The notes: generated by a model from the sequence alone, not told the origin. Counted from the stretch's first letter, positions 1-64,000 are shown. The stretch is 64,000 bases of DNA from Isosphaera pallida ATCC 43644 (GCF_000186345.1 NC_014962.1:1364001-1428000); one strand, 5' to 3'. A program made the numbers and translations.

Positions 1-2509
<2,509 letters not shown>

Positions 2510-3009
2510 GCGCGAAACTCCAAGCGTCGACCGGACGCGGCGGCGGGGCCAAGGCGGGGTGAACAGGGATGCGAACCGAGGCTGTTTCCACGCCACGACC
2601 CCCGCTCCACATTCTTAGCATCGCGGACGACAAGGCAAGGGGCAAGAGGAAGTGAGGCTCGTTCCAACCCTTGCTTCATTTGGAACGGACCGAAAGCCGA
2701 AAGACCAGATCAACAGAGGCGGGTTCGGGGACGGCGTTCGCGTTCCAGGATTCGGACCCGGTGGGTTTGAGGTTGAGGAGGTGCCACAGCTCCCGCTGCA
2801 ACGCCAACCCCCACCTGGAACACCTTGTCAAAGTCGAGCGGCAATCCGCGCAAGGGACGCAAGAACCGCCGCACCCAGACGCTCACCGCCTTGTGTTTTG
2901 AGTAATTCTAGTCCCCTTCGACCATTAAGGAAACCTGAAGGTCAGCCCGGAGTTGGTGGGATTGAGTGACATCTGATCGCCAGCGACTCGGATGCGCCTG
3001 GTCGCGGCA
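2510..3009. other. Intergenic, no supported gene
   Basis: About 500 bp between the clpC start and the stop of the next minus-strand gene. It must hold the clpC promoter, but no convincing -35/-10 pair, operator palindrome, RNA gene or hairpin-plus-T-run terminator was recognised. Short ORFs here on either strand look like random open frames of GC-rich DNA. Confidence 0.5.
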
Positions 3010-5697
3010 TTATTCGAAGTTTCCCTCAAGCTGGGGGTGGCATCCCCGCCCAATTTTCCAGACTCCTCTCGAGCGTCGAAACCCAAACAAGCGGCCGAGC
3101 AGGCTGCCACGGTTGCCGGTGAGGTCGTTTTTCTCGAACCGTCCCGAAGAGTGGTTGCGTATGAGAACGGCGTGTTCGGCGTTGCCGTGAATCCGACAGC
3201 TCCGCACCAACGGGTTGGCGTGGTAGTCCAGATCGAGTCCCGGTCCCTGGTTTGCGTCAATCGAGCAGTGTTCGAGTTGTCCTTGGGCGTGGTCGAAGAC
3301 GCGCACCCCGGCCGAGGCGTTGTGGTGGATCCGACACCGAAGCAACTGGGGGTTGGCCGAACGCCAGATCATGACGCCCGGACCGATGTGTTCGAAAAGC
3401 TCACAATCCTCCAAGACGGCCTGGGTCCTTGCCGAGAGGCTAACGCCGCAGTCGCCGCTAGAGTAGATCCGGCACCCGACGATCCGGGTCGTGGCGTCCC
3501 GCTTGATTTTGAGGTTAGGGCCGCAGTGGTAGGCGATCTCGCAGTCTTCGAGCAGACCAGCGGCGTGGGTGGCCACCACTCCGCCTTCGCGGCAGCGGAG
3601 GATTGCCGAGCGGACCAAATGCGGATTGGCCTGTTCGATGATCACCAAGCCGATCTTCTCCAGGTCGGCTACGGTGCATTCTTCAATCAGGCCACGAGCG
3701 CGGCCGTGGGCGAAGACGCCCGAATCCGGTCCCGGACCGATTCCACAGCGTACAATCGTTGGCGAGGCGTCGTCGCCCAGCATGACCTGGGCTTTGGCGT
3801 TGCCGTGGAACTGGCATTCCTCGAACAGACCTGCGCCATCGGCTCGGACGAAGAGGCCGGGGCCACCATGGTCGGAGACGACGCAGCGGCGGAAAGTTGG
3901 TGCCGCGCCTTCCCCCACCACGATGCCGGCCAAGCGTCCGCCGTGGATTTCGACCTCCTCGAACAGGCCCCGACCATGAAGGTGGACCAACACCCCGACT
4001 TGGTCCCGGCCTTCGATTCGACACGAGGTCACGACGGGGTTGGCCTCCGGTCCTCGCACCAGCAGCCCCACCCGTTTGCCCCCGCCCTCAATCAGACACT
4101 CCTCGATACGAACCTGGCCCTTGCGTACCTCCACGACGCCGCCGGGACGCGATTCCTCCAAGCCGGTGGACGCTCTAAAGTGGAGACGCCGCAGGGTCAC
4201 ATGGTCGCTGTCCAGCACCACTCCGGCCAGACTTACCGACCCGGTTGGGCCATCGCCCACCAGTTCCACCGGCTTGTCCAGGATGGGACGCTCGCGGTAT
4301 TGACCCGGTCTGAGATAAAGCCGCGAGCGTTCGGGAACTTGACGAAGCGCATGGAGCAGACTGGTGTAATCCCCCTCGCCACTGGGCGAGACGGTTCGCG
4401 TTACCGGGCGGTTGTCTTTGGGCTCGACGAAAGGCCGGCTTTTCGGCTTGATCGGGTCCGGAACGATCCATGCCGGATCGGCCACGCGTGCGGCCTCCTC
4501 GGTCTCGAAACTTCTCAGGAGATCGTCCAAGTCGGCGGCCAACTCGATCATCGAGCCGTAACGCGACGCGATGGGTTTGGCCATCGCCCGGCGGCAAATC
4601 GCTTCGATACGGGGATCCAACCCCGGACGGTAGGTCGTCAACAGCGGCGGTGGGGCGTCACTGGTGATCTGAGCGAAGATGGCAAATTGGCTTTCACCCA
4701 CGTAAGGACGACGACCAGCCAGCAACTCAAACAGGATCACCCCAAGGGCGTAGATGTCCACCGCGGGACCAATCGCGTTGAGGTCGCCATACACTTGTTC
4801 CGGTGGCATGTAACACGGCGTGCCGAACGGTGTGCCGAACTTGGTCAACTGTGTCAGATTGAGGTCGAAGACTTTGGCCATGCCGAAATCGATGATGATT
4901 GGCGCGCCGAGAGGATCGATCATGATGTTGGCGGGCTTGAGGTCGCGGTGAATCACGTCCCGCTCGTGAGCGACCGCCATTGCCAGTGCCAAACGACGCA
5001 CCAACGCCAGACTCTCGCGGAGCGAGAAGGGACGGGGGTTGTTCTCCAGCAGCGAGGCCAAGGTTTTGCCTTCGAGATATTCAAGCGCTAGGAAGTGAAT
5101 TCCCTGGTGTTCGCCGATCTCGTAGATTTGGCAGAAGTTAGGGTGATCGATCCGGGCAGCAGTTTGCGCTTCGCGGCGGAACCGTTTGATGGAGGCCGGA
5201 TCGGTCAGTTGAAGCACCTTCAGCGCGACGACCCGTCTCAGCACGGTGTCCACCGCGCGATAGACCTTGGCGGTGGAGCTTTCGCTGAGCTTGCGTTCGA
5301 TGTGATACTTGCCGAACATCCGGGTTTTGGCTTGGGGCCCGGTCAAGGTTCGGGGGCGTCCGTGACGCCCTCCCCCCACATGGACCCCTTCGGGACGAGT
5401 CACCATTCCGGTAAGGATCTCGTCGCTCCAACCCGGGCCGTTGTTGGGGGGAGGCGAGGTTGGGGGGGCCGCGGTTCCTGAGGGGGCCGCGGGAGCCGAA
5501 GGAGGAGCCGCCGGGGGCGCGGCGACCTTGGCGTCGGCGGTTGGCGGAGGCGGAGTGGAGACGCCGTCGTAAAGGCTTCGAACTAGATCGCGCGACAACA
5601 GGGTCCCGCAACGCGCGCAACGCCCCCAGGCGAGATCAGTTCGACCCAACGGCGCTCGGCAATCCGGATTGGCGCAAATCGGTTCGGTCGAAATCAT
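3010..5697 (-). CDS. Ser/Thr protein kinase fused to a right-handed beta-helix repeat region
   Basis: About 895 aa from the ATG at 5697; a TTG at 5727 would add 10 residues, and neither start has a strong SD. Order: a Cys pair ribbon (CANPDC, then CARC) at residues about 8-32, a Pro/Ala-rich linker, a Hanks-type kinase domain about 130-400, then about 430 residues of parallel beta-helix (NosD/pectate-lyase-like) repeats such as GVLVRGPEANPVVTSCRIEG. Kinase landmarks seen: VALKVL lysine, HRDLKPAN catalytic loop, DFGMAK, and a PPEQ in place of APE. The glycine-rich loop is abnormal: KLSESSTAKVYRA instead of GxGxxG. No transmembrane segment is evident, so it is probably cytosolic, with the beta-helix as a substrate- or glycan-binding platform (inference). 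Kinase call is strong; activity is uncertain. Confidence 0.9.
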   Translation of the reverse strand: MISTEPICANPDCRAPLGRTDLAWGRCARCGTLLSRDLVRSLYDGVSTPPPPTADAKVAAPPAAPPSAPAAPSGTAAPPTSPPPNNGPGWSDEILTGMVTRPEGVHVGGGRHGRPRTLTGPQAKTRMFGKYHIERKLSESSTAKVYRAVDTVLRRVVALKVLQLTDPASIKRFRREAQTAARIDHPNFCQIYEIGEHQGIHFLALEYLEGKTLASLLENNPRPFSLRESLALVRRLALAMAVAHERDVIHRDLKPANIMIDPLGAPIIIDFGMAKVFDLNLTQLTKFGTPFGTPCYMPPEQVYGDLNAIGPAVDIYALGVILFELLAGRRPYVGESQFAIFAQITSDAPPPLLTTYRPGLDPRIEAICRRAMAKPIASRYGSMIELAADLDDLLRSFETEEAARVADPAWIVPDPIKPKSRPFVEPKDNRPVTRTVSPSGEGDYTSLLHALRQVPERSRLYLRPGQYRERPILDKPVELVGDGPTGSVSLAGVVLDSDHVTLRRLHFRASTGLEESRPGGVVEVRKGQVRIEECLIEGGGKRVGLLVRGPEANPVVTSCRIEGRDQVGVLVHLHGRGLFEEVEIHGGRLAGIVVGEGAAPTFRRCVVSDHGGPGLFVRADGAGLFEECQFHGNAKAQVMLGDDASPTIVRCGIGPGPDSGVFAHGRARGLIEECTVADLEKIGLVIIEQANPHLVRSAILRCREGGVVATHAAGLLEDCEIAYHCGPNLKIKRDATTRIVGCRIYSSGDCGVSLSARTQAVLEDCELFEHIGPGVMIWRSANPQLLRCRIHHNASAGVRVFDHAQGQLEHCSIDANQGPGLDLDYHANPLVRSCRIHGNAEHAVLIRNHSSGRFEKNDLTGNRGSLLGRLFGFRRSRGVWKIGRGCHPQLEGNFE

Positions 5698-6242
5698 GTC
5701 GAGGCTCGCCACCCGTCGGGCCGTCAATCGAAGTGGAGACTCTTGGAGGGAGCCCGAGCGGGGTTTTGGAGAATGGAGGTCGGGAAGAGACGAACGGTCC
5801 AGCTGACAAATCGAATGAGGTTGAGTTCGTATTGGGAACGAAGAGCAGGGAACTCAACTCCTCCGGTGGTGTGGATCGATGGACGCGAATCATCCTATTG
5901 GCGGAGGATCCGTCGGGTACGCGAACCGCTTTATCCCGTGGATCGGTTGGGAGCCGGGGGGCAACCGGGGTTCGGGCTTGGAACGCCGTGGGTTCGCGTA
6001 GGAGGTCACGGTGTGAACGTCCGACGTCCGAGGAGAGTGCCAACCTTTGGCCACTTGGGAACGGGTGCGAAGGAGTGGTTTCGACGGGAGCAGTTTAGGT
6101 CAAGCTCGGAGCCTTCCGCCAGTCGGTCGTCGGATTTTCCGGGTGGTGGCGCGGTGGGTTGGGTCTTGGGATGGGAACACTGGCCACCTGCTGGGGAACT
6201 GGGCCATCGCGGGCGGGGCCGGGGGTTCGGGTTGGAGACCGG
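5698..6242. other. Intergenic, no supported gene
   Basis: About 545 bp between the kinase start and the stop of the upstream minus-strand dehydratase gene. Overlapping short ORFs on both strands show no recognisable protein. No tRNA-like T-arm, terminator or clear promoter was seen. Confidence 0.45.
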
Positions 6243-7229
6243 TCAGGTGGCGTAGTGACCGACTCGGCGGGTGGGATGAGCGCGCAGGTGGTCGGCGACT
6301 CGCCGCAATCCCTCTTCCAGGCTCACGCGGGGTTCCCAGCCAAAGAGGCGTCGAGCGAGGCTAGCGTCGGCCAACAGGCGGCCCACCTCGCTGGTGGCGG
6401 GACGCAGACGTTGAGGGTCGGTCTCCACCGACAGCCGACGACCCAACACCTGCCCGGTCAGCTCGACCAACTCGCCGATCGAGACATCCGAGCCACGACC
6501 AATGTTGACGACCCTCCCCAGCGCCTCGTCGCATTCGGCGATCCCCACAAACCCGGCAACCGTGTCGCTCACTTCGGTCAGGTCGCGCCTCGGGGCCAAA
6601 CTGCCCAGCCTCAGGGTCGAACCAACGAGCGCCTGACTCAGAATCGTCGGAACAATCGCGCGGGTCGATTGACGGGGACCGAAGGTGTTGAAGGGACGGA
6701 GGATCGTCACCGGCGTTCCAAACGAGCGGTGGTAGGCGATCCCCAACGCATCGGAGCCGATCTTGCTGGCAGCGTAGGGCGACTGACCGACCAGGGGATG
6801 GCTTTCGTCGATCGGAACCCGTTGCGCCGTGCCGTACACCTCTGAAGTCGAGGTCAACACAACCCGATCCAAGCTGTCGGAGTCGCGGCAGGCGTTGAGG
6901 ACGTGGGCAGTGCCCTCGACGTTGGTTTGGATCACGTCGAGCGGGTTTTCATACGAGTAGGGGATAGCAATCAGCGCGCCGAGGTGGAACACCCGACTGC
7001 AACCCCTCACGGCTCGACGCACCGCCTCGGGGTCTTTGAGATCGCCCCGAACCACCTCGACCTGAGCCAGCACGTCGGGTTCGAGCCACTCCAAGCAGCC
7101 GCGGTCGTCGCGCCCATTGTAGCGGATGAAGGCGCGAACCCGGTGGCCGTCGCGCGCCAAGCGTTCCACCAAGTGGCTACCGATGAAACCGGCCGCGCCG
7201 GTGACCAAAACCGTGCCGCGCCCACCCAT
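6243..7229 (-). CDS. NAD-dependent epimerase/dehydratase, LegB-like
   Basis: Extended SDR enzyme of 328 aa acting on a nucleotide sugar. The start is the ATG at 7229, because a perfect AAGGAGG lies 6 nt upstream (7236-7242). Seen: Rossmann motif TGAAGFIGSH at the N-terminus, HLGALIAIPYSY, the TSTSEVYG serine region, catalytic SPYAASK (YxxxK), and RPFNTFGPRQS. The IAIPYSY and FGPRQSTRAIVPTI segments resemble NAD-dependent 4,6-dehydratases such as LegB more than plain GalE (from memory of the family, not a search). The likely role is making a deoxy- or amino-sugar precursor for surface glycan. No partner enzymes of a legionaminate pathway lie next to it, so the exact substrate is unknown. Confidence 0.9.
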   Translation of the reverse strand: MGGRGTVLVTGAAGFIGSHLVERLARDGHRVRAFIRYNGRDDRGCLEWLEPDVLAQVEVVRGDLKDPEAVRRAVRGCSRVFHLGALIAIPYSYENPLDVIQTNVEGTAHVLNACRDSDSLDRVVLTSTSEVYGTAQRVPIDESHPLVGQSPYAASKIGSDALGIAYHRSFGTPVTILRPFNTFGPRQSTRAIVPTILSQALVGSTLRLGSLAPRRDLTEVSDTVAGFVGIAECDEALGRVVNIGRGSDVSIGELVELTGQVLGRRLSVETDPQRLRPATSEVGRLLADASLARRLFGWEPRVSLEEGLRRVADHLRAHPTRRVGHYAT

Positions 7230-7345
7230 CTCGATCCTCCTTGACGTACCTAACCGGGTCGGGAACATCCGCCCTGGGGGTGGCTTTGGTCTCGACCCGT
7301 GATTGTCGCGGGCTTTGTCTGCCAACGCGGGAAGTCACGCCCGAA

Positions 7346-7804
7346 TCAAAACTCCTCGTCGTTGCCAGGCGGGGCGGGGTTTCCCGGCAGAGGAGAGACG
7401 GGGCCGGTCTTACGGTAGCCCAGCTTGCGAGCCACCATCAGAACCTCGCCATAGGTGGGAAATGGCTTGCCCGACTGATTCTTGAACGCCTGCATCGCGT
7501 TCATAAACTCGGTTTCCTCGACGCTATATTGCTTCTCGAAGGTGCAGGGATCGACCCGTTTGCGGCGCTCCTGCCTAATTCGGCCACCTTCGACGGGCAG
7601 CGGTTGATTCTTGGTCCGCCGCTCGTAGAAGACCGTATTCTCCGGGTAGGCAGTGAAATCGAATATCGGCGGGGGCGGCTTCGTCTGTGACAATGACGCG
7701 GCGGCGGTGGCTTGAGAACGTGGCGGACGAGGTTGGGTTTCCATCATCGGCTCGGCCTCCAGGGAAAGATCGGGCGTCAAAGTGTCCGAAGGTGTGTCGT
7801 CCAT
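7346..7804 (-). CDS. Small conserved-looking hypothetical protein
   Basis: 152 aa, ATG at 7804 with GGGAG about 8 nt upstream. The first ~45 residues are Pro/Ser/Thr-rich and look disordered. The C-terminal half forms a compact charged segment (DPCTFEKQYSVEETEF, then FPTYGEVLMVARKLGYRK) that looks like a small helical domain, of the kind found in uncharacterised planctomycete proteins. No signal peptide, membrane segment or catalytic motif is seen. It sits upstream of the dehydratase on the same strand, 116 bp away; since that gene has its own strong ribosome binding site, a functional link is unproven. Confidence 0.7.
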   Translation of the reverse strand: MDDTPSDTLTPDLSLEAEPMMETQPRPPRSQATAAASLSQTKPPPPIFDFTAYPENTVFYERRTKNQPLPVEGGRIRQERRKRVDPCTFEKQYSVEETEFMNAMQAFKNQSGKPFPTYGEVLMVARKLGYRKTGPVSPLPGNPAPPGNDEEF

Positions 7805-8514
7805 CCGGTTCGCTCCCGGCCGTTACGATCGTGGTCATCCAATCCAATCGATCCGTCGGACAACGGTGTTCCAATCATACAAACGAGGCGGAGTTCGTCA
7901 GGTCCGCCAAGTTTGCGGTGGTGGGTGATGCGAGTGGGATCGATGATGATCGATGCGATCCCGGTGATTGCCTCTCGGCTGAATCGTTTGGTCAGTCACG
8001 TGACGTAGGGAAGGTTGGTCGGGCGCGGCGTGCATTCTGGCCTCATCCCTCTTGACGGGCGGTTCGACGCGCCCACGTCGAGTTTATCGGATCCAAAGCC
8101 GTTCGACCAGACCGACTCGGCAAGCCGGCCCATCCGATCGCGGCGGTCGCGCCGGTGGGATCACCCGCGGGAGGGGATTACGGACGGGTTTCCCATCTTC
8201 GCTCCGCGGGTTCGTGTGGCATAATCGCGCGATGCCGATTCGAAATCGATTCGAATGGTCCGCGACTGGTTCGCTTGCGTTTGGTCGGAGTGGGTTGCCC
8301 TAGCTGGTCGGACGCGGCCTCCTGGCGAGACCGAGTTGCTTTGACGGCTTCGATTCGATTCGCTTCGCCCCGTCGAACTTCGTTCCTGTTGGTTTTGGTT
8401 CGCACTCCCTTCGATTCGGTGGACCCGATCCCTTCCGCACCGCGTAAGCAACGTGAGGATTGAATCCGGGTTCCAGTTTCAACCCGGTGGAGTCTTCTGG
8501 TGGAGAACCCCGTC
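7805..8514. other. Divergent intergenic region
   Basis: About 710 bp between a minus-strand hypothetical and the plus-strand secreted protein at 8.5 kb. It is rich in GATTCGATTCG-like words around 8220-8420, probably compositional. The only signal supported is the ribosome binding site just before 8515. No RNA gene or terminator was recognised. Confidence 0.4.
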
Positions 8515-10260
8515 ATGTTTCAACCGCGACCCCCGCGGCACCGAGCTGGGTCGAAAACGGTCTTACTCGGATTGGCCCTGAGCCTCGGGATCTCGGCGAT
8601 GCTGTGTTCGCTCGCGGCCCGCGCCGACGATCCGGGACTCGCCGACTCGATTGGATCGCCCGCCGCACTGGCCGTCCAGCTCGAGGAGTTGGCCCAACGC
8701 ACCGCTGACCAAGGTGATCCTCAAGCGGCCCGTTTGCTGCTCGACCGCGCTCGGACTTTACGCGACCGTGTGACTCGGGTCGCTATGCGTCAAGACCAGG
8801 AGGATCAGCCCTCTACCCTAGACGATGATCTGGGAGACGCCACCTTCGACGAGGAGTCCACGCCGCCCCGAGCCGGCGTGCCGACCGGTCTACCTGAGCC
8901 CCGCGCCACCATCGAGCGAACCGCGGAACTCGACCGGATCGCGGTTCAACAACTCACCGACGATGTCAACCAGCGGATTCAGCGTGCCCGTCAACTGATC
9001 CAAGCCCGCCAACCCGCCGCCGCCTTGAGCGTGTTGCGGCTGGCTAAGATCGTCGTTGAGAACAACCCCGCGGTGTCCCCCGAAGTCAAACGCAATCTCG
9101 ACCGCCGTCTTCAAAACGCCATCATCTCGGCGGTTCGGGATGAAGAGCGAATCATTGCTGAGACCGCCGAGCGAATTCGCATCCAGTCTCAGGCCGAAGA
9201 GCAACTCCGCGCCTTGGATGAACTGCGCACGATTCAAACGACCGTGAGTTCGTTGATGACCCAGTTCGACGCCGCGATGGACCAGGGTGATTTCAACGTT
9301 CGTGCCTTCACCAAGGACACCGTGGACGCCTTAGCCAAGAACACCAAACCATTCCGCACCGCCTTCGACCTGGCGGTGAAGGCCCGCGCGTTGTCTCCAC
9401 GCGCTGAAGCGCCCCACGCCGGGGTGTTCAAGGCTCAGACCGAAGGCTTTCTCGCCACCGCCTTGGCCTACCGCGATCTGAAGTTCTACCGAACCCTCCT
9501 GACGCTTGGTGATATCGAACGGGCCGCCATTCCATTCAACGATTCCGAGCCCATCCAATATCCTGACCCCGACGAGTTCCGCGAAATGTCGGAGCGTCGG
9601 ATCGCCCGTTACGAATCAACGAACTTGTTCGAGACCGACGAACAAAGCAAACTGATTCGTGAGAAGCTCGAAGAAGTGATTCCGATGCCCTTCGCCGAGC
9701 CGACTCCGTTCAGCGAAGTCATCGAATACATCCGTAACGCCACCCGCAGCCCTGAACTGCCCGGCGGCATCAATTTCTTCGTCGACCAGGCCGGTCTGGA
9801 GGAAGCCGGTTTCACCATGGATGACACCGTGACCCTCGACCTTCAAGGTGTCAAGCTCAAGACCAGCTTGGAACTGATCCTGAAGCAACTGAAGCTCATC
9901 TCCACCGTCCGCGACGGCATCCTCCGAATCGACTACGAGGATTCCGAGGACCTGCCATTGACCATCCGAGTTTACCCTGTGGCCGACTTGTCTTTGATTC
10001 CCTTCAACCTGATCATGGGTGGAGGTGGCATGGGTATGGGTGGCATGGGTATGGGCGGCATGGGTATGGGTGGCATGGGCATGGGCGGCATGGGTATGGG
10101 TGGCATGGGCATGGGCGGCATGGGTATGGGCGGCATGGGTGGCATGGGTATGGGCGGCATGGGTGGCATGTTCTCCTTGGGTCTAGAAGGATTCCTGCCA
10201 ACGCTTCCCCAACCTCCCACCTCGCCCGCCGATGGCCTGACTCAAAAAAAAATGAATTGA
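8515..10260 (+). CDS. Secreted protein with STN-like domain and GGMGM low-complexity tail
   Basis: About 581 aa from the ATG at 8515 (GGAG 9 nt upstream); a GTG at 8500 would add 5 residues. A signal peptide is visible (basic start, hydrophobic VLLGLALSLGISAML, cut near ARADDP). Residues about 40-390 are Glu/Arg/Ala-rich helices, probably coiled coil, with TPR-like character. Residues about 385-480 (FSEVIEYIRNATR, LKTSLELILKQLKL, GILRIDYED) resemble the secretin/TonB short N-terminal (STN) fold. Then a (GGMGM)n tract. The ORF ends at TGA 10258-10260 just after an A9 run, and the next ORF begins inside the stop as TTGA. Function unknown; probably periplasmic or envelope. Confidence 0.85.
   Translation: MFQPRPPRHRAGSKTVLLGLALSLGISAMLCSLAARADDPGLADSIGSPAALAVQLEELAQRTADQGDPQAARLLLDRARTLRDRVTRVAMRQDQEDQPSTLDDDLGDATFDEESTPPRAGVPTGLPEPRATIERTAELDRIAVQQLTDDVNQRIQRARQLIQARQPAAALSVLRLAKIVVENNPAVSPEVKRNLDRRLQNAIISAVRDEERIIAETAERIRIQSQAEEQLRALDELRTIQTTVSSLMTQFDAAMDQGDFNVRAFTKDTVDALAKNTKPFRTAFDLAVKARALSPRAEAPHAGVFKAQTEGFLATALAYRDLKFYRTLLTLGDIERAAIPFNDSEPIQYPDPDEFREMSERRIARYESTNLFETDEQSKLIREKLEEVIPMPFAEPTPFSEVIEYIRNATRSPELPGGINFFVDQAGLEEAGFTMDDTVTLDLQGVKLKTSLELILKQLKLISTVRDGILRIDYEDSEDLPLTIRVYPVADLSLIPFNLIMGGGGMGMGGMGMGGMGMGGMGMGGMGMGGMGMGGMGMGGMGGMGMGGMGGMFSLGLEGFLPTLPQPPTSPADGLTQKKMN
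10015..10170 (+). repeat. Tandem GGMGM-coding repeat
   Basis: About ten copies of a 15-base unit coding Gly-Gly-Met-Gly-Met, some shortened to GGM. Third-position C/T variation between copies shows it is older than a fresh slippage product. It forms a flexible Met/Gly linker near the C-terminus of the 8515 ORF. Confidence 0.9.
10244..10260 (+). promoter_or_regulatory. A9 tract with TTGA stop/start overlap (possible frameshift or re-initiation site)
   Basis: Nine consecutive A (10244-10252) lie six bases before the stop of the first ORF. The next ORF is in the -1 frame, open through this site, and its only early start is TTG 10257-10259 overlapping the TGA by TTGA. No Shine-Dalgarno precedes the TTG. 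A -1 slip on the A run would join both ORFs; re-initiation at TTG is the alternative. Confidence 0.5.
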
Positions 10261-11645
10261 ACAACGCGTTCTCCAAGACGCCCAAGGCTCCCAATCCCCC
10301 GGGAGCTACTCTTCGAGACCAGGACCGATCGAACCCGCCGCGGGGTTCTGGCGGTCCTGGTGCGTCCGGATCCCAACGTGGTTCCACGGCCGCCCAGCCC
10401 CCGCGGAGCCGTCCCGGTTCGACGGCGACGACGGCCACCGGCAAATCCGGCAAACCCACCATCAACGAGTTGCCTCCGGCTCGGGCGTCGTTGAGCGGCT
10501 CGGAGGACCCATCCTCCTCATCCTCGACCGCGGGCAACCCCCAATTGAAGACAGTTGGACCATTCGCCTTCTGGGACAGCTACTTCAAAACGCATGCCGA
10601 GACCCCCGAGCAAGTCGGCGAAAAAGTGGCGTTGCTCCGAAAAGAGTCTAAATTTGATCATATTGAAGCTATCCTGTGGAACTATCTCAAACATCATCCC
10701 CGCGAAGCCAAATCCTGGATGTATCAAGGTCTGGCGGTGGCGATGGACATCAACCGCCGCGATCCGGCCAAGGTCAAAACGGCGTTGAGCTACGCAGCCG
10801 ATTTGGCGTTGGCGTCAGAGGACGTGGCCGCAATGGTGATGGTGGCGGAACTGATGTACGCCCGGGGCATACGCAACGACGAGACGATCATTCGTTTGAT
10901 CGATACCGCTCGGACTAAGGGGCCGTTGTTGGCTGCTCCCAAACTGATGTCCCTGACTTTGGCGGTGGAGACGTTGGATCCCGAACGAATGGTCGCCACT
11001 GTGGAGGAGTTGCTGAGTGTGGGGTGGCCGCTGGTTGACGAGGCGATTCGCAAAAAGGCCCGCGAGAAGGCCGAAGCGCTCGCCGAGCAGTTGGACAAAG
11101 CGGGTTCGTCGGACGCTGCCCATCGCGTGCGTTCCCGTCTGGCGCGCTCCGAGGCCCGCGACCTGGTGATCCGCCTGACCTGGGATGGCGACGCCGACCT
11201 CGATTTGATTGTCGAAGAGCCTGACGGGGGCCAGGCTACGATGTTGACGCCCTGCACCATCTTGGGAGGGTCGATCCTCAACAATGGGTATGGCAAGAAT
11301 CCCGAGGAGTTTTACGTCTGTCCCCGAGCCGTGCCGGGGCGATATCGGATCAAGCTCGACCAGATTTACAACAATCCTAACAATCTCGCCACCCGCGCCA
11401 CGCTGGAGATCATCCATAACGAGGGATTGCCGACCGAACGGAAATCGACTGTCGTGGTCGAACTCGTCGCCGATGGAACCACCAAGCCCAAACCGGTCGA
11501 GGTCGTGGTTCGTCCCGAAGAAGGACGCCGCACCCAACTCCTCCCTTACGCGGGACTCTTAGCCGAGCAGCAAAAGTTCGCCGAAACCCTTCTCAAGACC
11601 CTCGCCGCGCCGGGTTCCGAACCGCCCAAAAAGGAAGACAAATGA
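10257..11645 (+). CDS. TPR-like protein with YfaP/DUF2135-like C-terminal domain (maybe part of the preceding protein)
   Basis: 462 aa if started at TTG 10257. The first ~90 residues are Pro/Ser/Gly/Thr-rich, more like an inter-domain linker than a protein start. Residues about 100-300 are helical repeats beginning FWDSYFKTH and including HHPREAKSWMYQGLAVAM. Residues about 300-430 (LTWDGDADLDLIVEEPDG, GYGKNPEEFYVCPRAVPG, YRIKLDQIYN) match the beta-sandwich pattern of YfaP/DUF2135-type domains. It has no signal peptide, although such domains are normally extracytoplasmic. That fits production as the C-terminal half of a fusion with the 8515 ORF. If separate, it would be a coupled second gene. 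Confidence 0.75.
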   Translation: MNNAFSKTPKAPNPPGATLRDQDRSNPPRGSGGPGASGSQRGSTAAQPPRSRPGSTATTATGKSGKPTINELPPARASLSGSEDPSSSSSTAGNPQLKTVGPFAFWDSYFKTHAETPEQVGEKVALLRKESKFDHIEAILWNYLKHHPREAKSWMYQGLAVAMDINRRDPAKVKTALSYAADLALASEDVAAMVMVAELMYARGIRNDETIIRLIDTARTKGPLLAAPKLMSLTLAVETLDPERMVATVEELLSVGWPLVDEAIRKKAREKAEALAEQLDKAGSSDAAHRVRSRLARSEARDLVIRLTWDGDADLDLIVEEPDGGQATMLTPCTILGGSILNNGYGKNPEEFYVCPRAVPGRYRIKLDQIYNNPNNLATRATLEIIHNEGLPTERKSTVVVELVADGTTKPKPVEVVVRPEEGRRTQLLPYAGLLAEQQKFAETLLKTLAAPGSEPPKKEDK

Positions 11646-11798
11646 TCGAATGCGAGTAGTCGAGTGCCACGTTCGTTTTGGATGGAGACCGCTCCGAGGC
11701 GGGATGGTTGGTCTTATGCGTTCGCGTGGGCAGGTTTGGCCACCCTCGCGGTTAGTTGGTCCCCAGACGAGGCGGCTTCGGTTTCAGTCTGAGAAGGT

Positions 11799-12719
11799 TT
11801 AGGAGATCAAGAAGAAGCGAAGGGTGAGAAAGGCCACCGGCGCGGCGAAGAGGGTCGAGTCTAACACGTCCAACACGCCTCCGAAGCCTGGCAGGACCTT
11901 GGAGGCGTCCTTGGTGAGGCAGTCGCGTTTGAGCATGGACTCCATCAAGTCGCCGAGTTGGGCGAAGATCGAGACCACGACTCCAAACGTGGTGGCCTCG
12001 ATGATCGTGAGGGTGGTCCAGCCTAGGGCCGAGGCTAAAGGGCCAGCGGTCAACAGGGTCAATCCCAGACCCACAGCCAGACCACCGACCGCCCCTTCCA
12101 CCGTTTTGTTGGGGCTGAGGGAGGGCCAAAGTTTGCGACGGCCGGCCAGGCGTCCAAAGGTGTACGCGCCGGTGTCGGAGCCTTTGGAGGCGACGACCAG
12201 TAAGAGCAACGGCAGCCATCCCGCCTGAGGTTGATCGAGCCAGCGGATTGCCGCCACGAACGACCCCAGACCACCAAGATAGCCGACCACGAAAACGGTT
12301 CCGGCCAAGTCGGCGACGGTCGCTCCGGTCTCGCGGCTTCGAAAGCAGAGGCTTAGCCGAAGGAAGGTCGCGAGGATCACCAGGGCCAAGGCGGTCATCG
12401 GCCAGGCGAGAAGGGGCAGTGGATCTGGAGGGCTGGCCTTGGTCGAGATGAAGGCCGTCTCCTCCGTCGAGAGTGCCGCGGCGCGGCCCAGGAAGATGCT
12501 CAGGACGACCGTGGCGGTTCCCAAGTGGGCGGTCAAACGCGAAGGCCGTAGACCCGTCGCTTGCAGCATCGCGGTCAGTTCGACGGCTCCGGCGGTCGAA
12601 CCCAGGAGACAGAGCAACATCCATCCCGGCGACCAGGATGGCCCATAGGTATCGGCCGTCAGGATCAGCCCCAGGATCAGCACCAAGGCCGAACCCATTG
12701 CCAGTCGCGCTTTGAGCAT
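11799..12719 (-). CDS. cdsA: Phosphatidate cytidylyltransferase
   Basis: Integral membrane enzyme making CDP-diacylglycerol from phosphatidate and CTP. 306 aa from the ATG at 12719; the open frame runs further upstream but without membrane character. About seven to eight hydrophobic segments are visible. Motifs: SKGSDTGAYTFGRLAGRRKLWPSLSPNKTVEGA, and the family signature region SMLKRDCLTKDASKVLPGFGGVLDVLDS. The usual PGHGGxxDRxDS reads PGFGGVLDVLDS here: His is replaced by Phe and Arg by Val, a divergence worth noting, though variants of this segment occur. It follows uppS by 158 bp on the same strand, the common uppS-cdsA order. Confidence 0.93.
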   Translation of the reverse strand: MLKARLAMGSALVLILGLILTADTYGPSWSPGWMLLCLLGSTAGAVELTAMLQATGLRPSRLTAHLGTATVVLSIFLGRAAALSTEETAFISTKASPPDPLPLLAWPMTALALVILATFLRLSLCFRSRETGATVADLAGTVFVVGYLGGLGSFVAAIRWLDQPQAGWLPLLLLVVASKGSDTGAYTFGRLAGRRKLWPSLSPNKTVEGAVGGLAVGLGLTLLTAGPLASALGWTTLTIIEATTFGVVVSIFAQLGDLMESMLKRDCLTKDASKVLPGFGGVLDVLDSTLFAAPVAFLTLRFFLIS

Positions 12720-12877
12720 CCGACGCCACGTCCTCGATGGAATCAACAAACTCGGATTGGAGCGAGGCCGGTGCCTCAGCCCGCGAGAGAAAGCCAGCCT
12801 GGACCGGGCCGGATCACCCGCTCCAACCGTCTGGAGTTCGAGACGGTTGCAGTGGGGATTGTGCCTCGTCGCGCGGT

Positions 12878-13795
12878 TCAAAACCAGGAGGTCGTTGGCG
12901 TAGGGGCGGGCGACGCCGCCGCGGGGTCGGCCAAGCCTGCCAACCCGTGGGCGTCCTGCTCGTCGTCGGAGGAGGGTGAACCGGAGGTTGTGTTGGAGTC
13001 GGCTTGGGAGAGGGTCACAGCCGATTGAACAGGGGACGGGGTGTCCACTAAACCGCCAAACTTGCGTTGACGGCGGGCGTAATCGACCAGAGCGCGGTCT
13101 AGGTCGTCGGCGCGAAAGTCGGGCCAAAGGGTGGGGGTGACGTGCAGTTCGGCGTAGGACATTTGCCAGAGTAAGAAGTTACTCACTCTCATCTCGCCGG
13201 CGGTTCGGATCAGGAGGTCTGGGTCCCGCATGCCTCGGGTGAAGAGTTGCCCTTCGAACTGGGCCGCGTCGATCTCCTCGGGGGCGAGGCGGCCTTGTTC
13301 GACGGCGCGAGCCAGTCGCCGGGCGGCCTCGACGATTTCCTGACGTCCTCCGTAGTTGACTGCTAGGCAGAGGGTCAGACCCTCGTTCGCCGCGGTGAGT
13401 TCCAGGGTTTTGTCCAGTTCATCTAGGACTGCGGACGGCAGACCTTGACGATCGCCGATCATGGTCAAGCGGATCCGTTGACGCGCCAGTTCCTCGCGCT
13501 CGGTGATCAGGAACCGACGGAACAGCTTCATCAAGGCTTGCACCTCGCGGGCGGGACGCTTCCAGTTCTCGACTGAGAGACAGTAAAGCGTGAGTTGGTC
13601 CAGACCCAACCGACACCCTTCCTCGACCACCGCACGGACGGAGGCCACCCCTCGACGATGGCCCATCACGCGGGGCAGACCCCGACGCTGCGCCCAGCGG
13701 CCGTTGCCATCCATGATAATGGCGATGTGCCGCGGCAGCTGAGAGGGGTCCAGCCCCAAGCGATTCAAGCGTTCTAATCCTTCCGACGCAACCAT
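12878..13795 (-). CDS. uppS: Isoprenyl (undecaprenyl) diphosphate synthase
   Basis: Cis-prenyltransferase that makes the lipid carrier for peptidoglycan and glycan synthesis. 305 aa from ATG 13795, chosen for GAGGGAG about 9 nt upstream; ATGs at 13813/13816 are alternatives. Motifs: HIAIIMDGNGRWAQRRG with the catalytic Asp, GHRRG, SVENWKRP, LAVNYGGRQEI, and DLLIRTAGEMRVSNFLLWQ with SYAEL. The core is complete by about residue 250. A Ser/Thr/Pro/Ala-rich tail of about 50 residues follows and looks disordered. It lies between purA and cdsA on the same strand. Confidence 0.96.
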   Translation of the reverse strand: MVASEGLERLNRLGLDPSQLPRHIAIIMDGNGRWAQRRGLPRVMGHRRGVASVRAVVEEGCRLGLDQLTLYCLSVENWKRPAREVQALMKLFRRFLITEREELARQRIRLTMIGDRQGLPSAVLDELDKTLELTAANEGLTLCLAVNYGGRQEIVEAARRLARAVEQGRLAPEEIDAAQFEGQLFTRGMRDPDLLIRTAGEMRVSNFLLWQMSYAELHVTPTLWPDFRADDLDRALVDYARRQRKFGGLVDTPSPVQSAVTLSQADSNTTSGSPSSDDEQDAHGLAGLADPAAASPAPTPTTSWF

Positions 13796-13961
13796 ACGTG
13801 GGCGCTCCCTCATCATCGCGGCATCTCGGCGGGTTGAAGAAATATCTATGGGGGTGAGGAATCGACCAATTCGACCTGAGGCGGACGCTTCCCAGGTCGG
13901 GTCAAAGCGATCAGAGAAGGGAGAGGGACGATCAACTCGGCCCGACCTCGAGCCTTCTTGC

Positions 13962-15446
13962 TCAACGAGTTTGATCCGTGTCCTTGTAGATGGTTTGAAG
14001 CCGGTCGGGGCCGACGGAGACGAACGTGACCGGGACGTCAATGGCCTCGGCCAAAAATTCGACGTAGCCGCGGGCCGCTTGGGGCAGATCGGACCAGGAA
14101 CGAACTCCAGTGAGATCCTCCGTCCATCCCGGCAGTGTCTGATAAATCGGACGACATGCGGCCAGGCGATCCGGATTGGCCGGTGGCGCGGTCAGACGGC
14201 GGCCCGAGTCGTCCTCGTAGGCAACCGCCACGTTGACGGAAGGAAGACCGCTCAAGACATCCAAGAGCATCACCGCCAGTTCGTTGACGCCGACAATCCG
14301 GGCAGCGCGACGAACCATCACCGCGTCGAACCAGCCGCAGCGGCGGGGGCGTCCGGTGACGGTGCCGTACTCCCGGCCCACCTCGCGGATGCGTTGGCCC
14401 AGCTCGTTAGTCAACTCGGTCGGGAAGGGACCGCCGCCGACCCGGGTCGAGTAGGCTTTGACCACTCCAATCCAGCGGCGGACCGTCTGCGCGGGCACCC
14501 CCGAACCTGACGCCAGCCCGCAGGCGGCGTTGGAGCCGGTGACGTAGGGATAGCTGCCGTGATCCACATCCAGCATCGCCCCTTGTGCGCCTTCAAAGAG
14601 GAGACGTCGTCCTTGTTGACGGGCCTGATGCAGCCATTCGACCGTGTCAGTCAAAAACGGCCGCAACCGCTCGGCATGTTGCAGGTAACGATGGGCGATC
14701 TCCTCCGCGTCGAATGGGGTGAAGTCGTCCAGAAAGGTTTGGAGCAGGCGATTCTTGTGGGGGACGATTCGAGCCAGCAGCGCGCGGAAACGCTGAGGAT
14801 CGTCCACCAGGTCGGCCATTCGGAGGGCGAACGCGCGCCCCGCCTTGTCCCGATAACACGGCCCGATCCCGCGACGGGTCGTGCCGATCGCTTCCAAAGC
14901 CGTTGCCGCCGCCGTTCCCTCGGTGAGCCGTTCTTCTTCGAGATGCCAAGGGAGGATCAGGTGGGCTCGGTCGGAGATCCACAACCGTCCATCCAACGCA
15001 ATGTTTTGACGGCTCAGGGTGTCGATTTCACGCCACAGCGCCTCGGGGTCAATCACCACACCGTTGCCGACCACACAGGTCACCTCGGGACGGATCACGC
15101 CGGTCGGCACCAACGAGAGTTTGTACGTGACGCCATTGGCGACGATGGTGTGGCCGGCGTTGGCTCCCCCCTGGTAACGCACCACCACGTCGTGATGGTC
15201 GGCCAGTAGATCCACCAGCTTTCCTTTGGCCTCGTCGCCCCATTGCAGCCCCACCACCGAAGTGGCGGATACCGGGTGGGACCAGACCTGCGACGTCGCA
15301 GACGCCGCAGCCCTCGGGACGCGGGAGGATGGGACGTCGTTCGGTTCAGCCACAGGTTCCTCCACGTCGTTCCGCGCGGATGCTTTCTCAACCCAGGTCC
15401 TTCTCGCTCGCCGCGCTCGCCCGTGACCTGCAAGGTGTCCAATCAC
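13962..15446 (-). CDS. purA: Adenylosuccinate synthetase
   Basis: Converts IMP, aspartate and GTP to adenylosuccinate in AMP synthesis. 494 aa from a GTG at 15446 (GAGG just upstream); the family is usually about 430 aa, so the first ~60 residues (Arg/Ala-rich) are an extension or the true start is a later non-ATG codon, since no ATG occurs before the core. Motifs: VVGLQWGDEAKGKLVD (P-loop), GGANAGHTI, GTTRRGIGPCYRDK, EGAQGAMLDVDHGSYPYVT, and STRVGGGPFPTE. GLQWGDEAKGK replaces the usual GxQWGDEGKGK (Gly to Ala). It lies 166 bp upstream of uppS. Confidence 0.96.
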   Translation of the reverse strand: MIGHLAGHGRARRARRTWVEKASARNDVEEPVAEPNDVPSSRVPRAAASATSQVWSHPVSATSVVGLQWGDEAKGKLVDLLADHHDVVVRYQGGANAGHTIVANGVTYKLSLVPTGVIRPEVTCVVGNGVVIDPEALWREIDTLSRQNIALDGRLWISDRAHLILPWHLEEERLTEGTAAATALEAIGTTRRGIGPCYRDKAGRAFALRMADLVDDPQRFRALLARIVPHKNRLLQTFLDDFTPFDAEEIAHRYLQHAERLRPFLTDTVEWLHQARQQGRRLLFEGAQGAMLDVDHGSYPYVTGSNAACGLASGSGVPAQTVRRWIGVVKAYSTRVGGGPFPTELTNELGQRIREVGREYGTVTGRPRRCGWFDAVMVRRAARIVGVNELAVMLLDVLSGLPSVNVAVAYEDDSGRRLTAPPANPDRLAACRPIYQTLPGWTEDLTGVRSWSDLPQAARGYVEFLAEAIDVPVTFVSVGPDRLQTIYKDTDQTR

Positions 15447-15589
15447 GCCTCGCAGCGCGATTCCACGCGGTTCATACCGGGTGGACCAACCAAGCCGGAA
15501 CGCCTCGCACGACTACAAATGCCCTGATCGGAACGAGGGAAGTTCAGGAAGGTTTGCAATACCAAGTTACCCGGTTTTTCGCCGGTTCG

Positions 15590-18364
15590 TCAATGGGTAG
15601 GGGGCTTAGAACCAAACGAAGCCGCGGGCGAGTCAGTTTTGGAGAAAGGTGGAAGCGGATTGAGGGGGAGGGATGGGGATGGGGACGGAGAGGGAGAGGC
15701 ACGGTGTTGAAGCATCCAACGCCGGGTCGGTTCAACGAGACAGTGATTCAACACCGCGCGTCCCAACGGCAGCCGGACCAAGGCGTCAAAGCCGGATTCC
15801 TTGGCGAGGGTGTCTAGGTGGTCGCTGGAGTCGTAGGTCAACGCAATCACCAGGGGAACCTGGTGGAAAATCGCTTCTTCGCGGCGAATCCGCCGAACCA
15901 CGGTCACGGGATCCGGCGCAAGGAGGTCGAGGTCGATCAGCACGAGATCGAACCGCCGTTGTCTCCAAAGACGCAGACCGTCCTCGCCTTGGGAAGTGGT
16001 CAGAACATCACATCCTAATTCGCTAAGACGTGCCGCCAGTTCGCAGCCCGACATTGCGCGAGGGGCGATTAACAACACACGGGGACGAGCCGGTCCTAGA
16101 GATGCAACGGGGCGGGTCGTGTGAGGGGCCGACGTCACCGTCGCAAGGTCGCAAGCCGAGGCCACCGCCAACTCGGTTCCAAACTCGGTCTCTGACCTTT
16201 CAACAATTCGACCGTGAAGCTCGAAGCGGATCGAGGGACCCGCGAACGCATCCGACTCCATCCACCAACGCCCTCGAAGCGCCTCCACGAACCCCTGGGC
16301 GATGAGGAAACCCAGACCGAGATCGCCTGCCTTGGGAGGTGGAGGGAAGGGGGTGATCGATTGATACGGCGCTTCGATCTGGTCACTGGGCGGCTTGATC
16401 GCCACGACAAAAGTCACGCGAACCGATTGGAACGACCTGGAAGTGTCGCGCCGACCCTTTTCCAGGACAGGATCCGAAATGATTGCCACCTCGATGGAAA
16501 TGGAACGACGATGGATCGTCCAAGGCGTCAGCTCCTCGACCAGCGCGGCTAGAATGCGGACCAGGCGGTTCGTGTCCAGCTCGCATTGGATGTGGGGAGC
16601 GATGGTGGATGTGACTTGAATGGGTAGAGGAGTCCGAGGCGTTGGAGTCGAGCATCCCTCCAGATGGGCTAATATCTGGGCAGGCAACCTTTGGGGATCG
16701 AAGGGCTGAAAGACGAGGCGGGATTCGGTTTGCCGGAAGAGTTGGGACAGGTCAAGAACATCCTCCAGACGTCGCATAAGGTCGGGGGATTGTGCTTGGG
16801 GGACGCGAAGGGCCAGATCGCGGAGTTCCGCGAGGCCCCTTAGCGCCAGACCACCCACCAGCATGGCCCATTCCCGCCTCAGTTCGCGTTGTTCCCGTTG
16901 GGCGTCGTTCTTCGAGCGTTCCAACTGACGTTGAGGGGTGGTGTCGGCCAAAACGGTGAGCCACCACGTCTGGTTGCCCGCCTGAAACCGCGCGTGACTG
17001 ACCCCAATCGGCATCAATTCCCCCCGCGCTGTGCGGAGCGTGCCGGGGCGGAAGGTGAACATATCGTTGTTCAGCGCAGTGGTGTCCGAACCGGTAACCC
17101 TGGGATCTTGCCGAGAGCCACCTGCCTGCTCCTCCGGCACCATCGTCTGGGGATCCAAACCTAAATCCTCCAGGCTACGCCCGGAGGCTTGCGCTTCGGT
17201 CAAACCCACTAAGCGGGTGAAGGCGTCGTTGACTGCCACGATCCGCCCGTTGAGCGCGTCGCTCAGTACCATTGGCGAAGGGTTGCACCGGAAAATCAGT
17301 TTGAGACGTTCCTGGTTTTCCCTCAACCGCAGTTCAATCTCCTTGAGTTTGGTAATGTCCCGCACGCTGACCAACACTCCAGAGGAATCCGGTTGGTCCG
17401 AGAGCGGAAGGGGGGTGCGAATGATTTGATAGTGGCGAACGCCTTTCTGACCGTCCCCGCGTCGCTGACGCTCAAAGACCTGGGTCGTTCCCGCGTTTAT
17501 GGTGAATTGATCGTCCCGTTGTTCGCGGTCGGCCTCCTCGGGAGGAAGCAAATTGCGGTCGGACTGGCGAAGCACCTCCAAAGCGGACCGACCCAGCCAA
17601 CGGCAATAAGCAGGGTTGGCCATGCGGTAAAGTCCCCGTTCGTCCTTGTAGGCCAAAGCGTCGGGGTGGGCGGCGAAAAGGCGTTCCACCAGCGCCCGAT
17701 TGCGTTCGTTTTCGGTTTCAACCCGCTCTAACGCGCTCAGGTCGCGCACCACCGCGACCACCATGCTCCGATTCCCCGGCATTCGTACTTTGGTCATTTT
17801 AACCTCGGCGGGGAACCGCTCTTGAGTCAGACGCTTCATGGTCACCCGACCAACCAAGGTAATCAGTTGAGGAACCCCGGTGGCCAGATCGCGCTCCTTG
17901 GTGTCATCCATCATCTCGTCGAAGTCTCGACCTACCAGGTCGGCGGTAGAACCCTGAAAGATCCGTTCAGCAGCCTCGTTGATCGAAACCACGCTTTGCC
18001 GATCGTTGAGCAACAACACCGCGTCGATCGAGGTTTCCGCCAATTGGCGATGAAACTCTTCGGTTCGCCCCAGATAGTCCTCCAGGGCTTGGAACACCGT
18101 GCCACGAAGCAGAATCGCCGCCAAACTCCCCACCACCAGACCGAACCCCAAACCCCAAACATGGGTCGCTTGGCCGTCCATCCCTGGAAAACCCGCCAAC
18201 GACGCGCCTAGCAGACCCGCTACCCCCGCCACGCCGACAATCGCCGCCGCGATCCCGCGCCGCCATCCTCTTGGAGGTCTGGGAACCGCGCTGACCATCC
18301 GCCTCGGTTGGAGTGGATGAGCGTTGGTTCCCACTGTCTCGCCGCTTTGATAATTCGACGTCAT
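15590..18364 (-). CDS. Degenerate hybrid sensor-kinase-like protein (PAS-PAS-PAS-pseudoHK-REC)
   Basis: About 924 aa from ATG 18364 (GTG at 18376 possible). Two membrane segments lie at about residues 35-58 and 67-85, then three PAS domains starting near 105 (ETSIDAVLLLNDRQSVVSINEA), 230 (ALAYKDERGLYRMANPAYCRW) and 360 (RLKLIFRCNPSPMVLSDA). The dimerisation region (WAMLVGGLALRGLAELRDL) has no phospho-accepting His. The ATPase part keeps a G2-like GDLGLGFLIAQGFVEAL but the N-box Asn and the DxGxG motif are not seen. The C-terminal receiver has the acceptor-like Asp in VLIDLDLL but lacks the N-terminal acidic pair (VLLIAPRAM) and has Arg for the conserved Lys (VRLPLG). It probably senses a signal but does not autophosphorylate. 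No cognate regulator is adjacent. Confidence 0.85.
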   Translation of the reverse strand: MTSNYQSGETVGTNAHPLQPRRMVSAVPRPPRGWRRGIAAAIVGVAGVAGLLGASLAGFPGMDGQATHVWGLGFGLVVGSLAAILLRGTVFQALEDYLGRTEEFHRQLAETSIDAVLLLNDRQSVVSINEAAERIFQGSTADLVGRDFDEMMDDTKERDLATGVPQLITLVGRVTMKRLTQERFPAEVKMTKVRMPGNRSMVVAVVRDLSALERVETENERNRALVERLFAAHPDALAYKDERGLYRMANPAYCRWLGRSALEVLRQSDRNLLPPEEADREQRDDQFTINAGTTQVFERQRRGDGQKGVRHYQIIRTPLPLSDQPDSSGVLVSVRDITKLKEIELRLRENQERLKLIFRCNPSPMVLSDALNGRIVAVNDAFTRLVGLTEAQASGRSLEDLGLDPQTMVPEEQAGGSRQDPRVTGSDTTALNNDMFTFRPGTLRTARGELMPIGVSHARFQAGNQTWWLTVLADTTPQRQLERSKNDAQREQRELRREWAMLVGGLALRGLAELRDLALRVPQAQSPDLMRRLEDVLDLSQLFRQTESRLVFQPFDPQRLPAQILAHLEGCSTPTPRTPLPIQVTSTIAPHIQCELDTNRLVRILAALVEELTPWTIHRRSISIEVAIISDPVLEKGRRDTSRSFQSVRVTFVVAIKPPSDQIEAPYQSITPFPPPPKAGDLGLGFLIAQGFVEALRGRWWMESDAFAGPSIRFELHGRIVERSETEFGTELAVASACDLATVTSAPHTTRPVASLGPARPRVLLIAPRAMSGCELAARLSELGCDVLTTSQGEDGLRLWRQRRFDLVLIDLDLLAPDPVTVVRRIRREEAIFHQVPLVIALTYDSSDHLDTLAKESGFDALVRLPLGRAVLNHCLVEPTRRWMLQHRASPSPSPSPSLPLNPLPPFSKTDSPAASFGSKPPTH

Positions 18365-18455
18365 GGTCCGCCCCACACCCCGTTATAAACGCCTCGCTTG
18401 CTCCCATACCCTCATCTTAAAATCCCACGACGTCCTGTTCTTCACGAGAAAGTGC

Positions 18456-18496
18456 AACATTCTTATGTTAAGATCATTTTGAACAACATCTTATGT
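18456..18496. promoter_or_regulatory. Paired AACAT(T)CTTATGT motifs in AT-rich spacer
   Basis: AACATTCTTATGT (18456-18468) and AACATCTTATGT (18485-18496) are near-identical direct repeats, each with ACAT...ATGT dyad ends, about 29 bp apart. They lie in the short AT-rich gap upstream of the sensor-like gene (minus strand), which suggests operator sites, but no regulator is known. Confidence 0.35.
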
Positions 18497-18527
18497 CTGA
18501 ATTCAGATTGGATGGTTATTAAGGGTG

Positions 18528-19859
18528 TCAAAACCACGATGAATTCGACAAGCCGGATAATACCAGTTGGGCGACGCGAACCATTGCTTTGCGTTCTGCT
18601 GGGGTTATTGCTTTTCGCTCGAGCGCGCGATCGAGCGTGGGTAGGATGCGGGTGATGGCCAAGTTCCTCAAACCGTCCAGCTGCACCTCGTCGCCTCGCT
18701 CTTGCAACCGTCTGAGAACGTCACGGATGGTTCGGACCTCCTCCAACGAGTGGTGAGGCGTCTCGGACCAGGATGGGGCTGCGTTGCCGCGAAGTTCCGA
18801 CGCTCGGGCGACCAGATCGGCGATCAACTCGGTGGTCTCCCGGAGCTTGGGGTAGTTGAGGGTTTCGGCCACGTCGCGCGGAGTGTGATATTCCCGCGAT
18901 TCGCCGGTGCTGAAGAAGAGAAACGGCACATGCCGCGAGCGAAACGGAGCGTAGTCGCTCCGGGTGCCTACCACGTCCACGCCCAACGGAGCCAAACGGA
19001 TCGAACGTCCCTGGGCTGCATCGCTCAACAACGGTTGAAGCTGGGGGGCATGTTCTGAACCCATGACGAAGACGAACTCGTCGCAAACCCCTGCCAACGA
19101 TCGGCCCAGCATGTCTGCCGTGATGAATAAACGAACGCGATCGAGCGGGAATGGCGGATGGTCGGCGAAGTAGCGTGAGCCGATCAAGCCGACTTCCTCC
19201 AGGTCGAACGCCACGAACAAAATCGAGCGGGACGGACCCGCTCCCCGTCGGGATTGCTCCGTCAACTCCCGCGCCGTCTCCAACATCATCGCCACCGCCG
19301 AGGCGTTGTCGTCGGCCCCGGGATAATAGACGTCGCCTCGTTTTCCGAGATGGTCGTGATGAGCCGAGAGGATGATCCACTCGTGACTTAACTGCGGGTC
19401 CGACCCGATCAACGCCCCTGCGACATTTCGTCCCCAGACCACTCGGGGGGACGCCTCCGCCTGGGCATCATCGTGCTGGGCGGGAGGAATCTCCTGAGGT
19501 AGGTTTGGTTTAGGAAGTCGAGCCGTGGCGGGGATGATTTCTTGAAGATAGCTAACGCCAAAGCCAGGTTGGAGTTGCAAGTCGCGGAATCGACCTTCGA
19601 CGAAGTGGGCTGACTTGACCGCACCCAGGCCGGATCGGCCTTCGAATTCGGGTGAAGCGAGGAGGGTGACGTCATTTCGCAGGCGTTCAAGCCGCGCCGA
19701 GGCTGGGTCAAGCCGGAGAGGCTGATCTTGAGCGGTCGTTGGGGCGAAGGTGACGAACAATGCCGTTGGAACGGCGATCCAACTTAGCCACCGCGTCACC
19801 CTCGGGTGGTCTGACGGGTGCCGATCGTTGGCCTTGTTTGGTTTTGTGAGGATCGGCAT
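18528..19859 (-). CDS. M28 family zinc aminopeptidase, exported
   Basis: 443 aa. The start is ATG 19859, with GGGAGG 6 nt upstream. An N-terminal signal-type segment (WLSWIAVPTALFVTFAPTTAQ) indicates export. Metal-site motifs of the M28 family are all present: AHHDHLG (His), GADDNASAVA (Asp), DLEEVGLIGS (Glu-Glu), ITADMLG (Asp) and EYHTPRD (His). It should remove N-terminal residues from peptides outside the cytoplasm. The C-terminal ~90 residues (VRTIRDVLRRLQERGDEV onward) are an extra helical tail. The next gene downstream on the same strand starts 164 bp after its stop. Confidence 0.92.
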   Translation of the reverse strand: MPILTKPNKANDRHPSDHPRVTRWLSWIAVPTALFVTFAPTTAQDQPLRLDPASARLERLRNDVTLLASPEFEGRSGLGAVKSAHFVEGRFRDLQLQPGFGVSYLQEIIPATARLPKPNLPQEIPPAQHDDAQAEASPRVVWGRNVAGALIGSDPQLSHEWIILSAHHDHLGKRGDVYYPGADDNASAVAMMLETARELTEQSRRGAGPSRSILFVAFDLEEVGLIGSRYFADHPPFPLDRVRLFITADMLGRSLAGVCDEFVFVMGSEHAPQLQPLLSDAAQGRSIRLAPLGVDVVGTRSDYAPFRSRHVPFLFFSTGESREYHTPRDVAETLNYPKLRETTELIADLVARASELRGNAAPSWSETPHHSLEEVRTIRDVLRRLQERGDEVQLDGLRNLAITRILPTLDRALERKAITPAERKAMVRVAQLVLSGLSNSSWF

Positions 19860-20299
19860 GGAGCGCCTCCCGTTTGGCTCCGTGGTGTCGGATGGGACGA
19901 AGCGAAGATGGGTCATCCGATTGCTCCTTCTCGTTTTGGGTTGACGTGAGTCGGCAGGGGAGACCACGGGCCAGGCGTTAGGTGGCGAGCCGGTCTCGGT
20001 AGATCCTCGGTGGGATCAATTGAGTGAAGTTCGAGTAGGAAGGTCTGTTTTATCCCGAGCGAACGCCATTCTCGATAGGATCAATCTAAACGCGCCGGGA
20101 GGGGCGATCGCTTGGAACAATCACCGCGAGCGGACAGGATGATTTGCCAATACTACCAAAGGCGAAGTTCCACCGTCGTCGAGGGTGGATGGATTCGGTT
20201 GAGTTCCATCCTAGACGAGACGCTTCAAGAGGAACGACGGTGAGGACTCGGTGACGTGGTTGAATTAGTTCCACACCAGATCGGACAAGGAGGTTCTCC
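19860..20299. other. Divergent intergenic region
   Basis: About 440 bp between the M28 gene (minus) and the small secreted protein (plus). Apart from AAGGAGG at 20287-20293, which serves the plus-strand gene, no promoter pair, terminator or RNA gene could be supported. Confidence 0.4.
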
Positions 20300-20695
20300 G
20301 TGCGTCGTCAGTTCCAAGCGCTGGCCGTGATTGCGGCCCTAGCAGGGGTCGGCCTGGGAGGAGCCGAGGCGTGGGCCCAAGAGTATCAGAATTACTATTA
20401 CTGGCCGTATGGCTCGGCGGCCAACCCTGACAATGGCTACAACAACGCTCAGCTTTTCGACGATTTTTACGCCTATCCTCGCGAGATGCGCCGGTTTCCC
20501 CAAGTGCCCGGTCCCGGCTACTACAACTTCTACGGCGGGCAGCTCATCGGTGGCGTCCGCAAGCGGGCGATGTGGGAGACCGGCCATAATTACCGCGGGT
20601 TGGGCCGTTATCTTCCGGGGCCGATCAACTGGATGGGCAATCCCAAGGGTCAGCGGTTCTATTATGGCAACCATTTCCGCTTAGACGTGTTCTAA
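20300..20695 (+). CDS. Small Tyr/Gly-rich secreted protein
   Basis: 131 aa starting at GTG 20300, supported by AAGGAGG 6 nt upstream. A signal peptide is clear (LAVIAALAGVGLGGAEAWAQ, cleavage after AWA). The mature ~105 residues are rich in Tyr, Gly, Asn and Arg (EYQNYYYWPYG, GPGYYNFYGGQ, FYYGNHFRLDVF) with no Cys. No known domain was recognised. The composition suggests a structural surface or outer-membrane-associated protein, but that is inference. It is flanked by divergent and convergent genes, so it is probably monocistronic. Confidence 0.8.
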   Translation: MRRQFQALAVIAALAGVGLGGAEAWAQEYQNYYYWPYGSAANPDNGYNNAQLFDDFYAYPREMRRFPQVPGPGYYNFYGGQLIGGVRKRAMWETGHNYRGLGRYLPGPINWMGNPKGQRFYYGNHFRLDVF

Positions 20696-20743
20696 CCCTC
20701 CCTCGCGCGTTTGTGTGACGTGAATCCTTGGCGGTTCAACGCC

Positions 20744-21958
20744 TCACCCCAGGTCGCGGGCCAAGCGGTCGTACACCTCGACCGCTTGGCAGAGTTGGAC
20801 CAGGCTGATCCACTCTTCTTTGGTGTGAGCTTGAGCGATGTCACCGGGACCCAACACGACACAGGGGATTCCGGCCTGGTTGAGGACGCCCGCATCAGTG
20901 CCGAAGGCGACGCCTCGGACGGCAGGTCGTCGTCCCAGAGTCCGCTCAATCGAGTCGGCCAGGGGACCGAGCCATTCCCACGAGGCGTGTTCCTCCAAGG
21001 CAGGCGAGACAATCCAAGGCGGTTCGAAGCTGGTTTGGGTGGGATCGACGCCAGGGGTTTCTAGCACCGCGCGGTTGGCCGCGTCGATCGCTTCCCGACT
21101 CGATTCGCCCGGCATCAGCCGACGATCAATCTCGATGACGCACTCCTCAGGCACCACATTCACGCTAACTCCACCGTGGATCGTGCCGACCGATAAGGTG
21201 GGACCGCCCAAATCCAGATCGGGTCGCCTCAAGGCACGGGCGTGTGCTTCCAAACCCATGACCACGGGAGCCATCGCGTAAACCGCGTTGCGTCCCAACT
21301 CAGGAGTCGAGGAGTGGCAGGCCACCCCGCGGGTTCGAATCCGCCACCGCGCGGTGCCTTTGTGACGGTTGACCAGATCGAAGCCTGTCGGCTCGGCCAC
21401 GATCGCCAGATCGATGTCACGCACCACCCCGGTTGTCACCAGATGCGACACCCCAGCGTGGGTGAATTCCTCGTCGCTCACCATCGCCAGGATCACCGAG
21501 GCCGACCCGGGTGGTCGTTCCCGCGCGAGCCGCGCTAACGCCAGGAGCATCGCCGCCAACGCCCCCTTCACGTCGCAGGCACCTCGACCGTACAACCGTC
21601 CATCGCGCTGTTCGCCGCCGAAGGGGTCGATGGTCATTCCCTCGACCGGCACGGTGTCCAGGTGAACCTCAAACAACAGGGTGCGACGCGCAGCGGGAGC
21701 GTCGTAACGGGCAACCAGATTAGGTCGTCCTGGTTGGGCCTCCTGACGCTGGTAGGGAATTCCGCGCGCCTCCAGCCAACCGGCTAGGAAGTCGCCCATG
21801 CGTCCTTCCCGATGCAGGGGATCGTCAAGCGCGATGGCGCGACCCATTGGGTTGATGCTGGGGATCGCCACCAACCGCGTGAGGAGGTCCACCACCGCGT
21901 CGTCGCGGTCATCGTTCGATGGGTCAGGGATCGAAGGAGGATCGGGGATTGGCGTCAT
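20744..21958 (-). CDS. M20 family metallopeptidase (ArgE/DapE-like deacylase)
   Basis: 404 aa from ATG 21958; the open frame continues upstream but is Pro/Ser-rich there. Dinuclear metal site motifs: FEVHLDTVP (His, Asp), GRGACDVKGALAA (bridging Asp), MVSDEEFTHAG (catalytic Glu-Glu), IVAEPTG (Glu) and GDIAQAHTKEEW (His). A lid/dimerisation domain lies between (RIRTRGVACHSSTPELG to RRLMPGESS). The family hydrolyses N-acyl amino acids or dipeptides; acetylornithine deacetylase-like is the closest guess, without proof of substrate. No arginine or lysine biosynthesis genes are nearby. Its stop faces the small secreted gene 48 bp away. Confidence 0.9.
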   Translation of the reverse strand: MTPIPDPPSIPDPSNDDRDDAVVDLLTRLVAIPSINPMGRAIALDDPLHREGRMGDFLAGWLEARGIPYQRQEAQPGRPNLVARYDAPAARRTLLFEVHLDTVPVEGMTIDPFGGEQRDGRLYGRGACDVKGALAAMLLALARLARERPPGSASVILAMVSDEEFTHAGVSHLVTTGVVRDIDLAIVAEPTGFDLVNRHKGTARWRIRTRGVACHSSTPELGRNAVYAMAPVVMGLEAHARALRRPDLDLGGPTLSVGTIHGGVSVNVVPEECVIEIDRRLMPGESSREAIDAANRAVLETPGVDPTQTSFEPPWIVSPALEEHASWEWLGPLADSIERTLGRRPAVRGVAFGTDAGVLNQAGIPCVVLGPGDIAQAHTKEEWISLVQLCQAVEVYDRLARDLG

Positions 21959-22007
21959 GGATGCCGCGGGGGACGAGGAACTCAAGAAGTCGGGCCGCTG
22001 CGACCCA

Positions 22008-22775
22008 TCAGAGCATGGCGGAATAACCGCCGTCGACTGGAACGGCGATCCCGGTGACATAGTCCGAGGCGGCGGAGGCGAGCCAAACGGCGGTTCCCGC
22101 GATATCCTCGGGTTTCCCCCAGCGCCCTTGGGGAATGCGCGCCAGCACACGTTCATGCAGCCCGGCGATCTCCTCGCGGGCCTTATAAGTCAAGTCGGTG
22201 TCGTACCAGCCCGGTAGGATAGCATTGACCTGAATGTGGTCGGGTGCCCAAGCCAACGCCAGACTTTTGGCGAGCTGGACCACCGCTCCTTTGGTCGCCG
22301 CGTAGGCCGGCGCAAAGCTGGAGCCAAAAATCGAGGTCATGCTGCCAATCAGGATGACCTTACCCTTGCCCCCGGCCTTGAGAAACGGATAGGCCGCCTT
22401 GGTGAGAAGAAACACCCCGGTCAGGTTGACTTCCAGCACGTCGCGCCATTGCTCCTCGGTCATTTCCTGAGGAAGGCGACGAATGTTGATCCCCGCGTTG
22501 TTAATGAGGATATCCAGACCGCCCAATGCCTCGGCGGCCTGCTCGGCGGCCGAAGCGCACTGAGCAGCCACGCCCAAATCGGCGAGGATCGGCACGGCCC
22601 GCACGTGGAACTCCGCGGCAATCGCTTCGGCGGCCGCCCGCGTCTTGTCCGGGTTGCGACCTAAAATCGCCACGTCGGCACCCGCGCGAGCCAGCCCCCG
22701 CGCCATCCCTAAGCCGATGCCGCCGTTACCGCCGGTCACCGCCGCCTTTCTGCCGGTGAGGTCGAAGGGATTCAT
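22008..22775 (-). CDS. Short-chain dehydrogenase/reductase, KduD-like
   Basis: 255 aa, the standard classical SDR length. ATG 22775 with GAGG 4-5 nt upstream. Motifs: TGGNGGIGLGMA (cofactor loop TGxxxGIG), NNAG (NNAGINIRR), catalytic Ser in IGSMTSIFG, and YAATK (YxxxK). The C-terminus GIAVPVDGGYSAML is typical. Resembles 2-dehydro-3-deoxy-D-gluconate 5-dehydrogenase (KduD) and related sugar-acid or gluconate dehydrogenases; the substrate cannot be fixed from sequence. The stop is 49 bp upstream of the M20 start on the same strand, so the two may be co-transcribed. Confidence 0.92.
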   Translation of the reverse strand: MNPFDLTGRKAAVTGGNGGIGLGMARGLARAGADVAILGRNPDKTRAAAEAIAAEFHVRAVPILADLGVAAQCASAAEQAAEALGGLDILINNAGINIRRLPQEMTEEQWRDVLEVNLTGVFLLTKAAYPFLKAGGKGKVILIGSMTSIFGSSFAPAYAATKGAVVQLAKSLALAWAPDHIQVNAILPGWYDTDLTYKAREEIAGLHERVLARIPQGRWGKPEDIAGTAVWLASAASDYVTGIAVPVDGGYSAML

Positions 22776-23153
22776 GACACCTCATCTTGATTGAACGGAA
22801 AAACCAACCCGGACGCAACGCAACGCGGCCGACCGGTCGTCTCTTGCCAATCGAGTCGATACCGACCACAATCCCGACATCGACGGCCCAATTGTCCATC
22901 CATTCCCGCGGCTTGAGTTCCGTCATGCGGACCGGTCGATCCATGCTGTTCCAAACCCGATCGACGAGAGCGGATTGGCCACCCTCCCCGCGATTGGACC
23001 TGGACTAGGCTAACTCGGATCCTCCCACTCGGCAATCCCCCGAAGTCGCTCGGGACAACTCGACTGCCCCACCCCGCCCGTTCGATTCGATACGATTGCA
23101 CCCGGCGTCCTCCGCGCCACAAGCAACGCCGCGGTCAATTTGGACCCGCTCGC
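22776..23153. other. Divergent intergenic region
   Basis: About 380 bp between the SDR (minus) and the M29 aminopeptidase (plus). Promoters for both should lie here, but no convincing elements or RNA gene were seen. Short ORFs crossing it are not supported. Confidence 0.4.
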
Positions 23154-24269
23154 ATGGCCGATCCCCGCTGGCAAATCCTGGCCGACCTCCTTTTGAATCA
23201 CTCGGTCAAACTCGCCAAGGGCGAAACTTTGTTGGTCGAATGTTTCGATCTCGATGATCTCACCCTACCTGGTCTACTGGTTCGCGGCGCGGCTCAACGC
23301 GGCGCGCGTGCGTATGTCGAACTCCGTGACAACCGCGTGATTCGTGATCTGACCCTCCACGGCGACGACGAGTTCTTTCGCCTCTGGGGGCGCTGGGATC
23401 GCCACCGCATGGAGGATGTTCAAGCCTATCTCGGCTTGCGCGGGGCACGCAACATCGGGGAGATGTCCGACGTGCCTTCTGGTCGAATGAGCGCCTACAG
23501 TACCCATTATCTCAAGCCGGTTCATCTCGAATCCCGGATCAAATCCACGAAGTGGTGCGTCTTGCGAATGCCCGGACCTGGCATGGCCCAGCAAGCCGGC
23601 ATGTCCACCGAAGCGTTCGAGCGCTTTTATTTCGATGTGTGTTGTCTCGATTACGCCCGAATGGCCCGCGCTCTGGAACCCCTGGCGCGACGGATGCGCG
23701 ATGCCGACGAGGCGCGCGTCCTGGGGCCTGGAACCGATTTGCGATTTTCCATCAAGGGGATGCCGGTGGTGAGCTGCGCGGGCGAAAAGAACATCCCGGA
23801 CGGCGAGGTTTTCACCGCGCCTCATGTCGAGTCGGTTGAAGGGGTGATTCAGTTCAACACCCCCACGGTTTACCAGGGAGCGTTTTTTGAGGGGATTCGG
23901 CTGGTTTTCAAGCGAGGGCGGATTGTCGAGGCCGATTGCCGCGTGGGCGACTCCCACCGCTTGCGGGCCATTCTCCATTCCGACGAGGGAGCTTGCCGGA
24001 TTGGCGAGTTCGCTATCGGCTGCAATCCCCGGATTCTCCAGCCGATGCGCGACATCCTCTTTGACGAGAAGATTGCCGGGAGCCTCCATCTTGCTCCCGG
24101 CAACGCCTACGACGAGGCCGACAACGGCAATCGCTCGAAGGTCCACTGGGATCTCGTGTTGATCCAGCGTCCCGAATGTGGCGGGGGCCGCATCGAATTC
24201 GACGGTCAACCCATCCGGGTCGATGGCCGCTTCCTTGCGCCCGAATTGCAGCCGCTCGATCCCGAGTGA
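23154..24269 (+). CDS. M29 family (thermophilic-type) aminopeptidase
   Basis: 371 aa, ATG 23154 without a strong SD. Cytoplasmic metallo-aminopeptidase of the AmpS/PepS/AmpT family. Typical motifs: AYSTHYLKPVH, the core SCAGEKNIPDGEVFTAP with a metal-binding Glu, HSDEGACRIGEFAIGCN (Glu), GSLHLAPGNAY (His) and KVHWDLVL (His, Asp). Length matches the family (about 370-410). The last 64 bases overlap the 3' end of the convergent PEP-CTERM gene, and the gene keeps its normal C-terminal region up to the stop. Confidence 0.93.
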   Translation: MADPRWQILADLLLNHSVKLAKGETLLVECFDLDDLTLPGLLVRGAAQRGARAYVELRDNRVIRDLTLHGDDEFFRLWGRWDRHRMEDVQAYLGLRGARNIGEMSDVPSGRMSAYSTHYLKPVHLESRIKSTKWCVLRMPGPGMAQQAGMSTEAFERFYFDVCCLDYARMARALEPLARRMRDADEARVLGPGTDLRFSIKGMPVVSCAGEKNIPDGEVFTAPHVESVEGVIQFNTPTVYQGAFFEGIRLVFKRGRIVEADCRVGDSHRLRAILHSDEGACRIGEFAIGCNPRILQPMRDILFDEKIAGSLHLAPGNAYDEADNGNRSKVHWDLVLIQRPECGGGRIEFDGQPIRVDGRFLAPELQPLDPE

Positions 24270-24925
24270 ATCCATCGCCAACCCCACCCGGCCACCGTCA
24301 CCAATCCAGCCAACACCAGGGTACCCGGCTCCGGCACCCCATTGTCCTGCGGAACAATGACCACCTCAAAGGAAGCCGACGGGGAGGCCGTCGGATCAAA
24401 AACAAGCACATTGTTGGAGTTGTTGGCATCCACCGCCGCGAAGTCGAACGAGTTGGGCGTCTCGTCGAACTCGCGGACCCGCAGCGAGAAGATTCCTCCC
24501 AACGCGGCGGTTTGAATGGTGAATACCCCCAACGATAACCCCGGATCCCCTACCCCCGGGATCGCCACCGTGCCAGGGAGATCACTCAAGAACACATCCA
24601 ATGACGTTGTTGGAGTCGTTCCTGTCGTCGCGGTGCCGTTCACCGGAAAATCGGACGAGGGAGTGAAGCCCACGATTTGGTGGGGACCGTCCACCTCCAG
24701 GGTGATCGACGCCAACTCCAGTAGGAATGTTCCCAAGAGGATCGGAGGGGCAGCCGATTGACTGAGAAACACCTCCACATTGAACGTGTCGCCCGGTTGA
24801 AAACTCCCATAATTGGCTTGGTTGGTCGTCAGAATCAACGCGGCCTCGGCCGGAGCTACTGGTTGGGCAACGATCAGCCAGGCCACGACGAGTCCCAAGG
24901 CCGCCGTCTTGTGAACGCTCATCAC
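24206..24925 (-). CDS. PEP-CTERM sorting-domain protein with cohesin-like domain
   Basis: 239 aa from GTG 24925 (AGGAG 7 nt upstream; ATG 24922 also possible). Signal peptide ALGLVVAWLIVAQPVAPAEA. Residues about 30-185 form a beta-rich domain starting YGSFQPGDTFNVEVFLS, the pattern of cohesin-like domains in PEP-CTERM proteins (family knowledge, not searched). The C-terminus carries VPEPGTLVLAGLVTVAGWGWRW, the PEP motif plus hydrophobic helix read by exosortase/archaeosortase-type enzymes. Unusually, about 20 residues follow the helix, with the basic cluster (ARKR) displaced, in the part overlapping the M29 gene. It lies 146 bp downstream of the dockerin-bearing subtilase on the same strand. 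Confidence 0.85.
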   Translation of the reverse strand: MMSVHKTAALGLVVAWLIVAQPVAPAEAALILTTNQANYGSFQPGDTFNVEVFLSQSAAPPILLGTFLLELASITLEVDGPHQIVGFTPSSDFPVNGTATTGTTPTTSLDVFLSDLPGTVAIPGVGDPGLSLGVFTIQTAALGGIFSLRVREFDETPNSFDFAAVDANNSNNVLVFDPTASPSASFEVVIVPQDNGVPEPGTLVLAGLVTVAGWGWRWIHSGSSGCNSGARKRPSTRMG

Positions 24926-25071
24926 GACAGGTCTCCTAGGTTGGGATGATCAAGGGACGTGGACACCGTGGAGAAGATGGAACGCGACCGATCGGCCGCG
25001 AGGTCTTGCGACCAATCGGCGTTGAAGGACAACCACTTAGAAAATGATCCGAGGAACGGTTGGAATCTGGA

Positions 25072-28000
25072 TCAGAGTCTCCGGCGACGGAAGTTGGCCA
25101 GGAAGGTATTCAGGTCGAAGGGATCGTGCGCGCCACTGCCATTGGCGTCGAGCAAGGGGTTGTAGAAGCTCGGTCCACCTAGCAGGAAGCGGCGGGCCGT
25201 GGCGTAGTCGGCCGCGTCCACATCGCCGTCGCCGTCCAGATCACCGAAGAAGCGGTGAAACTGGTCCACCCGACGTCCGCCTGGTTCACCTGACCCGTCG
25301 GCGTCGAGCGCGTCACCCCCGGCGTCAAGGATGAGACTCCCGGAAATTGTCAATTCGTAGCGTCCGTCGGCCAGCGATCGCAGAGGACCAGCAACCGTGG
25401 CGAGATCGCCGGTGTCGAGGAAGTCAAGCGTGACCCGGCTGGTTCCCGTCGCCGCGTCGAACACCACCCCAGCGACCCTGACCGCCACCTGGCCGGAAGG
25501 TCCACCTCCCACTCGCACAAGTTGAAACGCCGCGGCTGGAATCGACGCCAGGCCGCCTACGAAGTTACCGTTGAGGGTCAACTCAAGCGAGCGAATCATA
25601 GAACGCTGACCCGATCCATCGTCGATCTGGACCTCGTGAATTGTCCCTTGCGGGATCTCCACCTGGAATTCGCCCAATGTCCCGGCCGGCGCGAACAAGC
25701 CGGCAAGATTGGCCACCTGTCCACCGTTGAGCGTCATCACATACGTCCCGTTGTCCGCGGCGTTCCAGCCACCCCCTGGAGGCGTGAAAGCATAGGTCGC
25801 CACGAGTTGATGACCCGAGCCGATGGTGTAGCCCTGGAAGGTCGCGGCGATGAGGCCCACCGGACCCAACACCGTGACATCCGAATCGTCCAAGGTGGCG
25901 GTGTTGATTCCTTGGGCGTCGTCGTAAACAAGAGTAAACTGATAGACGCCTGCGCCGGTTTGAGCCACCCCGACATTCGGAGCGCTTCCCAGCGTCGCAG
26001 TAGGAGGCGAGGCCGGGGTCTCCCGTCGGACCCTCACCTCGTCGAATGCCATGCCGTGGTTGGGAGCCTGACCATTGCCGTATTGCTGAAAGCGAATCCG
26101 GGTATCGGCGGTCAAGGTCAGGTTGAGATCAGCGGCAATGTGGGTTAAGTTGAATTCAAAGAGTTGGAAGAGTTGAGTCGAGCTCGTTCCGGTGAGGCTC
26201 ACCAAACGATGCCAGTTGACGCCGTCAACGCTGAAGGCCACCCCGTCGGCGTTGACCGAATGGGTGAAGGTTGCAGGCATGGGGTGGTCGGTGTCGTTGA
26301 ACTCGCGTTGGTGGAACGAGAGAATCACCGGGTCGGGACCACTAGCGTCCACCCGGAGGGTCGCCTCGGCCAAGCCGGCGTGGGCGAAGTGAGTTGGAAG
26401 GGTCTGGTCAAGAATCAGATGGTGTGAACTGCCAAGATCGGACCGGACCCGCACGGCCGCCGAACCCGTGGTCCGAGTTTGCCAGGCGGGTGACAAGAAC
26501 CCACTCTCGAAGTTCTCGGTAAGAGGCAAAAACGCGGCCTGGACAGGACCCGCTAGCGCGTTCCAAGCGTTGACAAGACCCGCGCCGGTGCGGTCGTCGA
26601 TTCCAAGGGGTCCCACGTCGATTGCCGTGGTGATCAAGCGTTGATGAACTTGGGAGGCCGTTAGTCCCGGTTCGGCCTGACGCAACAATGCGCCGATGGC
26701 CGCCGCATGGGGAGCCGCCGCCGAGGTGCCGAAGAAGTTGAACCCGCCGTTGCCATCGAAGTCGTTGCCGAAGAAACTGGTGTCGCTCCCCTGGATCGCC
26801 GCCACGTCGGGCGCGGAGCGAATCACGGGATGAGCCAACCGCTGGCCGTCGGGACTGAACACCACCCTCATTGGACCCGCCGACGTGAATGACGCTGGGT
26901 TCGATTGGTCAAAGAAGTTGACCGCCCCCACTGATAGCGCTCCGTTAGCTGCCGAGTGTGGGATCACCGTGGGGCTGTTGGTCGCATATTCGTTGACAAA
27001 CAGTTCACCAAAGTTATTTGCACCGTAGTTGACCCATTTGAGTTGTTGAGGAAAAACCCCGGATTCACGATAGACCAGAAGATCATAAGCCTTTACAGTG
27101 TTGGTTGGATTGGTGAATTCGAGGTACTGCGAGGGGATTCCCAGAACGGGGTTGTTTCGGTGGGAAAAGGCCACGATCTCGTCCCATCGGTTTCGAGTCG
27201 GGTCGATCAGAAACAAACCGATGTGGGAACGCACTTCTGAAGGAAGATAGAAAGGTTGGTCCCACTGAAGCGTGATCCGGAAGGTCTGATTGGGTTGGAG
27301 GGTGATTCGCTGGCGGGTGTCCACTCCAGAGCCGGGGTTGAAATCCAGATATTCGGGACCGGTGTTGTAGACGGGATCGCGTCCAAACGAGGCGTTGGTC
27401 GTCTCCCAGGCGTTGCGAGCCAGGTTGCCCGCCAAGCTGAAGTAAGCCACGTCGCGATTGGCCGTCACTTCGTCGATGGCCTGCGCGATGATGCCATCTT
27501 GATACAGGGGCTCCTCAAAGTAAAACACGTCGTCGGTGATGACTCGGGCATTGCCGATGGCGGGATCGGCCAGGTTGCGGATCGCATTGCCAAACGCGAG
27601 TTCGCCGTAGAAGGCCGAGGCGAACGCCAGACCCGCACCGGGGGCCAAGTCATGAACCAATTCGATCATGGCTCGACCTTCATCACTACTTCCCGCCGGC
27701 CCCTCCTGGATCACATTCACGTTGGGAGGCAAGTTGCCCGAGGCGATCCCGGCGGCCTCGCCGCCCAAGATGTTGTAGCTGTCCGAAAGCACACCGACGG
27801 TCACTCCCGCCCCGTTCAGTCCGCCTGCCATTCCCAAACGAGCCCGATCAGCCTCCATCAAGAAATCGGCTTGACTCAGAATCGAACCCGTACCAACCTG
27901 GGGACGCGCGATGGCGGTGATCCCGCTTCGGTGGTTGGCCGCGATCGTCTCTAGCGCTTCCAGTTGTTCGACCGGCATGAAGCCTTCAAGTAAGAACAGC

Positions 28001-28353
28001 TCGGCACGCATCCCCGACACCCAGCCGCCAAGCGCTGGTATGGCCGGAGCAACCGCTTCGACATTGCCACCAGAAATCCGCACACCCACTCGTCCTTGAT
28101 CATCTTGAAGCATCGCGGAACGTGGTATCCCTGCCACCGGAGCTCCTTCCGCCTGACGAGCCGGCATCACCAGGGCTTGCAGCTCCGGCGACAGCGCTCG
28201 ACCCAAATCGAATCCCCATTGCGCCAGCTGCATTGTCGGCGTCCAGACTTGCGACGCCACCGGAACGATCCGCTCCTCCAGCCTGATCCATTCGGGACGC
28301 CTCAGCGCGCGGCGCTGCCATCCGGGCCGTTCCCGTCGTGATGAACGAGTCAT
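25072..28353 (-). CDS. Large exported subtilisin-like (S8/S53-like) protease with dockerin-type C-terminus
   Basis: 1093 aa, ATG 28353 with GAGAGG 5 nt upstream. N-terminus has the planctomycete export-type motif (IRLEERIVPVAS). Protease domain about residues 160-600: catalytic Asp region GVTVGVLSDSYN (~188), then DEGRAMIELVHDLAPGA (~224) where classical subtilases have HGTHVAG, and the nucleophile block GTSAAAPHAAAIGALL (~544). Residues about 620-1000 are beta-sandwich modules. The last ~60 residues hold two Ca-binding, dockerin-type repeats (GDLDGDGDVDAADYATARR and LDANGSGAHDPFDLNTFL), ending in RRRRL. Probably a cell-surface or secreted protease that docks to a cohesin-like partner (inference); the adjacent PEP-CTERM gene is a candidate. 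Confidence 0.88.
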   Translation of the reverse strand: MTRSSRRERPGWQRRALRRPEWIRLEERIVPVASQVWTPTMQLAQWGFDLGRALSPELQALVMPARQAEGAPVAGIPRSAMLQDDQGRVGVRISGGNVEAVAPAIPALGGWVSGMRAELFLLEGFMPVEQLEALETIAANHRSGITAIARPQVGTGSILSQADFLMEADRARLGMAGGLNGAGVTVGVLSDSYNILGGEAAGIASGNLPPNVNVIQEGPAGSSDEGRAMIELVHDLAPGAGLAFASAFYGELAFGNAIRNLADPAIGNARVITDDVFYFEEPLYQDGIIAQAIDEVTANRDVAYFSLAGNLARNAWETTNASFGRDPVYNTGPEYLDFNPGSGVDTRQRITLQPNQTFRITLQWDQPFYLPSEVRSHIGLFLIDPTRNRWDEIVAFSHRNNPVLGIPSQYLEFTNPTNTVKAYDLLVYRESGVFPQQLKWVNYGANNFGELFVNEYATNSPTVIPHSAANGALSVGAVNFFDQSNPASFTSAGPMRVVFSPDGQRLAHPVIRSAPDVAAIQGSDTSFFGNDFDGNGGFNFFGTSAAAPHAAAIGALLRQAEPGLTASQVHQRLITTAIDVGPLGIDDRTGAGLVNAWNALAGPVQAAFLPLTENFESGFLSPAWQTRTTGSAAVRVRSDLGSSHHLILDQTLPTHFAHAGLAEATLRVDASGPDPVILSFHQREFNDTDHPMPATFTHSVNADGVAFSVDGVNWHRLVSLTGTSSTQLFQLFEFNLTHIAADLNLTLTADTRIRFQQYGNGQAPNHGMAFDEVRVRRETPASPPTATLGSAPNVGVAQTGAGVYQFTLVYDDAQGINTATLDDSDVTVLGPVGLIAATFQGYTIGSGHQLVATYAFTPPGGGWNAADNGTYVMTLNGGQVANLAGLFAPAGTLGEFQVEIPQGTIHEVQIDDGSGQRSMIRSLELTLNGNFVGGLASIPAAAFQLVRVGGGPSGQVAVRVAGVVFDAATGTSRVTLDFLDTGDLATVAGPLRSLADGRYELTISGSLILDAGGDALDADGSGEPGGRRVDQFHRFFGDLDGDGDVDAADYATARRFLLGGPSFYNPLLDANGSGAHDPFDLNTFLANFRRRRL

Positions 28354-28742
28354 GGGATCCTCTCGGTTGCACAGACTTTGAAGATGCGACGGTTTGTGAG
28401 CAAACTCACCCGTTTGGTGGTTTGCTTCAACATCAAAGTACCTTGCTCGGAACCAATGGCACTTCGACGTCTTCCAACCTAAGAGGCAAAACCAATTGGG
28501 TCAATCGAGTTTAATTTTTTCTTCGACCGTCAGAAATTCGAGAAACGATCAGTCATGGCTCTTTCAGAAAATAAGAAATTTTTTCCTTTTGAGTCTGAGT
28601 CAGGGCAACGATCGAAGTTAAACTGGAACGATGGTGGATTCTTTTTGCGGACTTCGAAATCCTGTTCGCTGGTGAATCAAACTCGTCGACGGGTTTGGTG
28701 CGGAATTGACGTGAAAATCATCGAAGGACAAGGATAAGGATG
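28354..28742. other. AT-rich intergenic region upstream of the protease
   Basis: About 390 bp, clearly more AT-rich than its surroundings (runs such as AAATTTTTTCC near 28575). Between the end of the glycan operon and the protease start; probably holds the protease promoter. No RNA gene or supported ORF. Confidence 0.45.
28476..28504 (-). promoter_or_regulatory. Candidate promoter for the subtilase gene
   Basis: On the minus strand TTGACC (28504-28499), 17 bp spacer, TAGGTT (28481-28476), about 120 bp before the protease ATG. It matches a housekeeping-type -35 well and the -10 weakly. Position and local AT-richness support it; no experimental evidence. Confidence 0.35.
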
Positions 28743-28880
28743 TCAGGGGTGGAGGGGTGGGAAGGAGATCGCGGAGGTCATGGCATTGATGTAAAGAGCC
28801 AGGACGATCGTCATCCAGGCTAGGATGGGAAGGTCGCGGAGCCATTGGCGGCTTGGGGGTTGGTGAGGGGGAGCATTCAT
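28743..28880 (-). CDS. 45-aa single-pass membrane protein coupled to the GT9 gene
   Basis: Short ORF whose ATG at 28880 overlaps the stop of the preceding glycosyltransferase as ATGA, the same coupling used elsewhere in this operon. The product starts MNAPPHQPPS, has basic RQWLRD, then a hydrophobic stretch LPILAWMTIVLALYINAM (residues about 17-34), and ends SFPPLHP. Predicted one transmembrane helix; the polar N-terminus with Arg residues suggests an N-in topology. No homologue is recognised. Last gene of the operon, followed by the AT-rich spacer. The exact overlap makes it credible despite its size; it could be an accessory subunit of the membrane glycan machinery. Confidence 0.6.
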   Translation of the reverse strand: MNAPPHQPPSRQWLRDLPILAWMTIVLALYINAMTSAISFPPLHP

Positions 28881-30379
28881 GGCGTCGAGACCTCCCTCGT
28901 CTCAAGATTGCGGACCCACCAGCGCCAGGCGGCGTGATGAACTCGTTCAGGAGTCATTCCGTTCATGCAAGGATGATCGGCCAGGGGGCAAACTTTTCGG
29001 TGACAAGGTCGGCAGGGGACTCGATGACTTAGCGCCAGGACCCGCGGCGACCAGGGTCGCCACTGGTCAATCGCGTTGGTGCCGGAGAAGAGGACGACTG
29101 ACGTGACTCCTGCGCATGCGGCGAGATGAGCGGGTCCGGAATCCGAGCCGATGAACAGGTCGGCGAGTTCGAGCAATGCGACGGTTTCAGTCAATTTGAG
29201 ACGTCCCACCCAGTTGTGCCAGTGAGGATGGGCGGGAGGGGGAATGACTTGCTGGGCGAGAGGTTGGTCCTCGGGGCCTCCTAACCCCACGACCCGCCAA
29301 CCTTCTTCGAGGAAGCGGTCAATCAGCATGCGCCAATGGGTGGGTGGCCACCTCTTCGCCTCGGTTCCTGCTCCGAGATGCACCGCCAACAAGGGACGTT
29401 CATCAAAGCGGGACCACCATCGTGGCGTCGAGGTGTTGCGGCGAAGGTTCTCGGTGAGTGTCGTGGGCCACGCCATCTTGAAGAGGGCGGGGGTCGGATT
29501 GGGACCAGTCGGGATGGAAGTGGCCCACCTGGTTGGATCGTGTTGCCGGGATGTTGGGCGAACCGTTCGTTCAAGTGTGAGACGGTCGGCAATTTCTTTG
29601 CGAAGTTGCGTGGCGACGTGACGACGTTCCCGCTCGGAAACGTGAACATGCACCTTGACTTGTCGTGGGTTGGCGGTCTGGGCGGGTTCTCCGACGCCGA
29701 CCCGGTTGAGGAGGGCCAAGCGGGAGGCCACCTCATGACGCATTGGCACCCACTCGGCCACGTCGGTGAGCAGAAAGCCGCCTCCTCCCATTGCCCATCC
29801 CAAGCGTCGGGGGATTCTGGCCAGGGCCATCACCAGAACGCTGGCCACGTCACCCCGCACGTCAATGCCTAAGTCGTAGCGTCCTTGTTTCAAGGAATGT
29901 CCTAACTCCCAAATCGCCCGCGCTAAAGCGCGTCGTCCAGGACGACGATCGAACCAACTGCGGCCGGCCAAATGAACGCGATCCACCAGGGGATTGGCCT
30001 CGAAGACCTCGCAATTGCTCGGGGTTGCCAGCACCTCGATGACGGCTTCGGGCCAGGCTTGTTTGAGCCTGGGAAACATCGGGCTGGACAAGACCGCGTC
30101 ACCCAGATGGTCAAGCTGAAGAATCAGGATCCGTTTCGGGTCGAGGATGCGACGGGCGGGGCGAAACTTGCGCCAGACTTTCATCGCCAAACCGCCAACC
30201 GTGTCCAGCATCCACACCAAAAGACGCCAACGCAACTTGCTGTAACGATACGCGCGGACCGGCACCGGCCGAGGAGGACGAAGTGGACGGCGATCCGCGT
30301 CTCGGGGGTCGGGGGTGACCACCGGCGAACAGGCGATCGGAAACGAGGGGGGGGCCGTCCTAGGCCGTGATCCGGTCAT
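28877..30379 (-). CDS. Glycosyltransferase family 9 (heptosyltransferase-like)
   Basis: 500 aa; ADP-heptose:LPS heptosyltransferase-type GT-B enzyme. Motifs: RILILQLDHLGDAVLSSPMF near residue 80, LLAVHLGAGTEAKRWPPTHW, VVGLGGPEDQPLAQQ, and the family hallmark LFIGSDSGPAHLAACAGVTSVVLFSG. A Cys-rich tail segment (CRPCHRKVCPLADHPC) is common in this family. It carries an extra ~75 N-terminal residues and a ~70-residue insertion near residues 250-320. Its ATG (30379) overlaps the GT4 stop by 20 bp, implying coupled translation. Probable role: adding heptose or a similar sugar in LPS core assembly. Confidence 0.92.
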   Translation of the reverse strand: MTGSRPRTAPPSFPIACSPVVTPDPRDADRRPLRPPRPVPVRAYRYSKLRWRLLVWMLDTVGGLAMKVWRKFRPARRILDPKRILILQLDHLGDAVLSSPMFPRLKQAWPEAVIEVLATPSNCEVFEANPLVDRVHLAGRSWFDRRPGRRALARAIWELGHSLKQGRYDLGIDVRGDVASVLVMALARIPRRLGWAMGGGGFLLTDVAEWVPMRHEVASRLALLNRVGVGEPAQTANPRQVKVHVHVSERERRHVATQLRKEIADRLTLERTVRPTSRQHDPTRWATSIPTGPNPTPALFKMAWPTTLTENLRRNTSTPRWWSRFDERPLLAVHLGAGTEAKRWPPTHWRMLIDRFLEEGWRVVGLGGPEDQPLAQQVIPPPAHPHWHNWVGRLKLTETVALLELADLFIGSDSGPAHLAACAGVTSVVLFSGTNAIDQWRPWSPRVLALSHRVPCRPCHRKVCPLADHPCMNGMTPERVHHAAWRWWVRNLETREVSTP

Positions 30380-31583
30380 ACGCCTCCCTGGTCAACCGGG
30401 CCGTTTCAGACCAAGCATAACGTGAGGTCACCCATTCGGCCAGACCAACCGGCGCGCCTTCGAGCCACGCGGCGGTCACTTCCCGAGCCAGACCTTCTCG
30501 ATCCTCAGGACGAGCGTAACGAACCCAGTCGCCGAAGATTTCGCGGGTCGATCCGTAAGGAGTGACCACCACCGCGGCACCAGCGGCGGCCGCCTCCAGC
30601 GCCGCCAAACCCGGCGTCTCGAACCAACTGGGCAGCGCCACCACTCGCGCGGCGGCCATTGCGGAAGCCAGCAACGGGTCGTCATGCGTGATTCCCCGCA
30701 GCCATCGCGTTCGCTCGGTGCCTCGTTGATCAATCGCCCGCGCAACCTGGTCGGCGTAATTTTCATGACCGGGCACGACCGATCCCAGAATCACCAGCGG
30801 CAGTCGCTTCGCCTCGCACCGACTCAGAGCTCGAATCAATCCCAACGGATTCTTCCGCGGTTCAATCCGACCGGCGTAGAGAACGTAGCTTTCCCAGCCG
30901 ACTTGACGACGAAACAACTCGGGATCGGCCTTTGTGAAACGTCGCGGCTCGATTCCGTTGGGAACCGGTACCAACCGTTGGGAATCCACCCCAAACACCA
31001 ACCGAAGTTGCTCGGCTTCGAGTTGAGAATTCGGCAAAACGATATCGGCCAGATTCAAAAGCTCGGTTCGCCAACAGCTGCGTGTCAACCGCGCTGCTCC
31101 CGAACGCCGCCAGACCCACGCCGTCACTGCCTGGAAGCCCGCAAGAGGGTGAGGCGAGAGCTTCCAGAGCGACCTTGGTTCATACCAACAGATTGGTGAT
31201 ACGGCCAGTTTCACCCCTCGAACCCGCGCGATCCGCGCGAGTTCCAGACCCTCGCGCGAAAGTCCGAAAAGATGCAGGCAGCGAAACACTTGGGGATCAA
31301 GACGATCCCGCCAGGCGACCCAGGGCCGGACGCGCACCCCGAGGTCTTCCAATGCCCGCGCGGTTCGGATCAATTGAGTTTCACCACCCCCGGGCGCTTG
31401 CCAGACGGCCGTAGGAGCATGGAATGCGACACTGCCAGGACGGGCAGGGCCGGAACAGCGAACGTCAAGCCATTGTGCGTCGTTCAATGCACCCTCAGCG
31501 TGGACCCTTGCCTCCGTGGCATGGGGCTCGTCTCGCCAAGAGGCTTCGACTTGGGCCGGGAACGTTCGGGAAGTGCACTTCAC
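30360..31583 (-). CDS. Glycosyltransferase family 4
   Basis: 407 aa. Start chosen at GTG 31583: GGAGG lies 6 nt upstream, and the codon overlaps the previous stop as GTGA. GT-B fold retaining enzyme: Ala/Gly-rich acceptor part with GGGETQLIRTARALEDLG, a donor half starting VLYAGRIEPRKNPLGLIRA, and the E-x7-E motif in PSWFETPGLAALEAAAAG. VPNGIEPRRF is typical of the linker before the C-terminal domain. It likely uses a nucleotide sugar for a surface polysaccharide or LPS chain. Fifth in a minus-strand operon of seven genes. Confidence 0.93.
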   Translation of the reverse strand: MKCTSRTFPAQVEASWRDEPHATEARVHAEGALNDAQWLDVRCSGPARPGSVAFHAPTAVWQAPGGGETQLIRTARALEDLGVRVRPWVAWRDRLDPQVFRCLHLFGLSREGLELARIARVRGVKLAVSPICWYEPRSLWKLSPHPLAGFQAVTAWVWRRSGAARLTRSCWRTELLNLADIVLPNSQLEAEQLRLVFGVDSQRLVPVPNGIEPRRFTKADPELFRRQVGWESYVLYAGRIEPRKNPLGLIRALSRCEAKRLPLVILGSVVPGHENYADQVARAIDQRGTERTRWLRGITHDDPLLASAMAAARVVALPSWFETPGLAALEAAAAGAAVVVTPYGSTREIFGDWVRYARPEDREGLAREVTAAWLEGAPVGLAEWVTSRYAWSETARLTREAYDRITA

Positions 31584-33148
31584 GTCCCACCTCCGATGGA
31601 TGGGAGGATTGCCGCGCGACGCTCGGACCAACGCCGCATCCAACGTTTGGCGACCGTGCGCGGGTGCCAACCCTCAAGTTCTCCGATTGGCGTGACCCGC
31701 TCGTAATCCAGTGCCTGCCGTAGGGTCCGACGGACCGACCAATCCCTCGATTGCACCCGCGCCACCGGCTCCTCGGGACTTGTCAGCGTGGGGCGGGGTT
31801 GCCAACGCAGTTGATTTGGATCCAGTTTCATGAAGTTATCATGAATTTGTACGTGTGCAATATGGTCGCCCGAGTCAACGATCAACGCCATGTTCTTCGC
31901 AAGGGTTCCGGGTTTGAACCTCAGGACAATGGCACGATCCCGCTCCTGATCGACCTGAAATCGAACCAACGCGCGGCGACGCCACCAAGCCAGATAGTCG
32001 GTAGGAGAGGCCCGCCAGAGCGAGTCATGGCAAAAGACTTCGTCGGCCAGGTTTTTGACAAGATTGGGAAACCGCGCGAGGCGTCGTTCGGGGTGGCCAT
32101 AGAGAAACACTGGCTCGCCTTGCGCTACCCTCGCGCGAATCATCTTAGAGAAATGATCCAGCGTCGCGGCCTCCGGATCGGGATGGCCCGCTTCCAGGAA
32201 AAGCCCCTCGCACACGGGATGAACGGGCACCTGCCAAACCTGGGACCATCGCTCTTCCGACGCGAGCCAAGGTCGGAAGGGCCGATCATCCCGCCCCAGC
32301 GCGAACTCCGACGAACTCACCACCGCTAAATCTTCCAACACCCGATTGAGTCCAGGATTCCAACGTCCACCCGGCGCAGCGAAATGATCCGAGGCGACTC
32401 CAAGACTGTTGAGAATCGCACGTGCGCGAACCAGATTGCGATAGTTGGCGGACTGCTCGCGGTAAAGATAGTGATGATGGCCGTGGGATTGAAAGTCAAT
32501 CCCAGCATCCCTCCATCGCGGCAGCTGGGCCAACCAATCGGACTGGTGAGAATAGGCAGCGGTTGAGAGATACACGGTGGTCAATGGAGCGATTCCAGTC
32601 GCAACACAACGATCCAACACGCGAATCGAATCGTCGGGAATCGGCTCGTCCAGATCAAGTCGAAACCCGAAAACGCTTCGACATGGCCAGGGTGCGCAGC
32701 CCAAGCCGATCCAGAGTCCGCCCGCTTGCCTCAATCGCCGCGCCAACACGGTGACGATCGCCCGCCGAATCAGACCTGTATCCCAACGCGCAGCCTGCTC
32801 ACGGATCACAATCCGATTTGGATCACATCTCCATGTTAGACAAGTTGGCGAGTATTTGATCACAAGTTGAAATGGATCGGCGTAAGCAGGAATCTGCGGA
32901 CTTAAGAGCGTTTGGACTTCAAGACGAATTTGATCCAAGTCCAAGACGATTTTTCCCAGTGATTGCCAATCAACACCACTGCGCCATCGTCTGGGGGTGA
33001 TGACGAACCGTCCCGCGGGATGATTCGGTTCAGCCTGGAGGTGCGGCACTCCTTCTTGTTCGAGCACCCGGACCAGTCCCGGCGGCGCGTTCCACAGAAT
33101 CAAGGGGAGCGCGGGCGCAAGCGGGGGCGATGTCTCCAACCCGCTCAT
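31580..33148 (-). CDS. Polysaccharide deacetylase-like protein
   Basis: 522 aa from ATG 33148, which overlaps the methyltransferase stop as ATGA. The middle (residues about 160-400) follows the NodB/CE4 or related carbohydrate-esterase pattern: FGFRLDLDEPIPDD (Asp motif), DFQSHGHHHYLY (metal-binding His motif), FAAPGGRWNPGL and FLYGHPERR. It lies between a methyltransferase and a GT4, so its substrate is probably the glycan made by this operon. The flanking ~150 N-terminal and ~110 C-terminal residues are not recognised. No signal peptide is evident, so it may act on a lipid-linked intermediate in the cytoplasm (inference). Confidence 0.82.
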   Translation of the reverse strand: MSGLETSPPLAPALPLILWNAPPGLVRVLEQEGVPHLQAEPNHPAGRFVITPRRWRSGVDWQSLGKIVLDLDQIRLEVQTLLSPQIPAYADPFQLVIKYSPTCLTWRCDPNRIVIREQAARWDTGLIRRAIVTVLARRLRQAGGLWIGLGCAPWPCRSVFGFRLDLDEPIPDDSIRVLDRCVATGIAPLTTVYLSTAAYSHQSDWLAQLPRWRDAGIDFQSHGHHHYLYREQSANYRNLVRARAILNSLGVASDHFAAPGGRWNPGLNRVLEDLAVVSSSEFALGRDDRPFRPWLASEERWSQVWQVPVHPVCEGLFLEAGHPDPEAATLDHFSKMIRARVAQGEPVFLYGHPERRLARFPNLVKNLADEVFCHDSLWRASPTDYLAWWRRRALVRFQVDQERDRAIVLRFKPGTLAKNMALIVDSGDHIAHVQIHDNFMKLDPNQLRWQPRPTLTSPEEPVARVQSRDWSVRRTLRQALDYERVTPIGELEGWHPRTVAKRWMRRWSERRAAILPSIGGGT

Positions 33149-33927
33149 TCGCTCGGCTCCGCTGAATGCTTGACTTGACCAGTCCACACGATGAAACGGC
33201 GCACGAGTGGGCAAAGCCGAAAGAGAAAGGTGCGGGCTTCCTTGGGGGCGAGGGGGTGAAGAACTTGAATCTGTTCGAAGCCGGCCCGTTTGAGCAGAGC
33301 CGCCATAAAACCGGTCGTGAACCAACGTTCGCGGATCGGTTGGCCAGGCGGGTACATCCATCGTCCGAGACGTTCATCGCGGCGCTTCACCACGAGCGCG
33401 GGTAGCCAAGGTCTTCGCGCATCGAGGGAAATCACATTTTTATCAAGGATGACCACGACGCCACCTGGACGGAGGACGCGGGCTGACTCGACCAGAACCG
33501 AAACAGGGTCGGCGACGTGTTCAAGCGTTTCAATGCTCACTACGGCGTCGAAGAGCGATGAACCAAGAGGCAAACGCCAGGCGGTTGCTTGAATCCGGCG
33601 CAGTGAGCTTGGAGCGTCGAGAAGCATTCCCCGAGCCAGATCGACCCCCACGACCTCTGCGCCCAGGTCGTTGAGACGGCGGGCGAATCGTCCTTTGCCG
33701 CACCCTACGTCGAGAATTCGCCGTCCCTCAAGGGCATGTCGTCCACCCAGGGCTTGGATCACCGCCTCCAGACGAAAGTCGTTAGGCGCGACGCTGACTT
33801 TGAAACGGTCACGTAGGTCGTCGAACCGGCGGGCCACCAGTTGGTCGTGCGTGGTGGAAGCATGGTGGAGGTTGCGAATCGCGTTAGGCGACCGACGAAC
33901 GGGCTTGCGAGTTGGAGCGACGCTCAT
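33145..33927 (-). CDS. SAM-dependent class I methyltransferase
   Basis: 260 aa from ATG 33927; an ATG at 33942 is an alternative and neither has a strong SD, consistent with coupling to the upstream gene that it overlaps by 44 bp. Motif I ILDVGCGKGRFARRL with acidic VVGVDLA, post-I FDAVVSIETLEHVADP, and motif III VLRPGGVVVILDKN. This is the UbiG/Methyltransf_11 pattern, used for many small-molecule and sugar methylations. In this operon it probably modifies a sugar or a glycan terminus; the acceptor cannot be told. Confidence 0.88.
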   Translation of the reverse strand: MSVAPTRKPVRRSPNAIRNLHHASTTHDQLVARRFDDLRDRFKVSVAPNDFRLEAVIQALGGRHALEGRRILDVGCGKGRFARRLNDLGAEVVGVDLARGMLLDAPSSLRRIQATAWRLPLGSSLFDAVVSIETLEHVADPVSVLVESARVLRPGGVVVILDKNVISLDARRPWLPALVVKRRDERLGRWMYPPGQPIRERWFTTGFMAALLKRAGFEQIQVLHPLAPKEARTFLFRLCPLVRRFIVWTGQVKHSAEPSE

Positions 33928-34828
33928 GGCGGATGGTCTCATGGGGGATGAGGGGGAAAAGGCGGGGATGGTCGAGTTGGGGCCGGGGATTCGCCGGGGA
34001 GACGGGGGGTTCGCGCAATCGAGCCTCCTCAATCGCCGCCGACACGGCCGACAGCCAACAAAACAGGAATCCTTCCCATCCGTCGCGCCAGCCGCTTTTG
34101 CCTAGCCAAAGCCGAGTGAAGACCCAGACAGGTCGCAGGAGGAATCGACCGAGGCAGAAGGTTTCGCCGAGTTGGCGACGGTGTTCGGCTCCGAGACAGG
34201 TGTATCGGTTGATCTTGGTCAGAAAGACCGAGAGGGTTTCCAACGTTTCATGGGAGAGCGGGTGGCGCAGAACGGCGTGCGGGCCGTTGAGGGCCACGGT
34301 TTCGTGAACCGCGCCGATCCAACGACCCGAATCGAGGCGGAAGAGCCGTAGAGGTTGGTCGTCTTGAGTTCCGGACGCGACAAACTGGCGTCCCAACACG
34401 CGGCTGCGGATGGGGACGCGGTAGCCGACTGGCTGCTTCGATCCACGGGTTTTCAAAGGGGGCGTGGCCAATCGGCGTTGAATTTCGGCGGCGAGTTGAG
34501 GAGAAACCCGTTCGTCGGCGTCCACCGCCAAAATCCAACGGGCTCCCAGTCGAAGGGCCAGTTCCCGACCGGCGTTGCGTTGGCTGGCGAAGTCGTCGAA
34601 GGGACGCACGAGAACATGAGGCGTCAAGCGTCGCGCGACGGTTTCCGTGTCGTCAAGCGAAGCGGGATCCACCACCACCACCACCCAGTCGCACCAGGCA
34701 AGGGTGTTCAGGCATTCGGGCAAATGGTGGGACGCATCGCGGGCCAACACGAGGGCGGCCAGCTCCAGCTTGTCGGTGGCTGAGTGCGGGGTGGGAGTTG
34801 GTTGGGAGGGGGGAGTCTCGCGGGTCAT
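33884..34828 (-). CDS. Glycosyltransferase family 2, WaaE/KdtX-like
   Basis: 314 aa from ATG 34828 (GAGAG about 6 nt upstream). GT-A fold enzyme: LAALVLARDASHHLPECL, VVVVDPASLDDTETVA, FDDFASQRNAGRELAL, the DxD-type ILAVDADERVSP, and RWIGAVHETV. The combination FASQRNxG ... DADE is typical of the WaaE/KdtX lipopolysaccharide core beta-1,4-glucosyltransferase group. The C-terminal part includes a hydrophobic amphipathic stretch (WEGFLFCWLSAVSAAI) that may bind the membrane. Its gene precedes the methyltransferase with a 44 bp overlap. Confidence 0.9.
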   Translation of the reverse strand: MTRETPPSQPTPTPHSATDKLELAALVLARDASHHLPECLNTLAWCDWVVVVVDPASLDDTETVARRLTPHVLVRPFDDFASQRNAGRELALRLGARWILAVDADERVSPQLAAEIQRRLATPPLKTRGSKQPVGYRVPIRSRVLGRQFVASGTQDDQPLRLFRLDSGRWIGAVHETVALNGPHAVLRHPLSHETLETLSVFLTKINRYTCLGAEHRRQLGETFCLGRFLLRPVWVFTRLWLGKSGWRDGWEGFLFCWLSAVSAAIEEARLREPPVSPANPRPQLDHPRLFPLIPHETIRHERRSNSQARSSVA

Positions 34829-34946
34829 CCTTGACTCTCGCAAGAAGGGGGGAAGAGGGCGTTCTGAAGAAGGAAACGCCTAGAGATGCTCGAACATCGC
34901 TAGGTTGTTGAGCAGGCTAGGGGATTGAAGCTGGTCTCTTAGTTGG

Positions 34947-35921
34947 TTAGTCGGTCGAGAAGGCGAACCGTTGGAAGAAAGCTTCCTGGCGATCCAGCCA
35001 TCCCGGAGCGCCGGTGCGTTGACGGGCGCGGGCGGCCAGGGTCGGACCAAGTCGAAGAGCGGCTTCAGCCAGACCCGTCAGGAAGGCCCAACGTCCGCGG
35101 AGCAGCGCCGCGACCACCCGTGCCGGCAGCCAGGCTAGGTGGATCGCCAGGCGTCGTCCGGCGAGATTCTTCCAGGAGAACAGCAAGGTGTTGCGAACCG
35201 CCAGACGGTCGCAGCCGAAGCCGCCGTAGCGGGGACCAAACGAGCCGAAGCCGCGATGATACGCCACGGACTCCGGGACGTACCGTCCAACCCAGCCCGC
35301 CATCCAGGCCCGAAATCCCAGGTCGAGGTCTTCAATTCGACCGGGAAAGTAGAGGGGATCGTAACCACCTAAATCCAGGAAGGCGCAACGATTCACTGCC
35401 AGGGCCGGACCCGCCGAGGCGGTGAGTCCGGCGCGGTGGAGAGTCTGTTCATGTCCGGGTACGCGACAAAGCCCCTGCACCAGGCCGAAGCGGAATCGCA
35501 CGCGGGTTCGCATTCCTTCATAGGTGGCTCCGTCGAAATCCCAACAAAGGGGGGCTGCGAACAAGGCGTCTCGGTCCCGCTGCAGTGCTTCGACCAGAGG
35601 AGCCAGGGCGTGGGGATCGAGCTTGACATCGTTGTTGAGGAGAACTGCAATGGGTTCCACCACCTGGGGAGCGGCCAGGACGTCGTTGAAAGAGGCCAGA
35701 CCGCGGTTGGGACGCTGGATCACTTCGACTTCGGGAAAGCGCTTCAAGACATCAAGTGAGGCATCGGTGGAGCCATTGTCGATGACGGTCACCCTGGCCG
35801 AACCGGGATAGGTCTCGGCGGCCGCCAGAATCGAGGGCAGGCACTCGGCGAGCAGGTCCTGACCGTTGTAGTTGAGGACCAGCACGTGAATCGGAGGCGG
35901 ATCGTTCTGGGCAATCATCAT
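34947..35921 (-). CDS. Glycosyltransferase family 2, rhamnosyltransferase-like; first gene of the glycan operon
   Basis: 324 aa, ATG 35921 with GAGGAG about 8 nt upstream. GT-A features: HVLVLNYNGQDLLAECL, VTVIDNGSTDASLDVL, RPNRGLASFNDVL, VLLNNDVKLDP (metal-binding region) and RIEDLDLGFRAWMAGW (ED motif). This is the WbbL-like pattern often seen for rhamnosyl- or related O-antigen glycosyltransferases. A C-terminal hydrophobic/basic part (AGRRLAIHLAWLPARVVAALLRG) probably associates with the membrane. It starts the minus-strand operon 28.7-35.9 kb and is divergent from lptD. Confidence 0.9.
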   Translation of the reverse strand: MMIAQNDPPPIHVLVLNYNGQDLLAECLPSILAAAETYPGSARVTVIDNGSTDASLDVLKRFPEVEVIQRPNRGLASFNDVLAAPQVVEPIAVLLNNDVKLDPHALAPLVEALQRDRDALFAAPLCWDFDGATYEGMRTRVRFRFGLVQGLCRVPGHEQTLHRAGLTASAGPALAVNRCAFLDLGGYDPLYFPGRIEDLDLGFRAWMAGWVGRYVPESVAYHRGFGSFGPRYGGFGCDRLAVRNTLLFSWKNLAGRRLAIHLAWLPARVVAALLRGRWAFLTGLAEAALRLGPTLAARARQRTGAPGWLDRQEAFFQRFAFSTD

Positions 35922-36458
35922 TAGGTCTCCTCACGTTCGATCCGCTGGGTTTGGGAGCGGAACGATAGAGCCTTTTGGAACGAGGGTCAAGCCCGTTTTG
36001 TCGGAGGGATGGGACGCTCACAAACCAACGTGACTTAAGACAAGACCACAGGCATTCGCTCCACCTTTGGAAGCGCGACCTCAAAAGCCTGGCCAATTCG
36101 GACTTGACCTGGTTGGAGGGATCGCCTAGGTTTCCGCTCCCGAAGCGAGTCGTTCACGGCGGTTTGGTTGGGGTGCGAACTTCGGACCGGATCGGATCGC
36201 CTTCGATCGCTCGGGAGTGGTGGCGCTGCGTCGCGTCTTTGCGTCCTCACCTTGGTCGTTCTGGCCACCCTCCACTCTAGAGTCTTGAGTTTTTGTATAT
36301 CGATTACGTCGATCAAGTGATCGCAATCGGGGCGGGTTCTTCCGATTTCGGTGGAGCGAATCCGTTGCGATGAGAAGCCCGCGTGGGGGTGTCCGCCGGG
36401 AATCGTTGCGACGGCCGGTCGTCACGGCAGGGACGAGACGAAAGGTGAGGGGTGGCGC
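35922..36458. other. Divergent region between glycan operon and lptD
   Basis: About 535 bp. Probably carries promoters for both the LPS-type glycan operon and the lptD group. An AT-rich stretch (around 36280-36305, with TTTTTGTATATCGATTAC) is a plausible promoter location, but no clear -35/-10 pair was fixed. No RNA gene or supported ORF. Confidence 0.4.
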
Positions 36459-39400
36459 GTGCGAGGTCGAACCATCTTCGACGGTCGCCGTGGCGCGATG
36501 ACCGCCGCGACGATCCTGACTTGGGGGAGTCTGGCGTGGCCATCCTGGGCAGCCGTCTCATCCGGGATGACCGGGGTTTTGACGAGTCTTTCGGCGGTTT
36601 GGGCCGACCCTAGAGCGTTCCCAACCGAACCGCCTGGATCGGGCAACACGCTCAAAGAGTCCTCGTCGTCATCGTTGTCGTCCTCGGGCGGGGATTCGTC
36701 GGTGATGCCCAGGGTGAGGTTGAATCCACCCGAACCTGTCGCGTCTCGGGATGCTCGAGTGCGACCAGCTCAAGGTGAAGACACTTTGAACTTTCCACCG
36801 TTGGATGAACCGACACCGATCGGAGACGCGGTCTCCGACCCCGGTTTAGAATCTCCTCCGCCGCCAGATCGCGTGGTTCCCCAACCTCCCCGAGTGATCC
36901 CCGGCGGCGACGATTTGCCCGACCTCAACCCGCCCGAGGGGTCAAAAGAGGATGGCTCTGACCTACCGCCAAGGGTTCCGCCCGGCGACTTGGACCGGGG
37001 TTTCCCTCCTGCGTTGTTGGTCCCATCCAACCCCAGCCCCGGCTCCGGCGGAGTCATTCCGCCTCCCTTGGATCTGTTGCCCTCGGTCGAGGAAAACGGT
37101 CCGGGACGTCGTCCCGAGTTTCTGATACCGGAGGTCGATCCGATTCCCAACGCTCCATTGCCGATTCTCCAACCCCCTAACCCGTTTGACTCGGTGCGGC
37201 TAAGACCGCGGTTTGGAGCGCGGTTGCGCAACTACTTCGACGCTGGGACCAACACCTATACTTTAATTTATGAGGGTGGCATCGAAATCGTCGCCCCCAA
37301 CTCGGAAGGAACCGGCACAGTTGATCTGACGGCCGACCGGGCGGTGATTTGGATTCAACCTCCTGCTAACAATGATCCGTTCCGCGGAGGGCGCAGCTTC
37401 GAGGCGATCTCCAAAACCAACCGAATCGAAGTTTACGCTGAAGGTAACGTGATCTTCCGCGAAGACGAACTCAAAATTGACGGCCCTGGCGACTCGCGCA
37501 CCGCTCGGGCCAAAGCGGCCTATTACGATTTTCAGACCGAGCGGTTCGTCGCGCTCAATGGGGAATATCAACTCTTCCTCCCGGGATTCCTCTCGCCGAT
37601 TCGAGTCCTGGGCGACGTGGTTCAGCAGTATCGCGACGCGCTGACGACGCCGGGACAGGAACCGGTGTTGGGTCCCAAGCGAATCCGCGCCGACTCGACA
37701 ACCACCACTGGCAGCCAATTCGCCACGCCGGGTTATCGTTTCGACAGCGGTTCGATTCATCTGACGTTGTATGACCCGCCCGCCAACCCGATCGAGAATC
37801 CGGGACCGGCCTGGACAGTTGACGCGCGAAACAACGCCTTCTTCCTGGGGCCAGTGCCGATCTTTTATTGGCCTCGCTTCGTCTTCGAGGACGATGATTT
37901 CGATCCGCCGTTGCGGAATGTGAACTTCCGGACCAATAACATTTTCGGCATTCAAGTGCTAACGGATTGGTCGGTTTTCAAGTTGATCGGCCAACGTCGG
38001 CCGCCAACCATTCTCGATTGGAATCTGGATGTGGACTACCTGTCGCGTCGAGGGGTGGCGGTTGGTTCGGAGTTGACTTGGTACGGCCGCGAGTTGGTGC
38101 CCGGACTTTTCGGCAATTATTTCGGCTATTTTGACATCTGGGGACTTCGGGAGTCGGCCAGCGACATTCTGGGGCCAGGTCCGGCGATCATCACCAACCC
38201 CCGTTTGAACGCCGACGCGCTGTTGGCGCGTCGGCAGCCGTGGCCGAACCGTCTGGATGTGCCCGCGTTTCAGGATTTCCGGGGCCGAGTGCTGTTGCGA
38301 CACATGCAGAGCCTCTTGCCCCGCGAGGCGGGAGAATCGTTAGATGACTTTCGGCTTCAGATCGAAGCGGCCTACATCTCGGATCGAAACTTCTTGGAAC
38401 AGTATTACAAACGGATCTTCGATTCAGGGATGGATCAGGCAACGCTGGCCTATCTGAACTATCAACGCGGCAACATGGCTCTGACCGGCTTGGTCGAGGG
38501 CAACTTTCAAGACTGGTACACCGAAACCCAATGGTTGCCCAAGCTGGATTATTATCGTCTGGGCGATTCCCCCCTGGGTGGTCTTCTGACCTACTCTGGT
38601 TCGACGGGGGTGGCCTATGCCAACATCCATACGGCATCAGAAGTGAACAACCGTTTTCTCTTTCCGCTTCCTGGTGGCGGCCGAGCGTTTCTGCCGTTCG
38701 ACCCGGTGTCCAACACCAATGGGGCCTTCACGGCGCTTCGTGGCCACACGACCCACCAACTCGACGCGCCTATCAATCTTGGGGTGTTAAGAATTTCACC
38801 CTACGCCCAGGGGCAACTCGCGGGCTGGACCAATCATCTTCGCGGCGACGAGATCGGCAGGGCGTGGGGAGCCTACGGAGCGCGAGCCAGCGTGACGGCT
38901 TGGCGGGCGTATCCCGAAGTCCGCGACGAGTTATTCAACCTCAACGGTTTGGCCCACAAGGCCACGTTGACAGCCAACTATCGACGGGCTCATTCCAGCC
39001 AGCCTCTTGACAGCTTCGCGGTGATGGATGACCTCGACGACAATACGTATGAATTTGTCCGACGCTACTTTTTGCTCAACAGCTATCCCACCGTGTTGCC
39101 CCCCCGCGAGCTGGACCCCCGGCTTTTGGTGCTGCGCCGTCAAATTTCCCCAATCACCGGCACGACCGACGTGTTGGACTCGATCGAGACCGTTCAACTT
39201 TCGCTGGACCAACGGTTGCAGACCAAACGCGGACCATTAGAAGCGCCTCGGATCGTGGACTACATGCAGCTGAACCTCGCTACCACCTTCTTTCCCAACG
39301 CCCAGCGCGACAATTTCGGCGAGTCTTTGGGTCAAACAATGTACGACTATCGCTGGATGATCGGCGATCGGACCAGCGTCGTTTCCAGCGGTTGGTTCGA

Positions 39401-39842
39401 GTTCTACGACGTGACCGGCGGACGACTTGGTCCCGATGGTCAGCCAGTGGCCGGTCGGGGACTCTCGGTCGTTACTGCTGGTCTGGATATCCGCCGCGAC
39501 CCCAAAGGTTCATTCGCCATTGGTGGGTCGTTCTTCGATATCGATACCTTCCAAACCTCGGCGTTCTACGCCACCATCTTCTACTGGTTGAGTCCGAAAT
39601 ATTATCTGACGGCCTCAACCAACTACGATTTCTCGAACCAGATTCTTCTGGGAACCAACTTCGCATTGACGCGGATCGGGGCCGATACCCTCGTGACGGT
39701 TGGTCTGGCGGTCGATCCTCAGCGCGACAACTATACCTTTGGCTTAGAGGTCGCGCCACGGCTTTCGCCCCATCTTCAACTGGGTTCGGGATCGTCGATT
39801 AGTCGATTGGAGAGCGTGATTCCCTACGCTCCTACGCAGTGA
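36459..39842 (+). CDS. lptD: LPS-assembly protein LptD (OstA-like)
   Basis: About 1,127 aa if started at GTG 36459 (GGTGAGGGG nearby), giving a signal-like N-terminus (MTAATILTWGSLAWPSWAA). Residues about 60-260 are Pro/Ser/Asp-rich spacer. Then an LptA/OstA-N-like beta-jellyroll (TLIYEGGIEIVAPNSEG, IEVYAEGNVIFREDELKI). It is followed by the LptD-type junction AWTVDARNNAFFLGPVPIFYWPRFVF and a long beta-barrel region of alternating aromatic strands ending near the C-terminus. Function: inserts LPS into the outer membrane. Larger than the E. coli protein (784 aa). The first gene of a plus-strand group and divergent from an LPS glycan operon, which supports the call. Confidence 0.85.
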   Translation: MRGRTIFDGRRGAMTAATILTWGSLAWPSWAAVSSGMTGVLTSLSAVWADPRAFPTEPPGSGNTLKESSSSSLSSSGGDSSVMPRVRLNPPEPVASRDARVRPAQGEDTLNFPPLDEPTPIGDAVSDPGLESPPPPDRVVPQPPRVIPGGDDLPDLNPPEGSKEDGSDLPPRVPPGDLDRGFPPALLVPSNPSPGSGGVIPPPLDLLPSVEENGPGRRPEFLIPEVDPIPNAPLPILQPPNPFDSVRLRPRFGARLRNYFDAGTNTYTLIYEGGIEIVAPNSEGTGTVDLTADRAVIWIQPPANNDPFRGGRSFEAISKTNRIEVYAEGNVIFREDELKIDGPGDSRTARAKAAYYDFQTERFVALNGEYQLFLPGFLSPIRVLGDVVQQYRDALTTPGQEPVLGPKRIRADSTTTTGSQFATPGYRFDSGSIHLTLYDPPANPIENPGPAWTVDARNNAFFLGPVPIFYWPRFVFEDDDFDPPLRNVNFRTNNIFGIQVLTDWSVFKLIGQRRPPTILDWNLDVDYLSRRGVAVGSELTWYGRELVPGLFGNYFGYFDIWGLRESASDILGPGPAIITNPRLNADALLARRQPWPNRLDVPAFQDFRGRVLLRHMQSLLPREAGESLDDFRLQIEAAYISDRNFLEQYYKRIFDSGMDQATLAYLNYQRGNMALTGLVEGNFQDWYTETQWLPKLDYYRLGDSPLGGLLTYSGSTGVAYANIHTASEVNNRFLFPLPGGGRAFLPFDPVSNTNGAFTALRGHTTHQLDAPINLGVLRISPYAQGQLAGWTNHLRGDEIGRAWGAYGARASVTAWRAYPEVRDELFNLNGLAHKATLTANYRRAHSSQPLDSFAVMDDLDDNTYEFVRRYFLLNSYPTVLPPRELDPRLLVLRRQISPITGTTDVLDSIETVQLSLDQRLQTKRGPLEAPRIVDYMQLNLATTFFPNAQRDNFGESLGQTMYDYRWMIGDRTSVVSSGWFEFYDVTGGRLGPDGQPVAGRGLSVVTAGLDIRRDPKGSFAIGGSFFDIDTFQTSAFYATIFYWLSPKYYLTASTNYDFSNQILLGTNFALTRIGADTLVTVGLAVDPQRDNYTFGLEVAPRLSPHLQLGSGSSISRLESVIPYAPTQ

Positions 39843-39935
39843 TTGACAAAGGTGGCGACGTGTTCCATGAGAAGTTTGCAAGTCCCGTCTTCGCAACCCA
39901 CCGCCGACTCCCGTCGTGTCACACCGTCTGTCTGA

Positions 39936-40682
39936 ATGACAATTCACGCACGTTTCTTTGATTTTGTTAGGGTGAGACTTGACGTGAACCCGCGCGATCT
40001 TCAAACCTCGGGGGACGCCACCAAATCCTCCGCACCATCCCTGGCCGATCCCAAGGCGAAGGCATCGAGTTGTTCTCAAGGCGCGACCGTTCCAGAAGCG
40101 GTGGTCTTGGGCAAACGCCACGCGACGTTGGACTTCCCACGCCCCACTCCACCCAATTCCACCGCGCTCAAACTGGCCAACATGACTCCACCGCCTCACT
40201 GGTTGGTTCCCGGCGCACGGGAACCCCGCACGGGTCGGGCCAAGGCGTTGGCGGGTCTAAGGGGATTGAAACTAGCGTTGCGACGCGACTCCAGCTTTTT
40301 TGCCCACGCCTACCGCGGAGTCTTGGTCATTCTGGCGGCGATGACCCTGGGCGTGGATGTACGCGGGTGGTGTCTTCTCTTCGCGGCGGGGGGGATGGTG
40401 CTGGTTGCCGAACTCGCGCTGACCGCCATCGCGGTGCTGGGACGCTCGGTTGAAGGAGTTCATCCCGAAGGGCTTCGTGCTTCCCAAGAAATCGCGCAGG
40501 GCATGGCGTTGGTCGCCACCCTGGTGGCGTTCGGAGTGGCCGGCGCAGTGTTGCTGGAACGCTTTGGACAACTTCAAGGCTGGTGGGCCGAGCCAGCGTC
40601 CACGACGACGCACCAATCTCAATCCCCACGCAACGAGGGTGACGGCTCGTTCACACTCCAGACTCGTTTGACCCAACTTTAA
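39936..40682 (+). CDS. DgkA/UdpK-like membrane protein, catalytic residues not conserved
   Basis: 248 aa from ATG 39936; GTG 39972 or 39984 are alternatives. The N-terminal ~110 residues are polar and probably disordered. Residues about 110-215 follow the diacylglycerol/undecaprenol kinase fold: GLKLALRRDSSFFAHAYRG, then three hydrophobic segments (VLVILAAMTLGV, CLLFAAGGMVLVAELALTAIAVL, MALVATLVAFGVAGAVLL). In DgkA the second helix reads ELLNxAIE; here it is ELALTAIA, so the Asn and the catalytic Glu are missing, and the conserved KD before helix three is QE. Probably inactive or repurposed. It lies 93 bp after lptD and before the carotenoid genes. Confidence 0.7.
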   Translation: MTIHARFFDFVRVRLDVNPRDLQTSGDATKSSAPSLADPKAKASSCSQGATVPEAVVLGKRHATLDFPRPTPPNSTALKLANMTPPPHWLVPGAREPRTGRAKALAGLRGLKLALRRDSSFFAHAYRGVLVILAAMTLGVDVRGWCLLFAAGGMVLVAELALTAIAVLGRSVEGVHPEGLRASQEIAQGMALVATLVAFGVAGAVLLERFGQLQGWWAEPASTTTHQSQSPRNEGDGSFTLQTRLTQL

Positions 40683-40827
40683 CTTTATATTCTCCACGCC
40701 AAGGTCTACTCGGCAAGCTGCGGCCTCTTGCCGATCGTTGGAGGATCGTCCAAACTCCCCTCGGACGACGAACAACGCCCCGACGAGTTCCGAAGGGGGC
40801 GAAGCGTCGGATGGGAGCGACAATCGC

Positions 40828-42384
40828 ATGGCGACGCGCAAAGCAGTGGTGATCGGCGCAGGTCTGGGCGGCCTCTCAGCCGCCTTGGAACTGTCCCGGC
40901 GGGGATACGACGTGATCGTGTTGGAACGGCACGCCACCCCCGGCGGCAAAGCCTCGACTCGCTCCTGGAATGGCTGGAGGTGGGACGAAGGCCCCAGCAT
41001 CGTGGTGATGACCTGGGTCTACCGCGAGCTATTCGAAGCCCAACGGCTCGACCCCGACGCCTTCTTGCCTTTCAAACGGCTCGACCCCGCCTTTGAGGTC
41101 ATTCTCTCCGACGGCCGCACGCTTACCATCCCCGCCGACGAACAGGGATGCGTCGAGGCGTTCTCCCAAATCGACCCCAACGACGCCCAGGCGCTTCAAT
41201 TCTTCCTGGCTAAGGTCGATCGGTTCGCCAAGCTCATTGGCCGATCCTACTGTGATCGCATCCTAGAGACCTGGCCCCAAGTCATGCTCTCACCCCTCAT
41301 GGTCTCGGCCGCGGTCATCTCACCCAACACCACTTATGTCGAGGAAATCAATCAGTGGTTTAAGAATCCGTGGATCCGCGAGCTTTTCTACGGCTTTCCC
41401 ACCTATTCGGGATTCGATCCAGCCTCCGCTCCGGCCTCGCTGGTCATCATGCCCTGGATCATTCTGCGCGAGGGGGTCTGGTATCCCTGCCAGGGGGGGA
41501 TCGCCGCGATTCCCCGCGCTTTAGCGGCGGCCTGCCGCGAAGTAGGGATCGAGATACGCACCGGCGTCGAGGTTGAGGCGATCGAACGCAACGCCCTTGG
41601 AAACGTGACTCGGGTGGCTACCTCGCAAGGACCGATCGAAACCGAGATCGTGGTCTCTAACGCCGATTACATTCACACTCTTCGCATGCTTCGGGGCGGC
41701 CCCCTCTCCCAGGAAGTTCAAGCGATGCGCTCGGGGCGCGCGGAACCCTCCACCTCCTTCTTCACCGTCCAACTGGCCTGCGACCGCGTCTGGCCCCACC
41801 TGAGCCACCACCTCTTGACCCTCACGCCCGGTTCCCAGCAGGTCTATCGACAGATTTATCACGAACATCGCTACCCTGACGATCCTCCTCTTTACGTTAA
41901 CACCACCAGCGTCACTGACCCTGGCGACGCGCCACCGGGTGGTTCTAATCCGTTCATGGTCATCAACATCCCTCCCTTGAAGCGGGAGGGTGATCCCATC
42001 GAACCGGAGGCGACCCGCGAATTCCAGGAAGCTTACGCCGATCGCGCGATCAAGCGGTTGGAAGACTCAGGATTGGAAGGGCTAAACGCCTCGATTCGTC
42101 ATCGTCATATCACATCCGCAGCCGACTGGTCGAGTCGATACTATGCATTTAAAGGTTCAATCTATGGGTTAGGTCCTTCGCACAACATCCTCAATGGAGG
42201 CTTTCGACCGTTGCCCATTCTTAAAGAGGTGCCGGGGCTTTACTTCGTGGGGGGGGCGGTTCAACCGGGGCCGGGAATGCCGATGGTGGTGCAAAGCGGC
42301 AAAATCGTAGCAGCGCGGATCGCCAAGGATTTTCCGCTTCGCAAGGCGACCCGATCGGTTTCCATTCGGGGTTTCGAGCGATGA
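40828..42384 (+). CDS. Carotenoid (phytoene desaturase-family) oxidoreductase
   Basis: 518 aa from ATG 40828; upstream in-frame TTG 40738 gives a low-complexity extension, so it was not used. FAD-binding N-terminus AVVIGAGLGGLSAALELSRRGYDVIVLER, followed by PGGKAST and the family WDEGPSIVV segment. The C-terminal FAD motif GLYFVGGAVQPGPGMPMVVQSGK is the CrtI/CrtN/CrtP hallmark. It introduces or oxidises double bonds in a C30 or C40 carotenoid at the membrane; the sub-type cannot be set by eye. The stop overlaps the next start as ATGA, so it is coupled to the CrtQ-like glycosyltransferase. Confidence 0.92.
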   Translation: MATRKAVVIGAGLGGLSAALELSRRGYDVIVLERHATPGGKASTRSWNGWRWDEGPSIVVMTWVYRELFEAQRLDPDAFLPFKRLDPAFEVILSDGRTLTIPADEQGCVEAFSQIDPNDAQALQFFLAKVDRFAKLIGRSYCDRILETWPQVMLSPLMVSAAVISPNTTYVEEINQWFKNPWIRELFYGFPTYSGFDPASAPASLVIMPWIILREGVWYPCQGGIAAIPRALAAACREVGIEIRTGVEVEAIERNALGNVTRVATSQGPIETEIVVSNADYIHTLRMLRGGPLSQEVQAMRSGRAEPSTSFFTVQLACDRVWPHLSHHLLTLTPGSQQVYRQIYHEHRYPDDPPLYVNTTSVTDPGDAPPGGSNPFMVINIPPLKREGDPIEPEATREFQEAYADRAIKRLEDSGLEGLNASIRHRHITSAADWSSRYYAFKGSIYGLGPSHNILNGGFRPLPILKEVPGLYFVGGAVQPGPGMPMVVQSGKIVAARIAKDFPLRKATRSVSIRGFER

Positions 42385-43700
42385 GTTTGGATCCCACCAT
42401 CGCGGTTGGGGTGGTCGCGCTCGGTTGGTGGATGCTGGCGGTCCGCTCGCTCTGGGCGGCCGCCTTGACCCCGTTCGTCGAACCCGACATCGAAGGGGGC
42501 TCGACCAAGGCGATTGAATCGGCAGACACCACGAGATCCTCGCAGGGTTTCGCGGTCGTGATTCCCGCGCGCAACGAGCGTAAACGGATTGGCGGATTGC
42601 TGGAGGATCTGGCCGCACAGACTCGGAAACCCGAGGTGGTGATTGTTGTGGACGATCACTCGACGGATGGGACGACCGCTGTTTTAGAGTCGTGGGTCGC
42701 ACGAGGCACGCTTCCCCTCAAGGTGATTCATGGACGGCAGCGCCCGCCGGGGTGGGTTGGCAAAACCTGGGCAATTCACCAGGGAACTGTAGCATTGTCG
42801 GAGATGCTGGCGACGGAGTCGGGGCGGGCACCGATCACTTGGATCGCGTTCATCGACGCCGATGCTCGTTTGCATCCCCACACCCTCGAAATCGCGCTGG
42901 GGATGACGCGATCGCTTCGGGAAGACGCTCCGGTTGATCTGATCAGCCTGCCTCCGGGCTATCGGATTGGGACTGGTCTGCAAGCCGCAGTCGGCTTGGC
43001 GCTGGGACATCTTCTGTGGCAGTTGTACTCCTTTCCCAGAGTGAACGACCCACGACGAGCCACCGGGTTTGCCCACGGCGTCTTCATCATGGTTCGTCGT
43101 TCGACTTACGAGCGAATCGGCGGTCACACCGTCGTCAAGGGCGAGATTGTCGAAGATATCCTGTTGGCGGAGGCGTTCAAGCGGGCCGGAGGCCGTTTGA
43201 GGGTCGCCGCTGCGCCTCGGTTGATTGAAACGCATGCCTATGGGTCTTGGAGTGATTTGATTCGGGGCTTACGCAAAAATGCGTTTGCTGGAATGGATTA
43301 CGAACTCAAACGCTACATCACGGGCGCAGTGGGGGGAGTTGCTTTGGCTGGCTTGCCCTGGTTGGGTTTGGCGTGGGCAGCGGTGACCAACCAACCACAC
43401 ATGTTCGCGTGGGGGGGGATTGGTCTGGCGGGTCAGGTGGCCGCCGCAGCGCCCGTGTGCCGTTATTTACGGATCCCCTTGAGTGCAGGTCTGTTGATGT
43501 TTCCGGGAATTATAGCATATGTGGCGATCGCCACCTTGAGCGTGGCCGACTATCTTCGTGGGCGCGTGGTCTGGAACGACGTGGTTCTGCCTGCGCCGTC
43601 GTCTCGTTCGAATTCGACGATGTCCAGGTCCGCCACCTCCGGCTCCCTTATGGCCGACTCTGCAGACGAGGGAACCGATCCTGCGGCCAAGGTCGGGTAG
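42381..43700 (+). CDS. GT2 glycosyltransferase, CrtQ-like
   Basis: 439 aa, ATG overlapping the upstream stop (ATGA). N-terminal membrane segment (TIAVGVVALGWWMLAV), GT-A domain with FAVVIPARNERKRIGGLL, VVDDHSTDGT, GKTWAIHQG, IAFIDADARL and EIVEDILLAEAFK, then three to four C-terminal hydrophobic helices (VGGVALAGLPWLGLAWAAV onward). This layout matches CrtQ (glucosylation in staphyloxanthin synthesis) and hopanoid-associated HpnB-type enzymes; the gene neighbour favours a carotenoid substrate. The last ~35 residues (Ser/Asp-rich) are coded in DNA that overlaps, on the other strand, the end of the Ig-repeat protein gene by 151 bp. Confidence 0.88.
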   Translation: MSLDPTIAVGVVALGWWMLAVRSLWAAALTPFVEPDIEGGSTKAIESADTTRSSQGFAVVIPARNERKRIGGLLEDLAAQTRKPEVVIVVDDHSTDGTTAVLESWVARGTLPLKVIHGRQRPPGWVGKTWAIHQGTVALSEMLATESGRAPITWIAFIDADARLHPHTLEIALGMTRSLREDAPVDLISLPPGYRIGTGLQAAVGLALGHLLWQLYSFPRVNDPRRATGFAHGVFIMVRRSTYERIGGHTVVKGEIVEDILLAEAFKRAGGRLRVAAAPRLIETHAYGSWSDLIRGLRKNAFAGMDYELKRYITGAVGGVALAGLPWLGLAWAAVTNQPHMFAWGGIGLAGQVAAAAPVCRYLRIPLSAGLLMFPGIIAYVAIATLSVADYLRGRVVWNDVVLPAPSSRSNSTMSRSATSGSLMADSADEGTDPAAKVG

Positions 43701-46700
43701 GTGGATGGGTCGGAGTCCTCGGCCAGCTGGTGCCAGAAGACTTCAAGGCGATCGGCGAGGAAGTCGCTCGCGTCGGCGGAATCCTGGTCGGTTCGATGTG
43801 TCGATAGGATGGGCGTCTGAGGTCGCGTCCGCAGGGGGATCACACCCAGGAGTTGAAGGAATTCCTCCCCCAACGGGTCCACTTCCAAAACGCCGTCACG
43901 CGGCGCAAGCGGCTCATCGCCTAAGAGTCCAATCATGGGCAGGTCGGATGGGTTGAGCGCCTCGAGACCGATCTTTCGACGTCCAACCCCCATAGTGACG
44001 AGCTGACGCGCCAGTTCCTTCCAATCTAACGCGGCGAGCCAAGACTCCCAGTCGAGCGTGTCGATCAAGAGTTCCGCCAGCAATTCCGCGGCCACCAGAG
44101 AGGGGCCGGATTCCCAGAGGCGAACCCCGGCCTCGCGGTCCGACTCGTCCTCGTCGTCTTGAGCGACCGTCTCGGATCCAGGTGACCCGCCCCCAGCGGA
44201 GGCCAGGGGGGGGATCACGGACCCGTTGATCGCTAGCCCGCCGTTGGGGTCGAGGGGAAACGAACCGCTGGCGGGCAGGATCGCTAGAACCACGTCGTCG
44301 CGCGAGAGTTGGTCGGAGTTCTCCTCGGGCACTTGGGGGGGGGCCAACTTCAACGAGGACGGTGGCATCCTTGACGGTTGAATGTCCAACGCAAATTCAA
44401 AGACTTGAAGGCGACGGGTCGTCGGAAGGAAACCCACATCCTCAATCTCGATCATGAATCGGCCCGTCACTCCTGCCGTGATCGAGTCCAGCGGAATAAC
44501 CCGAAACCGGACGTCCACCAATCGAAGACCCGGTGGAAGGTCGATCCCAGAATGGGTCTCCACAATGTCCGCGAGTTCCACCCGAACCAGCGGCGGATTG
44601 ACTTGACCAATCTGAATCCGTGGCAAAATAGAATAATTCTCTTGAACAAACGAACGAATTCTTGTAATGACAAACGTGAATATACCCGTGTTCGCGGGGA
44701 CGCTGATCCGTATGATGTTCTGATCATCGCGGGATAAAACGGGTGACGATTCCGAATCGGGAGGCGTCTCGAGGTCCACCTCGGGAGGAAGTGGCTCGGG
44801 AACGGGATTGATCTGAAGTTGGAAGGAACGTTCCACACGATCGAGACCACCATCCAAGGTGCCCCCGTCGTCCTTGACCACAACGCGGACCTCGGTGACG
44901 CCGGGCAGTCCTGACGGCGTCAACCGTAGGCGAACGCCACCGTTTTGATCCGGCTCCACCCGAGCGGTGCTGAGAAGTTCGGGCGCGCTGAGAATCACCT
45001 CGAACTCCAATGACTCGATCTGGGGCGACTCACCCGGCGGGCCACTTGTCAAGCCTTTGAGAGGGAGGGTGATTCCAGGTGAATCGGCATTGAGTTCAAG
45101 GTCGTCGATGGGATCCAACGTAGGGGGGAGATTGACGTTGCGGACCTCAACCTGGATCGTGAACGGTGTGGAATCCACACCGTCGTTGACTTGTCCGACG
45201 AGTTGATAGGAGAGGCCGCCTTGGTCGAAGTCGGGGGTCCAACGCAGTCGTCCGTTGGGGAGGAGAGCTGCGCCCCGGGGCAAAGTGACGGCTGAGAAGG
45301 TCAAGGTTTGGGCGGGGAGATCGGCATCGAAGGCGACCAGTTGTAGGTCGAGGGGTTGTCCCTCGGCGATGGAGAGCGGAGGGATCGGTTGAACGACGGG
45401 TGGTTGGTTGACTTCGCGGACCTCTAAGAGGAGGGAGGCAGTTTGAGAGAGGCCGCGGGCGTCGGTGACCTGGATGGTGAGGGTTTGGGTGGAGGGTCCT
45501 TGAGTTTCGTGAGGAGTCCAGGTGAGCCGTCCGGCTTGGGAGAGGTCCAAACCCGCAGGCGGTTGGCTCACGAGACGGAAGACAAGGGTTTCGTCTGGGT
45601 CGGTGTCCAGGTCGGGATCGCTGGCGAAGGGACGCAAATCTAGAGAAAACGGTTGCTGTTCAAATAAACGAAACGGTTCGCTAGGGGTGGTGAGTGAAGG
45701 GGTACGGTTGGTGTTCTCGACGTTGATGAGGATCGTGAACGGTGTGGAATCCACACCGTCGTTGACTTGTCCGACGAGTTGATAGGAGAGGCCGCCTTGG
45801 TCGAAGTCGGGGGTCCAACGCAGTCGTCCGTTGGGGAGGAGAGCTGCGCCCCGGGGCAAAGTGACGGCTGAGAAGGTCAAGGTTTGGGCGGGGAGATCGG
45901 CATCGAAGGCGACCAGTTGTAGGTCGAGGGGTTGTCCCTCGGCGATGGAGAGCGGAGGGATCGGTTGAACGACGGGTGGTTGGTTGACTTCGCGGACCTC
46001 TAAGAGGAGGGAGGCAGTTTGAGAGAGGCCGCGGGCGTCGGTGACCTGGATGGTGAGGGTTTGGGTGGAGGGTCCTTGAGTTTCGTGAGGAGTCCAGGTG
46101 AGCCGTCCGGCTTGGGAGAGGTCCAAACCCGCAGGCGGTTGGCTCACGAGACGGAAGACAAGGGTTTCGTCTGGGTCGGTATCCAGGTCGGGATCGCTGG
46201 CGAATTGGCTGATGTCCAGGGTGAAGAGTTCGGATTCATTGAGAAGAATGGCGTCGACCGGCGCGACCAAGGTTGGTGGTTGGTTGGACGATTGAACGGT
46301 GATGACAAGGTGTTCCGTGGTGAAGCCACCAGCCTGGTCGGTCACGCGAAGGGGGAGGATATAGGTTTGATCCGCCTGCGCGGGTGTTGGTGTCCACGTC
46401 AACAATCCATTCGAGCTGATGTTCAAGCCTGCGGGAACGGGTCCATCGAAGCTGAAGGTCAGCGAGTCGTTCGGGAGGTCGGGATCGTGGGCTTGAAGTT
46501 GAAACCGAAAAGGCGTTCGGTCCAGAATGCTCAAAGGGGAGGGAACGACCAGCGTCGGGGGGCGGTTGGGGGGCGGTTGACGGTTTGAGCGGATCGCCAG
46601 GGCGAAATCCGAAACTCGGCCTTCGGGATCCACGGCCCGAGCAGTGAAATAGCGTCCGGTTGATTGATGAGAGGGCACGGGAAAAGCGAGATCGACGAGC

Positions 46701-47101
46701 CCTTGCGAGTTGGTGGTGAGTCGGAGGCTGAGGATTGGCTGGGCTTCTTGAGCGAATTGGCTCGAATCGAGTGTGTTGACGCTGAACAAAATGAATTCGT
46801 AGGTCGTGTTGGGTCGTCCGCGAAATCGTCCCAGGACATCGCCTTCCAGGGGCGCTCGGTTGAGTTGAGGCGCGGGTGGGGGATCGGTAGAAACGTTGGA
46901 ATGAGTTGTCGGTTCGGCCAAGAGGGCCGTATTGAGAAGGGTTTGAGTCGAAAGGACCACGCGGGATTCAAGGGCGTGGTCTTCTTGACGCCAGGAGAGA
47001 CGCAACGCGCGTGAGGGTCTGGGCGAATCGGAGTCGCGGTGACGACCCGGATTCGCAACGTTGGCTGACGGTTGGAGTAGGTGGAGCGAAGGGTGTTTCA
47101 T
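43550..47101 (-). CDS. Large surface protein with putative-Ig/cadherin-like repeats
   Basis: 1183 aa, ATG 47101 overlapping the kinase stop (ATGA). The N-terminus carries the export-type motif ALESRVVLSTQTLL. From about residue 150 to 650 it has He_PIG/cadherin-like modules (FQLQAHDPDLPNDSLTFSF, GLLTWTPTPAQADQTY, LRVTDQAGG), each about 95 residues. Two successive pairs are nearly identical because of a 576 bp internal DNA duplication. The C-terminal ~450 residues are acidic with no recognised fold and end in TTRPRR, a basic tail. Probably an adhesin or S-layer-associated protein. It lies directly downstream of the Ser/Thr kinase-TPR gene and convergent with, and overlapping, the CrtQ-like gene. 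Confidence 0.85.
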   Translation of the reverse strand: MKHPSLHLLQPSANVANPGRHRDSDSPRPSRALRLSWRQEDHALESRVVLSTQTLLNTALLAEPTTHSNVSTDPPPAPQLNRAPLEGDVLGRFRGRPNTTYEFILFSVNTLDSSQFAQEAQPILSLRLTTNSQGLVDLAFPVPSHQSTGRYFTARAVDPEGRVSDFALAIRSNRQPPPNRPPTLVVPSPLSILDRTPFRFQLQAHDPDLPNDSLTFSFDGPVPAGLNISSNGLLTWTPTPAQADQTYILPLRVTDQAGGFTTEHLVITVQSSNQPPTLVAPVDAILLNESELFTLDISQFASDPDLDTDPDETLVFRLVSQPPAGLDLSQAGRLTWTPHETQGPSTQTLTIQVTDARGLSQTASLLLEVREVNQPPVVQPIPPLSIAEGQPLDLQLVAFDADLPAQTLTFSAVTLPRGAALLPNGRLRWTPDFDQGGLSYQLVGQVNDGVDSTPFTILINVENTNRTPSLTTPSEPFRLFEQQPFSLDLRPFASDPDLDTDPDETLVFRLVSQPPAGLDLSQAGRLTWTPHETQGPSTQTLTIQVTDARGLSQTASLLLEVREVNQPPVVQPIPPLSIAEGQPLDLQLVAFDADLPAQTLTFSAVTLPRGAALLPNGRLRWTPDFDQGGLSYQLVGQVNDGVDSTPFTIQVEVRNVNLPPTLDPIDDLELNADSPGITLPLKGLTSGPPGESPQIESLEFEVILSAPELLSTARVEPDQNGGVRLRLTPSGLPGVTEVRVVVKDDGGTLDGGLDRVERSFQLQINPVPEPLPPEVDLETPPDSESSPVLSRDDQNIIRISVPANTGIFTFVITRIRSFVQENYSILPRIQIGQVNPPLVRVELADIVETHSGIDLPPGLRLVDVRFRVIPLDSITAGVTGRFMIEIEDVGFLPTTRRLQVFEFALDIQPSRMPPSSLKLAPPQVPEENSDQLSRDDVVLAILPASGSFPLDPNGGLAINGSVIPPLASAGGGSPGSETVAQDDEDESDREAGVRLWESGPSLVAAELLAELLIDTLDWESWLAALDWKELARQLVTMGVGRRKIGLEALNPSDLPMIGLLGDEPLAPRDGVLEVDPLGEEFLQLLGVIPLRTRPQTPILSTHRTDQDSADASDFLADRLEVFWHQLAEDSDPSTYPTLAAGSVPSSAESAIREPEVADLDIVEFERDDGAGRTTSFQTTRPRR
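45155..46204 (-). repeat. 576-bp tandem duplication in the Ig-repeat gene
   Basis: 45155-45628 and 45731-46204 are copies 576 bp (192 codons) apart. Over the 474 bp inspected I saw one difference (G at 45605, A at 46181). Between them lies a divergent ~100 bp segment, so each period has a conserved and a variable part. The near identity implies a recent duplication or ongoing gene conversion. Confidence 0.9.
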
Positions 47102-50100
47102 GGGGAGGAGGTTGGGGCGATCGGGAGTCGTGACATCAGCTCAGGGAAGCGAGTCAGAAGGGCTCGAAATGAAGATTCGCGGAGTTGATTCATGAGAAAA
47201 TCGTTCCTCATGGATGGCGCGAGAGTGGCGGCGGCCTCTTGGAGGGATTGAATCGCTTGGGTAGCCAAGAGGCGGGCGTTGTGAGCGAGTCGTCGGGGGT
47301 CGCGTGTGGAGGGATCGAGGGCGTTGCGCATGGTGATCAACGCGGCCTGGGCTTGGATTTTGGCGATATTGAGCCGGGTCGAACGACCTTGGGGGTCGAG
47401 CGTCGCGGCTTGTCGCGCCAACGCCAGGGCTGGTTCGACCTTCTGACGTTTGACGAGGGCCAAACCGGTGCCGGTCAGCAGATCGACCGGGGGGGTTTTT
47501 CGGGCTTGAGCGATTTGGGCCAACGCGGCCTGGAAATCATCTAAGGCTAGGCGGGTCGAGTCGGTGGCGAGCAAGGCCCAACCGCGATGGCGAAGCAAGT
47601 CGGTGTCTACGATCTCTTCCGACTCCCTGAGTGATAAAGCCTGGGTGAAGTCGTCGATGGCTGTTGAGAATTGACCGAGTTGGGCGTGAGCCAGGCCTCT
47701 CAGTTTCAGGAGTTCTGCGCGTCGGCGGGGCGAAGCGTCTCTTAGCGCGGGTTCGATCAAGGGAATCAATTCGCCGTGGCGATCCAGTTCCATCAGGGCG
47801 ACCAGCCGGGTCAAAGCGGCCTGGGGATGAGTGGGATCGAGTCGCAACGCTTCGGTCGCGGAGTCCAGCGCTTGGGTGGGCTTTTGATCCTCCAGGAAGA
47901 GTTGAGCCGCCAGGGCGAGGTCGTCGGCGCGGCGAATTGGGTCGGATTCCAGACGAGCGGCGGTTTGAAGATCCTCAAGCGCTTGCAGACGGTTGAGAGG
48001 ATCGTTACGCCAGAGCGGCTCGCGTCGAAGACGGGCGGTGAGACGGGGGATTTCGGCCAGATCGGGGCGAACCATTCGGGCGCGTTGGAGGCGGTCGAGA
48101 GCGGCCGGGAGGTTACCTTGCCGCCGCTCCCATTCGGCGAACGCCAGATGGGCCGAGACTTGGTTGTCCCAGAGGGTTTCTGCGACCTCCAACACCTTGC
48201 GGGACTCGGCGAATTGATCGTGGCGCAGCAGACTCAGGCCGTGGTTGAGGGTGATGGCGAAGAGTAAGCGACGATCTCCTTCGGCTTCGGCTCCGATCCG
48301 GGCGTTGAGGAAATCGGCTTCGGATGAACGTCGCAACCGTTCAATCCGCTGACGCGCTGCTTCGATTTGATCGACTGGGGTGAAGCTCAGAAGGGTGGTT
48401 TGGGTCAAGGCGGATTCCGAGAGCGCTAAACCGCGGTGCATGAGCATCCAAGGACGCTCGGGGTTGATCAACAGCGCCGTGTTCCAAGCGTCCACGGCTT
48501 GGTCGCTGTTGCCAAGTTGGAAATGGATCAACGCGATGAGGGCGTGGCTCCAGAACCGATTCGGTTCGGCTTCGACGGCGCGTCGTAACCAGTCCAACGC
48601 CCGCGACCATTCGCGGCGGCGTGCAGCGATTCGTCCGGCTTCTTCGTAGTCCTCGGCGGTTTGGGGAAGGCTCCAAAGGTCGTCGAATCGGCTCTGCCAT
48701 TCGATCGCTGCGAGTCCCGCTTGACGCGCCAGGCGGGCGCGGCGCGCCAAGAGACCCGGGCTTGGGATGGGGTTGGAGGGCATGGAATCATCCGCGGACG
48801 CCGTGTGGTTGCGCAGGGGAACGGGATCGGCGTCCTTCCATCCTTGGGCTTGGGGATCGGCGAGGCGTTCGAGGATGGTTAGGCCAAGACGCGCTTGGGC
48901 GGCGGGATCCTCGTTGCTGGTGGGACGCGCAACGGCTTCGGCCAACGCTTGCATGAGGGAACGAAACTGTCCGCGAAGAAGTTCTCGTCGCGATGGGTCA
49001 TCGAAGGGAAGGTCGGGATCGAATCGCAAAGTCTCGGGGCGACCTGGTTGACCGACCGCCACAAAATCCAGCGCCAGCAGCAATTCGAAACGGATTGGCG
49101 CGGGGTCGTCCAGTTCGGGGGGACCGGAGAAGCGCAAGTCGGATCGAATGATCTGTTCGAAGCGGGCTTGAAATTCGGCGTGGCGGCGGGTCCAAGCGTC
49201 GAGACGTTCGCGTTGTCGCAGTTGCGACTCGATTTGGGCGCGCTGCCGTTCCAACGCGGCCAGTTGGGGCGCGTTGGGAGCCAGCGAGGCCTTCCAAACC
49301 TCTTCGCCCACTTCGAGACGGAGCGCGTTGACCTCGTCTTGCAATCTGTCAATCTCTTGACGCGCTGCAGCAAGGTCACTGGCCGTCTGGGTCTGACTGA
49401 GGCGTTGAATCCGGGGCGTGAGACCTTCCAACCGCGCTTGAACTCGTCCAATGGTTTGCCGTCGCTCCAGAAGACGGTTTTGCACGGTCCAACCTAGCAT
49501 GCCCAGTGTGGTCGTAGCGAGGACCAGACCGACCGTCACGACAGGATGACGGCGCGCCCACTTGAACCCGCGTTCCATCCAGGAGATGCGACGCGCGCGG
49601 ATGGGACGACCATCGAGGAAGCGTTGAAGGTCGTCAACCAAGGCGGCGACTGACGGATAGCGGTTTTTGGGAGACTTAGCCAGACAGGTAAGACAGATGG
49701 TTTCTAAATCGCGCGGCACGGACGCGAGCCGTCCGGGGGCGATGGGATCGAAATGGACGACTTGAAACAGTAACCCGGATTGCGTGGTGGAACTAAAGGG
49801 TGGACGACCCGTGAGCATTTCGTAAAGCATCGCTCCCAGCGCGTGTTGATCACTTGCCGGGCCGACCATGTCGATCTCGCCGGCGGCTTGCTCGGGAGCC
49901 ATGTAGCTGGGGGTTCCCAAAACGTCGCCGGGCAAGGTCCATTGACCTGGTTGAAGGGGGGAAGCGTCCTCCTCTCCGTCATCCTCATCGAAGCGCGTTG
50001 CTGGTTGCAGCACCCTCAAGTCGTCGTGGGAGGGAAGCGATGTTTGGTCCAACGGCGTCGCTGATTCGTCAATGCACTGATCAAAGGATTCCGGTTGTTC

Positions 50101-51042
50101 GGGTTCTTCAAGTTGAACGTCGTTCGGGCGTGTGTCGAATTGTTTGGCGAGACCAAAATCGGTGATTTTGGGCACGCCGAAGCGGTTGTAAATGACGTTG
50201 GCGGGTTTGAGGTCGCGATGAACGATCCCCTGGGCGTGGGCGGCGTCCACTGCGCGGGCCAGCAGCGCGATCAATTCGGCCGCAGCGCGAGGACGCATTG
50301 GGCGTCCTCCGAGATGTTGCGCCAAGCTGCCGCCTTCGAGGTATTCCAACGCCAGAAAGGGGAGACCTTCGTGGGTCCCAATTTCAAAGATGCGAACGAT
50401 GTGGGGATGGTCGAGTTTGGCGAGGATTCGTGCCTCGCGGGTCATTCGTTCTAGAGCGTCGGGATGAGCCAACGCGGGGCGACGGATCATTTTGAGCGCG
50501 ACCAAGCGGTCTAGGTCGAGACGACGGGCGAGGTAAACCACGCCCATTCCTCCCTGTCCCAGCTTCTTGATCAGTTGATAACCCCGTGGGGAGCGAGGGA
50601 GGTCCGGTTTTCGTTGCCTCGCGCGCATGCGCAAGCGTTGGGCGATTGCCGGAATCTGTGGCCGCGAATCGGGTGGAGGATCGATGGAAACCTCGGCTGG
50701 CTCCGAGGACCAACCGAGAATGGTTTGACGTTCTTCGTAGATGGACTGGGAGGATGAGCGGGAGAGGTCTTCAATCGCGGTGGGATCGACCGACGTGGAA
50801 GACTCGGGGATGCGGTGGTCTTCTGGTCGGTTTAGGATCGGGTTCGAGGGGGTCTGGTTTTCTTCGCGGTCGCGGCCGTTGGTGGAGGAGGAACGCGAAA
50901 TGTCCGCATATGAGGGGGAGTCGATGCCGGTTTCCCAGGCCGGGGGTTGGGAAGGTGGCGACGGATGGGCGACTTCGTTTGATGAAAGGGAACCGGCCTC
51001 TTCCTTCGGAAGGATTTGGTTGGTCGGTTGCTCCGGTGTCAT
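47098..51042 (-). CDS. Transmembrane Ser/Thr protein kinase with TPR ectodomain
   Basis: About 1,314 aa from ATG 51042 (GTG 51048 adds two). The N-terminal ~160 residues are polar. Kinase domain: YQLIKKLGQGGMGVVYLARR (intact P-loop), VALKMI, IVHRDLKPANVIYN, ITDFGLAK, GTPSYMAPEQ and DQHALGAMLYEMLTG. Between DFG (~294) and APE (~380) lies a ~60-residue acidic insertion not usual in the family. One membrane helix (VVTVGLVLATTTLGMLGW, ~500) is followed by coiled coil and more than 600 residues of TPR repeats (RHRGWALLATDSTRLALDDFQAAL). It is coupled (ATGA) to the Ig-repeat surface protein downstream, suggesting regulation of surface structure. Catalysis should be intact. Confidence 0.92.
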   Translation of the reverse strand: MTPEQPTNQILPKEEAGSLSSNEVAHPSPPSQPPAWETGIDSPSYADISRSSSTNGRDREENQTPSNPILNRPEDHRIPESSTSVDPTAIEDLSRSSSQSIYEERQTILGWSSEPAEVSIDPPPDSRPQIPAIAQRLRMRARQRKPDLPRSPRGYQLIKKLGQGGMGVVYLARRLDLDRLVALKMIRRPALAHPDALERMTREARILAKLDHPHIVRIFEIGTHEGLPFLALEYLEGGSLAQHLGGRPMRPRAAAELIALLARAVDAAHAQGIVHRDLKPANVIYNRFGVPKITDFGLAKQFDTRPNDVQLEEPEQPESFDQCIDESATPLDQTSLPSHDDLRVLQPATRFDEDDGEEDASPLQPGQWTLPGDVLGTPSYMAPEQAAGEIDMVGPASDQHALGAMLYEMLTGRPPFSSTTQSGLLFQVVHFDPIAPGRLASVPRDLETICLTCLAKSPKNRYPSVAALVDDLQRFLDGRPIRARRISWMERGFKWARRHPVVTVGLVLATTTLGMLGWTVQNRLLERRQTIGRVQARLEGLTPRIQRLSQTQTASDLAAARQEIDRLQDEVNALRLEVGEEVWKASLAPNAPQLAALERQRAQIESQLRQRERLDAWTRRHAEFQARFEQIIRSDLRFSGPPELDDPAPIRFELLLALDFVAVGQPGRPETLRFDPDLPFDDPSRRELLRGQFRSLMQALAEAVARPTSNEDPAAQARLGLTILERLADPQAQGWKDADPVPLRNHTASADDSMPSNPIPSPGLLARRARLARQAGLAAIEWQSRFDDLWSLPQTAEDYEEAGRIAARRREWSRALDWLRRAVEAEPNRFWSHALIALIHFQLGNSDQAVDAWNTALLINPERPWMLMHRGLALSESALTQTTLLSFTPVDQIEAARQRIERLRRSSEADFLNARIGAEAEGDRRLLFAITLNHGLSLLRHDQFAESRKVLEVAETLWDNQVSAHLAFAEWERRQGNLPAALDRLQRARMVRPDLAEIPRLTARLRREPLWRNDPLNRLQALEDLQTAARLESDPIRRADDLALAAQLFLEDQKPTQALDSATEALRLDPTHPQAALTRLVALMELDRHGELIPLIEPALRDASPRRRAELLKLRGLAHAQLGQFSTAIDDFTQALSLRESEEIVDTDLLRHRGWALLATDSTRLALDDFQAALAQIAQARKTPPVDLLTGTGLALVKRQKVEPALALARQAATLDPQGRSTRLNIAKIQAQAALITMRNALDPSTRDPRRLAHNARLLATQAIQSLQEAAATLAPSMRNDFLMNQLRESSFRALLTRFPELMSRLPIAPTSSP

Positions 51043-51206
51043 ATCCACGAATTCCGTCCGAAGAAGCTTGGGGTGTGGGATCGCATCTCGTGGGAATCGC
51101 TGGACAGATTCTTGCCAGCCTGGAGGTCCGATTTCAACCCAGATCGTGACAATCGGTCGATCATTCCTGATCGCCTTTGGGGAGGGTCAACCGAGATTCC
51201 GGTCGC

Positions 51207-54200
51207 TCAGAAACGAACACGTTTGAGAGGACGGGGATGGTGATGGGGACGACGGGGAGTGCCAACGCGGCGGAATCCGACCAAAGCGGCCGAACCAACC
51301 ACGGTACCCGCCACCGATCCCAGGAGACTCACCTCGGCGTTGGTGGGAGAGGTGGGGGCGTCGAAAGCCTCCGCCGCGTCAGGGTTAGTGGAGGCGGGTC
51401 CGCCTCCCTGGGCGCGTGGTGATGCGGTGGGAGGCGTGGCGGGAACCTCCCGCAGAGCGCGGGCGGCGTCTTTGAGGGCCGCATCGAGGTCGAGCAGGTC
51501 GATTAGGCCCTGGGGTGGATTGGGGTCGCGTTGGTCGGCGACGGTTCCCAAGCCATTGAGCGACCGTTCCACGGTGGGCCGGGGTGGTGGGGTGGCCGCG
51601 GGTATGGACGAGGGGGACTCGAACCGTGGCAACAGGGAGAGGTCGGCGACCAAGGCGTCGAGGGGGTTGGAACGGTCGTCGAGGCTGGGCTCGATGCGTT
51701 CCCCGGATCGTTCGTACATTTGACCGACCAGTTCGAGGTCGAGGCTCTCCGTTTTCGAGAGTTCGTTGACCTGGCGGTTTTCAGCGAGGCTGAGAAGGTC
51801 GCGGGTCAATTCGTCGAGTTGTTCATCGGGTTGGGCCGGCGTGTTGGGGACGGAGCCGGCGTTGATGTTGCCCGAGGTGGTTGCCGACTCGATCGCTTGG
51901 TTGACCAATTCTGTGATGGTGGAGGTCGAGCCGCTCGCGGAGGCGGCGGTGGTGGTGGCGACGCTCGATCCAGTGGAAACCGAAGTGGTGGCGCTGTTGG
52001 AGATGGCGAAGCGATTGTCCAACCCACGGGAGTTGAAGCCGATTCCCGTGTTCACATTAAAGAACCCGGAGAGGAACCCGCTGGCCGCAGCGAGATTGAT
52101 GGGGGATTGGTTCGGAGTCGAATCAGTGGTTGGAGGGGGAGGGAGGTCCAGTTCGTTTCGAGGGAGGGGAGCGGTGTCGTTGGCGGTTGGCTCTTCGGTC
52201 ACCACGGGCTGTTCCAGTTGGAACGGGTCGATCCGGTAGTTGGGTTGATCGACGCCATCGATCTTGACCAAGGGCAAGTTCCGCGCAATGTCCGTGGGGA
52301 TCAGGAAGCCGAGTTGAGCGAGTTGAATGGGGTCGAGCGTGACTTGGAGGAGATTGCGACGGGGAACCTTGAGGAAACGAAACTGACCTTGCGAGTCGGT
52401 GGTGACCTCGTCCAACCGCGTTCCAGTGTCGTCGGTCAGACGAATAGTGAGACCTGGCACAGGGGCGTTGACAAGGGGGGCAGAGGGAAGTTCACCGGGG
52501 TTATCGGTTTGGTTGGTGGGGGGGGCTGCGAGGGGTTGGCGAACCAGCTGAACTACTGCACCGACCACTGTTCCCGTGGTGGTGCGGAAGAGATAGTCGC
52601 GCCCATCGTCGGCGGGATGCAATCGAATGGCTTCGATTCGATCGAATCCAACCGCTTGTCCTTGCAAAGAGCCGACGATTGGTGGTTGCTCGAAGAGATC
52701 CTTAGAGACTTGACCCCGAAAGAGGGTCAGGCCGACGGAGGGACGAAGATCAAGGAACTCGAAGTGGCCTTGGGTGTCGGTGAGGGTGGTGAGAAGCACG
52801 GCCGAGCCGCGGTCATCGATCCCTTCCAACCGAATCGGAATGTTGGCCAAGCCGGTGGTGACTTGAATTGGTTGGTCTTGATCGCCCTCGGGGTCGTCAT
52901 GAGAGGTCAGATCGGTTTGGATCAGACGGCCTTGCAGGCGGGCGGGGGTGAGTTCGGCCAAGGTGGTGTCGTCCAGGATCACCCCGCCACCGACCTCGAA
53001 CTCCAGCCGGTTGTTGCCTCGCGCGTCGGTTGTGAACCGGATCACGCCCGCGCCGGGGTTGATTCGACCGTCGAGGAAGCCGGTGGGCTGAACTTGTTCG
53101 ACGATGTAAAAGCCCGCCGGGAGGTCCTCGAAGCGGACCACGCCATTGGCGTCGCTAAACGCGGTGCGTGGCTCGAAACCGGACTGACCAAACGAGGCGC
53201 TGAGGCGAAACTCCACGCCGGCGATGCCGAACTCGGTCGGGGCGTGGAACAGGCCGTCGTGATTGCGATCGTCAAACACGCGGAGGCTAAGTTCCGCCAA
53301 GGTCACGCCGAAGTTTAGCGCCGCGGCGTCGAAGTTGCTGGCCAGGGTGACTTCGATCATGCCTGGGGTGGACAGGCCGTAGCCGAAGGCTTGGAGTTCG
53401 ACCCGATAGGTTCCGGCTTCGAGGTTCTCGAACAGGAAGCGCCCGAGGGGGTCGGTCTGGACACGTTCGATGAAGTTGCCTTGGGGGCCGAAGAGCAGGA
53501 CGGTCAATTGGCCCACGCCTTCCTCGTTAGGTTGGCGGTTCTGGTCGCGGTTGCGATCGAGGAAGACCTGGCCGAGGATGCCCAGACCCAGTTCGGCGAA
53601 GTCATAGCCGGTCGCGTCGGTTCCGGCGGGCAGGTTGATATTGCCGATCAGGTTGACTCCGGCCTCGCCTCCTACGCTGCCGATCACGACTGAGCCGTCG
53701 CGGAAGTTGTCTGGCTGGAGTTGTTCGATTCGGTAGCGACCGGGCAAGAGGTCGGCGAAGCGGTAACGTCCTTCGCCGTCGGTGATTGCGGTCAGCGGTT
53801 CCGCGAGCTGGCCACCGGCCAGTCGCAAGGTTACCCCCGAGATCGGGGCATCGACGTTGGGGTCAAAGACGCCGTTGCGGTTGCGGTCGAGGAAGACCTG
53901 CCCGGAGAGGTTGGAGACCGGAACGATCTCGGCCGTCGCCCGATCGTTGGAAGGGTTGACATCGGGGGTGAGGGTGCGGACCACGTGGGCGACGACCTCG
54001 AAGGGGCCGGAATCGACCACCCGAGCTTGGAATCGGAGCGTCGCCGCGCCGCCGGGCAGGTCGCCGAGGAACCAGAGTCCGGTGCTGGGGTCGAATCCAC
54101 CGCGGCTCGTTTGAATCGTGCCGGGGACCAGGACGAGACCTTCGGGCAGTTGTACAAGGGTCTCGACCCCCTGGGCTGAGCGGTTGCCGGCGTTCGTGAG

Positions 54201-57200
54201 CGTCACGATGATCTCGACTTGCTCGCCGCGGCGGGGGAAGGGACGATCGACCGCCAGAGCCACCCCAACATCGACCTGGCGACGTTCGCCAAATTGGTAA
54301 TTGACCGCCGCCTGGTTTTCGCCTAGAGCGATGCGACTGATCACGTCCCCCTCGATTAACCCCCCAGCGGAACCGACGCGGTTAGTGCCTTGAGCGAACC
54401 CGGGAGGTTGAATCTGCTCCAGACGATACCAGCGCGAGGGATCGTCGCCCGGGTTGACCGGCAGGAGGTTGTCGAAACGGAAGAGGCCCTGGGCGTTCGT
54501 GACTGTTTCGCGTTGGATCAAACGACCCGACACGTCGAAGCCCGTGAGTCGAAGAGTCACCCCCGCGATCGGGGCGTCGCCCTGGTCGAATTGGCCGGTG
54601 TTGTTGGCGTCGTCGTACACCAGACCAGTGATTGAGGAAGGGCGATATTCCAGGAAGAAGTAGTTGTCCGCGTCGTCGCGGAAGCCTGGACGCAGCACGA
54701 TTCCTTCGAACCGGTTGGCCAACGCCACGCCGCCACGGGTTCCGACCAAGGCTGGTCCATCGAGCAGGCCGGAGGGTTGTGTTTGGCTGAGGGTGTAACC
54801 AGCGGCGCTTGAAGGTGGCAGACCCGCCAACACGAACTGGCCCTCGGCGTCGGTGACGACGGTGCGGGAAACCGGATTGTTGAGATAATCCCGACCGCTC
54901 AGGGTCAGCGTCACGCCTGCCACGCCCAGGTCCGACGCTGAGGCTTGACCGCTGGCATCGGCGTCGATCAGCACGCGGCCGGCGAGGGACCCCGGCGCGA
55001 AGTGAACGAAGTCGTAGCCAAAACCGCCTTCGCCTGCACCCGGCAAGAAAATGATCCCCTGGACGCGCTCGTTGGCGAGATCGACCACGCCCCCTAGGCC
55101 ACCCACCTGAATGGGACCGTTGAAGACCTCGCGCGTCTCTTCGTCCAACAGTTCCTGAATCGTGTAGCCGTTCGAATCGGAAGGCGGCAACGCTCCGAAG
55201 CCGTAGAGTCCATCCACGTTAGTGACCACGGTGCGCAAGACGTTGCGCCCCTGACGATCCACCCCGGTCAAACGCAAGGTGACGCCTTCGAGAGGTTCGT
55301 CGATCCCGGGGCTGAACCGGCCGTCGCCGTCGAGGTCGATGAAAACCCGGCCTCCGAAGGCGGCTTGGTTGAACTCCGTGAAGTTGTATCCCACGCCTTC
55401 GACCCCCGCGCCGCGGGGCACGGCGATTTGGTCCACGCGGTTGGTGGCCGCGACGCCTCCTAGACTGCCGACGACCACCGGCCCGTCGAACACGCCGGCG
55501 GGCTGGGTCTGTCTCAAGGTGTAGCCGGACCCAGTCAGGCTGGGGGGAAGGTTCTCGAAACGGAAGCGGCCTTGCGAGTCGGTGGCCGCCAGCAACAGGA
55601 CGGTTCGGCCTCGATAGTCCACACCCAGCAGCGACAGGATCACGTCGGCAATGGGTTGATCGCCGGGGCCGAACAGTTCGTCGCCGTTGTTGTCCAAAAA
55701 GACGCGACCAGACAGACTAGAGGAGCCAAACACCCCGAGGTCGTAACCACTCCCCAGGCTCCCTCCGCCACGCGGCACGACTAATTGGGTGACTCGTCCG
55801 AAGTCGGCCACGCCGCCGAAGAGCCCCACTCGGGCTTCACTCGGGAAACGTCCCACCGGCGTAATTTGGGTGAGGGTGTAGCCGTTGGGGTTGGAGGGGG
55901 GCAGGTTGAGGAACTCGAAGAGTCCGTTGGCGTCGGAGAGGATGGTGAGGGTGAGGGGGTTGCCGCGGTAATCGACGCCGCTGAGGGTGGTTTGGACGTT
56001 GGCTAAAGGTGGTTCGCCGGGATCAAATACCCCGTTGCCGTTGGCATCGAGATAATGACGGCCTTGGATGCGGCTAGGTCCGAACTCGCCGAAGGCGTAG
56101 CCGGTGGCATTGACTCCGGCGCCTCGTGGAACGACGATTGCTTGGACTTGGTTGAAGGAGGGGAGTCCGCCTAGGGATCCGACGGTGACTTCACCATCGA
56201 ACAAGCCAGCGGGTTGGGTTTGGGTGAGGGTGTAGCCGTTGGGGTTGGAGGGGGGCAGGTTGAGGAACTCGAAGAGTCCGTTGGCGTCGGAGAGGATGGT
56301 GAGGGTGAGGGGGTTGCCGCGGTAATCGACGCCGCTGAGGGTGGTTTGGACGTTGGCTAAAGGTGGTTCGCCGGGATCAAATACCCCGTTGCCGTTGGCA
56401 TCGAGATAATGACGGCCTTGGATGCGGCTAGGTCCGAACTCGCCGAAGGCGTAGCCGGTGGCATTGACTCCGGCGCCTCGTGGAACGACGATTGCTTGGA
56501 CTTGGTTGAAGGAGGGGAGTCCGCCTAGGGATCCGACGGTGACTTCGCCATCGAACAAGCCAGCGGGTTGGGTTTGGGTGAGGGTGTAGCCGTTGGGGTT
56601 GGAGGGGGGCAGGTTGAGGAACTCGAAGAGTCCGTTGGCGTCGGAGAGGATGGTGAGGGTGAGGGGGTTGCCGCGGTAATCGACGCCGCTGAGGGTGGTT
56701 TGGACGTTGGCTAAAGGTGGTTCGCCGGGATCAAATACCCCGTTGCCGTTGGCATCGAGATAATGACGGCCCACCAGGGTAGACGCGCCGAATTCGCCGA
56801 AATCGTAGCCCACGCCCACATCTCCGAGCAGGCCGTCGGGTCGGATGCCGTCGATGCGGTTGTTGCCGGCGACGCCGCCGAAGGTGCCGATGGACAGGCT
56901 CGCGTCGAAGAAGCCGCTAGGTTGAACGACTTGGATCAGGCTGTAGCCGGGCGAGTTGGTTGCGGCCGGCGCGAGGTTTTCAAACAGGAAGACGCCCTCA
57001 GCGTCGGTCACGGCCACGAGGTCGATTGATTGGCCGAAGGCGTCCAGACCCACTAACCGCATGAGGACGCCGGGCAAGCCGGGTTCGCCGGGTGAGAAGA
57101 GGTCGTTGGCGTCGGCGTCCACGTAGACTCGTCCGGTGATTTTGAACTTGAGTTGTTCGGCGAAGTCGTAATTGATCCCGGCGTTGGCGGGCCCGGGAGG

Positions 57201-60200
57201 CACGACGATCTGAGTTATTTGGTTGAATCCGGCCACGCCGCCCAGCGAGCCGACGATGACGCCGCCATCGAAATAGTCGGGCGGTTGAATCGGCTGGCGG
57301 ATGCGGAAGGTGCCCGGCGGTAGGTTGAGGAACTCGTAGACCCCGTTGGGGTCGGTCGTTACGGCTGCGGTGACGGGGCGGCCGAAGCGGTCTATCCCAT
57401 CGAGTTCCATAAGGACGCCGGGGAGCCCCGGTTCGTTGGGCTGACGTTGACCGTCGCGGTTGAGGTCAAGGAAGACCCGCCCGGAGAGGCTGGAGAAGGG
57501 GTATTCGGCGAAATCGTAGCCCACGCCGTCCAGCGCGCCTGGGCTGGTGTCGAGGGGGTTGATGAGGATGCCGAAGACACGGTTAGGTTGATCGGCTTGA
57601 CCGCCCAGCGAGCCGACCCGAGCTGGTCCGTCGGCGAATCCGACGGGCTGGGTTTGAACGATCTGGTAGCCGGCTCCCAACGCGGGCCGCAGGTTGTCGA
57701 ACACATAAATCCCGTTGGCGTTGGTGATCGCTTGACGCAGCACGTTTTGGCCGGCGATGTCGATGCCGGACAGGGTCAGCACCACCCCGGCGAGGCCCGG
57801 TTCGCCCGGATCGAACAGCTCATTGCCGTTGTCGTCTTGGAAGACCCGGCCTGTGAGTGAGGCGGGTTGGACGGTGATTGTGGTTCCGGCCAAGGCGCGA
57901 TAGTCGTTGAGGGCACCTCCCGGTGCGTTCGGGTTGCCTGAACGCTCAATCGCGGCGGGGTTGAAGGGGGAGGAGACAACCGAACCCGGGGGACTGACGC
58001 CGTTCTCGGGCAGACTGGTCCAGGTCAGCACGCCGTTGAAATCGAGCGGAGCGTTGAGCGGGGCATCCACCGCGACTTGGGCCAGCACCTGGAACTGGCT
58101 GAATTCGCCGGGGTTGAGCCGATCGACCCCCACCAGCGCGCCGCCGTTGAGGAACTGGGCCGTACTGCTGGCGACCCCTCCCAGCATCGTCAAGGAGTTG
58201 GGCAGGATCGTCAGACCGGGCAGGGTGGTGGTCAGGTCGATCAGGGCGTCGTAAGCGGGCGAGACGGCCGCGCCGCCAGGATGGGCCAGGGTGACGATCA
58301 AGGGGACTTGGCCGCCGGGAGGAACCAGGACGCGGGGGGTCGCCAGGGTCAAGGTGAGCGACGGTTCGACGACTCGCAAGGTGGGGCCGGAGGCAACGGG
58401 ACCAGGATCACCGTCGATAGTCAAAGCGACCTGACCGCCGCCGATCAGGGTGCCGGCCTGGTTGCCTGCCACGTTGAGGACGGTGGCACGATAAAGGATG
58501 TCCAGAAATTCGGGTGTGCCCACCACGAGGTCGGAGTTCGTCAGGTCGCCTAGGTTGAGCGTGAAGGTCTGGCCGGGCGCTGCGAGGTTGGCGTTGGCTT
58601 CGGTGAGGATCGCGGCAAAGCCGCCGGGCCGGTTGGTGGCGACCGTCGGTGAAGCGGTGATTGAGTCGATCGCAACGATCGTCAGGCCAGGCGGCAGCAG
58701 ATCGGTGAGGGTCACGATGCCGTCGTAGGCTTCGGGCACCTGGATTCTCAAGCGGTAGGTGACCTGTTCGCCGACGGTGACGTCGGTTCCGCTGGTGGCC
58801 GAATCGGGCAGGTTGGTGGCTTCGACCGTTTTGAAAAGGCCGGGGATTGCGCGGACGCGGACGGTGTCGGTTCGGGTGAGGCGGTAGGTGTTGGGGTCGT
58901 TGGGGTCAGGGGTGCCGATGCGTTCGCCGGTGGTTGAGCCAGGGGCTCCTGGCGTGGCTGAGCCGGTGGGGTTGGAGACCGTGCCGTTGGGGCCGGGCAG
59001 GCTAGTCCAGGTCAGCACGCTTTGGGCGGCCAGCACGGTGTTGTTGAGAACGGTCTCCTCCACTCGCGCGGAAAGGGTGACATTCACGGTCGCGCCGGGG
59101 GCCATCAGCGGAACGGTCACGATCAAGCTGGAGCCGACGATTTGGCCGATGGGGACCGCGCTTCCGGTTCCCGTCAGGTTGACGATCGCCAGATCGGTCA
59201 AGCCGGGGTCAAGGGTCTGGACGAATTGAACGTCGAACACCTCGCGCGACCCGCCCGGATGCGTGAATGAACTCACGAACTGGAAGGTCTCATTGGGCGC
59301 GGGGCGGGGTTTGGACGGCGCGACGGCCGGCGGAGCCAATTCCCCTTCGACCACGTTCAACGTGGTCAAGAGTGAGTTGAAGGTTTGAACATTGTTAGGA
59401 CGCGCGATGACCTGAAAACTCGGAGACGAACCCGCCACCACTCCCGTCCGGTTGGCGACGACGAGGTTGAACTCGAAGACCAGGAATTCGAGGTTGGGGT
59501 CGTTTTCTGTGTTGTTGATCGAACCAAGGTTGAAACTGACTAGGTTACCCGTCACGCTCACCAGGTTGGTGGGTAGCGGGATGCTGGGCTGAATGCTGAT
59601 CGCGTTGAACTCGTCGCCAACCACGTGCAAGCCTGGCTGGGCGGGCAGGTTGGCGAGCGTGACCCCGTTGGGCAGGTTCGAAACCACCGCGACCCGAGTC
59701 GTGTCGCCGGGAAGGTAGCTCAAGCCGTTGGGAAGGGCGAATTGAACCTGGAGGTTGGGGATGGTGGTGCCTAGGGGAACCACGGTTCGGAACCGCACCA
59801 CTTCGCCGATGGCCACCTCGGTCCCGATGGTGTGGGCTTCCGAAGTGGCGACCGGGAAGACCACGGGATCGACGTAGTCGGGCAGCAACAGGATTGAGCT
59901 CGTCAAGTTGGCGGCACCGGGCAGTTGAGAGGCTCCGCCGGCGGTTTCGGCGTAGTCCTCCAGGATGCCACGCATGACCAAGGGCACGCCGAGCGGCGCG
60001 TCTTGGGCGATGGCCAAATCGAAGAGGATCACGGCGATGTTCCGACCCGAAGTCAGATTGAAGCGATCCACCGCGCCGTTGGCCCCAGCGCCAGCGGTGG
60101 GACCCGGATCGAGTAACCGCAGGCCGCCGTTGGGGTCGAATAGACCGTTGCCCACTGCAACGAACGGAATCGCCGCGCCCGTGCCGTCCACCACGCGGAG

Positions 60201-62834
60201 ATTCAGACCTGGCCCGGTGGTAGGAATCTCGGTGCCGGCCGGCCGTTCCACCCTCACCAGCGTCTCAAACAGGCCATCGCCCACGTTCGCAATATTCTCA
60301 ACCGCCAGCGCGAGGGTCACCAAATTGCCCCGACCGATGCGTTGGGCCGAGGCCACCAGGGGATTCACGGTCAGGCTCTGACTCGACAGCGTCGCGCTGA
60401 AGCGGTTGCCCACGCTTCCCGGCGGGGTGAAGCTGACCGGCGGGGGACTGGTCAAGAACCCGGGCGAATTGACTGCCACGGCTCCTAACCAAAGACGAGG
60501 CGGGTCGAAGGCTGGCGTGTTGAGGGCGGTGATGGAATCCTCCGCGGCTGCCGCGTCGGTGCCCCTGGTAGAGACCAAGGCCGTGCCATCGGCCTGAATA
60601 GCGGACACGCCCAAAGTCCACGCTTGGGTATCAACCCACCAGGAGGGAGCGTTGGCGACTCGCAGAGGAACCAACAATTCAATCGTCAGCGGTTGGTCGT
60701 GGGGGCCGTTGAGGTTGGATGTTCCGGGCTGCCAGGCAGGGAAGTGGAGGTGGATCGTGTTTCGCGTCGGCTCGAAATCGAGTTGAGGGACGGTTCCCGC
60801 GCGTTCGGCCCACTGATCGTTGGGGCCGAACCGCACGCCTCCCGCGTTGAGCGGGCCGTGGGAGCCGATCGGTTCGAAGAACGGGGCAGGGCGACCATCA
60901 AAGGACGTTCCGTCGCCGGGGTGGATGAGGTCGGGAAGTTCGAGACGGATTGTCAGCCCATTGGTTCGTCCCGTGGGCAATTCGATGCGCACGCGATGGG
61001 TTGCCAGATCGCCTTGACGAAGGGTGAAACCGGAAGGTGGGATCGGGACCTCATTGAGGGTGATCAGATCGGTGGCGATTTGCCCAGGGGCGGTGGCGAC
61101 TGGACTGATCCGTTCAAGTTCGAGCCGGGCTTGATGGAGTGGAGTGAAGTCGTCGAGCGCCAGCGGACGCGCGGTCCAGCGCGTGTAAATCGGCAAGGTC
61201 TGATTTTGGTCGAGGATAGGTCGGTCGGGGTGGCCGTCGGTCGGACCCTCTCTCACAACGGTGCGCAGGCGGACCCAGCCGTGGGAAGCGTCGTTCTTGA
61301 ACCCGCCGGTGTGACCGCCGAGGAGGCGTTCCCCGCCGTCGTGGGCCTGTCGCCAGGCGGCCAGTTGGTCGGAAAATCGAAAGGTGAGTTCTGTCACGCC
61401 GTCGGTGCCGTCGGGCGCGACTGAGGGGGTGAAGCCGACGCGGCGAGAGTCGAGGCTCCAGTGGGGGGGCTCGAACGGTTGTTCGGTGATCGCTCCAAGG
61501 GGGTCGAACCAGGTGAGCGTCGGCGTGAAGGTGGGGTCCAACTGCAACCCGTCGGGAAGATGAATCTCCAAACGTGCTTGGTCGAAGGCCGCGAGGTCGG
61601 CCAGATCGAACCGCATCTGCCACTCCAGCCGATCGCCGGGAGAGAGTCCTGCGGGACCGCGATCTTCGATCCAGCGCGGCTGGGACCTCTCGAGTCGAAC
61701 CATATCGATTGGTCCGGCTTGGTCACCTTCACCAACGCGGGTCTGGTCAGTGACGAACCCGCCGAAAGGACGGGCCGAGGCATGCGACTCGAAGTCCATC
61801 CACCAAGTAGACGCCTCGGCCGTAAAGGGATCCAGTTCCAAACGGGAACGCCATTCCACCACGCTGGAGGTGGTGGCGTTAGGCGCGACGACCGAGGGAA
61901 GGACGCCAGTTACCCCACCGTCGGAGCCGGTGGTAAAGGCGGTGGGCGTCGGGATGCCGTTGACCAGGGGATCGAAGACTCGTCGCCAACGGGTCGAGGG
62001 ATCCAAACGTGTCTGGAACGTCAGGTCGAACAGGTCTAAACCGGGGGCGACCGTGATTGTTTGGACGAGGTCGAAGGCGTGGTTAGGGCCAGGCAGGGGC
62101 GAGACGATTGGCGTCCCGTCGAGGTGCTCCAGGCGGGTTGATACCACGAATAAACGTGGTTCGATTGACGAGACGGTCGGATTGTTTTGAAGGATCGGTG
62201 GGTCGAACGCAGGGTTGTCGAGCGGGTCGTTGCCCAGCGCAAAGCCCGCCCGCGCGGTGACGACTAGCGGTTGGCCTGGAATGGCGCGGGGGCCGACCCT
62301 TGCGTCCACTTCGACCCGCCAGGGCTGGGACGATCCACTTAGCGCCGTCGTGGGTAACGGGAGGGTGACGAGGAGATGACCCGGTTGGCCGCGGACCATC
62401 AGCGGTTGGCCTTGGGAGTCAGTGGCCAGCGGATGGGGCGCGTACCCCGTGGAGTCGAAGACGCGGGTGAGCGGAGTGATGGGAGTTCCCAACACGCGGG
62501 CTTGGTCCAGGCTCAGTCCCTCGTAGCTGGCGTAATCTGGCAAGGTTAGATCGACGAAGGGACGATAACCGGGACTGATGGGCGAAAGGTTCGCCACTTC
62601 GACCCCGAACTCAAAGCGTTGGTTGAGCAGGGCGTAAGGGGGTAGGTCGATGAGGGCCGCCGAGGGTTGGGCCGCTGGCGCGATCCGCGGTTCCAGTGTC
62701 CAGACGAGCGCCGAGGTCTCCGGACGCACCCTGGCGGAGGAGGAGGGGCGATTCCGAAGCCGATCCCGCAAGCCGCGCCGGGCGCGGATGGATGAGGCAA
62801 CGCAGTTGGAGGTCGGTTCCAGAGGCGGCGACAT
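51207..62834 (-). CDS. Giant SdrD-B/DUF11 repeat surface protein
   Basis: About 3,875 aa from ATG 62834 (TTG 62849 adds five; no SD at either). Export-type motif ALVWTLEPRIAPA near residue 55. About 60-900: large beta-rich region. About 900-1660: DUF11-like/isopeptide-type modules (VTVGEQVTYRLRIQVPEAY, TLTDLLPPGLTIV). About 1665-3200: some 13 SdrD-B/Cna-B-like units, each beginning like SGRVFLDxNxDGxxxPxEPG with Asp-rich Ca-binding loops, interrupted near 2840 by one DUF11-like module. Three consecutive B units are near-identical at DNA level. The C-terminus has Gly/Ala/Val helix SLLGSVAGTVVGSAALVGF plus basic tail TPRRPHHHPRPLKRVRF, like a membrane or sorting anchor. Probably a long surface stalk or adhesin. 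Confidence 0.9.
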   Translation of the reverse strand: MSPPLEPTSNCVASSIRARRGLRDRLRNRPSSSARVRPETSALVWTLEPRIAPAAQPSAALIDLPPYALLNQRFEFGVEVANLSPISPGYRPFVDLTLPDYASYEGLSLDQARVLGTPITPLTRVFDSTGYAPHPLATDSQGQPLMVRGQPGHLLVTLPLPTTALSGSSQPWRVEVDARVGPRAIPGQPLVVTARAGFALGNDPLDNPAFDPPILQNNPTVSSIEPRLFVVSTRLEHLDGTPIVSPLPGPNHAFDLVQTITVAPGLDLFDLTFQTRLDPSTRWRRVFDPLVNGIPTPTAFTTGSDGGVTGVLPSVVAPNATTSSVVEWRSRLELDPFTAEASTWWMDFESHASARPFGGFVTDQTRVGEGDQAGPIDMVRLERSQPRWIEDRGPAGLSPGDRLEWQMRFDLADLAAFDQARLEIHLPDGLQLDPTFTPTLTWFDPLGAITEQPFEPPHWSLDSRRVGFTPSVAPDGTDGVTELTFRFSDQLAAWRQAHDGGERLLGGHTGGFKNDASHGWVRLRTVVREGPTDGHPDRPILDQNQTLPIYTRWTARPLALDDFTPLHQARLELERISPVATAPGQIATDLITLNEVPIPPSGFTLRQGDLATHRVRIELPTGRTNGLTIRLELPDLIHPGDGTSFDGRPAPFFEPIGSHGPLNAGGVRFGPNDQWAERAGTVPQLDFEPTRNTIHLHFPAWQPGTSNLNGPHDQPLTIELLVPLRVANAPSWWVDTQAWTLGVSAIQADGTALVSTRGTDAAAAEDSITALNTPAFDPPRLWLGAVAVNSPGFLTSPPPVSFTPPGSVGNRFSATLSSQSLTVNPLVASAQRIGRGNLVTLALAVENIANVGDGLFETLVRVERPAGTEIPTTGPGLNLRVVDGTGAAIPFVAVGNGLFDPNGGLRLLDPGPTAGAGANGAVDRFNLTSGRNIAVILFDLAIAQDAPLGVPLVMRGILEDYAETAGGASQLPGAANLTSSILLLPDYVDPVVFPVATSEAHTIGTEVAIGEVVRFRTVVPLGTTIPNLQVQFALPNGLSYLPGDTTRVAVVSNLPNGVTLANLPAQPGLHVVGDEFNAISIQPSIPLPTNLVSVTGNLVSFNLGSINNTENDPNLEFLVFEFNLVVANRTGVVAGSSPSFQVIARPNNVQTFNSLLTTLNVVEGELAPPAVAPSKPRPAPNETFQFVSSFTHPGGSREVFDVQFVQTLDPGLTDLAIVNLTGTGSAVPIGQIVGSSLIVTVPLMAPGATVNVTLSARVEETVLNNTVLAAQSVLTWTSLPGPNGTVSNPTGSATPGAPGSTTGERIGTPDPNDPNTYRLTRTDTVRVRAIPGLFKTVEATNLPDSATSGTDVTVGEQVTYRLRIQVPEAYDGIVTLTDLLPPGLTIVAIDSITASPTVATNRPGGFAAILTEANANLAAPGQTFTLNLGDLTNSDLVVGTPEFLDILYRATVLNVAGNQAGTLIGGGQVALTIDGDPGPVASGPTLRVVEPSLTLTLATPRVLVPPGGQVPLIVTLAHPGGAAVSPAYDALIDLTTTLPGLTILPNSLTMLGGVASSTAQFLNGGALVGVDRLNPGEFSQFQVLAQVAVDAPLNAPLDFNGVLTWTSLPENGVSPPGSVVSSPFNPAAIERSGNPNAPGGALNDYRALAGTTITVQPASLTGRVFQDDNGNELFDPGEPGLAGVVLTLSGIDIAGQNVLRQAITNANGIYVFDNLRPALGAGYQIVQTQPVGFADGPARVGSLGGQADQPNRVFGILINPLDTSPGALDGVGYDFAEYPFSSLSGRVFLDLNRDGQRQPNEPGLPGVLMELDGIDRFGRPVTAAVTTDPNGVYEFLNLPPGTFRIRQPIQPPDYFDGGVIVGSLGGVAGFNQITQIVVPPGPANAGINYDFAEQLKFKITGRVYVDADANDLFSPGEPGLPGVLMRLVGLDAFGQSIDLVAVTDAEGVFLFENLAPAATNSPGYSLIQVVQPSGFFDASLSIGTFGGVAGNNRIDGIRPDGLLGDVGVGYDFGEFGASTLVGRHYLDANGNGVFDPGEPPLANVQTTLSGVDYRGNPLTLTILSDANGLFEFLNLPPSNPNGYTLTQTQPAGLFDGEVTVGSLGGLPSFNQVQAIVVPRGAGVNATGYAFGEFGPSRIQGRHYLDANGNGVFDPGEPPLANVQTTLSGVDYRGNPLTLTILSDANGLFEFLNLPPSNPNGYTLTQTQPAGLFDGEVTVGSLGGLPSFNQVQAIVVPRGAGVNATGYAFGEFGPSRIQGRHYLDANGNGVFDPGEPPLANVQTTLSGVDYRGNPLTLTILSDANGLFEFLNLPPSNPNGYTLTQITPVGRFPSEARVGLFGGVADFGRVTQLVVPRGGGSLGSGYDLGVFGSSSLSGRVFLDNNGDELFGPGDQPIADVILSLLGVDYRGRTVLLLAATDSQGRFRFENLPPSLTGSGYTLRQTQPAGVFDGPVVVGSLGGVAATNRVDQIAVPRGAGVEGVGYNFTEFNQAAFGGRVFIDLDGDGRFSPGIDEPLEGVTLRLTGVDRQGRNVLRTVVTNVDGLYGFGALPPSDSNGYTIQELLDEETREVFNGPIQVGGLGGVVDLANERVQGIIFLPGAGEGGFGYDFVHFAPGSLAGRVLIDADASGQASASDLGVAGVTLTLSGRDYLNNPVSRTVVTDAEGQFVLAGLPPSSAAGYTLSQTQPSGLLDGPALVGTRGGVALANRFEGIVLRPGFRDDADNYFFLEYRPSSITGLVYDDANNTGQFDQGDAPIAGVTLRLTGFDVSGRLIQRETVTNAQGLFRFDNLLPVNPGDDPSRWYRLEQIQPPGFAQGTNRVGSAGGLIEGDVISRIALGENQAAVNYQFGERRQVDVGVALAVDRPFPRRGEQVEIIVTLTNAGNRSAQGVETLVQLPEGLVLVPGTIQTSRGGFDPSTGLWFLGDLPGGAATLRFQARVVDSGPFEVVAHVVRTLTPDVNPSNDRATAEIVPVSNLSGQVFLDRNRNGVFDPNVDAPISGVTLRLAGGQLAEPLTAITDGEGRYRFADLLPGRYRIEQLQPDNFRDGSVVIGSVGGEAGVNLIGNINLPAGTDATGYDFAELGLGILGQVFLDRNRDQNRQPNEEGVGQLTVLLFGPQGNFIERVQTDPLGRFLFENLEAGTYRVELQAFGYGLSTPGMIEVTLASNFDAAALNFGVTLAELSLRVFDDRNHDGLFHAPTEFGIAGVEFRLSASFGQSGFEPRTAFSDANGVVRFEDLPAGFYIVEQVQPTGFLDGRINPGAGVIRFTTDARGNNRLEFEVGGGVILDDTTLAELTPARLQGRLIQTDLTSHDDPEGDQDQPIQVTTGLANIPIRLEGIDDRGSAVLLTTLTDTQGHFEFLDLRPSVGLTLFRGQVSKDLFEQPPIVGSLQGQAVGFDRIEAIRLHPADDGRDYLFRTTTGTVVGAVVQLVRQPLAAPPTNQTDNPGELPSAPLVNAPVPGLTIRLTDDTGTRLDEVTTDSQGQFRFLKVPRRNLLQVTLDPIQLAQLGFLIPTDIARNLPLVKIDGVDQPNYRIDPFQLEQPVVTEEPTANDTAPLPRNELDLPPPPTTDSTPNQSPINLAAASGFLSGFFNVNTGIGFNSRGLDNRFAISNSATTSVSTGSSVATTTAASASGSTSTITELVNQAIESATTSGNINAGSVPNTPAQPDEQLDELTRDLLSLAENRQVNELSKTESLDLELVGQMYERSGERIEPSLDDRSNPLDALVADLSLLPRFESPSSIPAATPPPRPTVERSLNGLGTVADQRDPNPPQGLIDLLDLDAALKDAARALREVPATPPTASPRAQGGGPASTNPDAAEAFDAPTSPTNAEVSLLGSVAGTVVGSAALVGFRRVGTPRRPHHHPRPLKRVRF
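55868..56771 (-). repeat. 354-bp near-identical tandem repeats in the giant gene
   Basis: Period 354 bp (118 codons), about 2.5 copies: matching blocks begin at 55868, 56222 and 56576. The inspected copies differ at very few sites (for example A at 56190 against G at 56544). They code three successive SdrD-B units containing GRHYLDANGNGVFDPGEPPL. Flanking B units are much more diverged, so this block expanded recently. Confidence 0.9.
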
Positions 62835-63210
62835 GGCAGCGACACTCAAAGGCGGGAACGAAGGCTGGGAAGCGGGGCCAAGGCGGGAGGTTCACCAAAC
62901 CGAGCCAGCAACAACTTCGTGTGGCGGATTCCCGACGCATCAGACGTTGGGAATGGCACGAAGACCCCCCTGGAATTGAAACCCACGGGGTTGGCCGTCC
63001 TCGTACCAAGAATACCGCCCCAAAGCGGTTCCGGGACACATGGTCAGAGCAAGGCAAAGCACGGGCCGGGAGGTCGAAACAAGGCGATGAGAAAACCAAC
63101 CCCGACGCGCCGGTTGTTGGTCCCCGCTCCGCCGTTGAACTTGAAACCATTTCGACGCATGGGGGTTGCGAGAAGTGGACTGCGGGACCGACCAAGAGGG
63201 AGCGGATCGA
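62835..63210. other. Intergenic, no supported gene
   Basis: About 375 bp upstream of the giant surface-protein gene, downstream of the partial TPR gene on the same strand. It could hold the giant gene's promoter; no convincing elements, RNA or terminator were recognised. Confidence 0.4.
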
Positions 63211-64000
63211 CTAGCGAAGCGCGTCGATCAAGGACTTCTGGGCGTCGAGCTTGCGGGCTAGCGCGACTCGTTTGGTTTGGTCGGCGGTTTGCAGACCTTG
63301 GTTGATGAGAGTGAAGGCGCGATTGCGTAAGCTGGTGAATTCGTTGAGTTGACGCCTCAGCCGTTGAGGATCGTCGGAGAAGGAAGTTTTGAGTCGATTG
63401 GCGAGTTCCGCGAGGATCAGGCCGGACTCGACCTTGAGGTCGGCCAGATCGTCGGGACCCGCCAGGCTCATCGCCAATTCCAGATCGTCCAGGGCCGTTC
63501 GCAGGAACCGCTCAGGGTCGCGTTCCCGCGCAGCTTCGGCCACGCGGGTTCGCGCGCGGGCGCTCAGCGCTGTGAGGACCAGCCGACGTTCCGCGTCGTT
63601 GAGACTGCTCAGCGGGCGAGGTGGAGCGGAGGGGGACGAGTTGTCGCGTGGCCGACGGATCACCTCGAAAACGGCGTCGAAGTCTTTGAGGGCAAGCTTG
63701 TGGGAATTGAGCGCTAGATGGGCCAATCCTCGACTCAGCAACACCGGGGCTGAGTCCGGTTGGAGTTCCAGCGATAAGGTGAACTCGTCGATCGCTTGAA
63801 CGAAGTTGGTGGTCGCTTCGGAATCCGCGCTGGGGTTGCGTCGTGGCTTCCGAAGGAAACAGATACCCCTCAGTTGGCGAACTGCCGCCAGGTTACCCAA
63901 CGCGCGACGGTCGCCGAGGGTTTGGAGTCCTCCCTGCCCGATCAGTTCGATGTAGGACTGGCTAGCTTCCAGCACCTCGTCGTACCGCTCCAGTTCCATC
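63211..64000 (-). CDS. TPR protein, C-terminal part (5' end beyond window)
   Basis: At least 262 residues to a stop at 63211. The ATG at 63999 is simply the last in-frame Met before the window edge, so the true start is probably outside. The part seen is helical TPR sequence: SAPVLLSRGLAHLALNSHKLALKDFDAVF, then charged Arg/Ala/Leu-rich helices. The TPR unit closely resembles the C-terminal TPRs of the kinase at 47098-51042 (RHRGWALLATDSTRLALDDFQAAL), so it may be the end of a paralogous kinase-TPR protein (inference). It lies 376 bp before the giant repeat gene. Confidence 0.75.
   Translation of the reverse strand, partial: MELERYDEVLEASQSYIELIGQGGLQTLGDRRALGNLAAVRQLRGICFLRKPRRNPSADSEATTNFVQAIDEFTLSLELQPDSAPVLLSRGLAHLALNSHKLALKDFDAVFEVIRRPRDNSSPSAPPRPLSSLNDAERRLVLTALSARARTRVAEAARERDPERFLRTALDDLELAMSLAGPDDLADLKVESGLILAELANRLKTSFSDDPQRLRRQLNEFTSLRNRAFTLINQGLQTADQTKRVALARKLDAQKSLIDALR

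Follow-up and report, generated by a model that had tools for sequence, protein, structure and literature searches.

The stretch of DNA analysed here (the window) comprises 64,000 nucleotides of Isosphaera pallida ATCC 43644 (NC_014962.1:1364001-1428000), and positions in the table are counted from its first letter. Two open reading frames, ORF1 and ORF2, meet in it at a run of nine adenines. The end of ORF1 reads CTG ACT CAA AAA AAA ATG AAT TGA, with Lys-Lys falling at the A9. An initial reading of the locus from the sequence alone had described ORF2 as a -1 frame that passes the run without a stop and has neither a Met near its start nor an SD sequence. Each of these points holds: the -1 frame stays open for 419 nt ahead of the A9 and onwards to the stop at 11643-11645, the first ATG of ORF2 lies 475 nt past the start of the A9, and the only nearer candidate is a TTG at 10257, overlapping the ORF1 stop. 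ORF2 lacks an SD sequence in I. pallida. With one extra A, 579 residues from the start of ORF1 would be followed by 464 codons of ORF2, giving a fusion of 1,043 aa.

Table 1. Features of the ORF1/ORF2 locus of I. pallida (positions within the window)
Feature	Position	Strand	Basis or remark
ORF1, 581 aa and stop	8515..10260	+	ATG at 8515; homologues in 57/59 relatives
ORF1 signal peptide, residues 1-37, ...LAARA/DD	8515..8625	+	Translation, by eye
ORF1 secretin N0/STN-like domain	9640..9954	+	Domain matches (residues about 373-483, 9631-9963), fold match
ORF1 Gly-Met tandem repeat	10018..10179	+	Translation
A9, candidate slippage site	10244..10252	+	Sequence; exact length kept among homologues
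ORF2, -1 frame after one extra A	10251..11645	+	464 codons from AAT at 10251; stop 11643-11645; codon-position bias before any start codon
ORF1 stop TGA	10258..10260	+	5 nt past A9; same gap in 34/36 Isosphaeraceae
RNA hairpin in ORF2 linker, about 17 bp, 6-nt loop	10319..10360	+	An example of the hairpin conserved past the A9; tail not U-rich in I. pallida
ORF2 TPR-like alpha-solenoid	10560..11153	+	Model pLDDT above 90; TPR matches
ORF2 C-terminal beta domain, weakly like DUF2135	11157..11462	+	Domain search, model

As proposed in the sequence-only reading, ORF1 carries a signal peptide and ORF2 does not (signal peptides were judged by eye throughout), and ORF2 begins with a disordered linker rich in Pro, Ser and Gly. 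Upstream of its STN-like domain, ORF1 has a helical or TPR-like region. Among 27 family members, STN was matched in 17 and TPR_2 in 22. The STN-like domain belongs to a large paralogous family, with up to a dozen matching loci per genome in some Isosphaeraceae. ORF1 gave a fold match to the N0 domain of PilQ (rmsd 2.4 over 89 columns). A sequence search of the PDB returned only generic TPR matches for ORF1 and nothing convincing for ORF2; Foldseek and VIA-align returned common TPR folds for ORF2 and PilQ N0 for ORF1, with no Foldseek match at E<=0.001. These structural matches therefore do not point to a function. At a guess, the fusion and the short form would be two lengths of an exported protein that serves as a scaffold or in the envelope.

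Long A-runs are indeed rare in this organism. The whole 5.53-Mb genome (a chromosome of 5,472,964 bp and a small plasmid) contains five distinct tracts of at least nine A when both strands are counted, and two of them lie inside long genes: the ORF1/ORF2 tract and an A10 in dnaX. The rest fall between genes or within a CRISPR-like repeat array, where an A9 falls in a spacer-like segment (G000:C2:3156230-3156238, L004). The dnaX tract (G000:C2:4363699-4363708, around position 1501 of L005) is placed such that a slip would lead to an early stop, as for a gamma-type subunit.

Homologues of both ORFs are present in 57 of the 59 relatives sampled. Two ORFs joined at an A-run were found in all 36 Isosphaeraceae genomes in which the junction is assembled and in 76 Planctomycetales genomes, the order names of some genomes being inferred, partly from named loci. 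This set of 112 leaves out two special cases (G091 and G128) that are described below. Conservation of the tract had been put forward as a check on the initial reading, and it proved to be nearly complete: the run is exactly A9 in 110 of the 112 two-ORF homologues (36/36 Isosphaeraceae and 74/76 Planctomycetales), and the exact-A9 genomes belong to two orders and more than 50 genera. Among the named genomes that conserve the junction are Singulisphaera acidiphila, Aquisphaera insulae and Paludisphaera soli. The remaining two, G089 and G121 from the same Planctomycetales genus, carry A8G, which contains A_AAA_AAG. The run starts at codon phase 0, 1 or 2 in 66, 37 and 9 genomes, respectively (112 genomes, G128 removed). 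ORF2 lies in the -1 frame in 108 of the 112 genomes, including all 36 Isosphaeraceae, in which the ORF1 stop follows 5 or 7 nt past the A9. In the other four, ORF2 lies in the +1 frame and the A9 is kept: three species of genus g39 (G064, G084 and G123; L115, L122 and L125) and G061 (L146). AAA accounts for 27% of the Lys codons in the same genes of Isosphaeraceae and 48% in Planctomycetales; given these shares, the constancy of A9 is more than chance.

A homopolymer beside a frame break is also the classic signature of a sequencing error, a pseudogene or phase variation at the DNA level, and one genome (G091) does combine an A10 with a single ORF. However, the same run length recurs in more than 100 independently sequenced species, and both ORFs are conserved. 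The length variation predicted by phase variation was not seen between close relatives either; for example, the run is A9 in 14 of 14 genomes of genus g27. We therefore give error, decay or phase variation almost no weight. Several of the genomes are fragmented metagenome assemblies. Additionally, draft assemblies seem to break at the Gly-Met repeat (10015-10172 in the window) or at the Gly-rich sequence that corresponds to it, which leaves many homologues split between contigs.

How ORF2 is reached by ribosomes can be addressed by the same comparison. The TTGA overlap in I. pallida, in which a TTG overlaps the ORF1 stop, had left room for ORF2 being a separate gene translated by simple re-initiation. 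Across 113 genomes, however, an ORF2 start codon within -30 to +40 of the ORF1 stop is present in 19, and only one of these has an SD sequence. Moreover, ORF2 has no signal peptide here, whereas the truly separate ORF2 homologues have one. GC content by codon position did not discriminate the coding frame in the linker, which is uninformative in this respect because it is rich in Pro, Ser and Gly; pairwise substitutions were used instead. In 15 pairs of related genomes, substitutions between the A-run and the first ATG, GTG or TTG fall on ORF2-frame codon positions 1, 2 and 3 in the ratio 85:67:150 (chi-square p=6e-9). In 26 of 36 Isosphaeraceae, the first ORF2 codons past the run specify Gln-Leu through varied synonymous codons, and the ORF1 stop that overlaps them is retained as TGA, TAA or TAG. 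The substitution bias before any start codon indicates translation of ORF2 from the A-run onwards and rules out re-initiation as the principal route. As a general route to ORF2, re-initiation is thus largely excluded on comparative grounds, and we consider a separate ORF2 gene very unlikely.

We propose that the A9 is a programmed slippage site at which slippage by RNA polymerase would yield both a short ORF1 product and an exported fusion; we place the probability of this explanation at roughly 0.85. RNA polymerase would add an A (or another number of A that is not a multiple of three) at the A9 in part of the transcripts. Transcripts with A9 would encode ORF1 alone, a 581-aa exported protein ending 5 nt past the run. 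Transcripts with A10 would encode the exported fusion of 1,043 aa, with signal peptide, N0/STN domain, Gly-Met linker, TPR region and beta domain. This pair of products had been predicted by the sequence-only reading and is strongly supported by the comparative data. The locus combines a constant run of about nine A with an other-frame ORF that is open across the run and under coding selection from the run onwards. According to Baranov et al., a nine-A run of conserved length among homologues very likely serves purposeful slippage (PMC1088944). The slipping enzyme, the ratio between the two products and the role of the hairpin described below are what we infer; what the comparison itself displays, at the level of sequence, is the two-ORF arrangement, the exact run length, coding in the ORF2 frame, shifts in both directions and the hairpin downstream.

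The initial reading had offered programmed -1 ribosomal frameshifting alongside transcriptional slippage. A -1 shift on A_AAA_AAA would also make the fusion, with nine A in both DNA and RNA. All A9 genomes in which ORF2 is -1 have this heptamer in frame, and ribosomal shifting could therefore contribute; the two A8G genomes preserve A_AAA_AAG. The prevalence of the -1 frame (108/112) points the same way. Nonetheless, the heptamer needs only seven A's, yet the two extra positions outside it are still A in every phase, save in the two A8G genomes. The four genomes with a +1 ORF2 contradict the expectation that a ribosomal shift is always -1; this frame is reachable through an A8 transcript, in which one A is lost, and not by a -1 shift of the ribosome. 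An SD-like stimulator 5' of the run is present in 3 of 113 genomes only, and the sole conserved structure begins tens of nt downstream, past the usual reach of a frameshift stimulator. The exact run length in any phase and the two shift directions therefore argue for slippage by RNA polymerase, and we regard ribosomal frameshifting as an improbable source of the fusion. We also count as support for polymerase slippage the dnaX genes of most sampled planctomycetes, in which, as in Thermus dnaX (PMC1088944), an A9 or A10 is followed by an early stop in a different frame; their run varies in length and phase, and is sometimes absent.

Single-ORF versions of the protein, for which the sequence-only reading had suggested a search, do exist in relatives. 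In the Pirellulales, the Gemmatales and a Thermogutta-like lineage, homologues mostly consist of one ORF of about 1,200-1,600 aa, and those scanned carry an extra N-terminal VWA domain. An A-run longer than 6 nt is absent in 39 of 40 single-ORF loci. The exception is G091 (L131), which has an A10 and one continuous frame; in the A9 register, the old ORF1 stop persists 9 nt past the run, and no strong hairpin was found at the usual place. The A10 of G091 would mean either that the fusion became fixed recently or that the assembly is in error. Four Pirellulales (G155, G139, G175 and G141) have separate genes in which ORF2 has its own signal peptide, without an A-run. In G128 (L102/L221), ORF2 is detached and has a putative signal peptide of its own, next to a relic in-frame A9 and a decayed hairpin; we considered G128 as a further A9 case and rejected it, given its split ORF2 with a signal peptide and a run that is only a relic. 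An ORF2 with its own signal peptide, which if consistent would have spoken against a joint product, thus occurs in these five genomes, yet none of them has more than a relic of the A-run. Other short ORF2 frames in Pirellulales turned out to be mostly contig ends at the Gly-rich repeat. In G041 (L067/L068), ORF1-like and ORF2-like frames overlap in a -1 relation with no A-run of 7 or more, which speaks against the slippage reading and is either an error or another slippery site.

The family thus comes in three architectures, namely an in-frame fusion, a probable slippage fusion and separate exported proteins, with the A-run only in the slippage type. In a tree of the ORF2 domain, Isosphaeraceae and Planctomycetales form separate groups (support 100/100 and 98/90). 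The Isosphaeraceae group with the Gemmatales and family f4, and the Planctomycetales with the Pirellulales. The module of A9 and hairpin is either ancestral to the Planctomycetia and was lost at least twice, or it evolved twice; the tree fits both.

Beyond what the sequence-only reading had noted, which was right and understated the case, a conserved RNA hairpin lies downstream of the A9. Nearly all A-run genomes have a hairpin with a core of 15-16.5 bp about 45 nt past the ORF1 stop, and the distance from the end of the stop to the stem has medians of 45 and 44 nt in the two orders. Sliding-window folding from -210 to +450 around the run gave a single strong signal: windows from +30 to +120 are on average 4-8 kcal/mol below dinucleotide shuffles in both families. 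The best hairpin has an energy of -33.4 kcal/mol in Isosphaeraceae and -29.4 kcal/mol in Planctomycetales; four control regions gave -16.5 to -23.6 kcal/mol and cores of 5-8.5 bp. Cores are the best pick of each window, and control regions were picked identically. RNAalifold on 24 Isosphaeraceae detected compensatory change in 8 of 12 pairs, and the Gimesia-like set was too conserved to judge covariation. The hairpin is absent from the 40 single-ORF homologues, and a search of Rfam with region 8000-12000 gave no match at E<=1.

Food for discussion is what this hairpin does. We rejected a role as stimulator of slippage, because it lies too far 3' for a ribosome at the A-run and is still untranscribed when the polymerase slips. 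The likeliest role would be to define where unslipped messages end, either through intrinsic termination or by acting as a 3' barrier. The stem is stable and GC-rich, as in an intrinsic terminator. The tail is often U-rich, with a T fraction of 0.43 in Planctomycetales and 0.35 in Isosphaeraceae, compared to 0.15-0.24 in controls. In I. pallida the tail is UGCGUCCGG, which is not U-rich. The hairpin goes unflagged by simple terminator scans, both in I. pallida and on the coding strand of two Planctomycetales loci (L092 and L127). In Escherichia coli, a terminator reaches its full efficiency once the stop codon lies more than 27 nt upstream of it, and ribosomes that come closer repress it (PMC4824070). 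The gap of about 45 nt exceeds this limit, therefore the geometry fits an attenuator: the hairpin would terminate messages that have not slipped and would be passed on those that have. On the latter, ribosomes would translate across the hairpin, and ORF2 RNA would be made only when it can be translated. We tentatively suggest such an attenuator gated by slippage, in which the stutter on the A9, via the translating ribosome, decides whether the hairpin ends the message, although we hold it to be somewhat doubtful. If true, a single stochastic slip would fix the reading frame as well as the mRNA length, and the A9, the near stop, the fixed gap and the hairpin would together make up a compact gene switch with two outputs.

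Alternatively, the hairpin may not be a 3'-end element at all. It could be an RNase site, a pause site for ribosome or polymerase, or the outcome of a constraint on the linker at the protein level. The weak U-rich tail in Isosphaeraceae and its absence in I. pallida agree with this, as does a partly conserved RDQ..G.K motif that the hairpin encodes in Isosphaeraceae. However, the stem sequences diverge widely and their changes are compensatory, homologues that encode the same linker region within a single ORF do so without a hairpin, and the spacing from stop to stem is equal in two orders. We take these other roles as a real possibility, falling short of even odds.

The known bacterial examples of programmed transcriptional slippage are mainly dnaX, insertion sequences and a small number of secretion genes. 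In the searchable literature, which leaves out most subscription journals, we found no published report of the ORF1/ORF2 gene or of the pairing of A-run and hairpin. A single-copy chromosomal gene with an exact nine-A run in more than 50 genera and a downstream frame on either side offers a comparative system for studying selection on slippage. Moreover, annotation pipelines likely split ORF1 and ORF2 into separate genes, masking a large exported fusion in two orders. If the hairpin acts as proposed for the attenuator, slippage would control transcript length in addition to frame.

Among known systems, dnaX of Thermus thermophilus resembles the ORF1/ORF2 gene in its coding A9, transcriptional slippage, two product lengths and expected mixed mRNA; in Thermus, however, the standard transcript gives the long product, whereas here it would give the short one (PMC1088944). 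The planctomycete dnaX run is 9 or 10 A long and sometimes missing, unlike the run fixed at nine between ORF1 and ORF2, and a conserved downstream hairpin is not described for dnaX in papers such as PMC1088944. Translation-controlled terminators, such as pyrBI and the tR2 placement tests (PMC4824070), are comparable in that a terminator-like hairpin stands some way past a stop; at about 45 nt, it should escape blocking by the terminating ribosome. They differ in that the planctomycete hairpin is part of a second frame to which only slippage would give access, and its termination is putative. Finally, in mxiE of Shigella flexneri and tssM1 of Citrobacter rodentium, a slip on a homopolymer before a stop also joins two ORFs, giving the long product (PMC1088944, PMC4256274). 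The tssM1 run is an A11 with the stop 28 nt away, and a hairpin is not mentioned (PMC4256274). Both cases are on record for a single species or a few, whereas the ORF1/ORF2 junction is fixed across two orders.
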